Positions 1-45,276 of a stretch of 45,276 nucleotides of DNA are shown here, in pieces. The DNA comes from Candidatus Gastranaerophilales bacterium. GTDB taxonomy: Bacteria; Cyanobacteriota; Vampirovibrionia; Gastranaerophilales; Gastranaerophilaceae. The stretch is from NCBI GenBank assembly GCA_944322935.1, contig CALUQO010000019.1:1-45276 (forward strand), given 5' to 3'. The number at the start of each line of letters is the position of its first letter. Position 1 is the first letter of the stretch. Below the pieces are notes generated by a model. It did not search any database, was not told the origin of the DNA, and saw only the letters and a list, made by a program, of their open reading frames with translations. Made by a program: the position numbers and the translations under genes.

Positions 1-27
1 TAGAAAATATAGCCCGAGAATTAAAAG

Positions 28-94
28 TATAGCTTGTAGGTTGGGCATACTTGCCCAACGGTAATAGTTTGTAGGTTGGGGTTTCTACCCCAAC
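28..94. repeat. tandem intergenic hairpin repeat (two copies)
   Basis: Two copies of a TTGTAGGTTGGG-type element lie 35 bases apart and match at 15 of 16 aligned positions (30-45 and 65-80). Each copy forms a perfect hairpin: GTTGGGCA/TGCCCAAC at 40-59 with a TACT loop, and GTTGGGG/CCCCAAC at 75-94. The loops and the base next to the stem differ while pairing is kept, so the structure rather than the exact sequence is conserved. The rest of 1-291 shows no gene I can support. Confidence 0.6.
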
Positions 95-291
95 AAAAAG
101 TGTCCCCAAATAATCAAACCATCTGTAACAAGTAGCCAAACCATGTGTTCTTTTACAGTTTGATGTGATGGAATTGCCGAATGCAAAACACGAAATTGCC
201 GTTAAAAGCGAACGAGCAAGACCGAATCACAACTTTTCATATTTTAAAAGCCCCTTATAATATGGCTTTTTTAGTAAACATTCTGGCTATT

Positions 292-1272
292 TCAAGCCAT
301 TTGATTAAAATTTTGATTAAGCAATTTTTTGCTGTTCCTATAAAAAATTCGACTGATAAGTTTATTAGCGTCATCACCAAAATTGTTTTTAATAGCATTT
401 TTTATATTTCTTATATTAGCGTCATAAGCCCCTTGTTGCTTAAGAGCTTTTTCTCCAAATACGCCCAAAGGTGCATCCGTTCCAAACAAAAGACGGCTTG
501 TCATATCACCTTTTGATGTGTGCAAAAGTCTGTCAATTACATCTATAATGTTTGGTTTTAATGGGTTGTCCCAGTCTACCCAAGCTAAATCCGCATATAA
601 TTTAGCATCATCGTTTTCAATAGATTTAAGAAGTGTATTTATTCCGACTTTATGGGCCTTATCCCCGCCTAACCCCATATGCCCGAGTACAACAGGAACA
701 TTAGGGAATTGTTTTGCCGTTTCATAGATAAAATCAGGATCTGACACACCGTTTCTAATAACATTTCCTGTTTCGTCAGATAAAACTTCACTGTGAAACA
801 GGCAAGGTTTGTTATATTTTTCAGCCAGCTTCATATATGGTAAATACCGCACATCATTTGCGGCTAAATCCAGACAAGCAGGGTGAAATTTAAGTCCCTT
901 AATTATCTCGGGATATTTATTTAGCAATATTTCAATATTTTCTGCTGAACCGTACCCCGGCTGACATACAACAAAAGGTAAAAATTTTTTATTTTTTATT
1001 GCAGATTTTAATAATAACAAATTGCCGCTAATTTCATTCTTCAGCGGTTTATTATTTTTTCCTGTTTTAATGCAATCAAGATTTGAAATTATAACTTTAT
1101 CAACGGAATCTTTTCCGCTATTAAATTTTTTACTGAAAAAATCTATAACATCTTTGCAGGGAAATTTGTCATAATTCCATTGGCCGCAGTGTACATGTGC
1201 ATCAATTATTTTACCTTTAAAATTCAAATTAGAATTATTACCAATTATTAATATAGAATTTAACACAAGCAT
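292..1272 (-). CDS. amidohydrolase-family metal-dependent hydrolase
   Basis: Predicted cytosolic hydrolase of the amidohydrolase superfamily (Amidohydro_2 type, TIM barrel). The N-terminal metal site reads IDAHVHCG with the H-x-H pair near residues 26-28. Further barrel motifs follow in order: LKFHP, LFHSE, VLGHMG and, near the C-terminus, FGTDAP with the conserved Asp. The substrate cannot be read from sequence. An in-frame TGA lies just upstream, so the start is either ATG at 1272 or TTG at 1281. Neither has a well-spaced Shine-Dalgarno sequence (AAAGGG abuts the ATG), and ATG is preferred. The gene stands alone, with no pathway partner next to it. Confidence 0.8.
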   Translation of the reverse strand: MLVLNSILIIGNNSNLNFKGKIIDAHVHCGQWNYDKFPCKDVIDFFSKKFNSGKDSVDKVIISNLDCIKTGKNNKPLKNEISGNLLLLKSAIKNKKFLPFVVCQPGYGSAENIEILLNKYPEIIKGLKFHPACLDLAANDVRYLPYMKLAEKYNKPCLFHSEVLSDETGNVIRNGVSDPDFIYETAKQFPNVPVVLGHMGLGGDKAHKVGINTLLKSIENDDAKLYADLAWVDWDNPLKPNIIDVIDRLLHTSKGDMTSRLLFGTDAPLGVFGEKALKQQGAYDANIRNIKNAIKNNFGDDANKLISRIFYRNSKKLLNQNFNQMA

Positions 1273-1566
1273 CCCTTTCAATATTGTTCAAATAGTGAAG
1301 ACTGTTTTCGCAAAACAAAAGATTTTGGAAAAAGACGACGCCAGACTTAATATTGTAATAACACCCCTGAATAAAAATTTTTGCTACAAATTTGTTATAG
1401 CAGGAAATAAAATTCCAAAACCTTATCAGACGCTTGTACCCGCTTCGACGGCAGATAACAGCCAATTTTTGTACGAACCTGCCTCAGTCAGAAAATCGTT
1501 TGACTAAAATTTTATTTTCTAAAGTGAAAATTAATGATAAAATTAAATAAAGTTAATGGAGGTTTT

Positions 1567-2397
1567 ATGAAAAAGATTATTTTATCCGTATTTACGTTTT
1601 TATTTATGGCATCTGCATCATACGCTGCTACCTGGGTAGCTGCAGACAGAGTTTCAACAGTCGGTGCAACACTTATTTCCAAAAACAATCTGCCTGCCAA
1701 AACGACCTTTAAAGTTGTTAACGGTGCTGCAGACAACTCCAACACATCAAGAACAAATGTCATTCAAATTTCCAGCACAGATTTGTCATACACAGGCAAC
1801 GACAGCGAGGTCGCAGCAGTAATTGCGCACGAAATGGGCTATATCATAAACGGGACATATTCTAAAAGAATAATGAGAGAAGCATCAAAAGATGCATTGA
1901 CAAAAAACCTGAGTTCAAGCAATATCATAGCTACGGCAGCAAACAGTGAATTTCTTGCCAACAAAGTAAGTGCAGCAGACGAACAGGACGCAGATATAAC
2001 AGGTGTGGACTTAATGATAAAAACAGGCTACAATCCGCTCGCTATGATAGTTGTTATTACAAAAATGCCCGGCAGCAACTGGGAAATTCTTATGGGCAAA
2101 CCTGCAAACACTGACAGAGCAATGAATGTATTCAATTATCTGACCTACAATTATCCTTCAAAAGTAAAAGCAGGCTATGGATGTCAGGAATACAGAGCAT
2201 TTTTGGAATATGCAAACCCTATCGTTGAAAAAAGAAATGCAAGCAAAAGCAAATTAGAAAAATTCAATAAAGAACAGGAAAAAAACAAAGAAGAAAGAGC
2301 CAAAAACATTGCTAAATACAAAGCAACAGGCGGACTCAGCGGCTGGGATGCATCCTACACAATCCTGCAGCAATTAACAGGCTCTACGGAAAGATAG
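1567..2397 (+). CDS. secreted M48-like metallopeptidase with degenerate zinc motif
   Basis: A 276-residue exported protein. It has a signal peptide (Lys-Lys, hydrophobic core, Ala-x-Ala about residue 20) followed by an M48 peptidase-like region. The helix that should carry HExxH reads VIAHEMGYI, so H88 and E89 are kept but the second zinc His is Tyr92. The downstream ExxxD element is present (E139, D143, in DEQDADITGVDLM), as is the following GYNP typical of M48 proteins. The C-terminus is a Lys/Glu-rich helix. The start is ATG 1567 because GGAGG lies just upstream; an in-frame ATG at 1534 has no such site. Inference: either a catalytically dead M48 scaffold or a protein with altered metal binding. 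Confidence 0.75.
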   Translation: MKKIILSVFTFLFMASASYAATWVAADRVSTVGATLISKNNLPAKTTFKVVNGAADNSNTSRTNVIQISSTDLSYTGNDSEVAAVIAHEMGYIINGTYSKRIMREASKDALTKNLSSSNIIATAANSEFLANKVSAADEQDADITGVDLMIKTGYNPLAMIVVITKMPGSNWEILMGKPANTDRAMNVFNYLTYNYPSKVKAGYGCQEYRAFLEYANPIVEKRNASKSKLEKFNKEQEKNKEERAKNIAKYKATGGLSGWDASYTILQQLTGSTER

Positions 2398-2467
2398 ATT
2401 TAGATATGCTTTAAATTTTAATTGTATAATGGCATATTTGTAAAGAAACCAAATGCCCAAAGATGAG

Positions 2468-3082
2468 CTATTGTCCGCAATTCAAAGTTTTAAGAACATA
2501 TCTTGCACGCTCTTTTATCTCATCAAGGCTTGCATTTTTATAAAGGCAGCGTCCCATACCAACTGCAACAGCACCGGCGTCGAGGTAATCTTTAAAATCA
2601 TCAAGAGAAATCCCGCCCGAAGGCATAAGGTTCAGAAACGGCATGGGTCTAAGCATATCTTCTATATATTCAATTCGTCCCATAGGTTTTGCAGGAAAAA
2701 TCTTTATTATAGGAATTCTTGCTTTCCAAGCATTATACGCTTCATTGGGGGTCGAAACAGTTGCAATATGAGGAATTCTGTTACCAAGGCAGTACTTTGC
2801 AAGACCTGTTTGAAAGACCGGAGAAACAATGACATGAGCCCCCGCATCGCCGGCTTCCTGTGCTCGCATTGCAGTAATCACTCCGCCGGCCATTACTACA
2901 GTATCTTCCAGTTCCTTTATTTTAGATAAGGCTGGCAGCATAACGCCCTTTTCCACGGTTATTTCAAAAACTTTAATACCGGCTTCTCTCATTACTTTTG
3001 CTTTTTCAAAAGCTTCAGCAGGTTCTTCAGCCCTTATGACCGCTACTATTTTATTTTTATATATTGCTTCAATCGGATTCAT
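2468..3082 (-). CDS. eda: 2-keto-3-deoxy-6-phosphogluconate (KDPG) aldolase
   Basis: Class I aldolase of the KDPG/KHG family, splitting KDPG to pyruvate and glyceraldehyde-3-phosphate in the cytosol. The 204-residue length is normal for the family. Visible landmarks are VIRAE (R17), FEITVE (catalytic Glu about residue 40), AGGV, and IKIFPA with the Schiff-base Lys127, then a MPSGGIS phosphate-binding loop. No edd or other Entner-Doudoroff gene is next to it, so it may serve sugar-acid breakdown instead. An ATTATA (TATAAT on the minus strand) at 3115-3120 could be its -10 box, but no good -35 is seen. Confidence 0.88.
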   Translation of the reverse strand: MNPIEAIYKNKIVAVIRAEEPAEAFEKAKVMREAGIKVFEITVEKGVMLPALSKIKELEDTVVMAGGVITAMRAQEAGDAGAHVIVSPVFQTGLAKYCLGNRIPHIATVSTPNEAYNAWKARIPIIKIFPAKPMGRIEYIEDMLRPMPFLNLMPSGGISLDDFKDYLDAGAVAVGMGRCLYKNASLDEIKERARYVLKTLNCGQ

Positions 3083-3162
3083 TTTTTATATTTTTACCAG
3101 CTAATTTTATTCCTATTATACAGACATTGTCATGTGTTAAAAAATAATATCCAAAAATATTT

Positions 3163-4095
3163 TTATTTTGACATTTTGTCATTTTTCTTTTCATTTGCCG
3201 CTGATTGTTTGCGGGTTTTTATTTTTATAAAATTAAAAACAGTTTTGTTGTCTTCTTCCGGGTTTATATCCTCGTCTTCATACCCGAGAAGAATTTCCAA
3301 ATCCTTCTTTAACAGAGTGATATCATCGTATTTTTTGAGTGTACCGTCCAAAGCTATTGAAACATCCCCTGTTTCTTCGGAAACAACAAGACAAGCGGAA
3401 TCAGAGACCTCGCTCATTCCGAGTGCAGCCCTGTGTCTTGTACCATATTTCCAGCTCAGTTTAGGGTCTTCAGTCAAAGGCAGCAGTACACCTGCTGATT
3501 TTATCGTGTCGCCTTCTATAACGACAGCTCCGTCGTGCAGCGGAGTGTTAGGGTGGAAGATAGTGAGCAGAAGTTCCGTCGACAAAAGCGCATCCAGCTG
3601 TGTTCCCACATCAGAGTAGCTGTTGACATCTTCTTCTCTTTCCAAAACCATCAACGCACCCGTGCGGGTTTTTGACAGATATTTTACAGTTTCTATAAGC
3701 TCTTTTATTACGTTAACCTTTTGTGTTTCTTTGTTTACTTTTCTGCTGAAATGAGTATGAAATATGTTGGATTGCCCGAGATAGCCGAGGAATTTTCTAA
3801 TCTCAGGCTGAAATATAATAACAGCGCCGAACATAATAACGCTGACCATTGTACGTAAAAATACGCCCAGAATGAAAAGATTGAATCTGATTAAAATTTC
3901 AGAAAACAACCACGCAAAAAGCAATATAAAAATACCTTTTACGAGTTTTTCTGACTGCGTTCCCTTAATAAATTTCTGGTATATAAAAAACAAAAACGCA
4001 ACAATTATCGCAACTTCCACAATATTAACCCAGCTAAAGGTTAAATGCAGAAATTTTAACTGATTAATTAATATGTCCTTAATCTCTCCTAACAC
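3163..4095 (-). CDS. cdaA: membrane diadenylate cyclase CdaA (DisA_N domain)
   Basis: Makes the second messenger c-di-AMP from two ATP. Three N-terminal membrane helices (about residues 24-41, 52-70 and 74-95) are followed by the DisA_N catalytic domain. The signature motifs are intact: DGA at 188-190 within PLHDGAV, and RHR at 220-222 within GTRHRAA. A charged tail of about 40 residues follows the domain. The start is GTG at 4095 with AAGG eight bases upstream. It sits 22 bases downstream of lysA on the same strand and is probably co-transcribed with it, an arrangement also found in Cyanobacteria. No c-di-AMP phosphodiesterase is nearby. Confidence 0.93.
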   Translation of the reverse strand: MLGEIKDILINQLKFLHLTFSWVNIVEVAIIVAFLFFIYQKFIKGTQSEKLVKGIFILLFAWLFSEILIRFNLFILGVFLRTMVSVIMFGAVIIFQPEIRKFLGYLGQSNIFHTHFSRKVNKETQKVNVIKELIETVKYLSKTRTGALMVLEREEDVNSYSDVGTQLDALLSTELLLTIFHPNTPLHDGAVVIEGDTIKSAGVLLPLTEDPKLSWKYGTRHRAALGMSEVSDSACLVVSEETGDVSIALDGTLKKYDDITLLKKDLEILLGYEDEDINPEEDNKTVFNFIKIKTRKQSAANEKKNDKMSK

Positions 4096-4117
4096 TTAGT
4101 GCGCCTTATTTTTCACC

Positions 4118-5446
4118 TTATTTTTTCAATCTATCCGGAATAACGTCGCAAGCAGTCAAATGCTCGTAGCTTTCTCTATTTATAATAATATCAGATTGTG
4201 AGTTATTTACAAGTACCGCAGCGGGTTTCAATACACGGTTGTAGTTGCTGGCCATGGAATATCCGTAAGCACCAGTATCATAGAAACACAGCACATCCCC
4301 CTCTTTTAGTTCGGGAAGTTTTATGTCTTTTATTAATATGTCGCCTGATTCGCAAAAGCGCCCAGCTATTGTAACAGTTTCAGCCGGTTCTTCTTGAGGC
4401 CTGTCGGCAATCTCAGCAGTGTAAACAGCCTGATAAAGGCTGGGACGTGGATTGTCCGCCATACCACCGTCTACTGCAATGTATTTTCTACCTTTGGGCA
4501 CCTGTTTGGAGCTTCCTACAGTGTATAGAGTAACGCCCGAGGTTCCTATTATGCTTCTACCCGGTTCTATATGGATTTCAGGTTCTTCGACGTTATATTT
4601 GGAAGCGTTGTCTTTGATTGAGGTTATGATTTTGTCCGCAATCTCGTTTATAGAAGGCGGGCAATCGTTTTCTGTATATTTTATGCCAAGTCCGCCGCCG
4701 AGGTTTATATGGGTGAGGTTAAGAGAGAATTTTTCTTTCAATCTTCCCATTTCTTTAAGCAAAACCTCTACCTCATCGTAATATATATTTGTTTCAAAAA
4801 TCTGCGACCCGATATGTGCGTGGAGCCCGACAAGATTCAGATTTTTGTATTCGTCTAAAATAAGTTCTACAGCCTCGTCCACCTGAGTCAGGTCAAACCC
4901 GAATTTTGAGTCAAGATGGCCTGTCTGGATATATTCGTGAGTGTGGCACTCTATGCCAGGAGTAACTCTCAGGAGAATATCAACAGTTTTGTTATTTGAT
5001 TTCGCAACCTCATTTAGCAGCGCAAGTTCAAGAAAATTGTCCGCAGAAACAAGCCCTACACCTAACTCCACAGCCATTTGCAGCTCGTCATAAGATTTGT
5101 TGTTACCGTTAAAGAGGCATTTTTTCATATCAGCGCCCGCGCTTTGAGCAGTATAAATCTCACCGCCTGATACCATATCAAAGCCGAACCCCTCTTCATC
5201 AAGGATTCTGACAACAGCTTTTGTCATAAAGGCTTTTGAGGCATAGAGCATACTTACTTTAGGGTAGGATTTGAACGCCTGTTTGTATTCACGAGCAATC
5301 GTACGTATGGTTTGCTCGTCAAAAACATAAAGCGGCGTGCCGTATTGTGCCGCGAGGTCGATTAAATCACACCCGCCTATCTCGATATGACCTTTAGCGT
5401 TAATTTTTGTAGTAACAGGTTTTAAGCTTTGATTTGCTGTTGTCAT
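4118..5446 (-). CDS. lysA: diaminopimelate decarboxylase
   Basis: PLP enzyme for the last step of lysine synthesis, decarboxylating meso-diaminopimelate. The 442 residues fit the alanine-racemase-like barrel plus C-terminal beta domain. The PLP lysine is K71 in LYASKAF. HIGSQI (211-216), the glycine-rich NLGGGLG, EPGR (294-297) and CESGD (365-369, active-site Cys/Glu) are all present. The start is ATG with GGAG eleven bases upstream. It is the first gene of a lysA-cdaA unit. The 152-base gap to the divergent EF-hand gene must hold both promoters. Confidence 0.95.
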   Translation of the reverse strand: MTTANQSLKPVTTKINAKGHIEIGGCDLIDLAAQYGTPLYVFDEQTIRTIAREYKQAFKSYPKVSMLYASKAFMTKAVVRILDEEGFGFDMVSGGEIYTAQSAGADMKKCLFNGNNKSYDELQMAVELGVGLVSADNFLELALLNEVAKSNNKTVDILLRVTPGIECHTHEYIQTGHLDSKFGFDLTQVDEAVELILDEYKNLNLVGLHAHIGSQIFETNIYYDEVEVLLKEMGRLKEKFSLNLTHINLGGGLGIKYTENDCPPSINEIADKIITSIKDNASKYNVEEPEIHIEPGRSIIGTSGVTLYTVGSSKQVPKGRKYIAVDGGMADNPRPSLYQAVYTAEIADRPQEEPAETVTIAGRFCESGDILIKDIKLPELKEGDVLCFYDTGAYGYSMASNYNRVLKPAAVLVNNSQSDIIINRESYEHLTACDVIPDRLKK

Positions 5447-5598
5447 AAAATATTTTTCTCCTTTATTTATGACAATTGTACCATAACAACAACTATTACC
5501 GGATAAAGAATAAATAAAGAATTTACGTTAATAATTCTTAATATATAAGCAATTTTGCCGTAAAAAAAAACTTTATTTATATAAGGAAAGGAATACTT

Positions 5599-5997
5599 AT
5601 GGTTTCGGGTATAGTACAGGGTTTTGTAACATCAAAAATACAGCCTATTGTCCTCAGAGATACGGACATAAAAAAATATTCGATTGATACAGAAGAATTT
5701 GCAAAGGTAGACAAAAACCAAGACGGAATAATTACATCAAGCGAATTTTTATCCTCCGGGCTGATGTTTCAATCAATATTCAACGCTTATAGGAGCAAGG
5801 CGCTTGAAAATGATGCGTTTATTACGGATAACAGGCAGATTGCAGCAATGGAATCAGGACAGGGTCTTCAAAACAATGGAATGCAAAGTCCGCAGAATCT
5901 GCAAAACAGGCAAAATCAAAATAACAACGGATTTAATTTGAATCACCCGAATGTTTCGAGTCCGTCTATTGCACAAAGTTACGATTATTTAGCATAA
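5599..5997 (+). CDS. small EF-hand protein
   Basis: A 132-residue protein with one textbook EF-hand calcium loop at residues 38-49 (DKNQDGIITSSE: Asp, Asn, Asp at positions 1, 3 and 5, Glu at 12). The C-terminal half is Gln/Asn-rich and probably disordered. No signal peptide or membrane segment is clear. AAGGAAAGG precedes the ATG. The protein is otherwise unrecognised, and a calcium-dependent structural or regulatory role is only a guess from the loop. It is a single gene ending at a bidirectional terminator. Confidence 0.7.
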   Translation: MVSGIVQGFVTSKIQPIVLRDTDIKKYSIDTEEFAKVDKNQDGIITSSEFLSSGLMFQSIFNAYRSKALENDAFITDNRQIAAMESGQGLQNNGMQSPQNLQNRQNQNNNGFNLNHPNVSSPSIAQSYDYLA

Positions 5998-6002
5998 AAA
6001 AA

Positions 6003-6036
6003 ATCCCTCTTAGTTAAATCATAGAGGGATCTTTTT
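6003..6036. terminator. bidirectional intrinsic terminator
   Basis: An eight-base-pair stem ATCCCTCT/AGAGGGAT (6003-6010 with 6023-6030) is flanked by an A-run on the left and CTTTTTAT on the right. It lies between the convergent EF-hand gene and rpsR and can serve both. Confidence 0.8.
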
Positions 6037-6050
6037 ATATAGAATGTTTA

Positions 6051-6281
6051 TTAGTCATAAACGTAATTAATCAAAGCGGCTTCTCTTGCTTTTTTAACTG
6101 CTCTGGCCAGCATTCTCTGGTGTTCAGCGCAAGTACCGGTAATTCTTCTCGGAAGAATTTTGCCTGCTTCTGTTAAATATCTTCTGATTTTTTGTGCATC
6201 TTTGTAGTCAATAACTTCTACTTTATCTGCGCAGAAGTTGCAGCTTTTTCTTTTGTTTTTGTCGATTTGTGGTCTTGCCAT
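6051..6281 (-). CDS. rpsR: 30S ribosomal protein S18
   Basis: Small-subunit protein that pairs with S6 on the ribosome platform. The 76 residues have the usual length. The form has cysteines (CNFC near the N-terminus and TCAEH later), consistent with the zinc-binding type of S18. The conserved core IRRYLTEAGKILPRR is visible. It is the last gene of rpsF-ssb-rpsR, 61 bases after ssb, with AGGA eight bases before the ATG. No rplI follows, because transcription ends at the terminator just downstream. Confidence 0.96.
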   Translation of the reverse strand: MARPQIDKNKRKSCNFCADKVEVIDYKDAQKIRRYLTEAGKILPRRITGTCAEHQRMLARAVKKAREAALINYVYD

Positions 6282-6342
6282 TGTTTATTCCTTTTCTATT
6301 TAATAATGTGTAACTTAGGCGTGTCGCCCAGACTAACTTATA

Positions 6343-6747
6343 TTAAAAGGGAATTTCATCCTCGCCTATTAAGTCGTCTGAGAAATCGGTCTGTCCAAAC
6401 TGGACAATAGAATCCGGTGAAGCCTTACCTGACGGAGCTGAAACAGCCGAAGATCCGGCAAGTTTTTCCATTGCATTAGCATCAATCTCTACAATTCTTT
6501 TTTCCGAACCGTCTTCATTTTTCACCGTATTATTTTGGAGTCTGCCTTCAACAACAACTCTGTCACCCTTGTTGATTGTCTCTTCAACAGTCTGTGCAAG
6601 GTTGCCTTTGGCCAGAACTCTTACCAGAGTTTCCTCTGTATCGGAGATATTCAAAGCAAATGCGGAAATAGGCACATTATTTGATGTGAAACGTTTTTCC
6701 GGTGCTCTGTAAACTGTTCCTGATATAACCGCTTTTGCTAAGCTCAT
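6343..6747 (-). CDS. ssb: single-stranded DNA-binding protein
   Basis: OB-fold protein that coats single-stranded DNA during replication and repair. The 134 residues comprise an N-terminal OB fold (about 1-100), a short Ser/Gly/Pro linker and an acidic tip ending DEIPF, the usual docking peptide for partner proteins. It lies between rpsF and rpsR, the common bacterial order. GGAG stands seven bases before the ATG, and the gap to rpsF is 21 bases. Confidence 0.95.
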   Translation of the reverse strand: MSLAKAVISGTVYRAPEKRFTSNNVPISAFALNISDTEETLVRVLAKGNLAQTVEETINKGDRVVVEGRLQNNTVKNEDGSEKRIVEIDANAMEKLAGSSAVSAPSGKASPDSIVQFGQTDFSDDLIGEDEIPF

Positions 6748-6768
6748 AATTTTCTCCTAATTTTCTGA

Positions 6769-7065
6769 TTAAGCACTAACTTTTGAAACTTCCATAAACA
6801 TTGTTCTTAAAATGTTATCATTTAGGCTCAATTGTCTTTTGAATTCAGCAACTTTATCAGGTGCCAATTCAAGTCTTTGTGCTACATAATGGCCGTCTCT
6901 GAAGTTCTGGATATCGTGAGCAAGTTTCTTTCTGCCCATTTTATCCGTAGAAGTAACACTGCCGCCGAGAGATTTAACGATTTCTTCGATTTTTGCAGTA
7001 ACTTTATCTGCTTCTTCAGCGTCCATATTGGGTTTAATAATTGAAAGTAATTCGTATTTTTTCAC
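6769..7065 (-). CDS. rpsF: 30S ribosomal protein S6
   Basis: Ribosomal protein S6 (98 residues), partner of S18. It has the typical opening KYELLSIIKPNMD, the central GRKKLAHDIQ and YVAQRLELAP segments, and a C-terminal LRTMF. The start is GTG at 7065, fixed by GGAG eight bases upstream. It heads the rpsF-ssb-rpsR operon behind a promoter at 7101-7129. Confidence 0.95.
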   Translation of the reverse strand: MKKYELLSIIKPNMDAEEADKVTAKIEEIVKSLGGSVTSTDKMGRKKLAHDIQNFRDGHYVAQRLELAPDKVAEFKRQLSLNDNILRTMFMEVSKVSA

Positions 7066-7100
7066 TTTTATTGCTCCTTATGGTTTTTCTCGTAAAAGTG

Positions 7101-7129
7101 AGTGTAGCACGAACACAACTCCAATACAA
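7101..7129 (-). promoter_or_regulatory. sigma70-type promoter of rpsF operon
   Basis: On the minus strand a -35 box TTGTAT (7124-7129) is followed, after exactly 17 bases, by the -10 box TACACT (7101-7106). It lies 36 bases ahead of the rpsF start. Confidence 0.55.
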
Positions 7130-7260
7130 ATAATTTTCATATAATTCTTACAGATACGTAATATTTAAAAAATTTTCATCCGTTCAACAGTGATTTGTAC
7201 CACTAAAACAGCATAAGAAAAAAGAAAATATGCTCGGAAATACGATAACATCACAAAAAA

Positions 7261-7290
7261 AGAGCAGATATAACATCTGCCCTTTTTTTA
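7261..7290 (-). terminator. intrinsic terminator of winged-helix gene
   Basis: The stem GCAGAT/ATCTGC (7264-7269 with 7275-7280) has a five-base loop and A/T runs on both sides. It lies just beyond the stop of the small winged-helix gene on the minus strand. Confidence 0.7.
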
Positions 7291-7305
7291 AATAATTCAA
7301 TCGAA

Positions 7306-7521
7306 CTATTGAATAGAATCGATTAATCTAACTTTTGTTCTTGCACCTTTGCCAGAAAGATCAGCTTTACCTTCTTGAGCTAACCAGCCAATACCCATAG
7401 AAACAAAGTTCTGGTTCAAGTCTAATTCTTTTTCCAATTTAGAAATAGTTGCTTCGTTGTTTTTTTGATCAGCTAAAAATTCGTAAACTTTTCCAGCAGC
7501 TTCGCCAATGTAATAATTCAT
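7306..7521 (-). CDS. small winged-helix DNA-binding protein
   Basis: A 71-residue protein that is essentially one winged-helix domain, similar in pattern to the DUF2582 family of small bacterial winged-helix proteins. It has an N-terminal helix, a helix-turn-helix about residues 25-50 (ISKLEKELDLNQNFVSMGI) and a C-terminal wing. The start at 7521 is set by AAGGAG upstream; a longer frame from 7548 runs through that ribosome site. It is monocistronic with its own terminator. The target genes are unknown, and the tiny size suggests a regulator or DNA-architectural protein. Confidence 0.75.
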   Translation of the reverse strand: MNYYIGEAAGKVYEFLADQKNNEATISKLEKELDLNQNFVSMGIGWLAQEGKADLSGKGARTKVRLIDSIQ

Positions 7522-7613
7522 CTTAAATCTCCTTCTTTTTTGTATCACAAACAGATAAATTTTATATTATTATATATAGTATAAATTTTGAGTTTTGTAA
7601 ATGGAGATTGACC

Positions 7614-8114
7614 ATGAATACACCAATTGTAGGAAATTGTTGGAAATATGATGACAATGTTGATACTGATGTTATAATACCGGCACGCTATTTAAACACA
7701 TCTGACGAAAAAGAACTGGCAAAACACTGTCTGGAAGACCTTGACAAAGATTTTGCAAAAAATGTAAAGCATGACGATATTATTGTTGCTGGAGAAAATT
7801 TCGGCTGCGGAAGTTCTCGTGAGCATGCACCGCTGGCTATTAAAGCAAGCGGTATTTCGGTTGTAATTGCAAAATCTTTTGCAAGAATATTCTTTCGCAA
7901 TGCAATTAACATAGGACTTCCCATTTTAGAAAACGCTCAAGCTGCAAATGATGCGCAAAAGGGTGACAAAATCAGCGTAGATTTACAAAACGGAATCATA
8001 AAAAATATAACAAAAAACAAAGAATACAAATGCGAAAAATTTCCGCCGGAAATTCAGGATTTAATAGCACAGGGCGGGTTGATTAATTACACAAAGAAAA
8101 AATTGGGAGTTTAA
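7614..8114 (+). CDS. leuD: 3-isopropylmalate dehydratase small subunit
   Basis: Swivelling domain of isopropylmalate isomerase in leucine synthesis. The 166 residues include [14 protein letters not shown] near the N-terminus and the [12 protein letters not shown] active-site loop. The start is ATG 7614, seven bases after GGAG; a TTG at 7608 falls inside that gap. It works with a large subunit (LeuC) that is not in this window. leuB follows after three bases, so leuD-leuB is one unit. The homologous archaeal-type 2,3-dimethylmalate or homoaconitase small subunits are possible alternatives, but the leuB neighbour argues for leucine. Confidence 0.93.
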
Positions 8115-8117
8115 TTT

Positions 8118-9203
8118 ATGGCATATAAAATAGCACTTTTACCCGGCGACGGCGTTGGCCCCGAAATTATAAACGAAGGTGTAAAAGTTTTAAAAGCTGT
8201 TGAAGAAAAATATAAAGGAGAAATCTCTTTTGAGTTTGAAACCGCATTAATTGGCGGCTGCGCGTATGACGAATACAAAACTCCTTTACCTGTTTCTACA
8301 GTAAAACTTGCTAAAAAAGCGGATGCTGTATACCTTGGTGCAGTTGGAGATTGGAAATACGATACACTACCGCCGGAAGTTAGGCCGGAAAAAGCACTGC
8401 TTGGAATACGAAAAGAATTAAACCTTTTTGCAAACCTGCGCCCTGCAATTGTTTTTGATGAACTGTTAAATTCTTCAACCCTAAAACCGGAAGTAATCAA
8501 GGGTGTTGATATCATGGTTGTACGGGAACTAACCGGTGATGTATATTTTGGCGAACCAAGAGGTATTGACACCATTGACGGAAAACGTGCAGGTTTCAAC
8601 AACATGATTTATTTTGAGCACGAAATTGAAAGAATTGCGCATGTTGCTTTTAAAACAGCGATGAAAAGAAATAAAAAATTGTGCTCGGTTGATAAAGCAA
8701 ATGTTCTTGATTGTTCGAGACTATGGAGAGAAATTGTTACTGATGTGTCCAAACAATATCCAGATGTTGAACTCACCCATATGTATGTTGATAACGCAGC
8801 AATGCAGCTTATAAGAAACCCAAGACAGTTTGACGTAATAGTTACTGGAAATATCTTCGGGGATATTCTTTCTGATGAAGCATCAATGCTGCCAGGGTCT
8901 CTTGGTATGCTGCCGAGTGCAAGTCTATCAGAAGGAAAAGCCGGAATGTTCGAACCCATTCACGGATCGGCTCCTGATATAAAAGGCCAGAATATTGTTA
9001 ACCCTATTGCAACCATACTTTCTGCAGCTATGATGCTGAGATATTCATTTGGAGAATACAAGGCAGCAGAGGATATAGAAAATGCAGTCAAGTCTGTTTT
9101 AAAAGATGGTTTCAGAACAAAAGATATCCACTCTGAAAACACACTTCTGACAAGCACTTCGAAAATGGGAGATTTAATTGTAACAAAATTGTTAAGATTT
9201 TGA
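8118..9203 (+). CDS. leuB: 3-isopropylmalate dehydrogenase
   Basis: NAD-dependent oxidative decarboxylation of 3-isopropylmalate in leucine synthesis. The 361 residues match the family length. It has the GDGVGPEI opening, the [16 protein letters not shown] substrate segment, [16 protein letters not shown], the SVDKANVL lysine region, [10 protein letters not shown] with metal-binding aspartates, and [10 protein letters not shown] for NAD. GGAG is eight bases before the ATG. It is co-transcribed with leuD. Confidence 0.96.
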
Positions 9204-9256
9204 AAAAATCACCCTAAAAATGTTTAAAATTTTGAAATTTGGGTATTATTAACATG

Positions 9257-9283
9257 CAGGCAGTTTACATCCAGGCAGTACAT
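9257..9283. repeat. short direct repeat CAGGCAGTnnACAT
   Basis: CAGGCAGTTTACAT (9257-9270) and CAGGCAGTACAT (9272-9283) sit one base apart between leuB and the convergent radical-SAM-like gene. The function is unknown. The remainder of 9204-9355 is AT-rich with no clear gene. Confidence 0.35.
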
Positions 9284-9355
9284 ACGGGTTGCGAAAAAAA
9301 AATTGGATTTTGGCTTGGTCTAAAAGTTCACTGACCTGCATTTTTTATGCAATAT

Positions 9356-10201
9356 TTATACCCAGTTGTTTGTATACATAGGCTTTCCGCAAAGTTTACA
9401 CTGGACACACTTTTCAGTTTCCAGATAACATTTTTTGCTGAAATCACTAAGAGAAGCACCGCTTCTGCCTCTGTAATCATTTAACAGGGCAAGACAATTG
9501 TACACGCCCGATTTTGCAAATATTCTGGAACTCATGCAATCAAGATTCCATTCCTGCATTTGTGCGGGTCTGTTTTCATTTTCCGATGCGGAATTTTGTA
9601 TTATAAAAGAAAAGTTTATATCCTCAGTCTCGAATTTAAACTTTTGGCTCAAAGCAACAAACCCCTCTTTAAACTCCTGAATTTGAGATAGGGGTGTTCT
9701 TATGACAAGAATCGGATTAAAGCCATATTTATTTAAAGACGTTATTGCATGCACAGCCTTGCGGAAACTGCCTCTGCCTGATATTTCATCATTTTTCTTT
9801 TCATCATAATGATTTATAAAGATTTTAAAAATTATTTCGTTACTGCCCTCATCTTCAACTCTTTTTAAAAATCGCGCCTTTTTGTCGTTAATACAGCTTC
9901 CGTCGGAAAAAATAGTGACAGAACAATACGTCAGACATAATCTTAGTATGTGATTAAACTCCGGATGCGACATGGAATTTTTACCGGTCAGATAAATATA
10001 TTTTAAATTTGTTTTGTCAGCCTTTTGCAACGCTTCTTTTATTTCTTCAAGCTGCAAATATTTCTTATTTTTTTGATTAAAGCTTCTGCTTCTGTATACA
10101 TTAAAATTTGTATTTTTTTCTTTAGTGTATTCAATGTCTATAAACAGGTGGTTTAATTCTTTCATTTGCACACACTGGGCCTGAATAATAGAGTTGTTCA
10201 T
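9356..10201 (-). CDS. radical SAM-like protein lacking the CX3CX2C cluster motif
   Basis: The 281-residue sequence follows the radical SAM barrel order. It has a FIDIEYT strand where the cluster loop should start, LEEIKEALQKA, IYLTGKNSMSHPEF (normally LTGGEP..HP), VTIFSDG (normally ..TNG), INDKKARFL, GSFRKAVHAI and KYGFNPILVI. Yet the residues after IEYT contain no cysteine, and GGEP is changed to GKNS (about 72-76). The C-terminus keeps C236 in VYNCLAL and a C258, C265, C268, C271 cluster like an auxiliary Fe-S or SPASM-like site. AGGAGG precedes the ATG. Inferred to be a non-canonical or non-catalytic radical SAM homologue. Its partner is unknown; a 57-residue gene is divergent to it. Confidence 0.65.
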   Translation of the reverse strand: MNNSIIQAQCVQMKELNHLFIDIEYTKEKNTNFNVYRSRSFNQKNKKYLQLEEIKEALQKADKTNLKYIYLTGKNSMSHPEFNHILRLCLTYCSVTIFSDGSCINDKKARFLKRVEDEGSNEIIFKIFINHYDEKKNDEISGRGSFRKAVHAITSLNKYGFNPILVIRTPLSQIQEFKEGFVALSQKFKFETEDINFSFIIQNSASENENRPAQMQEWNLDCMSSRIFAKSGVYNCLALLNDYRGRSGASLSDFSKKCYLETEKCVQCKLCGKPMYTNNWV

Positions 10202-10401
10202 TTTACCATTCCTCCTAAGAATATTTTTTCTTTTCTTTTGTAAAATTTTAACGGCAACGAAAATGATAAAAAATTACACATGTGTATAAAAAAACATAAT
10301 CAAGTTGCTATTTTTATTTGAAAACTTTTTCCTAAATAAAGTCGATGATATTGCTAAAGTATTTTATTTGACTGCCGATATAAACATAAAAGGAGAAAAA
10401 T

Positions 10402-10575
10402 ATGGCAACAATTGTGGAAAATCTTAACGGAAGAAGACTGATTCGTGTATCAACAGATGATATTATTTCTCTGGTCAGAGAATATCAGACAGTAAACTGT
10501 AATACAAAGTCCTATGAAGAAACAAGAAAATTGCTGGATAAAAAAAATATTTATCTGCCTGAAGATTTTGATTGA
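10402..10575 (+). CDS. 57-residue unknown protein
   Basis: Small gene with GGAG six bases before its ATG. The protein starts MATIVENLNGRR, contains STDDIISLVREYQ, has one cysteine (C33) and ends in an acidic LPEDFD. No signal peptide or membrane segment is seen; it is predicted helical and soluble. I do not recognise it. The good ribosome site, coding-like composition and position of the next promoter at its very end support a real gene. It is divergent to the radical-SAM-like gene across about 200 bases. Confidence 0.6.
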   Translation: MATIVENLNGRRLIRVSTDDIISLVREYQTVNCNTKSYEETRKLLDKKNIYLPEDFD

Positions 10576-10600
10576 TAAGAAAAACAAATACTGCTATAAT
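10572..10600 (+). promoter_or_regulatory. strong sigma70-type promoter with extended -10
   Basis: TTGATA (10572-10577), then 17 bases, then TATAAT (10595-10600) preceded by TGC, making an extended -10. It drives the secreted coiled-coil gene at 10662. The -35 box overlaps the stop codon of the 57-residue gene. Confidence 0.75.
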
Positions 10601-10661
10601 TAAATAATTCCAAATATTGCAGATAAGATTTTAAAGGGATTATTTAACGGAGGTAGTTATA

Positions 10662-11012
10662 ATGAAAAAACTTTCAACTATTTTACTTGCAGCAGTATTT
10701 ATGCTTAGCGCAGGTGCTTCTTTTGCGGCAAGCAGCAATGTTCTTCAGGACTATCAGCAAAAACGCAATGCGGCAATAAAAAAACAGGATGCAAAAATAA
10801 ACGAATATCAGAAAAAACAACAAGAAGCACAGAAAAAACGCGAGGCAGATAAACAAGCTTGGCAAAAGAAACAACAAGAAGCCCAGAAAAAACGTGAGGC
10901 AGATAAACAAGCTTGGCAAAAAAAGCAGCAAGCCCAAAAAGAAGCAGCACAAAAAAGACAACAACAAAGAAAAGATGCTATCAATAATTTAAAAGATTCT
11001 TTTAAATATTAA
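10662..11012 (+). CDS. secreted Lys/Gln-rich coiled-coil protein with internal repeat
   Basis: A 116-residue exported protein with a clear signal peptide (MKKLSTILLAAVFM, cleavage after about Ala22-Ala23). The mature part is one charged helix built of Lys, Gln, Glu and Ala. An 18-residue unit (KKQQEAQKKREADKQAWQ) is present twice in full, encoded by a near-identical 54-bp DNA duplication. GGAGG eight bases before the ATG and a near-consensus promoter point to high expression. The function is unknown; a periplasmic structural or chaperone-like role beside the Skp-like gene is a guess. Confidence 0.7.
   Translation: MKKLSTILLAAVFMLSAGASFAASSNVLQDYQQKRNAAIKKQDAKINEYQKKQQEAQKKREADKQAWQKKQQEAQKKREADKQAWQKKQQAQKEAAQKRQQQRKDAINNLKDSFKY
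10815..10922 (+). repeat. 54-bp tandem duplication inside a coding gene
   Basis: 10815-10868 and 10869-10922 differ at only a few positions. The length is a multiple of three, so the frame is kept and an 18-residue helical unit is added. Such a repeat could vary in copy number between strains. Confidence 0.75.
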
Positions 11013-11026
11013 ATATTAAATATTAA

Positions 11027-11050
11027 GGCGGCAAATAAATTGCCGCCTTT
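11027..11050 (+). terminator. GC-rich hairpin terminator
   Basis: GGCGGCAA/TTGCCGCC (11027-11034 with 11040-11047), five-base loop, followed by a short T-run. It ends the coiled-coil gene. Three TAAATAT-like units just before it form an AT microrepeat. Confidence 0.65.
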
Positions 11051-11144
11051 CTGCTATATTTGCTATATTTACTAAATCAAAAGAATGTGATAATCTATTA
11101 AAAAGTTAAGAATTAGTTATTATAAATAGAAAAGAGAGAGTTTA

Positions 11145-11588
11145 ATGAAAAAATTACTTACGTTGGTAGCTTTATTAGCTGTATGCTCACCTGTATTTGC
11201 TGCAGATAAATATGCTTCTGTCGATATCGACAAAGTTCTGAAAGGCTACAAAAAAACAGAAACAATCAATAAAACATTCCAACAGCGTGATGCAGATGTA
11301 AGAGTATTTATAGTAGAAGCTCAAAAAAAAGTTGTAGCTGCAACTACTGATGAAGAAAGAAAAAAATTAGAAGACAAATATGCCAAAGAAGTTAAAGCAA
11401 AAATGGATAAACTACAAAAAGATAAAATTTCTGCTTTGCAAGGCATAGAAAATGATGTAAGAAAAGCTATCGAGGCTGAAGGCAAAAAAGGTGTTTATGC
11501 TTTGATTTTAACAAGCAACAACACTTTATACGGGGCTGTAGATATATCTGACAATATTATTAAAACATTGAATGCTTCATCCAATTAA
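11145..11588 (+). CDS. Skp/OmpH-like periplasmic chaperone
   Basis: A 147-residue secreted protein with a signal peptide (cleavage after about Ala19-Ala20) and the OmpH/Skp pattern. It opens with the strand YASVDIDKVLKGYKK, continues as a long charged helical hairpin (about residues 40-105) and closes with AIEAEGKKGVYALIL and NNIIKTLN-like strands. Skp proteins hold unfolded outer-membrane proteins in the periplasm. The gene lies 540 bases ahead of lpxD; skp-lpxD adjacency is common in diderm bacteria, though here a small gene on the other strand separates them. A strong terminator follows, so it is not co-transcribed with lpxD. Confidence 0.8.
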   Translation: MKKLLTLVALLAVCSPVFAADKYASVDIDKVLKGYKKTETINKTFQQRDADVRVFIVEAQKKVVAATTDEERKKLEDKYAKEVKAKMDKLQKDKISALQGIENDVRKAIEAEGKKGVYALILTSNNTLYGAVDISDNIIKTLNASSN

Positions 11589-11609
11589 TGGTTCTCTAAT
11601 AACAAAATA

Positions 11610-11646
11610 AAAGAGGTAAACTTAAAAAGTTTACCTCTTTGTTTTT
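11610..11646. terminator. strong bidirectional terminator
   Basis: A 14-bp perfect stem (11610-11623 with 11627-11640, containing AAGAGGTAAACTT) has a three-base loop and is followed by GTTTTTG; an A-run stands on the other side. It separates the convergent Skp-like gene and the 92-residue gene. Confidence 0.85.
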
Positions 11647-11657
11647 GTTATTAATGA

Positions 11658-11936
11658 TTAGGCCAATGTTCCGCCCGATACGAAGTTCATTACGTCAAAA
11701 AGTGTGTCTTTAACAAAAGCAACAGCAAGTTCTTTTACCGGTCTTTTGTCTATGTAATCGAATGCGATATAAAGAGGGTCTCTTGAATTTTTAAATCTCA
11801 TTCTTATATCTTTTTTATCAATAATAGCAAGACTTGCCTGAAGTCTGTTTTCTTGTTGAGCCTTTCTCAAAAGGGGTCTGAATTGTCCGTTGCCGCCTCT
11901 GTTGTTATTTGTATTTCCTGCCGGATTAATTGACAT
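11658..11936 (-). CDS. 92-residue unknown protein
   Basis: Unrecognised small protein with GGAG eight bases before the ATG. The N-terminus is Asn/Gly-rich and probably disordered. A basic mid-section (LLRKAQQENRLQASLAIIDKK) is followed by FDYIDKRPVKELAVAF and a C-terminal hydrophobic stretch ending VSGGTLA. No signal peptide is seen. The single gene is convergent with the Skp-like gene and divergent from the lpx operon; context does not define a role. Confidence 0.6.
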   Translation of the reverse strand: MSINPAGNTNNNRGGNGQFRPLLRKAQQENRLQASLAIIDKKDIRMRFKNSRDPLYIAFDYIDKRPVKELAVAFVKDTLFDVMNFVSGGTLA

Positions 11937-12127
11937 TTTAGAATCTCCTTTTGTATATCTCTTATATATATAAAGGTATATACTTTTTAAAAATTGCGTA
12001 TATACTTTTAGAATGTTACAAAAAGTTTACAAAAAAATAATATTAAATATATATAAATATTTTTGTATTTTTTGTTTGATAGTATTAAAATAAAATAATA
12101 CCAGTATATACAAGAAGAGGGAGAGAG

Positions 12128-13216
12128 ATGAAAAGTTACAGAATAGAGGAATTATCGGAAATCGTTGGCGGTATACTCACTAAAATAAACGAAGCAAGTA
12201 TAAACAAGCTTTTGCCGCCGCTTTTGGCTGATGAAAATTCTCTGGCACTTGCATTGTCGGAAGAAGAAATTGAAAACCTTATGAAAACCAAAGCCAAAGT
12301 TGCTCTTGTTCCTCTCGGTGTAAATTTTGACCACATATCAACTATTGAAGTAGAAAGACCAAGACTTGCAATGATGAAGCTGCTTCATCTCTTTTATGAC
12401 GCACCGGACGCACCGCTTGGCATACATCCGTCGGCAGTTATCCACCCCGAGGCAAAAATAGGGGAAAACGTTTCTATCGGGCCTAATGTTGTAATCTCAA
12501 GAAATGCTGTTATCGGAAACAACACAAAACTTCTTGCCAATATATATATAGGCAAAAACTCCACAGTCGGCGAAAACTGTCTGTTCCACCCAGGTGTAAA
12601 CATCGGCGACAACTCTCACATAGGCAACAGAGTAATCCTTCAGCACGGTGTAAGTATTGGTGCTGACGGTTTCAGCTTTGTTACGGAAAATCCCGACGTT
12701 ATCGAACAGGCTCGTAAAGAGGGCTCCGTAAAAGAATCCAATACCAAACAAAAAGTTTACAAAATCCCGTCAATCGGCGGCGTTGTTATCGCCGATGACG
12801 TAGAAATCGGCGCAAATACCTGTATCGACAGAGGAACAATCGAAAACACAATAATCGGGCCTCAAACAAAAATTGACAACCTTGTACAAATAGGTCACAA
12901 CTGCAAAATAGGCGGTGCTTGTATGATTGTTTCTCAGGTTGGTCTTGCCGGCAGCTGTAAAATCGGCGACCGTGTCGTTATTGCAGGTCAGGCAGGTTTG
13001 GCTGATCACCTCAGCATAGGTTCCGATTCCATTATCATGGCGCAGGCAGGTGTTACAAAATCCTTCCCTGACAAATCAATTATCATCGGCGCTCCTGCTG
13101 TTCCGAGAAAAGATTTTATAAAACAGTTAAAAATGCTCAAATCTGCGGAAGAAGCGGTTTCTAAATTTAAAAAATACGAACATTTGCTCGATGCACTTGA
13201 ACAAGGGGAAGAATAA
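12128..13216 (+). CDS. lpxD: UDP-3-O-acylglucosamine N-acyltransferase
   Basis: Third step of lipid A synthesis. The 362-residue protein has an N-terminal uridine-binding domain (about 1-95), then a left-handed beta-helix of hexapeptide repeats ([11 protein letters not shown] and onward) and a C-terminal helix. The catalytic His is H257 in QIGHNCKIG. An insert of about 20 charged residues (about 187-208, [13 protein letters not shown]...) breaks the helix after GADGFSF, longer than in the E. coli enzyme. GGGAG precedes the ATG. It is the first gene of lpxD-lpxC-fabZ-lpxA and overlaps lpxC by one base (TAATG). Confidence 0.95.
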
Positions 13217-14034
13217 TGACTATGACAGCAACAGTTAATACAATATTAAAAGAAGTATCCGTATCATCTAAAGGACTGATGACCGGTATTGACTCGACTG
13301 CAAGATTAGTTCCTTCAGACAAAAAGGGAATAAGATTCCACCTTGGCGACAATGTTCTTGAAGCAAGTGTTGATAATGTTGTTTCAACGGAGCACTGCAC
13401 GGTCATCGGCAATCAAAATATGAAAGTTATGCTGATTGAGCACTTTATGGCCGCCTGCGCAATTTGTCATATAGAAGCGATTGATGTTTATCTTTCGCAT
13501 TTTGAAATGCCTATCTTAGACGGCGGTTCTGCTCAGTGGGCGGAAATTTTTAAACAGGCAAATAACACCTCAAATGAAAGTTATGTTTTAACCGAGCCTG
13601 TTTCTTACTTTAACGGTAAAACTCATTTGATTGTCGTTCCCTCAGATGAGTTTAAGGTTACTTATTCAGTAAACTTTAACCATCCGGAACTTAACCACAG
13701 ATGGGTTTCTTTGGAAAAAGACAAAATGAACGAAATTATCGAGGCAAGAACTTTCGGTTACTTAAAAGAACTGGAAATGCTTCAGGCTGCGGGCTACGCA
13801 AGAGGAGTCAGCCTTGAAAACACAGTAGGTATGACCGAAGACGGCTACACATCACCTTTAAAAAGTGATTTTGAACCGGTAAAACATAAAATTCTTGATT
13901 TAATAGGTGACTTTTATCTGACAGGATTTAATCCTATGGATTTAAAAGCAGAGGTTATTGTTAAAGAAGCAGGTCACGCAGTACATGTAAAAGTGGCCAA
14001 AATCTTGAAGGACAAGATACAAAAAGAAGTTTAA
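13216..14034 (+). CDS. lpxC: UDP-3-O-acyl-N-acetylglucosamine deacetylase
   Basis: Zinc deacetylase, the committed step of lipid A synthesis. The 272 residues are somewhat shorter than the E. coli enzyme but complete. Zinc ligands H76 (IEHFMAA), H224 and D228 (KHKILDLIGD), E75 and the catalytic H254 (AGHAVH) are all present, as are EMPILDGGS and EARTFGYL. The first ATG overlaps the lpxD stop, which suggests translational coupling; an ATG two codons later is possible. Confidence 0.96.
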   Translation: MTMTATVNTILKEVSVSSKGLMTGIDSTARLVPSDKKGIRFHLGDNVLEASVDNVVSTEHCTVIGNQNMKVMLIEHFMAACAICHIEAIDVYLSHFEMPILDGGSAQWAEIFKQANNTSNESYVLTEPVSYFNGKTHLIVVPSDEFKVTYSVNFNHPELNHRWVSLEKDKMNEIIEARTFGYLKELEMLQAAGYARGVSLENTVGMTEDGYTSPLKSDFEPVKHKILDLIGDFYLTGFNPMDLKAEVIVKEAGHAVHVKVAKILKDKIQKEV

Positions 14035-14053
14035 TTTAAGTAAGGAGTTATAG

Positions 14054-14509
14054 ATGACAGAACAAACAACAAACGAGGAAAAACTGCAGTTTGACGTTAT
14101 GCAGATTATGGATATGATTCCTCACCGATACCCTTTTTTACTGGTTGACCGTATCACCGAATGCGTACCGGGTAAATATTCAAAAGGTTATAAAAACCTC
14201 ACTTTTAACGAACCTTTCTTTCAGGGACATTTTCCCGGCAATCCGATTATGCCAGGTGTATTGCAGACGGAAGCTCTTGCACAGCTGGGTGCCGGCATTT
14301 TGATGACTATGCCCGAGTACAAAGGCAAACTGGTTGTTTATGCAGGCATCGACAATTGCAGATTCAAAAGAATAGTCCGCCCAGGTGACAGACTGGAGAT
14401 GGAAGTTGAATTAATAAAAATCAAAGGCCCGATTATTAAAGCACAGGGCAAGGCTACTGTTGACGGCCAGCTTGCAATGTCTGCCGATATGATTTTTTCA
14501 GTAATGTAA
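14054..14509 (+). CDS. fabZ: 3-hydroxyacyl-ACP dehydratase
   Basis: Hot-dog-fold dehydratase of fatty acid elongation. The 151 residues include HRYPFLLVDR, the catalytic His59 in FQGHFPGNPIMPGV and Glu73 in LQTEALAQ. Its place between lpxC and lpxA, as in many diderm bacteria, links the shared hydroxyacyl-ACP pool for phospholipid and lipid A. It follows lpxC by 19 bases with AGGAG before the ATG. Confidence 0.96.
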   Translation: MTEQTTNEEKLQFDVMQIMDMIPHRYPFLLVDRITECVPGKYSKGYKNLTFNEPFFQGHFPGNPIMPGVLQTEALAQLGAGILMTMPEYKGKLVVYAGIDNCRFKRIVRPGDRLEMEVELIKIKGPIIKAQGKATVDGQLAMSADMIFSVM

Positions 14510-14571
14510 CTAAATACAATAATTTTGCGGATTGATTTTACAAAATAGCAAAATTTTAGAATGGAGCCAAA

Positions 14572-15360
14572 ATGATTGATAACAGAGCAATAATATCTGA
14601 CGATGCGCAAATAGGTCAAAACGTAACAATCGGCGCTAATGCAGTAATAGGTAAAAACGTAAAAATCGGCGATAACGTAATCATTATGCCCAACGCCTAT
14701 CTTGAATACTGTGAAATCGGAGACGGTACGATTATATCTCCATTCGCCAGCATTGGGACTGCGCCTCAAGATCTTGGCTATAAAAATGAACCAACAAAAT
14801 CAATTATAGGTAAAAATTGCATTATTAAAGAATATGCAACAGTAAACAGAGCCTCCGGTGAGGGAAAAGCGACAATCGTCGGTAACAAATGTATGTTAAT
14901 GACGTCATCTCACGTTGCACACAACTGCGTTTTAGAAGACGAAGTTATTATGGCTAACCTTGCGACAATAGGCGGACACTGCCACGTGGGGTTCGGCGCT
15001 TTTTTGGGCGGAATGAGCGTTTTTCACCAAAACCTCAGAATCGGTGAAATGTGTATTATAAGCGGTTTTTCCGCTGCAAGAATGGATTGCCTTCCTTATG
15101 TAAAAGGAGAAGGCCGTCCGCCTATTCCGCACGGAATTAACGCAATCGGATTAAAAAGAAGAGGAATCGCTCCCGAGGTAAGAAATAACCTTAAAGAAGC
15201 GCTAAAAATCCTAAAATCCGGGGAATATACTATAACAAAAGCCTGTGATGTTATAGAAAAAAATGTTGAACAAGACGAATATGTCAAAAAATTTGTTCAA
15301 TTTATACGCGAGTCAAAACGAGGCATAACCCTTAGAAAAGCTGAAAATACCCTATTTTAG
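14572..15360 (+). CDS. lpxA: UDP-N-acetylglucosamine acyltransferase
   Basis: First acyl transfer of lipid A synthesis. The 262 residues equal the E. coli length. The N-terminal part is a left-handed beta-helix of hexapeptides; the catalytic His is H117 in SHVAHNC. GGH..VG...GGMSVFHQ and the PHGINAIGLKRRGI segment are diagnostic, and a helical C-terminus follows. GGAG is five bases before the ATG. It is the last lpx gene here; lpxB is not in the window. Confidence 0.95.
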   Translation: MIDNRAIISDDAQIGQNVTIGANAVIGKNVKIGDNVIIMPNAYLEYCEIGDGTIISPFASIGTAPQDLGYKNEPTKSIIGKNCIIKEYATVNRASGEGKATIVGNKCMLMTSSHVAHNCVLEDEVIMANLATIGGHCHVGFGAFLGGMSVFHQNLRIGEMCIISGFSAARMDCLPYVKGEGRPPIPHGINAIGLKRRGIAPEVRNNLKEALKILKSGEYTITKACDVIEKNVEQDEYVKKFVQFIRESKRGITLRKAENTLF

Positions 15361-15416
15361 TTTACAAAACTTAACATAATAGGCAATTTTTAATCTGCAG
15401 GGCTATTAAAATCTGT

Positions 15417-18416
15417 ATGATAAGAATTAGTCATACGGATTTTTTGCATCCCGAAGGAAGTAATAGTTACAATAAAAGTGTAAGTAGTACAATCAATCCG
15501 CAGTCTGCTAAACAAATAAAAGCACAGGCAGCAGTTGACTGTAATACAGTTGTGCCTGCAGTTGTAAACAAAAAACACCCACCGATACCTATTGCTGCAG
15601 GCAAAAATTCATACACTCAAGCAACATCAAATGCGCTAAATTCAGCATCATTTGGCTTATCACAGGATATTGCGCTTACAAGCGGCACGCAAACAAATGC
15701 GTTGCTCAACACTTCTATAACAACAGTACCAAAAGAGACTTTTATTCAAGCATCAATAAAAACGCCTTCGTTTGGAGAAACAAACAGTTTGGCACTGCCT
15801 CTTGCCAGCACGGACTGTCTTTATTCGCAATATTTTAAAACTCCAAGTTTCTCTTCAAACAGTAATCAATATAAAGAACAACCTATTGTTGTAAAACTGT
15901 TTAACTATTTATTCAGTTTAAAAAACAAAATTGCTTTTAAATCGGCTGTTGCCGGCGAAAATTCAGCATGTGTAAAACATCAAAAAAATGCAGAACACAC
16001 ATCTGTACGGCCACACAAACATCTAACAGATGCTAATAAACAAACGCAGCAGCAAAGCACATTGCAGCAGCCGCAAGCCGGAAAAAATCTTTCTCACAGC
16101 AACACACAAACTGCAGCGCAGGCATTGATACAATCCGTAAAAAATGAAGAGGCAGAAGCAAACACGGTGCATAAAAATACAAACAAACATAATCATAAAA
16201 AAAATCCTCTGTACCAAAAAGATAAAAATGCTCCAGCCAATTTTAAAGAAATACAAGGAAAACTAACGAAAAATAATAAAGCTTCCCAAACAATCAGCAC
16301 AAAAGATATTCCGGCAAAATATTTTGCTTACTACCTGTATTTGCTTTCTCTTTTAGGGGAGGATAAAGATACCGGCAGAGAAAACAAAGAGTTTTCATTT
16401 AGTAAATCAGTTGAAAAAGTATCTGATAAAGCAAGTACCCAAGAAACAAAAAATCAAAATTCTTTATACAACAAAACCCAGAAATCAAATACTCAAGAGG
16501 CACATAAACAAAATAAAGGTCTCAAAAAACATAAAAAAACAGAGATTGCAAAATACTACTACACTTTAAGCCTGCTTGCAAAATCTCCCTTAAATAACTT
16601 TGTAGAAAGATTTTCCGATACCAAAGACCACAAAGAAGTTGCAGAAAGGTTAAAAAACACCTGTATTCTTGTTGATTATATAGAACAGGAAGGGGTTTCG
16701 CATTCTGTAATGAAAGACTTCATGAAAGTTCATTTTGATTATTTTGGCAATTATCATCAGGATGCACTTTCTTCATTTCGTGCGTTAAAAGGTAACGTAG
16801 AAACACAAAAACAGTTCGCAGATAAAGTTATACACGTATTGGAAAGTTACCGCAAAAAGGACAATAACGACAAGGATAACGCAGTAAAAAAACTGGAAAA
16901 GACATTCAAACAATACGGTCTGCAAGGAAGCAACGATTTTAAAGCTTATATAGATTATCTTGAACATATAAACATCCAGAACAATGAAATAAATAAAGAC
17001 CTTTTAAACTCTGTAAAACAGAAGTCAGAAAAATGCGACCTTAACACGCTTCTTGAATTTATCTGCCGATATAAAAACTACGGAATTTACATTGAGCATT
17101 TGCACGAATTTGTTGCGCTGGATAAAGAAATAAAAAATAATGTCTACAAAAGATTTGTTGATTTACACAAAAATGAACCTAAAATGTCTGCAGGTATTCA
17201 AGATTCAGCAAGAGAAAATCTGCAACTTATAAAAGCAAATGAAGATTTTCTTGATGCACCTTCAAAAAGGCAGGTAAAACAGATTAACACAGACACTTGC
17301 AATACCGTTGAAAAACTTCAGCAGCATCTAGCACTTGATGCGGCAGTAAATACAGCCAACAAACTAAACAACGCCGACGGCGGATATTTGGCACAGCTTG
17401 AAAAAAATGTCGTTCTCGATAGTTTGGAAGATTCCAAAAAGGATTACAAATGGTATTTTGGAAAAGATCTTTCAGAAGATGAGATACAAGCCCTCTTTGC
17501 AAAAATATATGTAAATTCTAAAAAAACACAAAACAACAACTTGCGGGAAGAAGGCAAAAACCTTACTGCAAAAGATATAATAAACAAAGTTGTTTATCTC
17601 AATGATTTGGAACACGCAAAGAACTCTGTTCATAAAAAAGCCCAAAAAACTCTCAGCCCGGATTTGTATAAGGTAAAAAAACAAGCCTTTGTGCAGACCG
17701 AGCAAAAACAAGATGAAAAACAAAAGGTGCTAAAACAAACAAAAAATGAACAGTTCAAAATAAAAGAAAAAGAACAACTGGGAACACTTAAACAAACAAA
17801 TGATGAACCTGATAAACAAAATAAAACATCAGAACGGACACAACAGCAGACGAAAAATACAACAACAAACGCTAATACAATAAAACAATCTTTAAAGCGT
17901 TCGACTGTCGGAAAAAATCCCGACGAACAATCTCAAAAAGAACAATTTGAGCAATTGAAACAAGGTTTGGAAACCTCTTCGCAACCTGTCACATTCAAAG
18001 ATTTATCAACAACACAAAAAACAGACAACAAAAACCAAAAAAGTAAAAAAACAAACCAAAAAGCTGTCCAAGAAGAAACCGATAACACAGCTGCACCAGT
18101 TTTTAACGTTGCAGCCGGAGCTATATTGCCGCAAAATGTTAAAAACACAAAAACAGCCAAAAAGTCAGTACCCAACAGAGCCTCCGAACGCAATGATAAA
18201 AAATCAAAAATACAAAACGATACAACAAACTCTAATTATACAGCAATACAGATGCAAACAATAATAAAACTAAACCAGATTTTGAACCAGGAATTAAACA
18301 CAAAATACGGCAAACAAAACAAAGAAGCTCTTGAGCAATATATCACACAAATTCAGTTCAAGAGATATCAAACCGAACAAAAAGCTGCGGATGATGCCGA
18401 TGATTCGGATTCATAA
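15417..18416 (+). CDS. 999-residue low-complexity Lys/Asn/Gln/Thr-rich protein
   Basis: A very long unrecognised protein with no signal peptide. Residues 1-290 are Ser/Asn/Thr/Gln-rich with several short S-F-x units (NSASFGL, TPSFGET, TPSFSSN). Two similar aromatic segments, AKYFAYYLYLLSLL (about 299-313) and AKYYYTLSLL (about 376-388), stand ahead of a predicted helical core (about 390-720, with charged heptad-like stretches). Residues 730-960 are Lys/Gln/Thr-rich and disordered, and the C-terminus is acidic (DDADDSDS). It lies 56 bases after lpxA on the same strand. No good ribosome site is seen, so the start is less sure. Possibly a lineage-specific scaffold or secreted protein. Confidence 0.7.
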   Translation: MIRISHTDFLHPEGSNSYNKSVSSTINPQSAKQIKAQAAVDCNTVVPAVVNKKHPPIPIAAGKNSYTQATSNALNSASFGLSQDIALTSGTQTNALLNTSITTVPKETFIQASIKTPSFGETNSLALPLASTDCLYSQYFKTPSFSSNSNQYKEQPIVVKLFNYLFSLKNKIAFKSAVAGENSACVKHQKNAEHTSVRPHKHLTDANKQTQQQSTLQQPQAGKNLSHSNTQTAAQALIQSVKNEEAEANTVHKNTNKHNHKKNPLYQKDKNAPANFKEIQGKLTKNNKASQTISTKDIPAKYFAYYLYLLSLLGEDKDTGRENKEFSFSKSVEKVSDKASTQETKNQNSLYNKTQKSNTQEAHKQNKGLKKHKKTEIAKYYYTLSLLAKSPLNNFVERFSDTKDHKEVAERLKNTCILVDYIEQEGVSHSVMKDFMKVHFDYFGNYHQDALSSFRALKGNVETQKQFADKVIHVLESYRKKDNNDKDNAVKKLEKTFKQYGLQGSNDFKAYIDYLEHINIQNNEINKDLLNSVKQKSEKCDLNTLLEFICRYKNYGIYIEHLHEFVALDKEIKNNVYKRFVDLHKNEPKMSAGIQDSARENLQLIKANEDFLDAPSKRQVKQINTDTCNTVEKLQQHLALDAAVNTANKLNNADGGYLAQLEKNVVLDSLEDSKKDYKWYFGKDLSEDEIQALFAKIYVNSKKTQNNNLREEGKNLTAKDIINKVVYLNDLEHAKNSVHKKAQKTLSPDLYKVKKQAFVQTEQKQDEKQKVLKQTKNEQFKIKEKEQLGTLKQTNDEPDKQNKTSERTQQQTKNTTTNANTIKQSLKRSTVGKNPDEQSQKEQFEQLKQGLETSSQPVTFKDLSTTQKTDNKNQKSKKTNQKAVQEETDNTAAPVFNVAAGAILPQNVKNTKTAKKSVPNRASERNDKKSKIQNDTTNSNYTAIQMQTIIKLNQILNQELNTKYGKQNKEALEQYITQIQFKRYQTEQKAADDADDSDS

Positions 18417-18475
18417 TCTATCGCAGCACAACTGAAACAGAAAACAATTTAAAAATTTATAGTACATAAATTTAA

Positions 18476-18503
18476 TTGGCAAAATATATTTTTGTTTTAC
18501 AAT
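18476..18503 (+). promoter_or_regulatory. sigma70-type promoter of yidC
   Basis: TTGGCA (18476-18481), 16 bases, TACAAT (18498-18503), placed about 55 bases ahead of the TTG start of yidC. This also argues against a longer coding frame from 18492. Confidence 0.55.
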
Positions 18504-18527
18504 AATAGATATGTATTGAGAGTATCG

Positions 18528-18541
18528 ACGGCAATTGCCGT
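18528..18541. promoter_or_regulatory. perfect 14-bp palindrome in yidC leader
   Basis: ACGGCAATTGCCGT is a perfect inverted repeat just ahead of the GGGGAG ribosome site (18545-18550). It could be an operator or an mRNA hairpin touching translation initiation. Confidence 0.4.
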
Positions 18542-18557
18542 TCAGGGGAGAAGAAAA

Positions 18558-19685
18558 TTGGATTTCACAACTTTAACCATAGATTTTTTAAAACAGTTAA
18601 GCAATATTTTTGGCAGCTACGGGCTTGGTATTATTGCCCTTACGGTAATCATAAGACTTGCAATGTGGCCATTGAACGTTTCTCAGCAGCGCTCAATGAA
18701 AACGATGCAAAAACTTCAGCCTAAAATGAAGGCTATACAAGACAGATACAAAAACAATCCGCAGATGATGCAGCAAAAGATGATGGAGTTCTACAAAGAA
18801 CACAAATTCAACCCCATGGCAGGCTGCTTGCCTTTGTTGATTCAAATGCCGATATTCATTCTTTTGTATTCGTCATTAATGAGCCCACAGTTCATATCGC
18901 TTGCAGGACAGTCAAAATTTCTTTTCATAAATAGACTGGATGCAACCTTAAAAGGCAATGCGGGCATTTCAAACGACGGAAAATTTTCTGTCGGAGAACG
19001 TGATACCTTCTCATTGAATAAAAACATAAAAGTTTATATAGGAGACAAGGAGCTTGAAAACGCAAAACTTTCCAACCCGAGAAATGCGGTAAAAGTTCAA
19101 GGTGATATAACTCCCGGACAGCCTGTCGATTTAAAAATCAGTCTTGATGATTTTGATTTGAAATTCAGTCAGCTTGCACAGATAACAAGCGCTGTCGCAA
19201 CGGTAACGGATAATAATACAAGAGAAATCGAAACAGTTACGTTTACAAAACAGGGTGACAATTTGATTGCCTCTGTTCCTACGCTCGCTACAAAATCATC
19301 GTTTAACTATGATGTATTGCTGCTGGTTGTAATCTTTGGGGCATCGATGTTCCTTACTCAAAAAATAATGATGATGACCAACAAAATGCAGCAGGCAGAC
19401 CCAGCGCAGGAAGCAATGCAAAAAACACTCGGTACAATGATGCCGGTTATGCTTACGGCAACATTCCTGTTCATACCGATTCCCGCAGGTGTTTTGCTCT
19501 ATCTTATTTCAAGCAACATCATTATGGTATTCCAGACCGTCATAATAAACAAACAACTCGATATGGAAGAAAACAAACCAAAAAACAAAAATGTTGTTGT
19601 TGAAGATGATTCGGTAAAAGATGCCAAAAAAGTAAAAGCAAAAGAAATTAAAAATTTGGACTCCGATATTAAAAAGGACATATAA
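18558..19685 (+). CDS. yidC: membrane protein insertase YidC, cyanobacterial type
   Basis: Inserts and folds inner-membrane proteins, with or without Sec. The protein is 375 residues. A first membrane helix (SYGLGIIALTVIIRLAMWPL) leads to the basic cytoplasmic hairpin (KLQPKMKAIQDRYKNNP) and the conserved NPMAGCLPLLIQMPIF helix. A soluble beta-rich insert of roughly 150 residues follows, then three more membrane helices and a Lys-rich tail. An insert at this place is what I recall from cyanobacterial YidC, unlike the E. coli N-terminal periplasmic domain. The TTG at 18558 is chosen because GGGGAG is seven bases upstream and the protein then starts like cyanobacterial ones (xDF...). The stop overlaps the next gene (TAATG). 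Confidence 0.9.
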   Translation: MDFTTLTIDFLKQLSNIFGSYGLGIIALTVIIRLAMWPLNVSQQRSMKTMQKLQPKMKAIQDRYKNNPQMMQQKMMEFYKEHKFNPMAGCLPLLIQMPIFILLYSSLMSPQFISLAGQSKFLFINRLDATLKGNAGISNDGKFSVGERDTFSLNKNIKVYIGDKELENAKLSNPRNAVKVQGDITPGQPVDLKISLDDFDLKFSQLAQITSAVATVTDNNTREIETVTFTKQGDNLIASVPTLATKSSFNYDVLLLVVIFGASMFLTQKIMMMTNKMQQADPAQEAMQKTLGTMMPVMLTATFLFIPIPAGVLLYLISSNIIMVFQTVIINKQLDMEENKPKNKNVVVEDDSVKDAKKVKAKEIKNLDSDIKKDI

Positions 19686-20260
19686 TGAACGAAAAGGCTA
19701 AACAGGCGCTTGATATTCTGCTTGAAGGCAACAAAAACTTTGTTAACGGAAAATCAACAGCGCAACACAGAACCGTAGAAGATTTAAAATCACTGGCTCA
19801 GGGACAATCCCCGATTGCTTGTGTCGTAACCTGTTCCGATTCAAGGGTTATACCCGAGCTTGTTTTTGACAAAGGTTTCGGCGATATATTTGTTGTAAGA
19901 TGTGCGGGTGCGGTTATCGGAGAAAACGTACTGGAAAGCGTAGAATATGCAGTCGACCATTTAAAAGTTCCACTGGTAATGGTGTTGAGTCATGACGATT
20001 GCGGGGTTATGAAAGCGGCAAAAGCTCTTTATCCTAAAGAGCCGGATCATCTTGAACTTTTGATACGCTCAGTTTATGAAATTATCGACAGTGAAACTGA
20101 ATGTTACAATGAAATAGCAAAAAATTATACACTTACAAAGAAAAGAAAACTTTTAAAACGTTCTAAAATTTTAAGACAGGCTCATTATGAAGGTAAATTT
20201 GAGATTGTGCGTGCGTATTTAAAATTTGATACGGGTGAAGTTGTAATAGTTAATGACTAG
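19685..20260 (+). CDS. beta-class carbonic anhydrase
   Basis: Interconverts CO2 and bicarbonate in the cytosol. The 191-residue protein has the full beta-class site: C50 and the D52/R54 pair in VTCSDSRV, H103 and C106 in LSHDDCGV as zinc ligands, and the RCAGAV segment. Its ATG overlaps the yidC stop by one base, so the two are translationally coupled, an unusual pairing. Bicarbonate supply for carboxylases (fatty acid, purine, pyrimidine) is the usual role in non-autotrophs. Confidence 0.93.
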   Translation: MNEKAKQALDILLEGNKNFVNGKSTAQHRTVEDLKSLAQGQSPIACVVTCSDSRVIPELVFDKGFGDIFVVRCAGAVIGENVLESVEYAVDHLKVPLVMVLSHDDCGVMKAAKALYPKEPDHLELLIRSVYEIIDSETECYNEIAKNYTLTKKRKLLKRSKILRQAHYEGKFEIVRAYLKFDTGEVVIVND

Positions 20261-20355
20261 CTCTATTGCCGGCACCCAGCATCAACATATTGATTTAGTT
20301 AATGCGTCCTTTGCAGATTGCATAAACAAACGGGCGCTTTAATTGTAAATATAAA

Positions 20356-21204
20356 CTATTGTTCTTCTTGTTCATTGCGATTACGGGAATATCTCATCAT
20401 CTGAAAAATCGTAGCAATAAAACATATCATATAGTTAAATTTTTGTGTCTGTTTGTATGTCTCATCAATACTGTTTATTTCATCTTCCAGTTCGTTTTTG
20501 GCATTAACCTTCTGCATTGAGTATTCGTTTACCGGAATTTTTTTGTTGTTCTCTTTGTCAACAAAGTACAAAGCACCGTAGTTGTCTCTTTCGTAAGTTT
20601 GTTTTACGGAGTTTGTATCATTTTGTGCTTTAAGTTCTATGTCAAAAGATTTACTGCCCAGTGTGTCCAAATTTAATTTATAGCTGTAAACATCTGTTGT
20701 TTGTTCATCTTTTGCTACAATTTCACCGCTTATTATATTCTTGTCCAAATCCGTTGTGGAAAAAGTTACACCAACCTCTTTGTCTCCGGTGTTAAATTTT
20801 GCGCTGTACAAAGAATCATCGAGTTTTTTAAGTTTGGGCATTTCTGTTGAGTTAAACAAAGTAAGATGATAAAGCGCATTTGAAGTTGTGTCATTTTCAC
20901 TTATGGAATTTCTTAAATTATCGTAGGTATTGTAACTTTCATCATCCTGTTGCACTTGTTTTAAATCCGCATCTCTTTTGTCTTTGTAATAATGATAAAT
21001 TGCCGGATTTAGCGCAAGGGTGTTTGCAATAATTGTCCAGTAAATTACATCCAAGAGCCCGCCGTTTCTTTTAGGCGGGTAATTATCCTGCGGCGGATAA
21101 TTACCGCTTGCCCCCGTACTCATGCCGGGTGCCCGTTTGAAAGATTGTCTGGCGTGTCTTGATTTTTGTATGTTCGTATGAGGTCGTATGCATTGTATAT
21201 TCAT
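20356..21204 (-). CDS. unknown membrane-anchored protein
   Basis: A 282-residue unrecognised protein. The basic N-terminus contains RQSFKRAPG, loosely like the S-F-K-G motif in other proteins of this window, then a Pro/Tyr-rich stretch. A membrane helix lies about residues 49-70 (LLDVIYWTIIANTLALNPAIY), followed by a beta-rich soluble domain (about 90-225) and a second hydrophobic segment near 253-267 (FNYMICFIATIFQM). It is the last gene of a minus-strand run after queA. The ribosome site is weak. Confidence 0.65.
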   Translation of the reverse strand: MNIQCIRPHTNIQKSRHARQSFKRAPGMSTGASGNYPPQDNYPPKRNGGLLDVIYWTIIANTLALNPAIYHYYKDKRDADLKQVQQDDESYNTYDNLRNSISENDTTSNALYHLTLFNSTEMPKLKKLDDSLYSAKFNTGDKEVGVTFSTTDLDKNIISGEIVAKDEQTTDVYSYKLNLDTLGSKSFDIELKAQNDTNSVKQTYERDNYGALYFVDKENNKKIPVNEYSMQKVNAKNELEDEINSIDETYKQTQKFNYMICFIATIFQMMRYSRNRNEQEEQ

Positions 21205-21267
21205 TAATTATTTTCTCTGTATCTGTCTGCAAATATATAAAAAGCAAAAAGAATAATTTTTGCTATT

Positions 21268-22335
21268 TTAATTGATAAGCATACAATCGCCGTAGCTGTA
21301 AAATTTGTACTTTTCTTTAATTGCTTCTTCATAAGCTTTAAACACAAAATCTTTTCCGGCAAAAGCGGACACGAGCATAATTAAAGTTGATTTAGGCAGG
21401 TGAAAGTTTGTGATAAGCCTGTCCACAACCTTAAACTCAAACCCGGGATAAATAAACAAAGTAGAGTCATCTATGGTTTCGATAATCTCACCGTATTTTT
21501 GCATACAGGTTTCCAAAGTTCTGACGGAAGTCGTGCCGACAGCAGTGATTTTTTTGCCCTGCTTTTTGGCCTCCGTAATAATTTTTGCTGTTTTAGCGCA
21601 TATTTCAAATTCTTCGGAATCCATTTTATGCTCAAGAATATTTTCAACCTTTACGGGTCTGAAGGTTCCAAGCCCCACATTTAAAGTAACGTTGCAGATT
21701 TGTACCCCTTTGTTTTTGAGTTTTTCAAGGATTTCTTGCGTAAAATGCAAACCTGCCGTTGGTGCAGCAACAGAACCTTCTTTTTGAGCATAAACAGTCT
21801 GGTATCTGTCGTAATCCAGATGTTTTAGCTGTTCATCCGTCATTGTTCTTTCAATATAAGGTGGCAGCGGAATATTCCCCACCTTATCAAGGATGGAATA
21901 AAAATCACCGTCATAATGCAACTCAACAAGCCATTTGCCTTCGTTTTGGCGTGTCAAAACTTTTACGTAAAGGTCTGGCGATATATCAATCAAAGTTTCT
22001 TCCTTAACCCTTTTGGACGGATTAATCAAAACCTCCCACACTTTATCGCTTATTTGCTTCAATAGAAAAACCTCAATATGAGCACCGGTATCTTTGCGTC
22101 CGAACAATCTGGCAGGTATAACTTTGGTGTTATTCAAGACTATAACATCGTTCTCGTCAAAGTAATCCGTTATATCGTAAAAATGTTTGTGTTCAATTGA
22201 TTGAGCAGCTCTATCAAGCACCATCATGCGACAGTTTTCACGTTTTTGCGACGGTACCTGTGCAATCAATTCCTTTGGCAGATCGTAGTTGTAATTTTCA
22301 ATCGAATATTTATCTTGAGTCATGTTCATTTGCAT
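21268..22335 (-). CDS. queA: S-adenosylmethionine:tRNA ribosyltransferase-isomerase
   Basis: Transfers and isomerises the ribosyl part of SAM onto 7-aminomethyl-7-deazaguanine in tRNA, giving epoxyqueuosine. The 355 residues are of normal length. The family openings YDLPKELIAQVP and R..CRMMVLDR are seen, with VLNNTKVIPARL, APTAGLHFT, NVGLGTFRPV and the C-terminal TNFHLPKSTLIMLVSAFAG. Three in-frame ATGs lie near the start; the second (22329) has better spacing from AAGAAG. No other queuosine gene is near. Confidence 0.95.
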   Translation of the reverse strand: MQMNMTQDKYSIENYNYDLPKELIAQVPSQKRENCRMMVLDRAAQSIEHKHFYDITDYFDENDVIVLNNTKVIPARLFGRKDTGAHIEVFLLKQISDKVWEVLINPSKRVKEETLIDISPDLYVKVLTRQNEGKWLVELHYDGDFYSILDKVGNIPLPPYIERTMTDEQLKHLDYDRYQTVYAQKEGSVAAPTAGLHFTQEILEKLKNKGVQICNVTLNVGLGTFRPVKVENILEHKMDSEEFEICAKTAKIITEAKKQGKKITAVGTTSVRTLETCMQKYGEIIETIDDSTLFIYPGFEFKVVDRLITNFHLPKSTLIMLVSAFAGKDFVFKAYEEAIKEKYKFYSYGDCMLIN

Positions 22336-22386
22336 CTTCTTTAAAAAAGACTTTGCAATTTCAATATTGTCAAAGCCTTTTTATAT

Positions 22387-23403
22387 TTAATATAATTTCA
22401 TTTCAATAACTTTTTGTGCAATTCTTACAGTGTTAAGAGCTGCGCCTATTCTTATGTTGTCTGCGACGCACCACAGGTCTATTGCGTTATCAAAAGCAAT
22501 ATTTTTTCTTATTCTGCCGACATATACTGGATCTTTACCGGCAGCATCGACTGGAGTAGGATAAACGTAATTTTCGATATCGTCCATAACCTCAACCCCC
22601 CAGGCGTTTTCCAAAAGTTCTTTTGCTTTTTGAGCGGTAATTTCTTTTTCAAATTCTATTGTAACAGCCTCGGAGTGACCATGAAAAACAGGAACCCTAA
22701 CAGCAGTACAGGATATAGGAACATCTTCGCCAAGGTGAAGAATTTTTCTTGTTTCGTTAGTAACTTTCATTTCTTCTTTTGTATATCCGTTTTCGCAGAA
22801 CACGTCAATTTGCGGAATAACGTTATAAGCAATAGGCTTTTTGAATTTTACGTTTTCAAAATCCTTACCTTCGTTTGCGGCAACAGTATTTTCCTTAAGC
22901 TCGTTTATAGCGGCAAGTCCCGCCCCAGATACAGCCTGATATGTGCTTACGATAAGTCTTTTTATCTTTGCATAATCGTGAAGAGGTTTTAAAACAAGCA
23001 TAAGCTGTGATGTTGAACAGTTAGGGTTAGGGATAATGCCTTTATGATTTTTCAAATCCTCATCATTAACCCCGACAATAACAAGCGGGCAGTCCTTATC
23101 CATTCTGTATGCACTTGAATTATCTATAAAGACGCAGCCTCTTTTTACTGCTTCGGGAGCCAAAACTTTTGAAGTTGAAGCGCCTGCCGATGCCAGAACA
23201 ATATTTACTCCGTCAAAAGCCTCGGGTGTGGCTTCAATAATAGTATATTCTGCACCTTTAAAAGTGATTTTTTTGCCTGCGCTTTTTGCGCTTGCCAAAA
23301 ATTTGATTTCATTATACGGAACATTTTGTTCAACGAGAATTTTTAAGATTTCTCTTCCAACTACACCTGTTGCGCCCAATACTGCGATGTTTGGTTTATT
23401 CAT
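22387..23403 (-). CDS. asd: aspartate-semialdehyde dehydrogenase
   Basis: NADP-dependent reduction of aspartyl phosphate to the semialdehyde, feeding lysine, methionine, threonine and diaminopimelate. The 338 residues include the nucleotide loop GATGVVGREIL, the active-site C129 in NPNCSTSQL and VFHGHSEAV near the substrate site. ATG start at 23403. It belongs to the same lysine/diaminopimelate pathway as lysA 17 kb away, but they are not linked. Same strand as queA downstream and rnpA upstream. Confidence 0.95.
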   Translation of the reverse strand: MNKPNIAVLGATGVVGREILKILVEQNVPYNEIKFLASAKSAGKKITFKGAEYTIIEATPEAFDGVNIVLASAGASTSKVLAPEAVKRGCVFIDNSSAYRMDKDCPLVIVGVNDEDLKNHKGIIPNPNCSTSQLMLVLKPLHDYAKIKRLIVSTYQAVSGAGLAAINELKENTVAANEGKDFENVKFKKPIAYNVIPQIDVFCENGYTKEEMKVTNETRKILHLGEDVPISCTAVRVPVFHGHSEAVTIEFEKEITAQKAKELLENAWGVEVMDDIENYVYPTPVDAAGKDPVYVGRIRKNIAFDNAIDLWCVADNIRIGAALNTVRIAQKVIEMKLY

Positions 23404-23458
23404 TTAATTATCCCGCCTTTTGTCTATTTTATTTGTACATCTAAATTATAATATAAAA

Positions 23459-23815
23459 TCATTTTAATCTGGCAATCAGTTTAAAGAAAGATTTTTCAAT
23501 ATCACAAAGTTGGCAGCCGATTGTTTTTTCCTTTGGAATAAGTATAATTGACATATATTTTTCGCAGTTTGCTAGTTTATTCTGCTTTATTGCCAGTCTC
23601 ACGCATTCACGCATTAAACGTTTTATTCTGTTTCTTTTCACAGAACGTTTGTGATATTTTTTACTTACGACAAAACCGTATCTTGTCGGCTGATTTTCAT
23701 CTTTTTTGCACTTTCCCGCATAAATAATAAGCATAGAATCCGACGTTATGGTTTTGTTTTTGTATGTTGCATCAAAAGCTTTGCGGCTCTTTAATCTGTA
23801 TTTTTTAGGAATCAT
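23459..23815 (-). CDS. rnpA: ribonuclease P protein component
   Basis: Protein subunit of RNase P, which matures tRNA 5' ends. The 118-residue protein starts MIPKKYRLKSRKAF and contains the family signature KRNRIKRLMRE, with the YGFVVSKK strand ahead of it. The start at 23815 is preferred because family members begin close to the RLK...F motif; a frame from 23851 would add a hydrophobic stretch. rpmH is not next to it, and yidC is 4 kb away on the other strand, so the usual rpmH-rnpA-yidC order is broken. Confidence 0.9.
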   Translation of the reverse strand: MIPKKYRLKSRKAFDATYKNKTITSDSMLIIYAGKCKKDENQPTRYGFVVSKKYHKRSVKRNRIKRLMRECVRLAIKQNKLANCEKYMSIILIPKEKTIGCQLCDIEKSFFKLIARLK

Positions 23816-23884
23816 AATAATTATTAAAACATAAAAACAGAACTCTCCCAAAACGGGTATTGGTATTCTGAGAACTGCCGTTGT

Positions 23885-25018
23885 TTACCTTGTATAAACT
23901 CTCGGCAGCCGTACTCTTAGTGCACAGGTAAGCTCATAGTGGATTGTGCCTAAAATTTGAGCCCATTCATCAATGGCAATGCTTTCATTTTCGTCATTTC
24001 CGATAAGGGTTATAATATCACCCTCTTGAGCATCACAATCCGTTATATCAAACATCATCTGATCCATAGTTATGTTGCCGATTTGTTTTACCTTTTTGCC
24101 GTTAATTATGCCGTATATTTTGTTGGATAGACCTCTAAATACACCGTCGGCATAGCCTATCGGGATTGTTGCAATTTTGGTTTCTTTTGTTGTTTCAAAG
24201 GTGTGGCAATAACTTACACCCTCATCTTTTTGGGCCGTATGTATATTTGTAATTCTTCCCTTTAAAGACATTGCTGGTTTTAAATCAGGTTTGGGCGTTT
24301 TGGGCGTTAAATCAGGCTGAAGCCCGTATATACCGATTCCCACACGCACCATAGTGTTGTCAAAAGCCTGGTAGCAAACAGTTCCCGCTGTGTTATTGCA
24401 GTGAACAAGCAGTCCTGTCGTGTCAACAGAATCTATAACGCTTTTGAATTTTTCATACTGCTTGTTTGCGTATGATTCAACCTCTGCGGTTGCAAAGTGA
24501 GTGAATATCCCTTCAAGCTGTATAAAATCACAATTTTGGATTTTCTTTATAAAATCAACTGCATTTTCAGGTCGTACGCCTATTCTATTCATTCCAGTGT
24601 CTATTTTTACGTGGACTTTAGGTTTTATTTTCAGCTTGTCATAAGTTTGTTTGCAGGCTTCTATGTGTTCGTCCGAGAAAACTGAAATTGATATGTTATT
24701 TTTTGCTGCTCTGTCAAAAGACCATACGGGCACTGCACCAAGAACAAGAATAGGGGCGTTAATTTCCGCTTCTCTAAGCTGCAGCCCTTCGTCTATGGAG
24801 GATACCCCGAGGAAGTCAACGCCCGAAGCCAGCAATACTGGTGCAATCATTACCGCTCCGTGTCCGTATGCGTCTGCCTTTACTACGGCAAAGAGCTTTG
24901 TATTCGGTTTTAAATATTTTTTAAATTCGAGAATATTGTGTTCTATACAATCCAGATTAACCTCGACCCAGGCGTCGCGGTGTGTGTTAAGAAAAGATGT
25001 TCTGTTGAATTTTTTCAC
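23885..25018 (-). CDS. alr: alanine racemase
   Basis: PLP enzyme supplying D-alanine for peptidoglycan. The 377 residues comprise a barrel then a beta domain. PLP lysine K47 is in VVKADAYGHG; the second catalytic base Y270 is in GVSYCHTF; KIDTGMNRIG and RVGIGIYGL are present. The start is GTG at 25018 with GGAG five bases upstream. It is the first gene of a minus-strand run alr-rnpA-asd-queA, divergent to the phosphodiesterase gene. Confidence 0.95.
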   Translation of the reverse strand: MKKFNRTSFLNTHRDAWVEVNLDCIEHNILEFKKYLKPNTKLFAVVKADAYGHGAVMIAPVLLASGVDFLGVSSIDEGLQLREAEINAPILVLGAVPVWSFDRAAKNNISISVFSDEHIEACKQTYDKLKIKPKVHVKIDTGMNRIGVRPENAVDFIKKIQNCDFIQLEGIFTHFATAEVESYANKQYEKFKSVIDSVDTTGLLVHCNNTAGTVCYQAFDNTMVRVGIGIYGLQPDLTPKTPKPDLKPAMSLKGRITNIHTAQKDEGVSYCHTFETTKETKIATIPIGYADGVFRGLSNKIYGIINGKKVKQIGNITMDQMMFDITDCDAQEGDIITLIGNDENESIAIDEWAQILGTIHYELTCALRVRLPRVYTR

Positions 25019-25122
25019 AACTGCTCCGTAAAAAGTTTTGCGTATTCGTAACTTAAATTTTATCTCAAAAAATAAATCATGATAAAATTTATTTATAGAT
25101 TTGTATATAATGAGGTGTTTTT

Positions 25123-25872
25123 ATGAAGTATGCTGTAATTTCTGATATCCACGGTAATATGGAGGCGCTGGAAGCTGTTTTGAAAGATATTGAAACAGCA
25201 GAGCAGGCAGATAAAATACTTTGCCTTGGCGACCTTGCCATGGCGGGACCTGAACCCGCAGCGGCAGTGGATAGAGTAATGGAGCTTGTTAAAGCAGGCA
25301 AAGTTGTTTGTATTCAAGGAAACACGGATAAAATGATTGCAGATTTTAACGATGATATTTTAAAAAATTTGCAATCCAAAAACGAAATTATGGCAAATGC
25401 TCTGCAGGCTGATGTTAAAGCCTTAAACGACGAGCAAAAAGACTTTCTTAAAAATTTACCCGTGAATCATGAGTTCAGTTATTTAAATACAAAAATTCTT
25501 ATGGTGCACGGCTCTCCGAGGAAAAATGACGAAAATATTTTCCCCGAAATGCCTATGTCTGAAATTGAAGAAATGGTAAAAGATACTGACGCCGATATTA
25601 TACTTTGCGGGCACACGCACGTACCCTGCGGGTATCAGACGGAAAGCAGAAAAACAATCGTTAACGACGGAAGTGTCGGAAGACCTTTCAGCGAAGAACC
25701 AAAGGCCTGCTATGCAGTGCTCGATATCGGTATGGGATGTGTTTCCGTCAGACACAAACATATTGCCTATGATGTTGATACGGCTTCAAAAAAACTTCTT
25801 TCAAGAGGTTTTGACGGCTCCGATAAATTGGCTAAAATGCTGATTCACGCTACATCAAGGTATCCGCAATAA
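25123..25872 (+). CDS. YfcE/MJ0936-type metallophosphoesterase
   Basis: Calcineurin-like phosphoesterase (Metallophos_2) of 249 residues. The two-metal motifs are in order: SDIHGN (D8, H10), GDLAMAGPEP (D37), QGNTD (N67), MVHGSP and LCGHTHVP. A C-terminal region of about 60 residues follows the domain. The substrate is not evident; relatives hydrolyse phosphodiesters or nucleotides. GAGG precedes the ATG by seven bases. purB follows after 14 bases, so the two are probably co-transcribed. Confidence 0.85.
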   Translation: MKYAVISDIHGNMEALEAVLKDIETAEQADKILCLGDLAMAGPEPAAAVDRVMELVKAGKVVCIQGNTDKMIADFNDDILKNLQSKNEIMANALQADVKALNDEQKDFLKNLPVNHEFSYLNTKILMVHGSPRKNDENIFPEMPMSEIEEMVKDTDADIILCGHTHVPCGYQTESRKTIVNDGSVGRPFSEEPKACYAVLDIGMGCVSVRHKHIAYDVDTASKKLLSRGFDGSDKLAKMLIHATSRYPQ

Positions 25873-25886
25873 TTTGAGGGTTGAAT

Positions 25887-27182
25887 ATGATAGAACGCTA
25901 TAGTTTAAAAGAAATGAAAGATATATGGGAATTGGAATCAAAGTTCAATTTCTATTTGCAAGTGGAGCTCGCAGTTTGTGAGGCTTATAACGAAATAGGC
26001 AAAATCAGCGATGAAGATTTGGAGACAATAAAAAAGAAAGCGTCTTTCAGTCTTGAGCGTATTGATGAAATCGAAAAAGAGGTCGGACACGACGTTATCG
26101 CATTTTTAACAAACGTAAACGAAAATGTCGGGGAGGCTTCAAGGTTTATACATATGGGGATGACAAGCTCCGATGTTATTGATACGGCTTTTGCGCTTCA
26201 AATCAAAAAATCCTCGGAAATTATTTTAAAGGATTTGGACAAGGTTATACAAACAATAAAAGACAAAGCCTCAGAGCATAGGGACACCGTATGTATAGGC
26301 AGGTCACACGGTGTTCATGCAGAACCTATGACCTTCGGCGTCAAACTCTGCAGCTGGCTGGATAACTTGCAGCGGGCAAAGAAACGTTTTGAAACTGCGC
26401 TTTATGATATCTCCGTAGGACAAATCTCAGGCCCTGTCGGTACTTACAGCAATATTTCTCCCGAGATTGAAGAAATTACCTGCAAAAAACTCGGACTGGC
26501 TCCTGCTAAAATTTCAACGCAGGTTATATCTCGCGACAGGCATGCGTATTTTATGCAGGCTCTGGCGCTTATTGCCTGTGCAATTGAGCAGTGCGCCGTT
26601 GAAATAAGACATCTGCAGCGAACAGAGGTTTTAGAGGTTGAAGAAGCCTTCAAAAAAGGACAAAAAGGCTCTTCCGCAATGCCTCACAAAAAGAATCCCA
26701 TATCCTCCGAAAATCTTTCGGGTCTGGCAAGGATAGTAAAGAGCAACTCTGTTGCTGCTCTGGATAATATAGCCCTGTGGCACGAAAGAGATATCTCTCA
26801 CAGCTCCGTTGAAAGAGTTATTTTCCCTGATTCGTGCATACTGATTGATTATATGCTCAATCGCTTTAACAGGGTTGTTGAAGGGCTTGTCGTGCACAAA
26901 GACAATATGCTCAAGAATACCTCGCTTTACGGTGGTATTGTCTATTCTCAAAGAGTTTTGCTTGCATTAACGGAAAAGGGGCTGACTCGAGAACAGGCTT
27001 ATGCTATAGTTCAGCGTAATGCTCTTGACGCTTTTAACAAACCAGACGGCAACTTTAAACAGAACCTTTTGAATGACCGAGAAGTTACGTCGACCTTGAG
27101 CGAAGAAGAAATTGAAAATTGTTTTGATTCGGCGTATTATTTGAGAAATGTCTGTGAAATATACGAAAAATTCGGTGTATAA
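25887..27182 (+). CDS. purB: adenylosuccinate lyase
   Basis: Cleaves SAICAR and adenylosuccinate in purine synthesis. The 431-residue protein shows SRFIHMGMTSSDV, GRSHGVHAEP and the superfamily signature loop GSSAMPHKKNP with its catalytic Ser. The ATG at 25887 has GAGGG six bases upstream; a TTG at 25881 is part of that gap. It follows the phosphodiesterase gene in the same unit. Confidence 0.96.
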   Translation: MIERYSLKEMKDIWELESKFNFYLQVELAVCEAYNEIGKISDEDLETIKKKASFSLERIDEIEKEVGHDVIAFLTNVNENVGEASRFIHMGMTSSDVIDTAFALQIKKSSEIILKDLDKVIQTIKDKASEHRDTVCIGRSHGVHAEPMTFGVKLCSWLDNLQRAKKRFETALYDISVGQISGPVGTYSNISPEIEEITCKKLGLAPAKISTQVISRDRHAYFMQALALIACAIEQCAVEIRHLQRTEVLEVEEAFKKGQKGSSAMPHKKNPISSENLSGLARIVKSNSVAALDNIALWHERDISHSSVERVIFPDSCILIDYMLNRFNRVVEGLVVHKDNMLKNTSLYGGIVYSQRVLLALTEKGLTREQAYAIVQRNALDAFNKPDGNFKQNLLNDREVTSTLSEEEIENCFDSAYYLRNVCEIYEKFGV

Positions 27183-27213
27183 GTGAGGTATGGACAAGGG
27201 CTTGAGGTAATTA

Positions 27214-27999
27214 ATGGGCTGTTTAAAGTTATTGATAAAAATTGTCATAATTATATTTGCGATAATCGGCTTTAGAGCAACGGGCTGCTGGGATTGGTGT
27301 GTTAAAACTTTTCACCTTAACGAAAAACCGTCTCAAGAGTCTATGATAGAAAAAAGCCGAGATGTTGCCGATTTTTCGGCTATTCCGGACGAATATGAAA
27401 TCGCAAAATCCGCAAACATACTGGGCTACAGAGCAGTAATTGCCGAACATGATGCTACGGGGCAAAAGTTTGCAGTCGTAAACGAGAACAAGGGGCTGAA
27501 AATTACAAAGCAGGATTTTAAAGACGGCTCGCTCAAAAAAAAAATCGATGGTGTAAACAAAAAACTCGAGTATCAATATATCCATGTTGAAAATTTTAAA
27601 ATTTTAAAACAGGGCAATATGAAAGCAATGGGGCAGACTGTCCCCTATGCTCAGTTTCAGGCTGACGTGACAAACCTCCCCGTCAAAACGTTGCGCGGTA
27701 TAATAGCTGTTGCACAGGATAATGAAGGCAAGAGCAAAATACTCGTGTCCGCTAACGAGCAGGGAAAGTATTCACAAATAATCGCCGAACAGTTTTTTAA
27801 AAAGGTTAAATTAAGCGAAAATTCAACTTCAACAAAAGAAAAGAGTAAAAATAAAGATACAGAAAAAGAAAAAGCCTCAGCAGAGGATACATTAAAAGAT
27901 AAAGCAGTAGCTCAAACCAAACAAAAACTCGAAGAAGCAGCACAAAAAGCAAAAGATATTGCTCAAGATAAAATAAAAACAGAAAAAAATGACAAATAA
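27214..27999 (+). CDS. unknown membrane-anchored or lipoprotein-like protein
   Basis: A 261-residue unrecognised protein. The N-terminal hydrophobic helix (about 5-20) is followed by RATGC with Cys25, an imperfect lipobox, so it may be a lipoprotein or simply membrane-anchored. A mixed alpha/beta domain spans about 45-205. The C-terminal 50 residues are a Lys/Glu/Ala-rich helix. GAGG lies six bases before the ATG. Its last 11 bases overlap the ribD start, so it is co-translated with ribD, but no functional link is evident. Confidence 0.65.
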   Translation: MGCLKLLIKIVIIIFAIIGFRATGCWDWCVKTFHLNEKPSQESMIEKSRDVADFSAIPDEYEIAKSANILGYRAVIAEHDATGQKFAVVNENKGLKITKQDFKDGSLKKKIDGVNKKLEYQYIHVENFKILKQGNMKAMGQTVPYAQFQADVTNLPVKTLRGIIAVAQDNEGKSKILVSANEQGKYSQIIAEQFFKKVKLSENSTSTKEKSKNKDTEKEKASAEDTLKDKAVAQTKQKLEEAAQKAKDIAQDKIKTEKNDK

Positions 28000-29095
28000 A
28001 ATTTATGAAAAGTATATGAAAAAATGTATTGCTCTGGCAAAAAAGGGCGCGGGCAATGTATCTCCGAATCCGCTTGTCGGTGCAGTTGTGCTGGATAAAA
28101 ACGGAGCAGTTGCGGGATACGGCTGGCATAAAAAATACGGACAGGCGCACGCAGAGGTTAACGCAATAAAAATGGCTGAAGAAAACGGTGCGGATATAAA
28201 AGGCGGAACAATTTTTGTCAGTCTGGAGCCTTGTTCTCATTACGGAAAAACACCGCCCTGTGCGGATTTGATAATAGAAAAAGGTTTAAAAAAAGTTGTT
28301 GCGGGGTGTGTTGACCCCAACCCCAAAGTAGCGGGCAGAGGGCTTGAAAAACTTAAAAATGCGAGAATTGAAGTTGTAAGCGGAGTTTTGGAAAACGAAT
28401 GCAAGGAATTAAATGAAATTTTTATAAAAAATCAACTTCAAAAGAAGCCTTTTGTCGCAATAAAAACAGCGGTAACGCTAGACGCAAAAATAGCAACCAA
28501 AACGGGAAATTCAAAATGGATTACCTCGGGAAAATCACGTGCTTATGTTCAAAAATTGAGAAACAAATATGACGCAATTCTCACGGGCTCAGGCACCGTT
28601 ATTGCCGACAATCCGTCTTTAACCTGCCGTATGAAAAACGGAGTGAACCCGCTAAGGGTAATAATCGATTCAAACGCAATAACACCCCCCGATGCAAAAG
28701 TGTATAATAACGACGGTACGCGGGTTATTCTTGTTGTGCGTGAAAATATTGAGCGGCAAAAAACAGAAAAATATCCCGAAAATGTTGAGATTTTAAAATG
28801 CCCGCTGAATCCGAAATCCGGAAAAATAGACTTAAATATTTTAATGGAAAAACTTTTTGATAAAGGCATAATGAGTATCTTAATTGAAGCGGGCGGAGCT
28901 TTAAACGGAGCGTTTTTAAAAGAGGGGCTTGTTGATAAGTTGTATCAGTTTGTTGCACCGAAACTTCTCGGCGACAGCTCTGCTAAAAGTTTTGTTGAAG
29001 GGTTTGATATTCAAAAAATTGCTCAAGGTCATGTTTTTAGCCTCAAAGAGGTAAAACGATTCGGCGAAGATGTTCTTATTGTTTTAAATTATTAA
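27989..29095 (+). CDS. ribD: bifunctional riboflavin deaminase/reductase
   Basis: Second and third steps of riboflavin synthesis. The N-terminal cytidine-deaminase-like domain has zinc ligands H54 (with E56, HAEVNAI), C82 and C91 (PCSHYGKTPPC). The C-terminal reductase domain shows KWITSGKSRAYVQKLR, DAILTGSGTVIADNP and EAGGALNGAFL. The 368 residues are normal. No other rib gene and no FMN riboswitch are visible nearby. Confidence 0.95.
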   Translation: MTNKIYEKYMKKCIALAKKGAGNVSPNPLVGAVVLDKNGAVAGYGWHKKYGQAHAEVNAIKMAEENGADIKGGTIFVSLEPCSHYGKTPPCADLIIEKGLKKVVAGCVDPNPKVAGRGLEKLKNARIEVVSGVLENECKELNEIFIKNQLQKKPFVAIKTAVTLDAKIATKTGNSKWITSGKSRAYVQKLRNKYDAILTGSGTVIADNPSLTCRMKNGVNPLRVIIDSNAITPPDAKVYNNDGTRVILVVRENIERQKTEKYPENVEILKCPLNPKSGKIDLNILMEKLFDKGIMSILIEAGGALNGAFLKEGLVDKLYQFVAPKLLGDSSAKSFVEGFDIQKIAQGHVFSLKEVKRFGEDVLIVLNY

Positions 29096-29135
29096 TGTTT
29101 TATACCGGTTAATATATTCGTGATTTAATAAATAT

Positions 29136-29777
29136 ATGAATAATTTAGCCGTTGATTTATTTAAAGATATCCCTTCTTTAGATAACAAGTACACAAAACC
29201 GGAACAGACCCAAAAAGCAGTGGTAGTGCTCGGAAGTTCCAAAACAACAGAGCCGCTTATGGAGTATATGGAGCTGTGTTCTCAAACAACAAAGGAGCTT
29301 GTGCAAAACGGATATAATATAGTAACAGGCTGCGGTACAAAAGGGATTATGGGAGCAGCATATAATGCTGCAAAAGATGCATCTGTTGTAAATCTCGAAG
29401 GAAAACCGCTGCAAAATCTTGCCATAGTTGTAAAACCACTGTGGGGTGATGAAAATCTAAACGATTGTGTAATTATCGGTAAAGCTTCATCAGAATCTGA
29501 AAGAATTATAAAATTTACTAAAGTTGCCGACAACTTTGTTATTTTCCCAGGAGGTACAACTACTTTGCAAGAAGCTGCTACAATAATTCGCTACAATGTG
29601 CACAGCGAAGAAAATAAATTTAAGCAAATTATACTTGTGGGTAGAGAGTATTTTGCCGGTTTAAAACAGCAATATGAAACAATGGCAAAACTGCAGCTTG
29701 TTAAAAAGGCTCCGGAAACAATTTTTAAAATCCTGTCAGAAAAAAATGAAATAATAAAAGCTATACTTAAAAGATAG
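29136..29777 (+). CDS. LOG/TIGR00730-like nucleotide-binding protein
   Basis: A 213-residue Rossmann-fold protein of the LOG family (once called lysine decarboxylase-like; proven members are nucleoside 5'-monophosphate phosphoribohydrolases). Visible are VVVLGSSKT, TGCGTKGIMGAA (the G-G-x-x-G-x-M-G-A loop) and FPGGTTTLQEA in place of the classic PGGxGTxxE, where one Gly is Thr. Glu and the rest of the motif remain. The ribosome site is weak. It follows ribD by 40 bases on the same strand. Confidence 0.75.
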   Translation: MNNLAVDLFKDIPSLDNKYTKPEQTQKAVVVLGSSKTTEPLMEYMELCSQTTKELVQNGYNIVTGCGTKGIMGAAYNAAKDASVVNLEGKPLQNLAIVVKPLWGDENLNDCVIIGKASSESERIIKFTKVADNFVIFPGGTTTLQEAATIIRYNVHSEENKFKQIILVGREYFAGLKQQYETMAKLQLVKKAPETIFKILSEKNEIIKAILKR

Positions 29778-29971
29778 AACCGTTTTTATATGTGCTCAAC
29801 AGACACAGCCTCACTTTACAACGGTTCAATAAATTATTCAAGGTCAGAACGATTCAGTCATTTTTCTATTGTCCCGCAAAAGCTTACATAACAAGAACTG
29901 TTTCCGGCTTTATAAAAGTTATAGTTATATACAGTGCAAAATCAATTCAATCTCAATAAAACATACTGAAT

Positions 29972-30964
29972 TCAGCCGGATAAAGATATTTTTTCCAGTA
30001 TTGTGCGTGCTCTTGCCGTGTAGCTGTGGCGTTTGCAGACATCACTGTATCCTATTGTCGCAATTTTTTGAGCAATATTCACATTTTTTAGATAGAAGTC
30101 CGTTTTGTCAATGAGATCGGGAATATCTTTGTATGTCTCGAGCTCTTTTGAAACTATGAAATTTCTTTCTATATCAGCCATGTTATCCGTAAGCAGAAAA
30201 CCGCGAGAAGCAAGAACTTCAAAAACGCGGTAGTTCAGACCGGATTCGCCCTGCAATGTTATGTTTATGTTAACAAAACTGTTGGCATAAACTTTGGCAA
30301 GATCTTTTTCCGTTGTCAAAAATCCGCGATAAGCACTTTTATAAGTATCCAATTCTTTATATGAAAGAAACTGTTTTTCTTTCATGTCGTCAAGGCTTTG
30401 TAAGAAATGTTTTTCGTATGAAAATATATTTAATTTTTTGCCAAAATTTTTAATCAATGCAGCAAGTATCTTTTGACGCTTTTCTCCAAGTGGACGTCCT
30501 ACAAACGAAATTTCGTATAAAGGAGCATTATCATCGAATTCATCCAATCTGTATGCCTTTGCATTAACGGCAAGAGGGAGATACAAACAGTGAGGCAGGT
30601 CATTTACAAAACCTTTGTCCCACATAAAAGAATACGCTTTTAATTTTTTAAATTCTTCATACAACCATGGTTTGTTCACACATGCATATTTGCCCCGCGG
30701 TTCATCCGCAAAATAATGAACAAGTTTGTATTTGTTTTGGTTTTGGAAAATATAATTTTTCAGTTCTTCGTTATCACAAAACATAAAACCGTAGTCATAA
30801 CCGATTATAATATCAGGCTTAAAACGTTGTATGTCTTCAATGGACAGTTCTCTTAAATCTTTAGCCATGACAAAACAGCCGTTTGATTTAAATCCCTGCT
30901 TAAAACCTCTCATTATAAGAGTTCCGGCAATACTGTTCGGAAATGTAATAAGAACTTTTTTCAT
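29972..30964 (-). CDS. CgeB/YkvP-like glycosyltransferase
   Basis: A 330-residue GT-B-type glycosyltransferase. The N-terminal half has a VLITFPNSIAG start and KPDIIIGYDYG and LVHYFADEP strands. The C-terminal Glyco_trans_1_2 domain shows ISFVGRPLGEKR, the SFVNINITLQGESGLNYRVFE acceptor/donor region and LASRGFLLTD. No membrane helix. AGGA is eight bases before the ATG. Together with the upstream DUF374 acyltransferase on the same strand it suggests cell-surface glycolipid or polysaccharide work. The acceptor is unknown. Confidence 0.8.
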   Translation of the reverse strand: MKKVLITFPNSIAGTLIMRGFKQGFKSNGCFVMAKDLRELSIEDIQRFKPDIIIGYDYGFMFCDNEELKNYIFQNQNKYKLVHYFADEPRGKYACVNKPWLYEEFKKLKAYSFMWDKGFVNDLPHCLYLPLAVNAKAYRLDEFDDNAPLYEISFVGRPLGEKRQKILAALIKNFGKKLNIFSYEKHFLQSLDDMKEKQFLSYKELDTYKSAYRGFLTTEKDLAKVYANSFVNINITLQGESGLNYRVFEVLASRGFLLTDNMADIERNFIVSKELETYKDIPDLIDKTDFYLKNVNIAQKIATIGYSDVCKRHSYTARARTILEKISLSG

Positions 30965-31013
30965 TGTTCACATCCTGTTATTTGCTGCAGAAAAGAAAAA
31001 CGGCCATGCTGTT

Positions 31014-31670
31014 TTATTTAACAAGGTCGTCAAAATTTTCCTGAGCATATTTGTATAAATCGTTAAGAGCTGTTTCAAGTTTCTGACGGTACAATTCTGT
31101 TTCTTCTTTTGAGCAATCAGCAGGTACATAGATAGGTTCCCCGTATACCGCTATAGTTTTTACACCCAAAAACGGAAATCGAAACTCGTCCCACGTATTA
31201 AATTTTAAAAGCCATTTTGAAGGTGAATACCATGTCATAGGTACAATAGGTATTTGCGTAAGCTTTGCAATATTAATAACCCCGTCTTTCACCTTTTTCT
31301 GAGGCCCTCTTGGGCCGTCTATAGTAATAGCTGCATTTTCACCCTGTTCAAGCTTTTCTATCATGGCTAAAGAAGCGGAAGCTCCAGCCCTTTTATAAGA
31401 GCCGCGCACTACACGGATTCCCATATGTTCTGTTGCAGCAGCAATAATGTCTCCGTCATTTGATTTTGAAATCATTACATTGAGACTTCCTCTGTCCTCA
31501 TTTGCATAAAGCGCACACTGATGAGCATGCCAAAGTGCAAATATCACAGGTTTATCCTTAGGATAGTTAATATTTTTGCAGTTGTAAAAAAGGCTCTCAA
31601 AAGCATAGAACCACTTTACCAGAAACGATAAAAAACTAACCGTATATTTTTTGTCTATTTTTTTGAACAT
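31014..31670 (-). CDS. DUF374 lysophospholipid acyltransferase-like protein
   Basis: A 218-residue protein of the DUF374 family, related to lipid A and phospholipid acyltransferases. The motifs read LWHAHQCAL (catalytic His), MISKSNDGDIIAA, VVRGSYKRAGASAS and ITIDGPRGPQKKVKDG. The N-terminus has a weak hydrophobic segment. It probably adds an acyl chain to a lipid A or lipid precursor at the inner membrane, fitting the lpx genes at 12-15 kb. No good ribosome site is seen. The CgeB-like gene follows 49 bases downstream. Confidence 0.8.
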   Translation of the reverse strand: MFKKIDKKYTVSFLSFLVKWFYAFESLFYNCKNINYPKDKPVIFALWHAHQCALYANEDRGSLNVMISKSNDGDIIAAATEHMGIRVVRGSYKRAGASASLAMIEKLEQGENAAITIDGPRGPQKKVKDGVINIAKLTQIPIVPMTWYSPSKWLLKFNTWDEFRFPFLGVKTIAVYGEPIYVPADCSKEETELYRQKLETALNDLYKYAQENFDDLVK

Positions 31671-31985
31671 AATATTATAATGTTATATTAAACAAAAAAA
31701 AATTGCATTATATGATAATACAGGATGGGCAGATTAAATTGTTCTATCACTCATACACCTTTCTCGGGTATAAAGCTTATATAAATGTTTAAATAAAATG
31801 TATAATATTTTTGAACAAATTATTCGATAAATCGTTTATGTATGTATAATGGTATTAATACGGATTTAAGACAAAATGGCTCTTTAGGGCTAATTGTTTA
31901 AAATATAAGATGATAGGATGATTTAATAGCCAATGAATTCTTATAAAATATTAATAACACAATTTGTTACAAGGTTAAATCAGAG
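31671..31985. other. 315-base intergenic region ahead of the export operon
   Basis: AT-rich divergent gap between the DUF374 gene and the TolC-like gene. A TATAAT at 31845-31850 is a possible -10 box, but no matching -35 is seen. No RNA gene, repeat or convincing small gene was found; a 26-codon frame from the ATG near 31710 has no ribosome site. Confidence 0.5.
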
Positions 31986-33524
31986 TTGAAGTACATATCA
32001 TTTCTCCGAAAAAAAATCATACCGGCAATTGTTTTGCTGTCATTTGCAGGATGCCAGCTGTTTTCGTGTGCGTATGGCTTTTCTATCCCGTTTAAAAAGA
32101 ACAAACCAAAAAATACTACAACAAAACCCGCTGTCCAGATGAAAGCCGAGGTTAATAAAACCGTGGAATACTCGCTTGAGGACTGCATAAATATTGCGCT
32201 GGCAAACGACCCGAATATTAAAGTCGCCAAAACCCAGAAAGATATCGCAAACTCTCAGGTCGGGCTTGCAAAAGCGGATTACTTCCCGAGCCTTACTATA
32301 GGCAACGGCTTTACCTCGCAGCATAACAAAAACTCCGGACGCGGCGGAGGTTTCTACAATCAGGGCGGAAGTACAACTTCAGATAACAACTACTACCAGT
32401 TGAACCTCGGCGTAAACCAGCTTATATGGGATTTTGGCTCAACCGTCGCCAGAATCAACATGCAAAAATATAACAGAGAATCCGTTGGCTATGACCTTGA
32501 AAACACAATCCTTAACACTGTTTACAGCGTAAAACTCGCTTATTTCAGAGCACTCGCGGCACTAGCGAATCAAGACGTCTACGAACGCTCTGTTAGAATC
32601 AACCAGCTTAACTACGACAGAACAAACGCTCTGTTTCAAGAGGGCTTGAAATCCAAAATTGACGTTGTTAACGCTCAGGTCTATTTAACGGATGCGCAAA
32701 TCTCACTTATTGACGCACAGGGGCAGTACGAAAACGCAATAGTTGAGCTGAATAACGCAATGTATTACCCCGATGCCCCCGAATACACCCTGAAAAACAC
32801 GGAAAGCTTTAATTTTCAAAGAAATAAACAGCCTCAAAAAACAGAGGTTAATGTCAGCACAATCAAAAAAAGCGGCAGCAAAGAGTACGAGCAGACCGCA
32901 ATCCTTACCTCGGGCATAGAAAAACAGGATATACTGCAAAATTACAAATTCCAGCCCTTGATTATGCCTGTTAATGATGCAATACAAAAGGCCTATGAAA
33001 ACAGACCCGATTTAAAATCACTGCTTATGGTCGAAAGAGCGCAAAAAGAATCCCTTAAGGCAATAAAACGCTCGTATCTTCCTGTTCTTGGCGCAAATGC
33101 AGGCTATAACTACAGAAAAAACAGCGATGTGTCTAACACAGGCTTTAACGTAGGTGTTACGCTCAACTTCCCGACTTTGAACTTTATGGATATAAAATAC
33201 AGCGTTGCGCAGGGCAATTCGTATCTTCAAATGGCGGCAGAAAACATTGACCTATCGAAAAAGAATATCCACTTTGAAGTAAAAAACAATTATATTAACA
33301 TGGTCGTATTACAGAAAAAAATTCCGTTGATGGCGCAAAAAGTTCAGCAGACACTCGAAAACTTTGAACTAGCGGACGGAAGATACACGGTCGGGCTTGG
33401 CAACTTTATAGAACTGCAGCAGGCTCAGACAAATTATAACAACGCTCAGTTGGACTTTGTTCAAGCAGTGTTTAACTATAACGTTGCAAAAGAACAATTC
33501 CAGAAATCCATGGGGGTCAGATGA
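31986..33524 (+). CDS. TolC-family outer-membrane efflux protein
   Basis: Outer-membrane channel of a tripartite exporter. The 512-residue protein has an export signal (KKIIPAIVLLSFAGC). SFAGC could be a lipobox (Cys23), or cleavage may follow SCAYG by signal peptidase I. Two OEP repeats follow, each of long helices and beta strands (first YSLEDCINIALANDPNIKVAK, second NDAIQKAYENRPDLKSL). The start is TTG because no ATG precedes the signal region. It overlaps macA by four bases (ATGA) and heads the export operon. Confidence 0.9.
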   Translation: MKYISFLRKKIIPAIVLLSFAGCQLFSCAYGFSIPFKKNKPKNTTTKPAVQMKAEVNKTVEYSLEDCINIALANDPNIKVAKTQKDIANSQVGLAKADYFPSLTIGNGFTSQHNKNSGRGGGFYNQGGSTTSDNNYYQLNLGVNQLIWDFGSTVARINMQKYNRESVGYDLENTILNTVYSVKLAYFRALAALANQDVYERSVRINQLNYDRTNALFQEGLKSKIDVVNAQVYLTDAQISLIDAQGQYENAIVELNNAMYYPDAPEYTLKNTESFNFQRNKQPQKTEVNVSTIKKSGSKEYEQTAILTSGIEKQDILQNYKFQPLIMPVNDAIQKAYENRPDLKSLLMVERAQKESLKAIKRSYLPVLGANAGYNYRKNSDVSNTGFNVGVTLNFPTLNFMDIKYSVAQGNSYLQMAAENIDLSKKNIHFEVKNNYINMVVLQKKIPLMAQKVQQTLENFELADGRYTVGLGNFIELQQAQTNYNNAQLDFVQAVFNYNVAKEQFQKSMGVR

Positions 33525-34687
33525 AAAAAAGAATAATTATAATAACTGGCATTATCGCCGCAATATTTTTTGTAAGCGGGTTTGCGCTGTGGTTTAAAAA
33601 GAACCCCGCCTCGGATTACGTGACAGTACCCGCTAAAAGAAAAACCATTATCGAAGCTGTAGAAGCCTCTGGCACGGTTAACCCCGTGAACACGGTCGAT
33701 ATAGGTTCTCAGGTGTCGGGTATGATTAAAGAAATCTATGTTGACTACAACTCAAAAGTTAAAAAAGGCCAGCTGCTGGCTCAAATCGACCCCTCACTGT
33801 TTCAGGCTCAGGTTGATAAAGCAAAGGGCGACCTCGATGCGGCAATATCAAACAAAGCCAAAGTAGAAGCAATGCTTGTCTACGACAAAAAGAACTACGA
33901 AAGATACAAAAAACTTTATACAAAAAACTATGTTGCCAAAAGCGACCTTGACCTTGCGGAAGCCACATACAAATCAGACCTTGCACAGCTCGCCGCGGCA
34001 CAGGGCACAATTAATCAGGCGCGTGCAACTTTGCAGAACAACTTGACTAATTTAAAATATACAAAAATCGTTTCTCCCTGCGATGGCACGGTTGTTTCCC
34101 GTGCTGTTGACGTAGGTCAGACCGTTGCAGCAAGCTTCCAGACACCGACATTGTTTCAGGTTGCGCAGGACTTAACCAACATGCAGATAGAAGTTAACGT
34201 GTCAGAAGCTGATATCGGTAAAATCCAGAAAGAGCAGGAGGTTGAATACACACTCGACGGCTACGCGGATGAAGTTTTTCACGGCAAGGTTACAGAGGTG
34301 CGTATAGCTCCGACCACCGTGTCCAACGTTGTTACTTATACGGTAATCGTTGACGTCGACAACAAAGACCAGAAGATGATTCCGGGGATGACGGCGAACG
34401 TTTCAATCATAACAAACAAACGTGAAAACGTAATCTCTGTTCCGACAGAAGCGCTCAAGTTTACGGACAAAGCCCTGACCGGCGGCAAAAAATACAAAGA
34501 TCAGGGACTCTGGGTCATAAAGGATAACAAACCCGTAAGAATTTCCATTAAAACAGGTGCAAAAGACTCTGACAGAACGGAAATTATTTCAGACCAGCTT
34601 AAAGAAAAAGACAGAGTAATACTCAGAAAAAGAGGCGATAACGAAAAAACCGCACAGGGTAGAAAACCGCCTATGAGAATGTTCTAA
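33521..34687 (+). CDS. macA: MacA-like periplasmic adaptor (membrane fusion protein)
   Basis: Links the inner-membrane ABC permease to the outer-membrane channel. The 388 residues comprise an N-terminal membrane anchor (about 4-24), a lipoyl-like half-motif (QVSGMIKEIYVDYNSKVKKGQ), a helical hairpin (about 95-180), the second lipoyl half (CDGTVVSRAVDVGQTV), then beta-barrel and membrane-proximal domains. It starts inside the tolC stop and ends in the next start (TAATG), so four genes are coupled. Confidence 0.9.
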   Translation: MKKRIIIITGIIAAIFFVSGFALWFKKNPASDYVTVPAKRKTIIEAVEASGTVNPVNTVDIGSQVSGMIKEIYVDYNSKVKKGQLLAQIDPSLFQAQVDKAKGDLDAAISNKAKVEAMLVYDKKNYERYKKLYTKNYVAKSDLDLAEATYKSDLAQLAAAQGTINQARATLQNNLTNLKYTKIVSPCDGTVVSRAVDVGQTVAASFQTPTLFQVAQDLTNMQIEVNVSEADIGKIQKEQEVEYTLDGYADEVFHGKVTEVRIAPTTVSNVVTYTVIVDVDNKDQKMIPGMTANVSIITNKRENVISVPTEALKFTDKALTGGKKYKDQGLWVIKDNKPVRISIKTGAKDSDRTEIISDQLKEKDRVILRKRGDNEKTAQGRKPPMRMF

Positions 34688-35394
34688 TGCAGCTTATTGA
34701 AATTAAAAACCTCATAAAAACTTACGAAACAGGCGATACGTCGTTCAACGCACTGAACGATGTGTCCCTGAGCGTGGACACGGGTGAGTTTGTGGCGATT
34801 ATGGGCGCGTCGGGCTCCGGAAAATCCACCTGTATGAACATACTCGGATGTCTGGACAAACCGACCTCGGGCAGCTATTTCCTTGACGGGATTGACGTGA
34901 GCAAAATGTCAATGAACGAGCTTTCTACTATAAGAAACAGAAAACTCGGCTTCGTTTTTCAGGGGTTTAACCTTATCCCGAGAACCTCGGCTATCGAAAA
35001 CGTTGAAATGCCTATGATTTATAAAGGAATCCCTCCCGAAGAAAGAATCAAAAGAGCCAAAGCAGCTTTAAAAATAGTCGGACTCGAATATCGGGAAAAC
35101 CACCTGCCCAACCAGATGTCAGGCGGTCAGCAGCAAAGAGTTGCGATAGCCCGTGCAATAGTTAACGACGCTCCGATTATTCTTGCGGACGAACCCACCG
35201 GAAACCTTGATACAAAGACATCTATAGAGGTTATGGAGTTTTTTGTAAAACTCAACGACACAGGTAAGACAATAATTCTCGTAACGCACGAACCTGATAT
35301 TGCCCAGTATTGCAAAAGGATTGTCCGTTTTAAAGACGGAAACATAATCAGCGACGAGATAAACACGAACAGAACGGAGGTCAAAGGCGCATGA
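34687..35394 (+). CDS. MacB/LolD-type ABC transporter ATPase
   Basis: ATP-binding subunit of the exporter, 235 residues. Walker A GASGSGKST (40-48), Q-loop FQGFNLIP, signature MSGGQQQR (144-151), Walker B ILADEP (165-170) and the switch His in VTHEP are all intact. E. coli MacB fuses ATPase and permease; here they are separate genes, as in the LolD or YknY arrangement. It overlaps macA by one base and the permease by four. Confidence 0.93.
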   Translation: MQLIEIKNLIKTYETGDTSFNALNDVSLSVDTGEFVAIMGASGSGKSTCMNILGCLDKPTSGSYFLDGIDVSKMSMNELSTIRNRKLGFVFQGFNLIPRTSAIENVEMPMIYKGIPPEERIKRAKAALKIVGLEYRENHLPNQMSGGQQQRVAIARAIVNDAPIILADEPTGNLDTKTSIEVMEFFVKLNDTGKTIILVTHEPDIAQYCKRIVRFKDGNIISDEINTNRTEVKGA

Positions 35395-36620
35395 TAGATT
35401 TTGAATCCACGTTAAAAATCTCGCTTCGTTCGTTAAAAGTCAACAAAATGCGCTCGATTTTGACGAGTCTGGGTATTATCATCGGCGTAAGCGCCGTAAT
35501 CATAATGCTTTCCATAGGTGAAGGCGCAAAACAAAGGATTAATAAAGACATAGCGTCCATGGGTTCAAACCTTCTTATGGTAATGTCTGGCTCCACCACC
35601 TCAAGCGGCGTGAGAATGGGGAGCGGAACCCAGCCTACCCTTACCATAAAAGATTCCGAAGCAATGTTAAAACACTGTCCGTCCGTTCTTGAGGTTGCGC
35701 CTACCGTCAGTCAGGTTCAGCAGCTTGTTTATTCAAACCAGAACTGGTCAACGACAGTGAACGGCATCACTCCGGGGTATATGCCCATCAGAATGTGGGA
35801 GGTTGAATCCGGAAGAGGAATAACTCAAGATGACTTGAAAAATACCACCAAGGTTGCTCTGCTCGGTACAACGGTTACGGAGAACCTGTTCGGGGATATG
35901 GATCCGCTTAACAAAACCGTGCGCATAGGCGGTATGCCGTTTAAAGTAATAGGTATTTTAAAGTCAAAAGGCCAGAACGGTATGGGACAGGATCAGGACG
36001 ACACTGTTTTGATACCGATTACAACCGCGCAAAAAAAGCTGTTCGGCACGGATTTTCCAGGCATGGTTAAGCATATAAGCGTGCAGGCAAAAGACGAAAA
36101 CAGTCTTGAGTCTGCCCAGGAAGAGATAACAGAGCTTTTGAGAGAACGCCACAATCTCGGAAAAACAAAAGAAGATGACTTCACGATAAGAAACTTTACC
36201 CAGATGCTCGAAACCGCAAAACAGGCGTCTAATACCATGGCGATTCTGCTCGGGTCGATTGCTTCCGTATCGCTGCTTGTAGGCGGTATCGGGATTATGA
36301 ACATAATGCTAGTGTCCGTTACGGAACGTACAAAAGAAATAGGTATACGTATGGCAATAGGCGCTACGGCTATGGATATAAGGATTCAGTTTTTGTTTGA
36401 GGCGCTGCTTCTGTCGCTTGCCGGCGGGTTCCTTGGCGTTATTATAGGCATACTCGGCAGCAAGATTGTCGGGCTGTTTTCTGATATGACGGTAATAATT
36501 TCTCCGATTCCTGTTTTGATATCCTTCGGGTTTGCCGGAATTGTCGGTATCGTGTTCGGATATTATCCGGCTTATAAGGCATCTTTGTTGAATCCGATTG
36601 AAGCTTTGCGTTATGAATAA
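35391..36620 (+). CDS. MacB/FtsX-type ABC transporter permease
   Basis: A 409-residue permease. The first membrane helix (MRSILTSLGIIIGVSAVIIM, about 20-40) is followed by a large periplasmic MacB_PCD domain (about 45-275) and three C-terminal helices (about 280-305, 330-355, 370-395) of the FtsX domain, including GGIGIMNIMLVSVTERTKEIGIR. It acts as a mechanotransmission-type exporter with the ATPase, MacA and TolC proteins of this operon. The substrate may be a lipoprotein, peptide, glycolipid or antibiotic; sequence does not decide. Confidence 0.92.
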   Translation: MIDFESTLKISLRSLKVNKMRSILTSLGIIIGVSAVIIMLSIGEGAKQRINKDIASMGSNLLMVMSGSTTSSGVRMGSGTQPTLTIKDSEAMLKHCPSVLEVAPTVSQVQQLVYSNQNWSTTVNGITPGYMPIRMWEVESGRGITQDDLKNTTKVALLGTTVTENLFGDMDPLNKTVRIGGMPFKVIGILKSKGQNGMGQDQDDTVLIPITTAQKKLFGTDFPGMVKHISVQAKDENSLESAQEEITELLRERHNLGKTKEDDFTIRNFTQMLETAKQASNTMAILLGSIASVSLLVGGIGIMNIMLVSVTERTKEIGIRMAIGATAMDIRIQFLFEALLLSLAGGFLGVIIGILGSKIVGLFSDMTVIISPIPVLISFGFAGIVGIVFGYYPAYKASLLNPIEALRYE

Positions 36621-36635
36621 TAGTGAGAACACGTT

Positions 36636-36659
36636 TAAAGTCTTGCATACCAGACTTTA
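36636..36659 (+). terminator. hairpin after the export operon
   Basis: TAAAGTCT/AGACTTTA (36636-36643 with 36652-36659), eight-base loop, 16 bases after the permease stop. There is no T-run behind it, so termination here is uncertain. Confidence 0.35.
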
Positions 36660-36765
36660 GCGGAACAAATTCCCCTCACTGTTACATTTAACACGACCGC
36701 TATTCGGGCTCTTATCGTAATGAAGCAGCGTTTTTGCGTGCACGAGAGCTGTTATTCGAGTAGCA

Positions 36766-38631
36766 TTAACTATATGAAATATCAAATACAACACATTCGC
36801 CTATATAAATATTTTCAATATGAAAAATCAGGTTGTTTATATCCGCACAAATTTCGTCGTAACGTGAGTTTGTGTAAACCATAGCTGCATTATTAATTTG
36901 GGATTTTAGACTTATTGTTATCTCCTGTTTTTGGGGATTTAAATTAGCTGCAAACAAAAGACAGGGTTTGTTGTCTTTTGAATACAACCAGACAAGAGAG
37001 CTGTCGTTGTCTGATTGTAACAACTCCATGGCAGAATTATCTATGATTTGTTTATAAATAACATACAGCTTACGCATAGCAGAAATCTGTTCAAAGAGTG
37101 TGTCATTATCACCCCATTTATAAGGCAGTGTCTGTTTTTTAACGTATTCATTAGAAAATTCATTTTCATTTTGAGGCTTTAAACATTTGGTTTCATAGCC
37201 CATTCCCGTATAAGAAGGCAAATTCAAAAACATAGAGATAAAATACCTTAGCTCATTTGCTTCTTCTGATTGAAAATACTGAGAATGTTCCTTTAAATCC
37301 CCGTCATTTGAGAATGTGCACAGGCAAGGAAAAAACGGAAAATTTTTTCTGAACGGATTTAAAAAGTCGTCTACAGTATTAACAAACTCTTTGTTGAGAT
37401 ATTGAAAATTTAAGTTACCAAGAACTATATCAACTTTTTTGTTAATCATGTCAGAAATACCGTTGATATAATACGTGTTATAAAAAGCCTCAGCAAGAAC
37501 AGCAAAATAGGGTGCAGTAGTATGTATTTTATCTTTTACATATGCCCACATTTCCCGCGATTCATGCACGTTTTTTTCGGATTCAGCGTGAGAGTGTGCA
37601 ATCTGGTTATGTGCCATATCAGCTCTTAAAAAATCAAAATTATATTCTTTTTGAAATTTCAATATTTTATCACTGAAATAATCCCACACAATTTGGTTTA
37701 TCCCGTTTTTTACAGGATATCCGTCGCTGTCTGTTTTATACCACTTGTATGGTGTAATGCAGCCGATTACTTTGGCTGACTGTGAACGATTATCAACATC
37801 AAATACCGCCCAGTCCGAATCTTCGTTTCGCTCAATTCTTTTAAAAACTACGGGGCGCATAGGCGAATGTTCCGTTACCGGAAGAGGCTCTAGCCCGGCA
37901 GCTCTTATCTTTTTCATCAAATTTATTCTTATTGAAGTTCTGTCAGAGTTTTTGGGAAATATAAAACCTTCCCTTTCACATTCACTCAACTCAAACAAAT
38001 TAGCCGGAGCGTTTGTTTCTTTTACAATGATATCTTCAACATCTTTGTAAATTGTATTGTAATCAATTTGTGGAGGAAACAATTGAGCTGTCTTTTGTTT
38101 GTTTAGCTTTGCCCACTCAAAAAACGCCGGATTCATCATTGTTATTTCAGAAAAATTATCAACATGCGGCAATGCGTCAAAACCAACAACCTTGCCGGCA
38201 GCATGCAGAATATTTACAACAAACTTTAATTGTTTTTCGGGAGTGTCATACCCCAGAGAAGATAAATCCTTATCCAAAAACTCCTCATTTAAACGCCAAG
38301 AAGTTTGTACATAAAGACTTCCCTTATCACCCGTAGTCCAAAGTGGCATAATGTGTATTGCATTTTCAGGGAAAGTCAGGGCATATTTTACAATCCCCCA
38401 AAAAGTTTTTGTTATGCGAGGATTAATACCTATAATTTTTATAGTTTTGCACCATTGAGTATCTTTTATGTCCGCAACCGGAGACGGATACGGCGTTGTT
38501 ATATCCATAGCTTTTGCCAGTGTTTCTTTTCCGATAATTTTTTTTAGCATTGCAAAAGATTGTTTGAACGACTTGTCCAAACAATCTTTTGGTTTTATAG
38601 GATAAAAGTTGAATTTATTTAATATTGCCAT
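36766..38631 (-). CDS. GH13-like glycoside hydrolase/glucanotransferase
   Basis: A 621-residue protein with the four alpha-amylase-family regions in recognisable form: region I GFDALPHVDN (150-159), region II FLRADMAHN with nucleophile D338, region III VLAEAF with acid/base E381, and region IV FSNDGD with D443 (Asn442 where His is usual). LPSYTGMGYE resembles the late barrel strand before the C-terminal beta domain (about 545-621). About 140 residues are inserted between regions I and II. LAEAF is reminiscent of GlgE-type enzymes, but the subfamily is open. No signal peptide. It overlaps the coiled-coil gene by 13 bases and is last in a four-gene operon. Confidence 0.7.
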   Translation of the reverse strand: MAILNKFNFYPIKPKDCLDKSFKQSFAMLKKIIGKETLAKAMDITTPYPSPVADIKDTQWCKTIKIIGINPRITKTFWGIVKYALTFPENAIHIMPLWTTGDKGSLYVQTSWRLNEEFLDKDLSSLGYDTPEKQLKFVVNILHAAGKVVGFDALPHVDNFSEITMMNPAFFEWAKLNKQKTAQLFPPQIDYNTIYKDVEDIIVKETNAPANLFELSECEREGFIFPKNSDRTSIRINLMKKIRAAGLEPLPVTEHSPMRPVVFKRIERNEDSDWAVFDVDNRSQSAKVIGCITPYKWYKTDSDGYPVKNGINQIVWDYFSDKILKFQKEYNFDFLRADMAHNQIAHSHAESEKNVHESREMWAYVKDKIHTTAPYFAVLAEAFYNTYYINGISDMINKKVDIVLGNLNFQYLNKEFVNTVDDFLNPFRKNFPFFPCLCTFSNDGDLKEHSQYFQSEEANELRYFISMFLNLPSYTGMGYETKCLKPQNENEFSNEYVKKQTLPYKWGDNDTLFEQISAMRKLYVIYKQIIDNSAMELLQSDNDSSLVWLYSKDNKPCLLFAANLNPQKQEITISLKSQINNAAMVYTNSRYDEICADINNLIFHIENIYIGECVVFDISYS

Positions 38632-39977
38632 TCTTCAATGTTGTTCCGGTAAAATTCTTCCATTTTCGGATAGAAGGTTTTAATTTCTTCTGCTTTGCAT
38701 TTAAAATGTGCCTCCAGTTCAGGCATGCTCTTTCTGTATCTGTCAATTAAAAGCTGATGCTCGTGATTTGCTTTTTCTCCCTGCATAATATTCAGGTTTA
38801 TCTTATTCAATCTGTCTTGCAAAACACTCAGCTTCTGAGACAATCTGATACTTTCCGCTTTTGCTTCGTCTTTTTCTTTTATTTCTTCTGATTTTTTATA
38901 TTCAGCAGTCATTCTGTCATATTGGCTGTAGTCGCTATACGGAGCATTTACCTTTTCGTCGTTTACTTCTTTCCACTCCCTGGCTCTTTGTATCTGTTTT
39001 TCAATATCAGCTTTTTGTTTTTTGAAATCATTCAACAGCCTGTTATTTCTTGCAATTGAATCACTGGAATTTTGTATACCTCTTTTTTGGTATTCAATTT
39101 TGTTTCTTGCATTATCTCTGTCCATAAACATCAACCCGACCTCATCAAATATCTTAAAGGCCTGTATTGCTTTTTTCTGCTGCATTTTTGAATGGTTTAT
39201 CCTGTCTTGATAATATCCGATTTTTTCATTTAGTTTGTCATATTTTTGAGCGTTAATACTAAAGAAATAATCAGCCTTTTCTTTTCCATTTTTAATATCC
39301 TCTACCTCCCAAGGGTATTCCTGTGTTTTTTCATCGTAATCCTGTTTATATCCCGCAGAGACGTCATATTCATGCTGAAAGTTATTTCTTTCTTCCAATA
39401 GTTTTTGCAGTTCTTTTTTGTCAGCCTGTTCCAGCCTGTAATAGTATTCCGCAAGTGTTTTAAAGTTTTGTCCGTAATTATTAGCATTGCGATTTACGTT
39501 GAAATAATTTTCTCTGATTTCATCCGGGGTCGGATATTTAGGTCTGTTGTCATAAACGATATAATCGTGATCTCGTTTTGTCTGCTCCGATACATATTCC
39601 TCCGGATCGGCATAATATACCCTATCGGTTGTATAGTCATTGTGTGTTTTTTCAATTGATGAATTTGCGTGACTCAATGGATTTTCACCAATTTTTTGTT
39701 CTATGGGCATATAATTTGAATCACTGTAAGAAGATGTCGGTTCGCGCCCAACGGCAACAACGCCGGCTGTACCGATTTGTCTTCGTATAATATTTTGCGT
39801 TTGGCCTTTAAAAGAAATTCCCGATAAGAAATTGCTTTTTATTGCGTCAGAGGCCTTAGCTGTCTCCACAAAAGTTTTATTATCATTTGCTCCAAAGCTT
39901 GTTAAATCCTGTTCTTTTTGTTGAGTATTTGTTCTGGTTCTTTTTACGTTTAATGGAGAAATTTTACTTATTTTCAT
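38619..39977 (-). CDS. coiled-coil protein with N-terminal SFKG motif
   Basis: A 452-residue unrecognised protein. The basic N-terminus has LTSFGAND (27-29) and GISFKGQTQ (SFKG 55-58). Then comes a Tyr/Asp/Pro-rich stretch and, from about 175, long charged coiled coils with many Glu/Lys/Arg. The ribosome site GGAG lies inside the last codons of the radical SAM gene, and only one base separates that stop from this ATG. It is therefore made together with the radical SAM/SPASM enzyme and could be its substrate, scaffold or partner (inference). Confidence 0.7.
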   Translation of the reverse strand: MKISKISPLNVKRTRTNTQQKEQDLTSFGANDNKTFVETAKASDAIKSNFLSGISFKGQTQNIIRRQIGTAGVVAVGREPTSSYSDSNYMPIEQKIGENPLSHANSSIEKTHNDYTTDRVYYADPEEYVSEQTKRDHDYIVYDNRPKYPTPDEIRENYFNVNRNANNYGQNFKTLAEYYYRLEQADKKELQKLLEERNNFQHEYDVSAGYKQDYDEKTQEYPWEVEDIKNGKEKADYFFSINAQKYDKLNEKIGYYQDRINHSKMQQKKAIQAFKIFDEVGLMFMDRDNARNKIEYQKRGIQNSSDSIARNNRLLNDFKKQKADIEKQIQRAREWKEVNDEKVNAPYSDYSQYDRMTAEYKKSEEIKEKDEAKAESIRLSQKLSVLQDRLNKINLNIMQGEKANHEHQLLIDRYRKSMPELEAHFKCKAEEIKTFYPKMEEFYRNNIEEWQY

Positions 39978-39978
39978 A

Positions 39979-41244
39979 TTACGCTCCTTTTAGTTCGCTG
40001 AATTTTGCGACAATTGTTTCGGTTTTTTGCAGATCTTTCACAGATGCAGGGGTAAAAGTTTCTATTGGTATAACCGGAGTCACATTTTTTATGGTTTTAT
40101 CTCTGTATTTGTCCAAGATGAATACACCGTTTTTAGATGAATTTATGTAGTTTATTTCATCAGGAAGACTAAGCAGCTTGCCGTTAACTTTTAAAACGGA
40201 ATCTTTTGCATATATAAAATTGCCCTTATAAAAATTACAGCATTTTGCGCAAATTGTAAATTTACCATTTTTACAAAGAGAATTTCTTAATCTGTTAGCT
40301 TTGTCATTGTTCCATATTGTCCAAAAATCTTCGTTATTGATATTGCCTATAATGTTACCGATACAGTTTGAGACATCCCCGTTCGAATGTATTGTGGGGT
40401 TAACCCACGGAGTGGTGCAAATTCTGCCGGCTCTGATTTCATCAAGGTTATTATCAAGATAATAATTTTCAATCTCTTCATCTTCCAGTGCAGGAAAAAC
40501 AAATGTCGTGGTCTTGCAAACATCTTTAAAGCTATCAATAGTTTTAATAAGTTTTTTTATGTAATCTTTATCCGTTTTATAAAATTTGGGAGGAATAAGT
40601 CCGCCCGAATAATTTTTATTTAGTCTTTCTCTCCACTGTATATTTGTGTGTTTGTTTAATTCTTCCGTAGAAAATTGCAGATGCTGAAATGTAAGCGTTT
40701 TAATATTTTTTTGCTGAATAAACATCAAAAAATTGGTCAGTTCATCAATATTGTCAGGCAGCATAACACAGTTTATACACAATTTTATTTTGCTTCCGGT
40801 TTTCTGGTACGCTTCAATTTTTTCAATGTTTTCCATAACCTTTTTAAAAGTACCTTTTTTGTTACGGATAGCATCGTGTGTGTCTTCCAATCCGTCAATG
40901 CTGATTGTTATTGTTGTATCTGTTTTGGCTATTTGTTCTAAGTATTTATCAAGCAAAACCCCGTTTGTAACAATTTGAACATTAAAGCCGTATTTTTGTG
41001 TCAGCTCAAAAAGCTTTGCAAAATCCCTGTATAACAATGGTTCTCCACCCATCAAAAGCATTTTTGGCTTTGGGTTTACATCACTAACAGACTCAAAAAA
41101 ATTTGCCCATTGTTTGACAGACATGTCTGCTGGTGCGTTTTGCTTAAATCCGTCACCATATTGAGTACACATTGAACAATTAAGATTACATCTGTACGTA
41201 AGACTTAAAATAAATTCCATTTCAAACGGGAGTTCTAAGACCAT
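39979..41244 (-). CDS. radical SAM/SPASM-domain enzyme
   Basis: A 421-residue enzyme with an intact radical SAM core: C19, C23 and C26 in YRCNLNCSMC, MGGEP (65-69), IVTNG and SIDG. The SPASM-like C-terminal half has C276 (RICTTPW), C294 (SNCIG), C324 and C332-C335-C336 (TICAKCC) for auxiliary Fe-S clusters. An extra 70-residue tail follows. SPASM proteins usually modify peptides or proteins, or mature enzymes. GGAGG six bases before the ATG sits inside the HAD gene, which it overlaps by 10 bases. The substrate is unknown; operon partners are candidates. Confidence 0.85.
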   Translation of the reverse strand: MVLELPFEMEFILSLTYRCNLNCSMCTQYGDGFKQNAPADMSVKQWANFFESVSDVNPKPKMLLMGGEPLLYRDFAKLFELTQKYGFNVQIVTNGVLLDKYLEQIAKTDTTITISIDGLEDTHDAIRNKKGTFKKVMENIEKIEAYQKTGSKIKLCINCVMLPDNIDELTNFLMFIQQKNIKTLTFQHLQFSTEELNKHTNIQWRERLNKNYSGGLIPPKFYKTDKDYIKKLIKTIDSFKDVCKTTTFVFPALEDEEIENYYLDNNLDEIRAGRICTTPWVNPTIHSNGDVSNCIGNIIGNINNEDFWTIWNNDKANRLRNSLCKNGKFTICAKCCNFYKGNFIYAKDSVLKVNGKLLSLPDEINYINSSKNGVFILDKYRDKTIKNVTPVIPIETFTPASVKDLQKTETIVAKFSELKGA

Positions 41245-42515
41245 ATTGAACCTCCGTCCATAAGTGAAGTATATAAATCCATACCCATGTCAAAAGAGTA
41301 TTCCGGGTTTTGCTCTGCATAGTCATACATTGCGGTTTTTATTGCCTTTAACAGTCCGTTGTCTTTGTCCGTTGAATCCGGTATGCAGATAATTTTATTT
41401 ATACCGTTTTCTCTTAGAATACGATTCATTTCTCTTAAGTTATCGAGTTTTGGGCTGCTGCCGACAATTATTGAATAAAAAGGCATTTCTTTGATTGCGG
41501 AAAGAATTTTATTATTATTTAAAAGCACCTGAGGCGGTATTGTTTTGTCAAACTGAAGCCCGTAAATATCAAGATAATTAAGCGGATTCAACATTTTTTC
41601 ATCATTGCCTTCGTCTCCAGCAGCAATAATCAGGTCATTTGTATTGTTAACAATAATATCATTCAGTGCTTTTTTTACATCATAAAGTTTTGAAATCTGG
41701 CTGTTATCCGGAGCAGGTTTTATAAACATTTTATTGCCCGGGACGATTTCCTTGTGTCCGTTCACTATCTGAGGACAATAACCGTTGTAATCCTCAGGAT
41801 AGTGTTTTACAACGGCATTAATATTGTTTTTGTGTAAATATTCTTCTATTTTTTCCTTAATACGTTCGGTCGGTATATTATTGGAAAACGCAATCTCTAT
41901 TGCATTATCTTCATCTTTTGTAAAAGAAACATAATTTTGGGCGTCCTCTGCAGACATTTTATCAAACTGAGATTCCAGCGAAATATCGCCGTAATCGTCT
42001 TTTGTTCTATTTACCGAAGATTCTATAAAAACAGGATTTTTAAACTCCTGTCTTATCATGTCCTTTATTGCAATTTTGAGTCTTAAAGAATCCCAGCCGT
42101 TAGCTGCACTTTGTACATCTTTTGATTTTTGTGTGTCCTTTTGCCACAAATTATCTTTTTTTACAAATCTGTCTCCGCCGTCTTTTGTTATAACAACATC
42201 GGGAGAATAGTAATTCAGGTGCTTATCTTTAAGTTTTTGCTCGACATATTTGTATTCCGACAAATTTCTTCCTGTTGTAATTGTTAACAAAACTTTACCT
42301 TTTGCAAGGTCAAAAAAGTCTTTCATTTTTCCGAAATAATCATTGAACAAAAATCTTCTTTCACTACCGTCTTGTAGCATATTATCATTACACATTTCCA
42401 TATGAGAAAACGGTGTATAAGTCTTGTCAAAATCCGTAAAAACACTGGTTTGACCGGATTTAAATGATATAGATGCTTTAGGGGATATATTAAATTTTAC
42501 TGGATTAATAAACAC
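41235..42515 (-). CDS. HAD-superfamily (Cof/sucrose-phosphatase-like) phosphatase
   Basis: A 426-residue protein. After a short N-terminus with SISFKSGQ (17-21) comes the HAD motif I DFDKT (28-32), motif II TTGR (80-83), a cap region of about 200 residues and motif IV GDEGND (300-305). A C-terminal region of about 100 residues is extra. The cap type points to sugar-phosphate substrates. The start is GTG 42515, six bases after GAGG; a TTG at 42527 overlaps that site. It is the first gene of the operon with the radical SAM, coiled-coil and GH13-like genes. Confidence 0.8.
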   Translation of the reverse strand: MFINPVKFNISPKASISFKSGQTSVFTDFDKTYTPFSHMEMCNDNMLQDGSERRFLFNDYFGKMKDFFDLAKGKVLLTITTGRNLSEYKYVEQKLKDKHLNYYSPDVVITKDGGDRFVKKDNLWQKDTQKSKDVQSAANGWDSLRLKIAIKDMIRQEFKNPVFIESSVNRTKDDYGDISLESQFDKMSAEDAQNYVSFTKDEDNAIEIAFSNNIPTERIKEKIEEYLHKNNINAVVKHYPEDYNGYCPQIVNGHKEIVPGNKMFIKPAPDNSQISKLYDVKKALNDIIVNNTNDLIIAAGDEGNDEKMLNPLNYLDIYGLQFDKTIPPQVLLNNNKILSAIKEMPFYSIIVGSSPKLDNLREMNRILRENGINKIICIPDSTDKDNGLLKAIKTAMYDYAEQNPEYSFDMGMDLYTSLMDGGSIWS

Positions 42516-42607
42516 AATAAACCTCAATACTTTTTCTGATAATAAAAAAAAAAATAACGGATTAAAAGAATTAATTCATTTTGATTTACAAAATGTTACA
42601 AGAGTAA

Positions 42608-42636
42608 TACACAAAAATAAAATTTTGTTTTATAAT
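42608..42636 (+). promoter_or_regulatory. sigma70-type promoter of kinase-like gene
   Basis: TACACA (42608-42613), 17 bases, TATAAT (42631-42636), 28 bases before the ATG. Confidence 0.5.
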
Positions 42637-42663
42637 TAAAACAACAAAAGGGGACTTGGACAT

Positions 42664-44181
42664 ATGAGAGCTGCATCAATATCCGTATTGCCGGGGCAAT
42701 GCTACGGTAATGCCAGAGTCACAAGGCATTATCAATCATCGGCATGGAATACTTCTTTCTTGGGAAAAAATGCAAATTTACAACAAGATGTTTTTGTAAA
42801 ATCACAGCCTGATTACTTTAAGGCAAAATCTGTTTCTTTCAAAGGTACTTACAACCGGCAGGATGCCGAAAATCTTATTGACAGAATAAACGGCAAGCAG
42901 GCTGAGTCAAACGGCAAGGGCTTTCAAAGCGAATATTACAAAATAAATGAAGAATTCGGCTTAAAAGCGCCTAATCCGCAAGTTAAAGGTATATTTGCCG
43001 ATATAAACGGAGTAAACAACATTAAGGAATACGAAATTCTAAAAAGAATGCAGGGCATAGATCCGGATATTGCAGTCAAACCCGTTGATTTGATTAACAA
43101 ATACGGCAAACATTATCTGGTTATGGAACATTTGTCAGGCGCACACCCGTTTGATTCAAAACTTAATCAGGATAACTTGTCCGATATTATGAAAAAAACA
43201 TTCAAAATGGATATAAACGGGATTGTCCACAGTGACCTGCAAAGCGGGAATATAATTCTTGCGGCGGATAACAAAGCAAAATTTATAGATTTCGGTTCTT
43301 TTAGTATTTTGCAAAATAACGGAAGCTATATTTCATCAGATTGTATTGACGGAAACCATATTAAACACAGTGTGAATACAAATTCTCCGCTAATAGATAA
43401 ATTCAGAGCCGTATTTTACAACAATTCACCTGTTTTGGATATAAAAAATCATTCTGATAATCCTCATTTGAATATAAAATCAAATGCCTCCAATTTTGAA
43501 TTCAGAACAATTTATGACTATATAAAACATGACAGGGCCGAAAATCCTAAACAGTTTTTCGCGGATTATTTAAAAGTAAAATCAGTTGATTACCATACAC
43601 CAATGGTTGAATTTTTAGAAAAAATGGATATGTCGCTTAACGATATTGCTCAGTCTTCACAAAAGCAAAAGGCTCTAGATGCCGAAAGGGTATTTAAAAA
43701 TGTATTCGCAGCACCAAGCGAAAATGTGGCAAAAACAGAATTGGGTAAAATTCAGTTAAAATGGTTGATAAACGATTATCAAGGCGCCCACACAAAAGCG
43801 TTTGATTATTTCAACAAACTGATTAATCAAACACGGGAATATGCCCAAAATGCAGAAGGAATGGAGAAAGATTATTTTGAACTGGTGGCAAAACGACTTG
43901 ATTCTTTTACTGAAATGCTGAAAGATTCAAAATATCAGGGTGATGTATTAGAAGAAAAAGACGATGTTGTAAAAAAAGTCTTTGACAAAATTACACAAAA
44001 AATTGAAGAAAAAACAGAAAAAATAGTTGAAATGACAACCAAAAAGGCAGAGCAGCCCATGAGCAAAGCAGCTTTGTTTAACAAAAAGAATATATTTATT
44101 GCTTTAGGCGTTGCTGCGGTGGCTGCCTGCGGGGTTTGTTTAAACAAATCACTGAAATCAAAACATGCAAACATGTCATAA
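42664..44181 (+). CDS. membrane-anchored protein kinase-like protein
   Basis: A 505-residue protein. The N-terminal 60 residues end in SVSFKG (SFKG 58-61). A protein-kinase-like fold follows: Gly-rich segment GKGFQSEYYKI (84-94), probable ATP lysine K101 (GLKAP), helix C Glu about 122-124, hinge YLVMEHL, catalytic loop HSDLQSGN (189-196) and DFG (209-211). All key residues are present, with HSD replacing HRD. A helical region (about 290-460) leads to a single C-terminal membrane helix (477-494) and a basic tail. The orientation would put the kinase in the cytosol if tail-anchored. Divergent from the HAD/rSAM operon. Confidence 0.75.
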   Translation: MRAASISVLPGQCYGNARVTRHYQSSAWNTSFLGKNANLQQDVFVKSQPDYFKAKSVSFKGTYNRQDAENLIDRINGKQAESNGKGFQSEYYKINEEFGLKAPNPQVKGIFADINGVNNIKEYEILKRMQGIDPDIAVKPVDLINKYGKHYLVMEHLSGAHPFDSKLNQDNLSDIMKKTFKMDINGIVHSDLQSGNIILAADNKAKFIDFGSFSILQNNGSYISSDCIDGNHIKHSVNTNSPLIDKFRAVFYNNSPVLDIKNHSDNPHLNIKSNASNFEFRTIYDYIKHDRAENPKQFFADYLKVKSVDYHTPMVEFLEKMDMSLNDIAQSSQKQKALDAERVFKNVFAAPSENVAKTELGKIQLKWLINDYQGAHTKAFDYFNKLINQTREYAQNAEGMEKDYFELVAKRLDSFTEMLKDSKYQGDVLEEKDDVVKKVFDKITQKIEEKTEKIVEMTTKKAEQPMSKAALFNKKNIFIALGVAAVAACGVCLNKSLKSKHANMS

Positions 44182-44195
44182 GTGTTTATTAATAT

Positions 44196-44235
44196 AACAA
44201 AAAACGTCTTTCCTCAAGGAAAGACGTTTTTTGTT
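44196..44235. terminator. very strong bidirectional terminator
   Basis: An 18-bp perfect stem (44196-44213 with 44218-44235, core ACGTCTTTCC) closes a TCAA loop with A and T runs built into its base. It serves both the kinase-like gene and the convergent rubrerythrin gene. Confidence 0.9.
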
Positions 44236-44254
44236 TCCGGTTTTAAAATATTAA

Positions 44255-44806
44255 TTAACCAAAATATCTTTTCAACAGCCCCTGGAATGCTTGGCCGTGA
44301 CGGGCCTCGTCTTTACACATTTCATGAACTGTATCATGGATTGCATCAAGGTTAAGCTGTTTAGCTCTTGCAGCAATAGCTTTTTTAGCTGCACAAGCGC
44401 CAGATTCAGCTTCAACACGCATTTCAAGATTCTTTTTAGTAGAGTTAGTAACAACTTCACCTAGCAATTCCGCAAATTTAGCAGCATGTTCTGCTTCTTC
44501 AAATGCGATTCTTTTATAAGCTTCAGCAACTTCCGGATAGCCTTCTCTGTCAGCCTGTCTGCTCATTGCAAGGTACATACCGACTTCTGTGCATTCGCCC
44601 ATAAAGTGGTCTTTCAGGCCCTGTTTAACTTCAGCATCAACATCAGCACCAACACCGATTCTGTGCTCATCAGCCCAACCTATAGCACCCGCACCTTCTT
44701 CTACTTTATTAAATTTATCTGCAGTTGCACCGCACAAAGGACATTTTTCCGGTGCAGAATCGCCTTCGTGAACATATCCGCATACTGAGCATACAAATTT
44801 TGCCAT
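44255..44806 (-). CDS. rubrerythrin with N-terminal rubredoxin domain (reverse rubrerythrin type)
   Basis: Peroxide (and possibly oxygen) reductase of anaerobes. The 183-residue protein has rubredoxin cysteines C6, C9, C22 and C25 at the N-terminus, then a ferritin-like diiron domain with [27 protein letters not shown] and KDEARHG carrying the Glu/His ligands. Domain order is rubredoxin first, the reverse of classical rubrerythrin. It is monocistronic with its own promoter, operator-like palindrome and terminator. Confidence 0.93.
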
Positions 44807-44868
44807 AATTTCCTTCTTTCTTTTTTCATACCTTACTATTAACTAACGGGATTTTCTTAAGTTTATTA

Positions 44869-44885
44869 TTAAGAATAATTCCTAA
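44869..44885. promoter_or_regulatory. operator-like imperfect palindrome at rubrerythrin start site
   Basis: TTAAGAATAATTCCTAA is an 8-1-8 inverted repeat with one mismatch pair, starting about eight bases after the -10 box and so covering the likely transcription start. Its size and AT-rich half-sites resemble PerR/Fur-family boxes, though the match to the known PerR consensus is only partial. Confidence 0.5.
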
Positions 44886-44892
44886 TAAAATT

Positions 44893-44921
44893 ATTATACA
44901 TATTCTTATTTAAAAAATCAA
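44893..44921 (-). promoter_or_regulatory. sigma70-type promoter of rubrerythrin gene
   Basis: On the minus strand TTGATT (44916-44921), 17 bases, TATAAT (44893-44898). Confidence 0.7.
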
Positions 44922-45070
44922 GTTTTTATTTTGTATAATCAATTGAATCTGCATGATAATTATACGTGAACTTAATAAAGAATGGATTTCTTTTGTTCAT
45001 ATTCCTAATATAAAAAAGCCCCCTTGGGGTCTAAAATCGGAGCAGGGGGGATTGTCTTGGTCTCTGAAAA

Positions 45071-45276
45071 TTGCCAAAATCCGCTCTTGGATTATTGGCA
45101 GTTCAAAGTTCTTGCACTCCGTTTTAATTTGCTTTCGCAAATTTCACTCCGCCGAACTTTTACACGGGACGTGCTGGGTCACTCCGTGACACGGCGCACT
45201 TGCCAAAATCCGCTCTTGGATTATTGGCAGTTCAAAGTTCTTGCACTCCGTTTTAATTTGCTTTCGCAAATTTCAC
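45071..45276. repeat. 129-bp tandem repeat, second copy cut by window end
   Basis: 45071-45147 and 45200-45276 are identical over 77 bases; the repeat period is 129 and the second copy runs off the edge. Each unit holds hairpins: TGCCAAAATCC with its bulged partner (45072-45100), AATTTGC/GCAAATT with a TTTC loop (45126-45143) and, in the first copy, GTCAC/GTGAC (45178-45190). The unit looks more GC-rich than the surrounding AT-rich spacer. No coding gene is supported in it. The flanking 44922-45070 holds a CCCC-TT-GGGG element near 45020 and nothing else recognised. Confidence 0.8.

Follow-up and report, generated by a model that had tools for sequence, protein, structure and literature searches.

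The window considered here is a stretch of 45,276 nucleotides from a Candidatus Gastranaerophilales bacterium, of an order of uncultured gut bacteria related to cyanobacteria. On the minus strand of the contig, between positions 36766 and 42515, it carries genes for a HAD-IIB phosphatase (HAD), a radical SAM/SPASM enzyme (rSAM), a coiled-coil protein (CC) and a GH13-type enzyme (GH13), whose open reading frame positions were confirmed, and beside them lies a divergent gene, KIN. The features are as follows, with the basis of each in brackets.

42664..44181, plus strand: KIN, protein-kinase-like, 505 aa (Pkinase match and invariant kinase residues)
41235..42515, minus strand: HAD-IIB phosphatase, GTG start (invariant motif residues and AF2 fold)
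39979..41244, minus strand: rSAM, radical SAM/SPASM enzyme, 421 aa (PF04055 and PF13186 above cut-off)
41167..41190, minus strand: CxxxCxxC 4Fe-4S motif of rSAM (alignment)
39982..40230, minus strand: C-terminal extension of rSAM, residues 339-421 (HMM search)
38619..39977, minus strand: CC, 452 aa, with a leader-like N-terminus, a YxADPxE block and a coiled coil (alignments, heptad periodicity)
39804..39839, minus strand: leader core of CC, KSNFLSGISFKG, residues 47-58 (nine-row alignment)
36766..38631, minus strand: GH13-type enzyme with intact catalytic residues (alignment, profile and fold)

An earlier note on this DNA had described the four minus-strand genes as overlapping or nearly touching, and this was confirmed: HAD and rSAM overlap by 10 bases, rSAM and CC are separated by one base, and CC and GH13 overlap by 13 bases, and these values (-10, +1 and -13) recur in six orthologous clusters from the window's genus (L031, L032, L033, L096, L097 and L098). 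Several clusters from other genera have comparably tight junctions. Values of dN/dS ranged from 0.03 to 0.16 across the cassette genes (0.03-0.07 for rSAM; two dS values were saturated and gave no computable ratio) and, taken with the recurring junctions, indicate that the cassette genes are real and under selection, not chance reading frames. The GTG at 42515, which the earlier note had taken as the HAD start, is the best placement; it lies behind TTGAGG, and there is an in-frame TTG at 42527. GGAGG is present upstream of rSAM and AGGAG upstream of CC. Promoter and terminator scans gave matches at or near chance, and no Rfam families or tRNAs were found within the window.

The description as a four-gene set was right about the linkage of those genes and missed KIN, which is separated from HAD by 136 bp, adjoins it in nearly all clusters and belongs to the unit. 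The core thus consists of five genes (KIN, HAD, rSAM, CC and GH13), with two optional ones: in L033, L034, L036, L038, L100, L105 and L108, GH13 is followed by genes for a class I methyltransferase (MT; a single marginal match in the PDB) and a SPASM-only protein, neither of which occurs in the window genome or in the genomes closest to it. Gene order is mostly kept across clusters. In G288 (L100:7112-19055), four CC paralogues of 182-498 aa occur in one cluster of rearranged order (CC, rSAM, CC, GH13, MT, SPASM, KIN, HAD, CC, CC), and in G302 the cassette is intact apart from rSAM, which is split over two reading frames (L102:7671-8878).

The presence of the cassette is close to all-or-none. 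Among 37 compared genomes, rSAM was found in 21, spread over several genera, and every one of the 21 also has CC and GH13; HAD and KIN occur together in an identical 19 of these 21, both being absent from G107 (where rSAM lies on a different contig) and G226. When 146 genomes of the order were surveyed, rSAM orthologues (E < 1e-100) were found in eight, and the same eight have a GH13 orthologue. Across 383 genomes GH13 (E < 1e-150) was present in 26, accompanied by rSAM in 21 and by CC in 25; the GH13 genomes lacking rSAM are G212, G217, G232, G372 and G225, all except G232 retaining CC, and in G154 CC is found alone. G212 has only a degraded HAD remnant left, upstream of CC-GH13 (L099:7400-7930). 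Scattering or independent absence of the genes in close relatives, which the earlier note had set against its own idea of a single system, was therefore mostly not seen, the exceptions being G107, G226 and the five rSAM-less GH13 genomes. In the genus of the window the set is present in 11 genomes and absent from 11. For KIN, HAD, rSAM and GH13, correlations between the distance matrices lie at 0.93-0.98. A scan of 84,980 bacterial and archaeal species with two peptide patterns, which sets a lower bound, found at least 27 loci, all in records of Gastranaerophilales, Cyanobacteria or bacterium bins.

The cassette moves horizontally between genera as a unit. A 7.2-kb block bounded by the 3' ends of KIN and GH13 has 92-96% DNA identity among L037, L102 (g18), L104 (g17) and L103 (g22), with unrelated flanks, whereas GlgA (glycogen synthase) from the same genera has only 75.7-77.7% identity; it is this disparity that points to transfer of the whole. 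L103 and L104 have 11 kb in common at 99.9%, which may reflect recent transfer or the mixing of bins. In G151 and G294 the cassette is followed directly, on its downstream side, by genes of the Mu-like phage transposition type (ATPase, integrase-like; L103:11876-16080), as judged by eye. A viral origin for the cassette was considered and rejected, no relatives of rSAM or GH13 having been found in viral contigs.

With Radical_SAM (PF04055, 95.6 bits) and SPASM (PF13186, 32.9 bits) both above the gathering cut-off, and with C19, C23 and C26 of the CxxxCxxC motif, MGGEPLL and five cysteines of the SPASM region all invariant in the alignment, rSAM is on sequence grounds a member of the radical SAM/SPASM superfamily. 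Among 25 NCBIfam models listed for named families (NirJ, MoaA, WgkB, YhhB, SkfB, PqqE and others), none reached its cut-off, the best score being 88.6 bits against a curated cut-off of 515. Profile comparison with solved structures gave matches to SkfB (E 7e-21), a peptide maturase, and to BlsE (E 3e-13), a cytosylglucuronate decarboxylase and thus a radical SAM enzyme that acts on a nucleoside sugar. The plasmid relatives among the matches listed were generic only, at below 30% identity. An HMM search of 1732 open reading frames in the compared loci found the C-terminal extension of rSAM (residues 339-421) elsewhere only in the SPASM-only paralogue, which has lost the radical SAM cysteines; none of the remaining rSAM paralogues of the order in those loci has this extension.

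CC varies from 180 to 530 aa across clusters, shows heptad periodicity over residues 121-340 and accompanies every rSAM, with up to four copies per cluster. Its best-conserved stretch is the leader (consensus K-x-x-F-L-S-x-I-S-F-x-G), in which K47, F50, L51, S52, S55, F56 and G58 are invariant in a nine-row alignment. The S-F-x-G part is kept in 18 of 19 members of the CC family, at 20-47% identity, the remaining one having A-F-x-G; K-x-x-F-L-[SA] is retained mainly alongside rSAM, a correlation confounded by phylogeny, and the rSAM-positive CCs of L107 and L109 have L in place of F in the leader. Each rSAM genome tested had the full leader only in its cassette CC genes, and extra matches to the DNA pattern came at about the control rate; motif statistics covered about 400 kb of the window genome, together with loci from relatives. 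The single cysteine of CC is at position 427 and there is none in the leader; thioether chemistry of the sactipeptide or ranthipeptide kind on the leader was rejected on these grounds. As CC is kept in genomes without rSAM, its leader must have at least one role independent of that enzyme.

HAD belongs, on its motifs I-IV and a predicted fold with cap, to the HAD-IIB group. D32/D34, T84/T85, K280 and G304-D305..N308-D309 are invariant (numbering counted from the TTG at 42527), and in the AF2 model (pLDDT 83) the HAD-IIB fold is clear, closest to sucrose-phosphatase (1s2o, Z 16.2; the next match 13.9). A profile search of PDB sequences with HAD gave no match, the fold search alone having succeeded. 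All the catalytic motifs and the fold are those of HAD-IIB sugar phosphatases such as sucrose-, trehalose-6- and mannosyl-3-phosphoglycerate phosphatase, but unlike these HAD has a fused, disordered N-terminus with an SFK[AS]G motif, and it scores below the TIGR01484 cut-off (24.8 against 41.8 bits). KIN (Pkinase 31.8 bits; kinase sequences E 1e-8) is to be regarded as protein-kinase-like to judge by its invariant K93, E122, D191, N196 and D209, corresponding to the Lys, Glu, HxD, Asn and DFG residues; it has an N-terminal VSFKG motif and, by eye, a C-terminal transmembrane segment.

No Pfam family was matched by GH13 at E 0.1, the alpha-amylase model included, yet its profile led to the Thermotoga maritima maltosyltransferase (1gju, E 2e-4), which was also the best fold match (E 3e-15) of an AF2 model of modest quality (pLDDT 65). 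Regions I-IV are invariant at D152/H156, R336/D338, E381 and N442/D443/D445, and the modelled TIM barrel together with the catalytic residues D338, E381 and D443/D445, which supply the Asp nucleophile, Glu acid/base and Asp stabiliser expected of GH13, assigns it to the family. The likeness to GlgE structures (Z about 16) is one of modelled fold only. Divergent relatives of about 1220 aa occur in L112, L113 and L114, and both of those scanned (L112 and L114) have starch-synthase/glycosyltransferase (GT5) domains C-terminal to the GH13 part; in L112 the gene after the fusion is again GT5-like. In L114 (11397-14003), too, a dual-specificity phosphatase domain is joined to a starch-synthase-like GT5 protein bearing an N-terminal SFTG motif, an arrangement that recalls glucan phosphatases.

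The cassette matches no defining model of a known RiPP, viperin or glycogen system. The GlgE pathway consists of TreS, maltokinase, GlgE and GlgB. With it, and with the T. maritima enzyme, the cassette shares a GH13 fold, the catalytic residues and the presence of a kinase, but it lacks TreS and GlgB, KIN is protein-kinase-like and is not called as a maltokinase, rSAM, CC and HAD are additional, and GH13 identity is at most 16%. SPASM maturation cassettes (SkfB, WgkB, YhhB, PapB) offer a different parallel, in that rSAM adjoins a protein, sometimes multicopy, whose N-terminal leader is conserved while its C-terminus varies, and some clusters add a degenerate SPASM-only partner; CC, however, is long and coiled-coil, and there is no RRE, Cys-rich core, exporter or protease. 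The cassette does not qualify as a RiPP system, as CC is in no cluster of precursor-peptide size and no RRE or transporter was recognised among the cassette genes. The component superfamilies are known; their combination is new to the family libraries and papers searched, the literature having yielded nothing on this set (searches of Gastranaerophilales with radical SAM, N-terminal motif or glycogen, and of radical SAM/SPASM with glycogen and coiled coil).

That this is a carbohydrate cassette, as the earlier note had suggested, seems probable, given the likeness of GH13 to the Thermotoga maltosyltransferase and GlgE, the fusion of its relatives to starch synthase and the resemblance of HAD to sucrose-phosphatase. 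We picture a mobile, order-restricted alpha-glucan (maltooligosaccharide) cassette, an explanation whose overall chance we rate at somewhat under even. GH13, for which action as a transferase is an evenly balanced proposition, would be a maltosyl- or glucanotransferase of the GlgE/Thermotoga type that builds or remodels alpha-1,4-glucan docked on CC. KIN and HAD would form an opposing kinase-phosphatase pair, acting on a pathway sugar phosphate or on CC or GH13. rSAM would carry out a radical modification of the conserved CC leader, assisted in some strains by SPASM-only, and modified CC would become a competent scaffold; since the leader has no cysteine, the modification would not be a Cys thioether. 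Action of rSAM on CC, proposed in the earlier note, can be put forward only tentatively: it is plausible and compatible with the cassette-specific leader, but the strongest objection is that CC and GH13 persist without rSAM. Taken at its most specific, with rSAM modifying the S-F-x-G leader of a kinase-phosphatase-controlled scaffold that organises an alpha-glucan transferase on a mobile cassette, the idea is on balance unlikely. If true, it would bring radical-based protein maturation into polysaccharide metabolism. In any event, radical SAM chemistry and an amylase-fold enzyme are brought together here in one compact, transferable set, and with a candidate substrate (CC) and site (its leader) named, an uncultured gut order offers an orphan SPASM enzyme whose function is open to direct test.

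The same persistence of CC beside GH13 suits a close rival, doubtful in itself, in which rSAM acts on carbohydrate and the cassette makes an unusual oligo- or polysaccharide that is radically modified and, in some strains, also O-methylated: KIN and HAD would handle phosphosugars, GH13 maltosyl transfer and MT methylation, with CC organising the enzymes. GH13, the sugar-phosphatase fold of HAD and MT are all compatible with carbohydrate, and there is the profile match to BlsE; against this, the peptide maturase SkfB is the better sequence match among solved structures, nucleotide-sugar enzymes and ordinary glycosyltransferases are missing from the cassette, and the CC leader is specific to the cassette. 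It is rather improbable that the unit is in essence regulatory, with KIN and HAD reversibly phosphorylating and dephosphorylating CC or GH13 and rSAM maturing one of them or a metal centre. The joint presence or absence of HAD and KIN, and the complete set of protein-kinase motifs in KIN, would fit, and by analogy the Ser/Thr kinase PknB phosphorylates and regulates GlgE in mycobacteria (PMC11046441), but most HAD-IIB enzymes of such a fold dephosphorylate small molecules. The patchy occurrence of the cassette and its passage between genera might even suggest a defence or mobile-element accessory island, a viperin-like rSAM with a kinase, carried on phages or islands, and in PADLOC the pVip models do match rSAM (E 3e-25) and the PD-T4-6 models, weakly, KIN. 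We think this very improbable indeed: the PADLOC matches are generic ones to an rSAM and a kinase, rSAM has a SPASM region and scores 77 bits against a viperin cut-off of 180 (the order's ordinary rSAM paralogues also falling below it), the viral contigs are silent, as noted above, and an amylase and a sugar phosphatase do not fit. Both a defence system and viperin were accordingly rejected.

Finally, two observations extend beyond the cassette. The motif [STN]F[KQ]G recurs in its proteins, at about residue 57 of KIN, residues 55-58 of CC and residues 21-25 of HAD, and among 579 non-redundant open reading frames 17 instances were found within 80 residues of the N-terminus, at densities of 0.17-0.69 per 1000 residues by bin compared with about 0.03 past residue 200 (altered control motifs gave a flat distribution). 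It lies N-terminal to varied domains (PLD, exonuclease, GT5, alpha-amylase and kinase) and has the look, as far as sequence goes, of a tag used across the lineage for targeting or docking. CC paralogues also adjoin an AmrS-like (AmmeMemoRadiSam) radical SAM gene in L051:7104-10627 (G000:C6) and L155:1263-3432, and in L051 a Memo/AMMECR1-like gene lies beside the pair (names assigned by eye); this gives the CC family a second radical SAM association.
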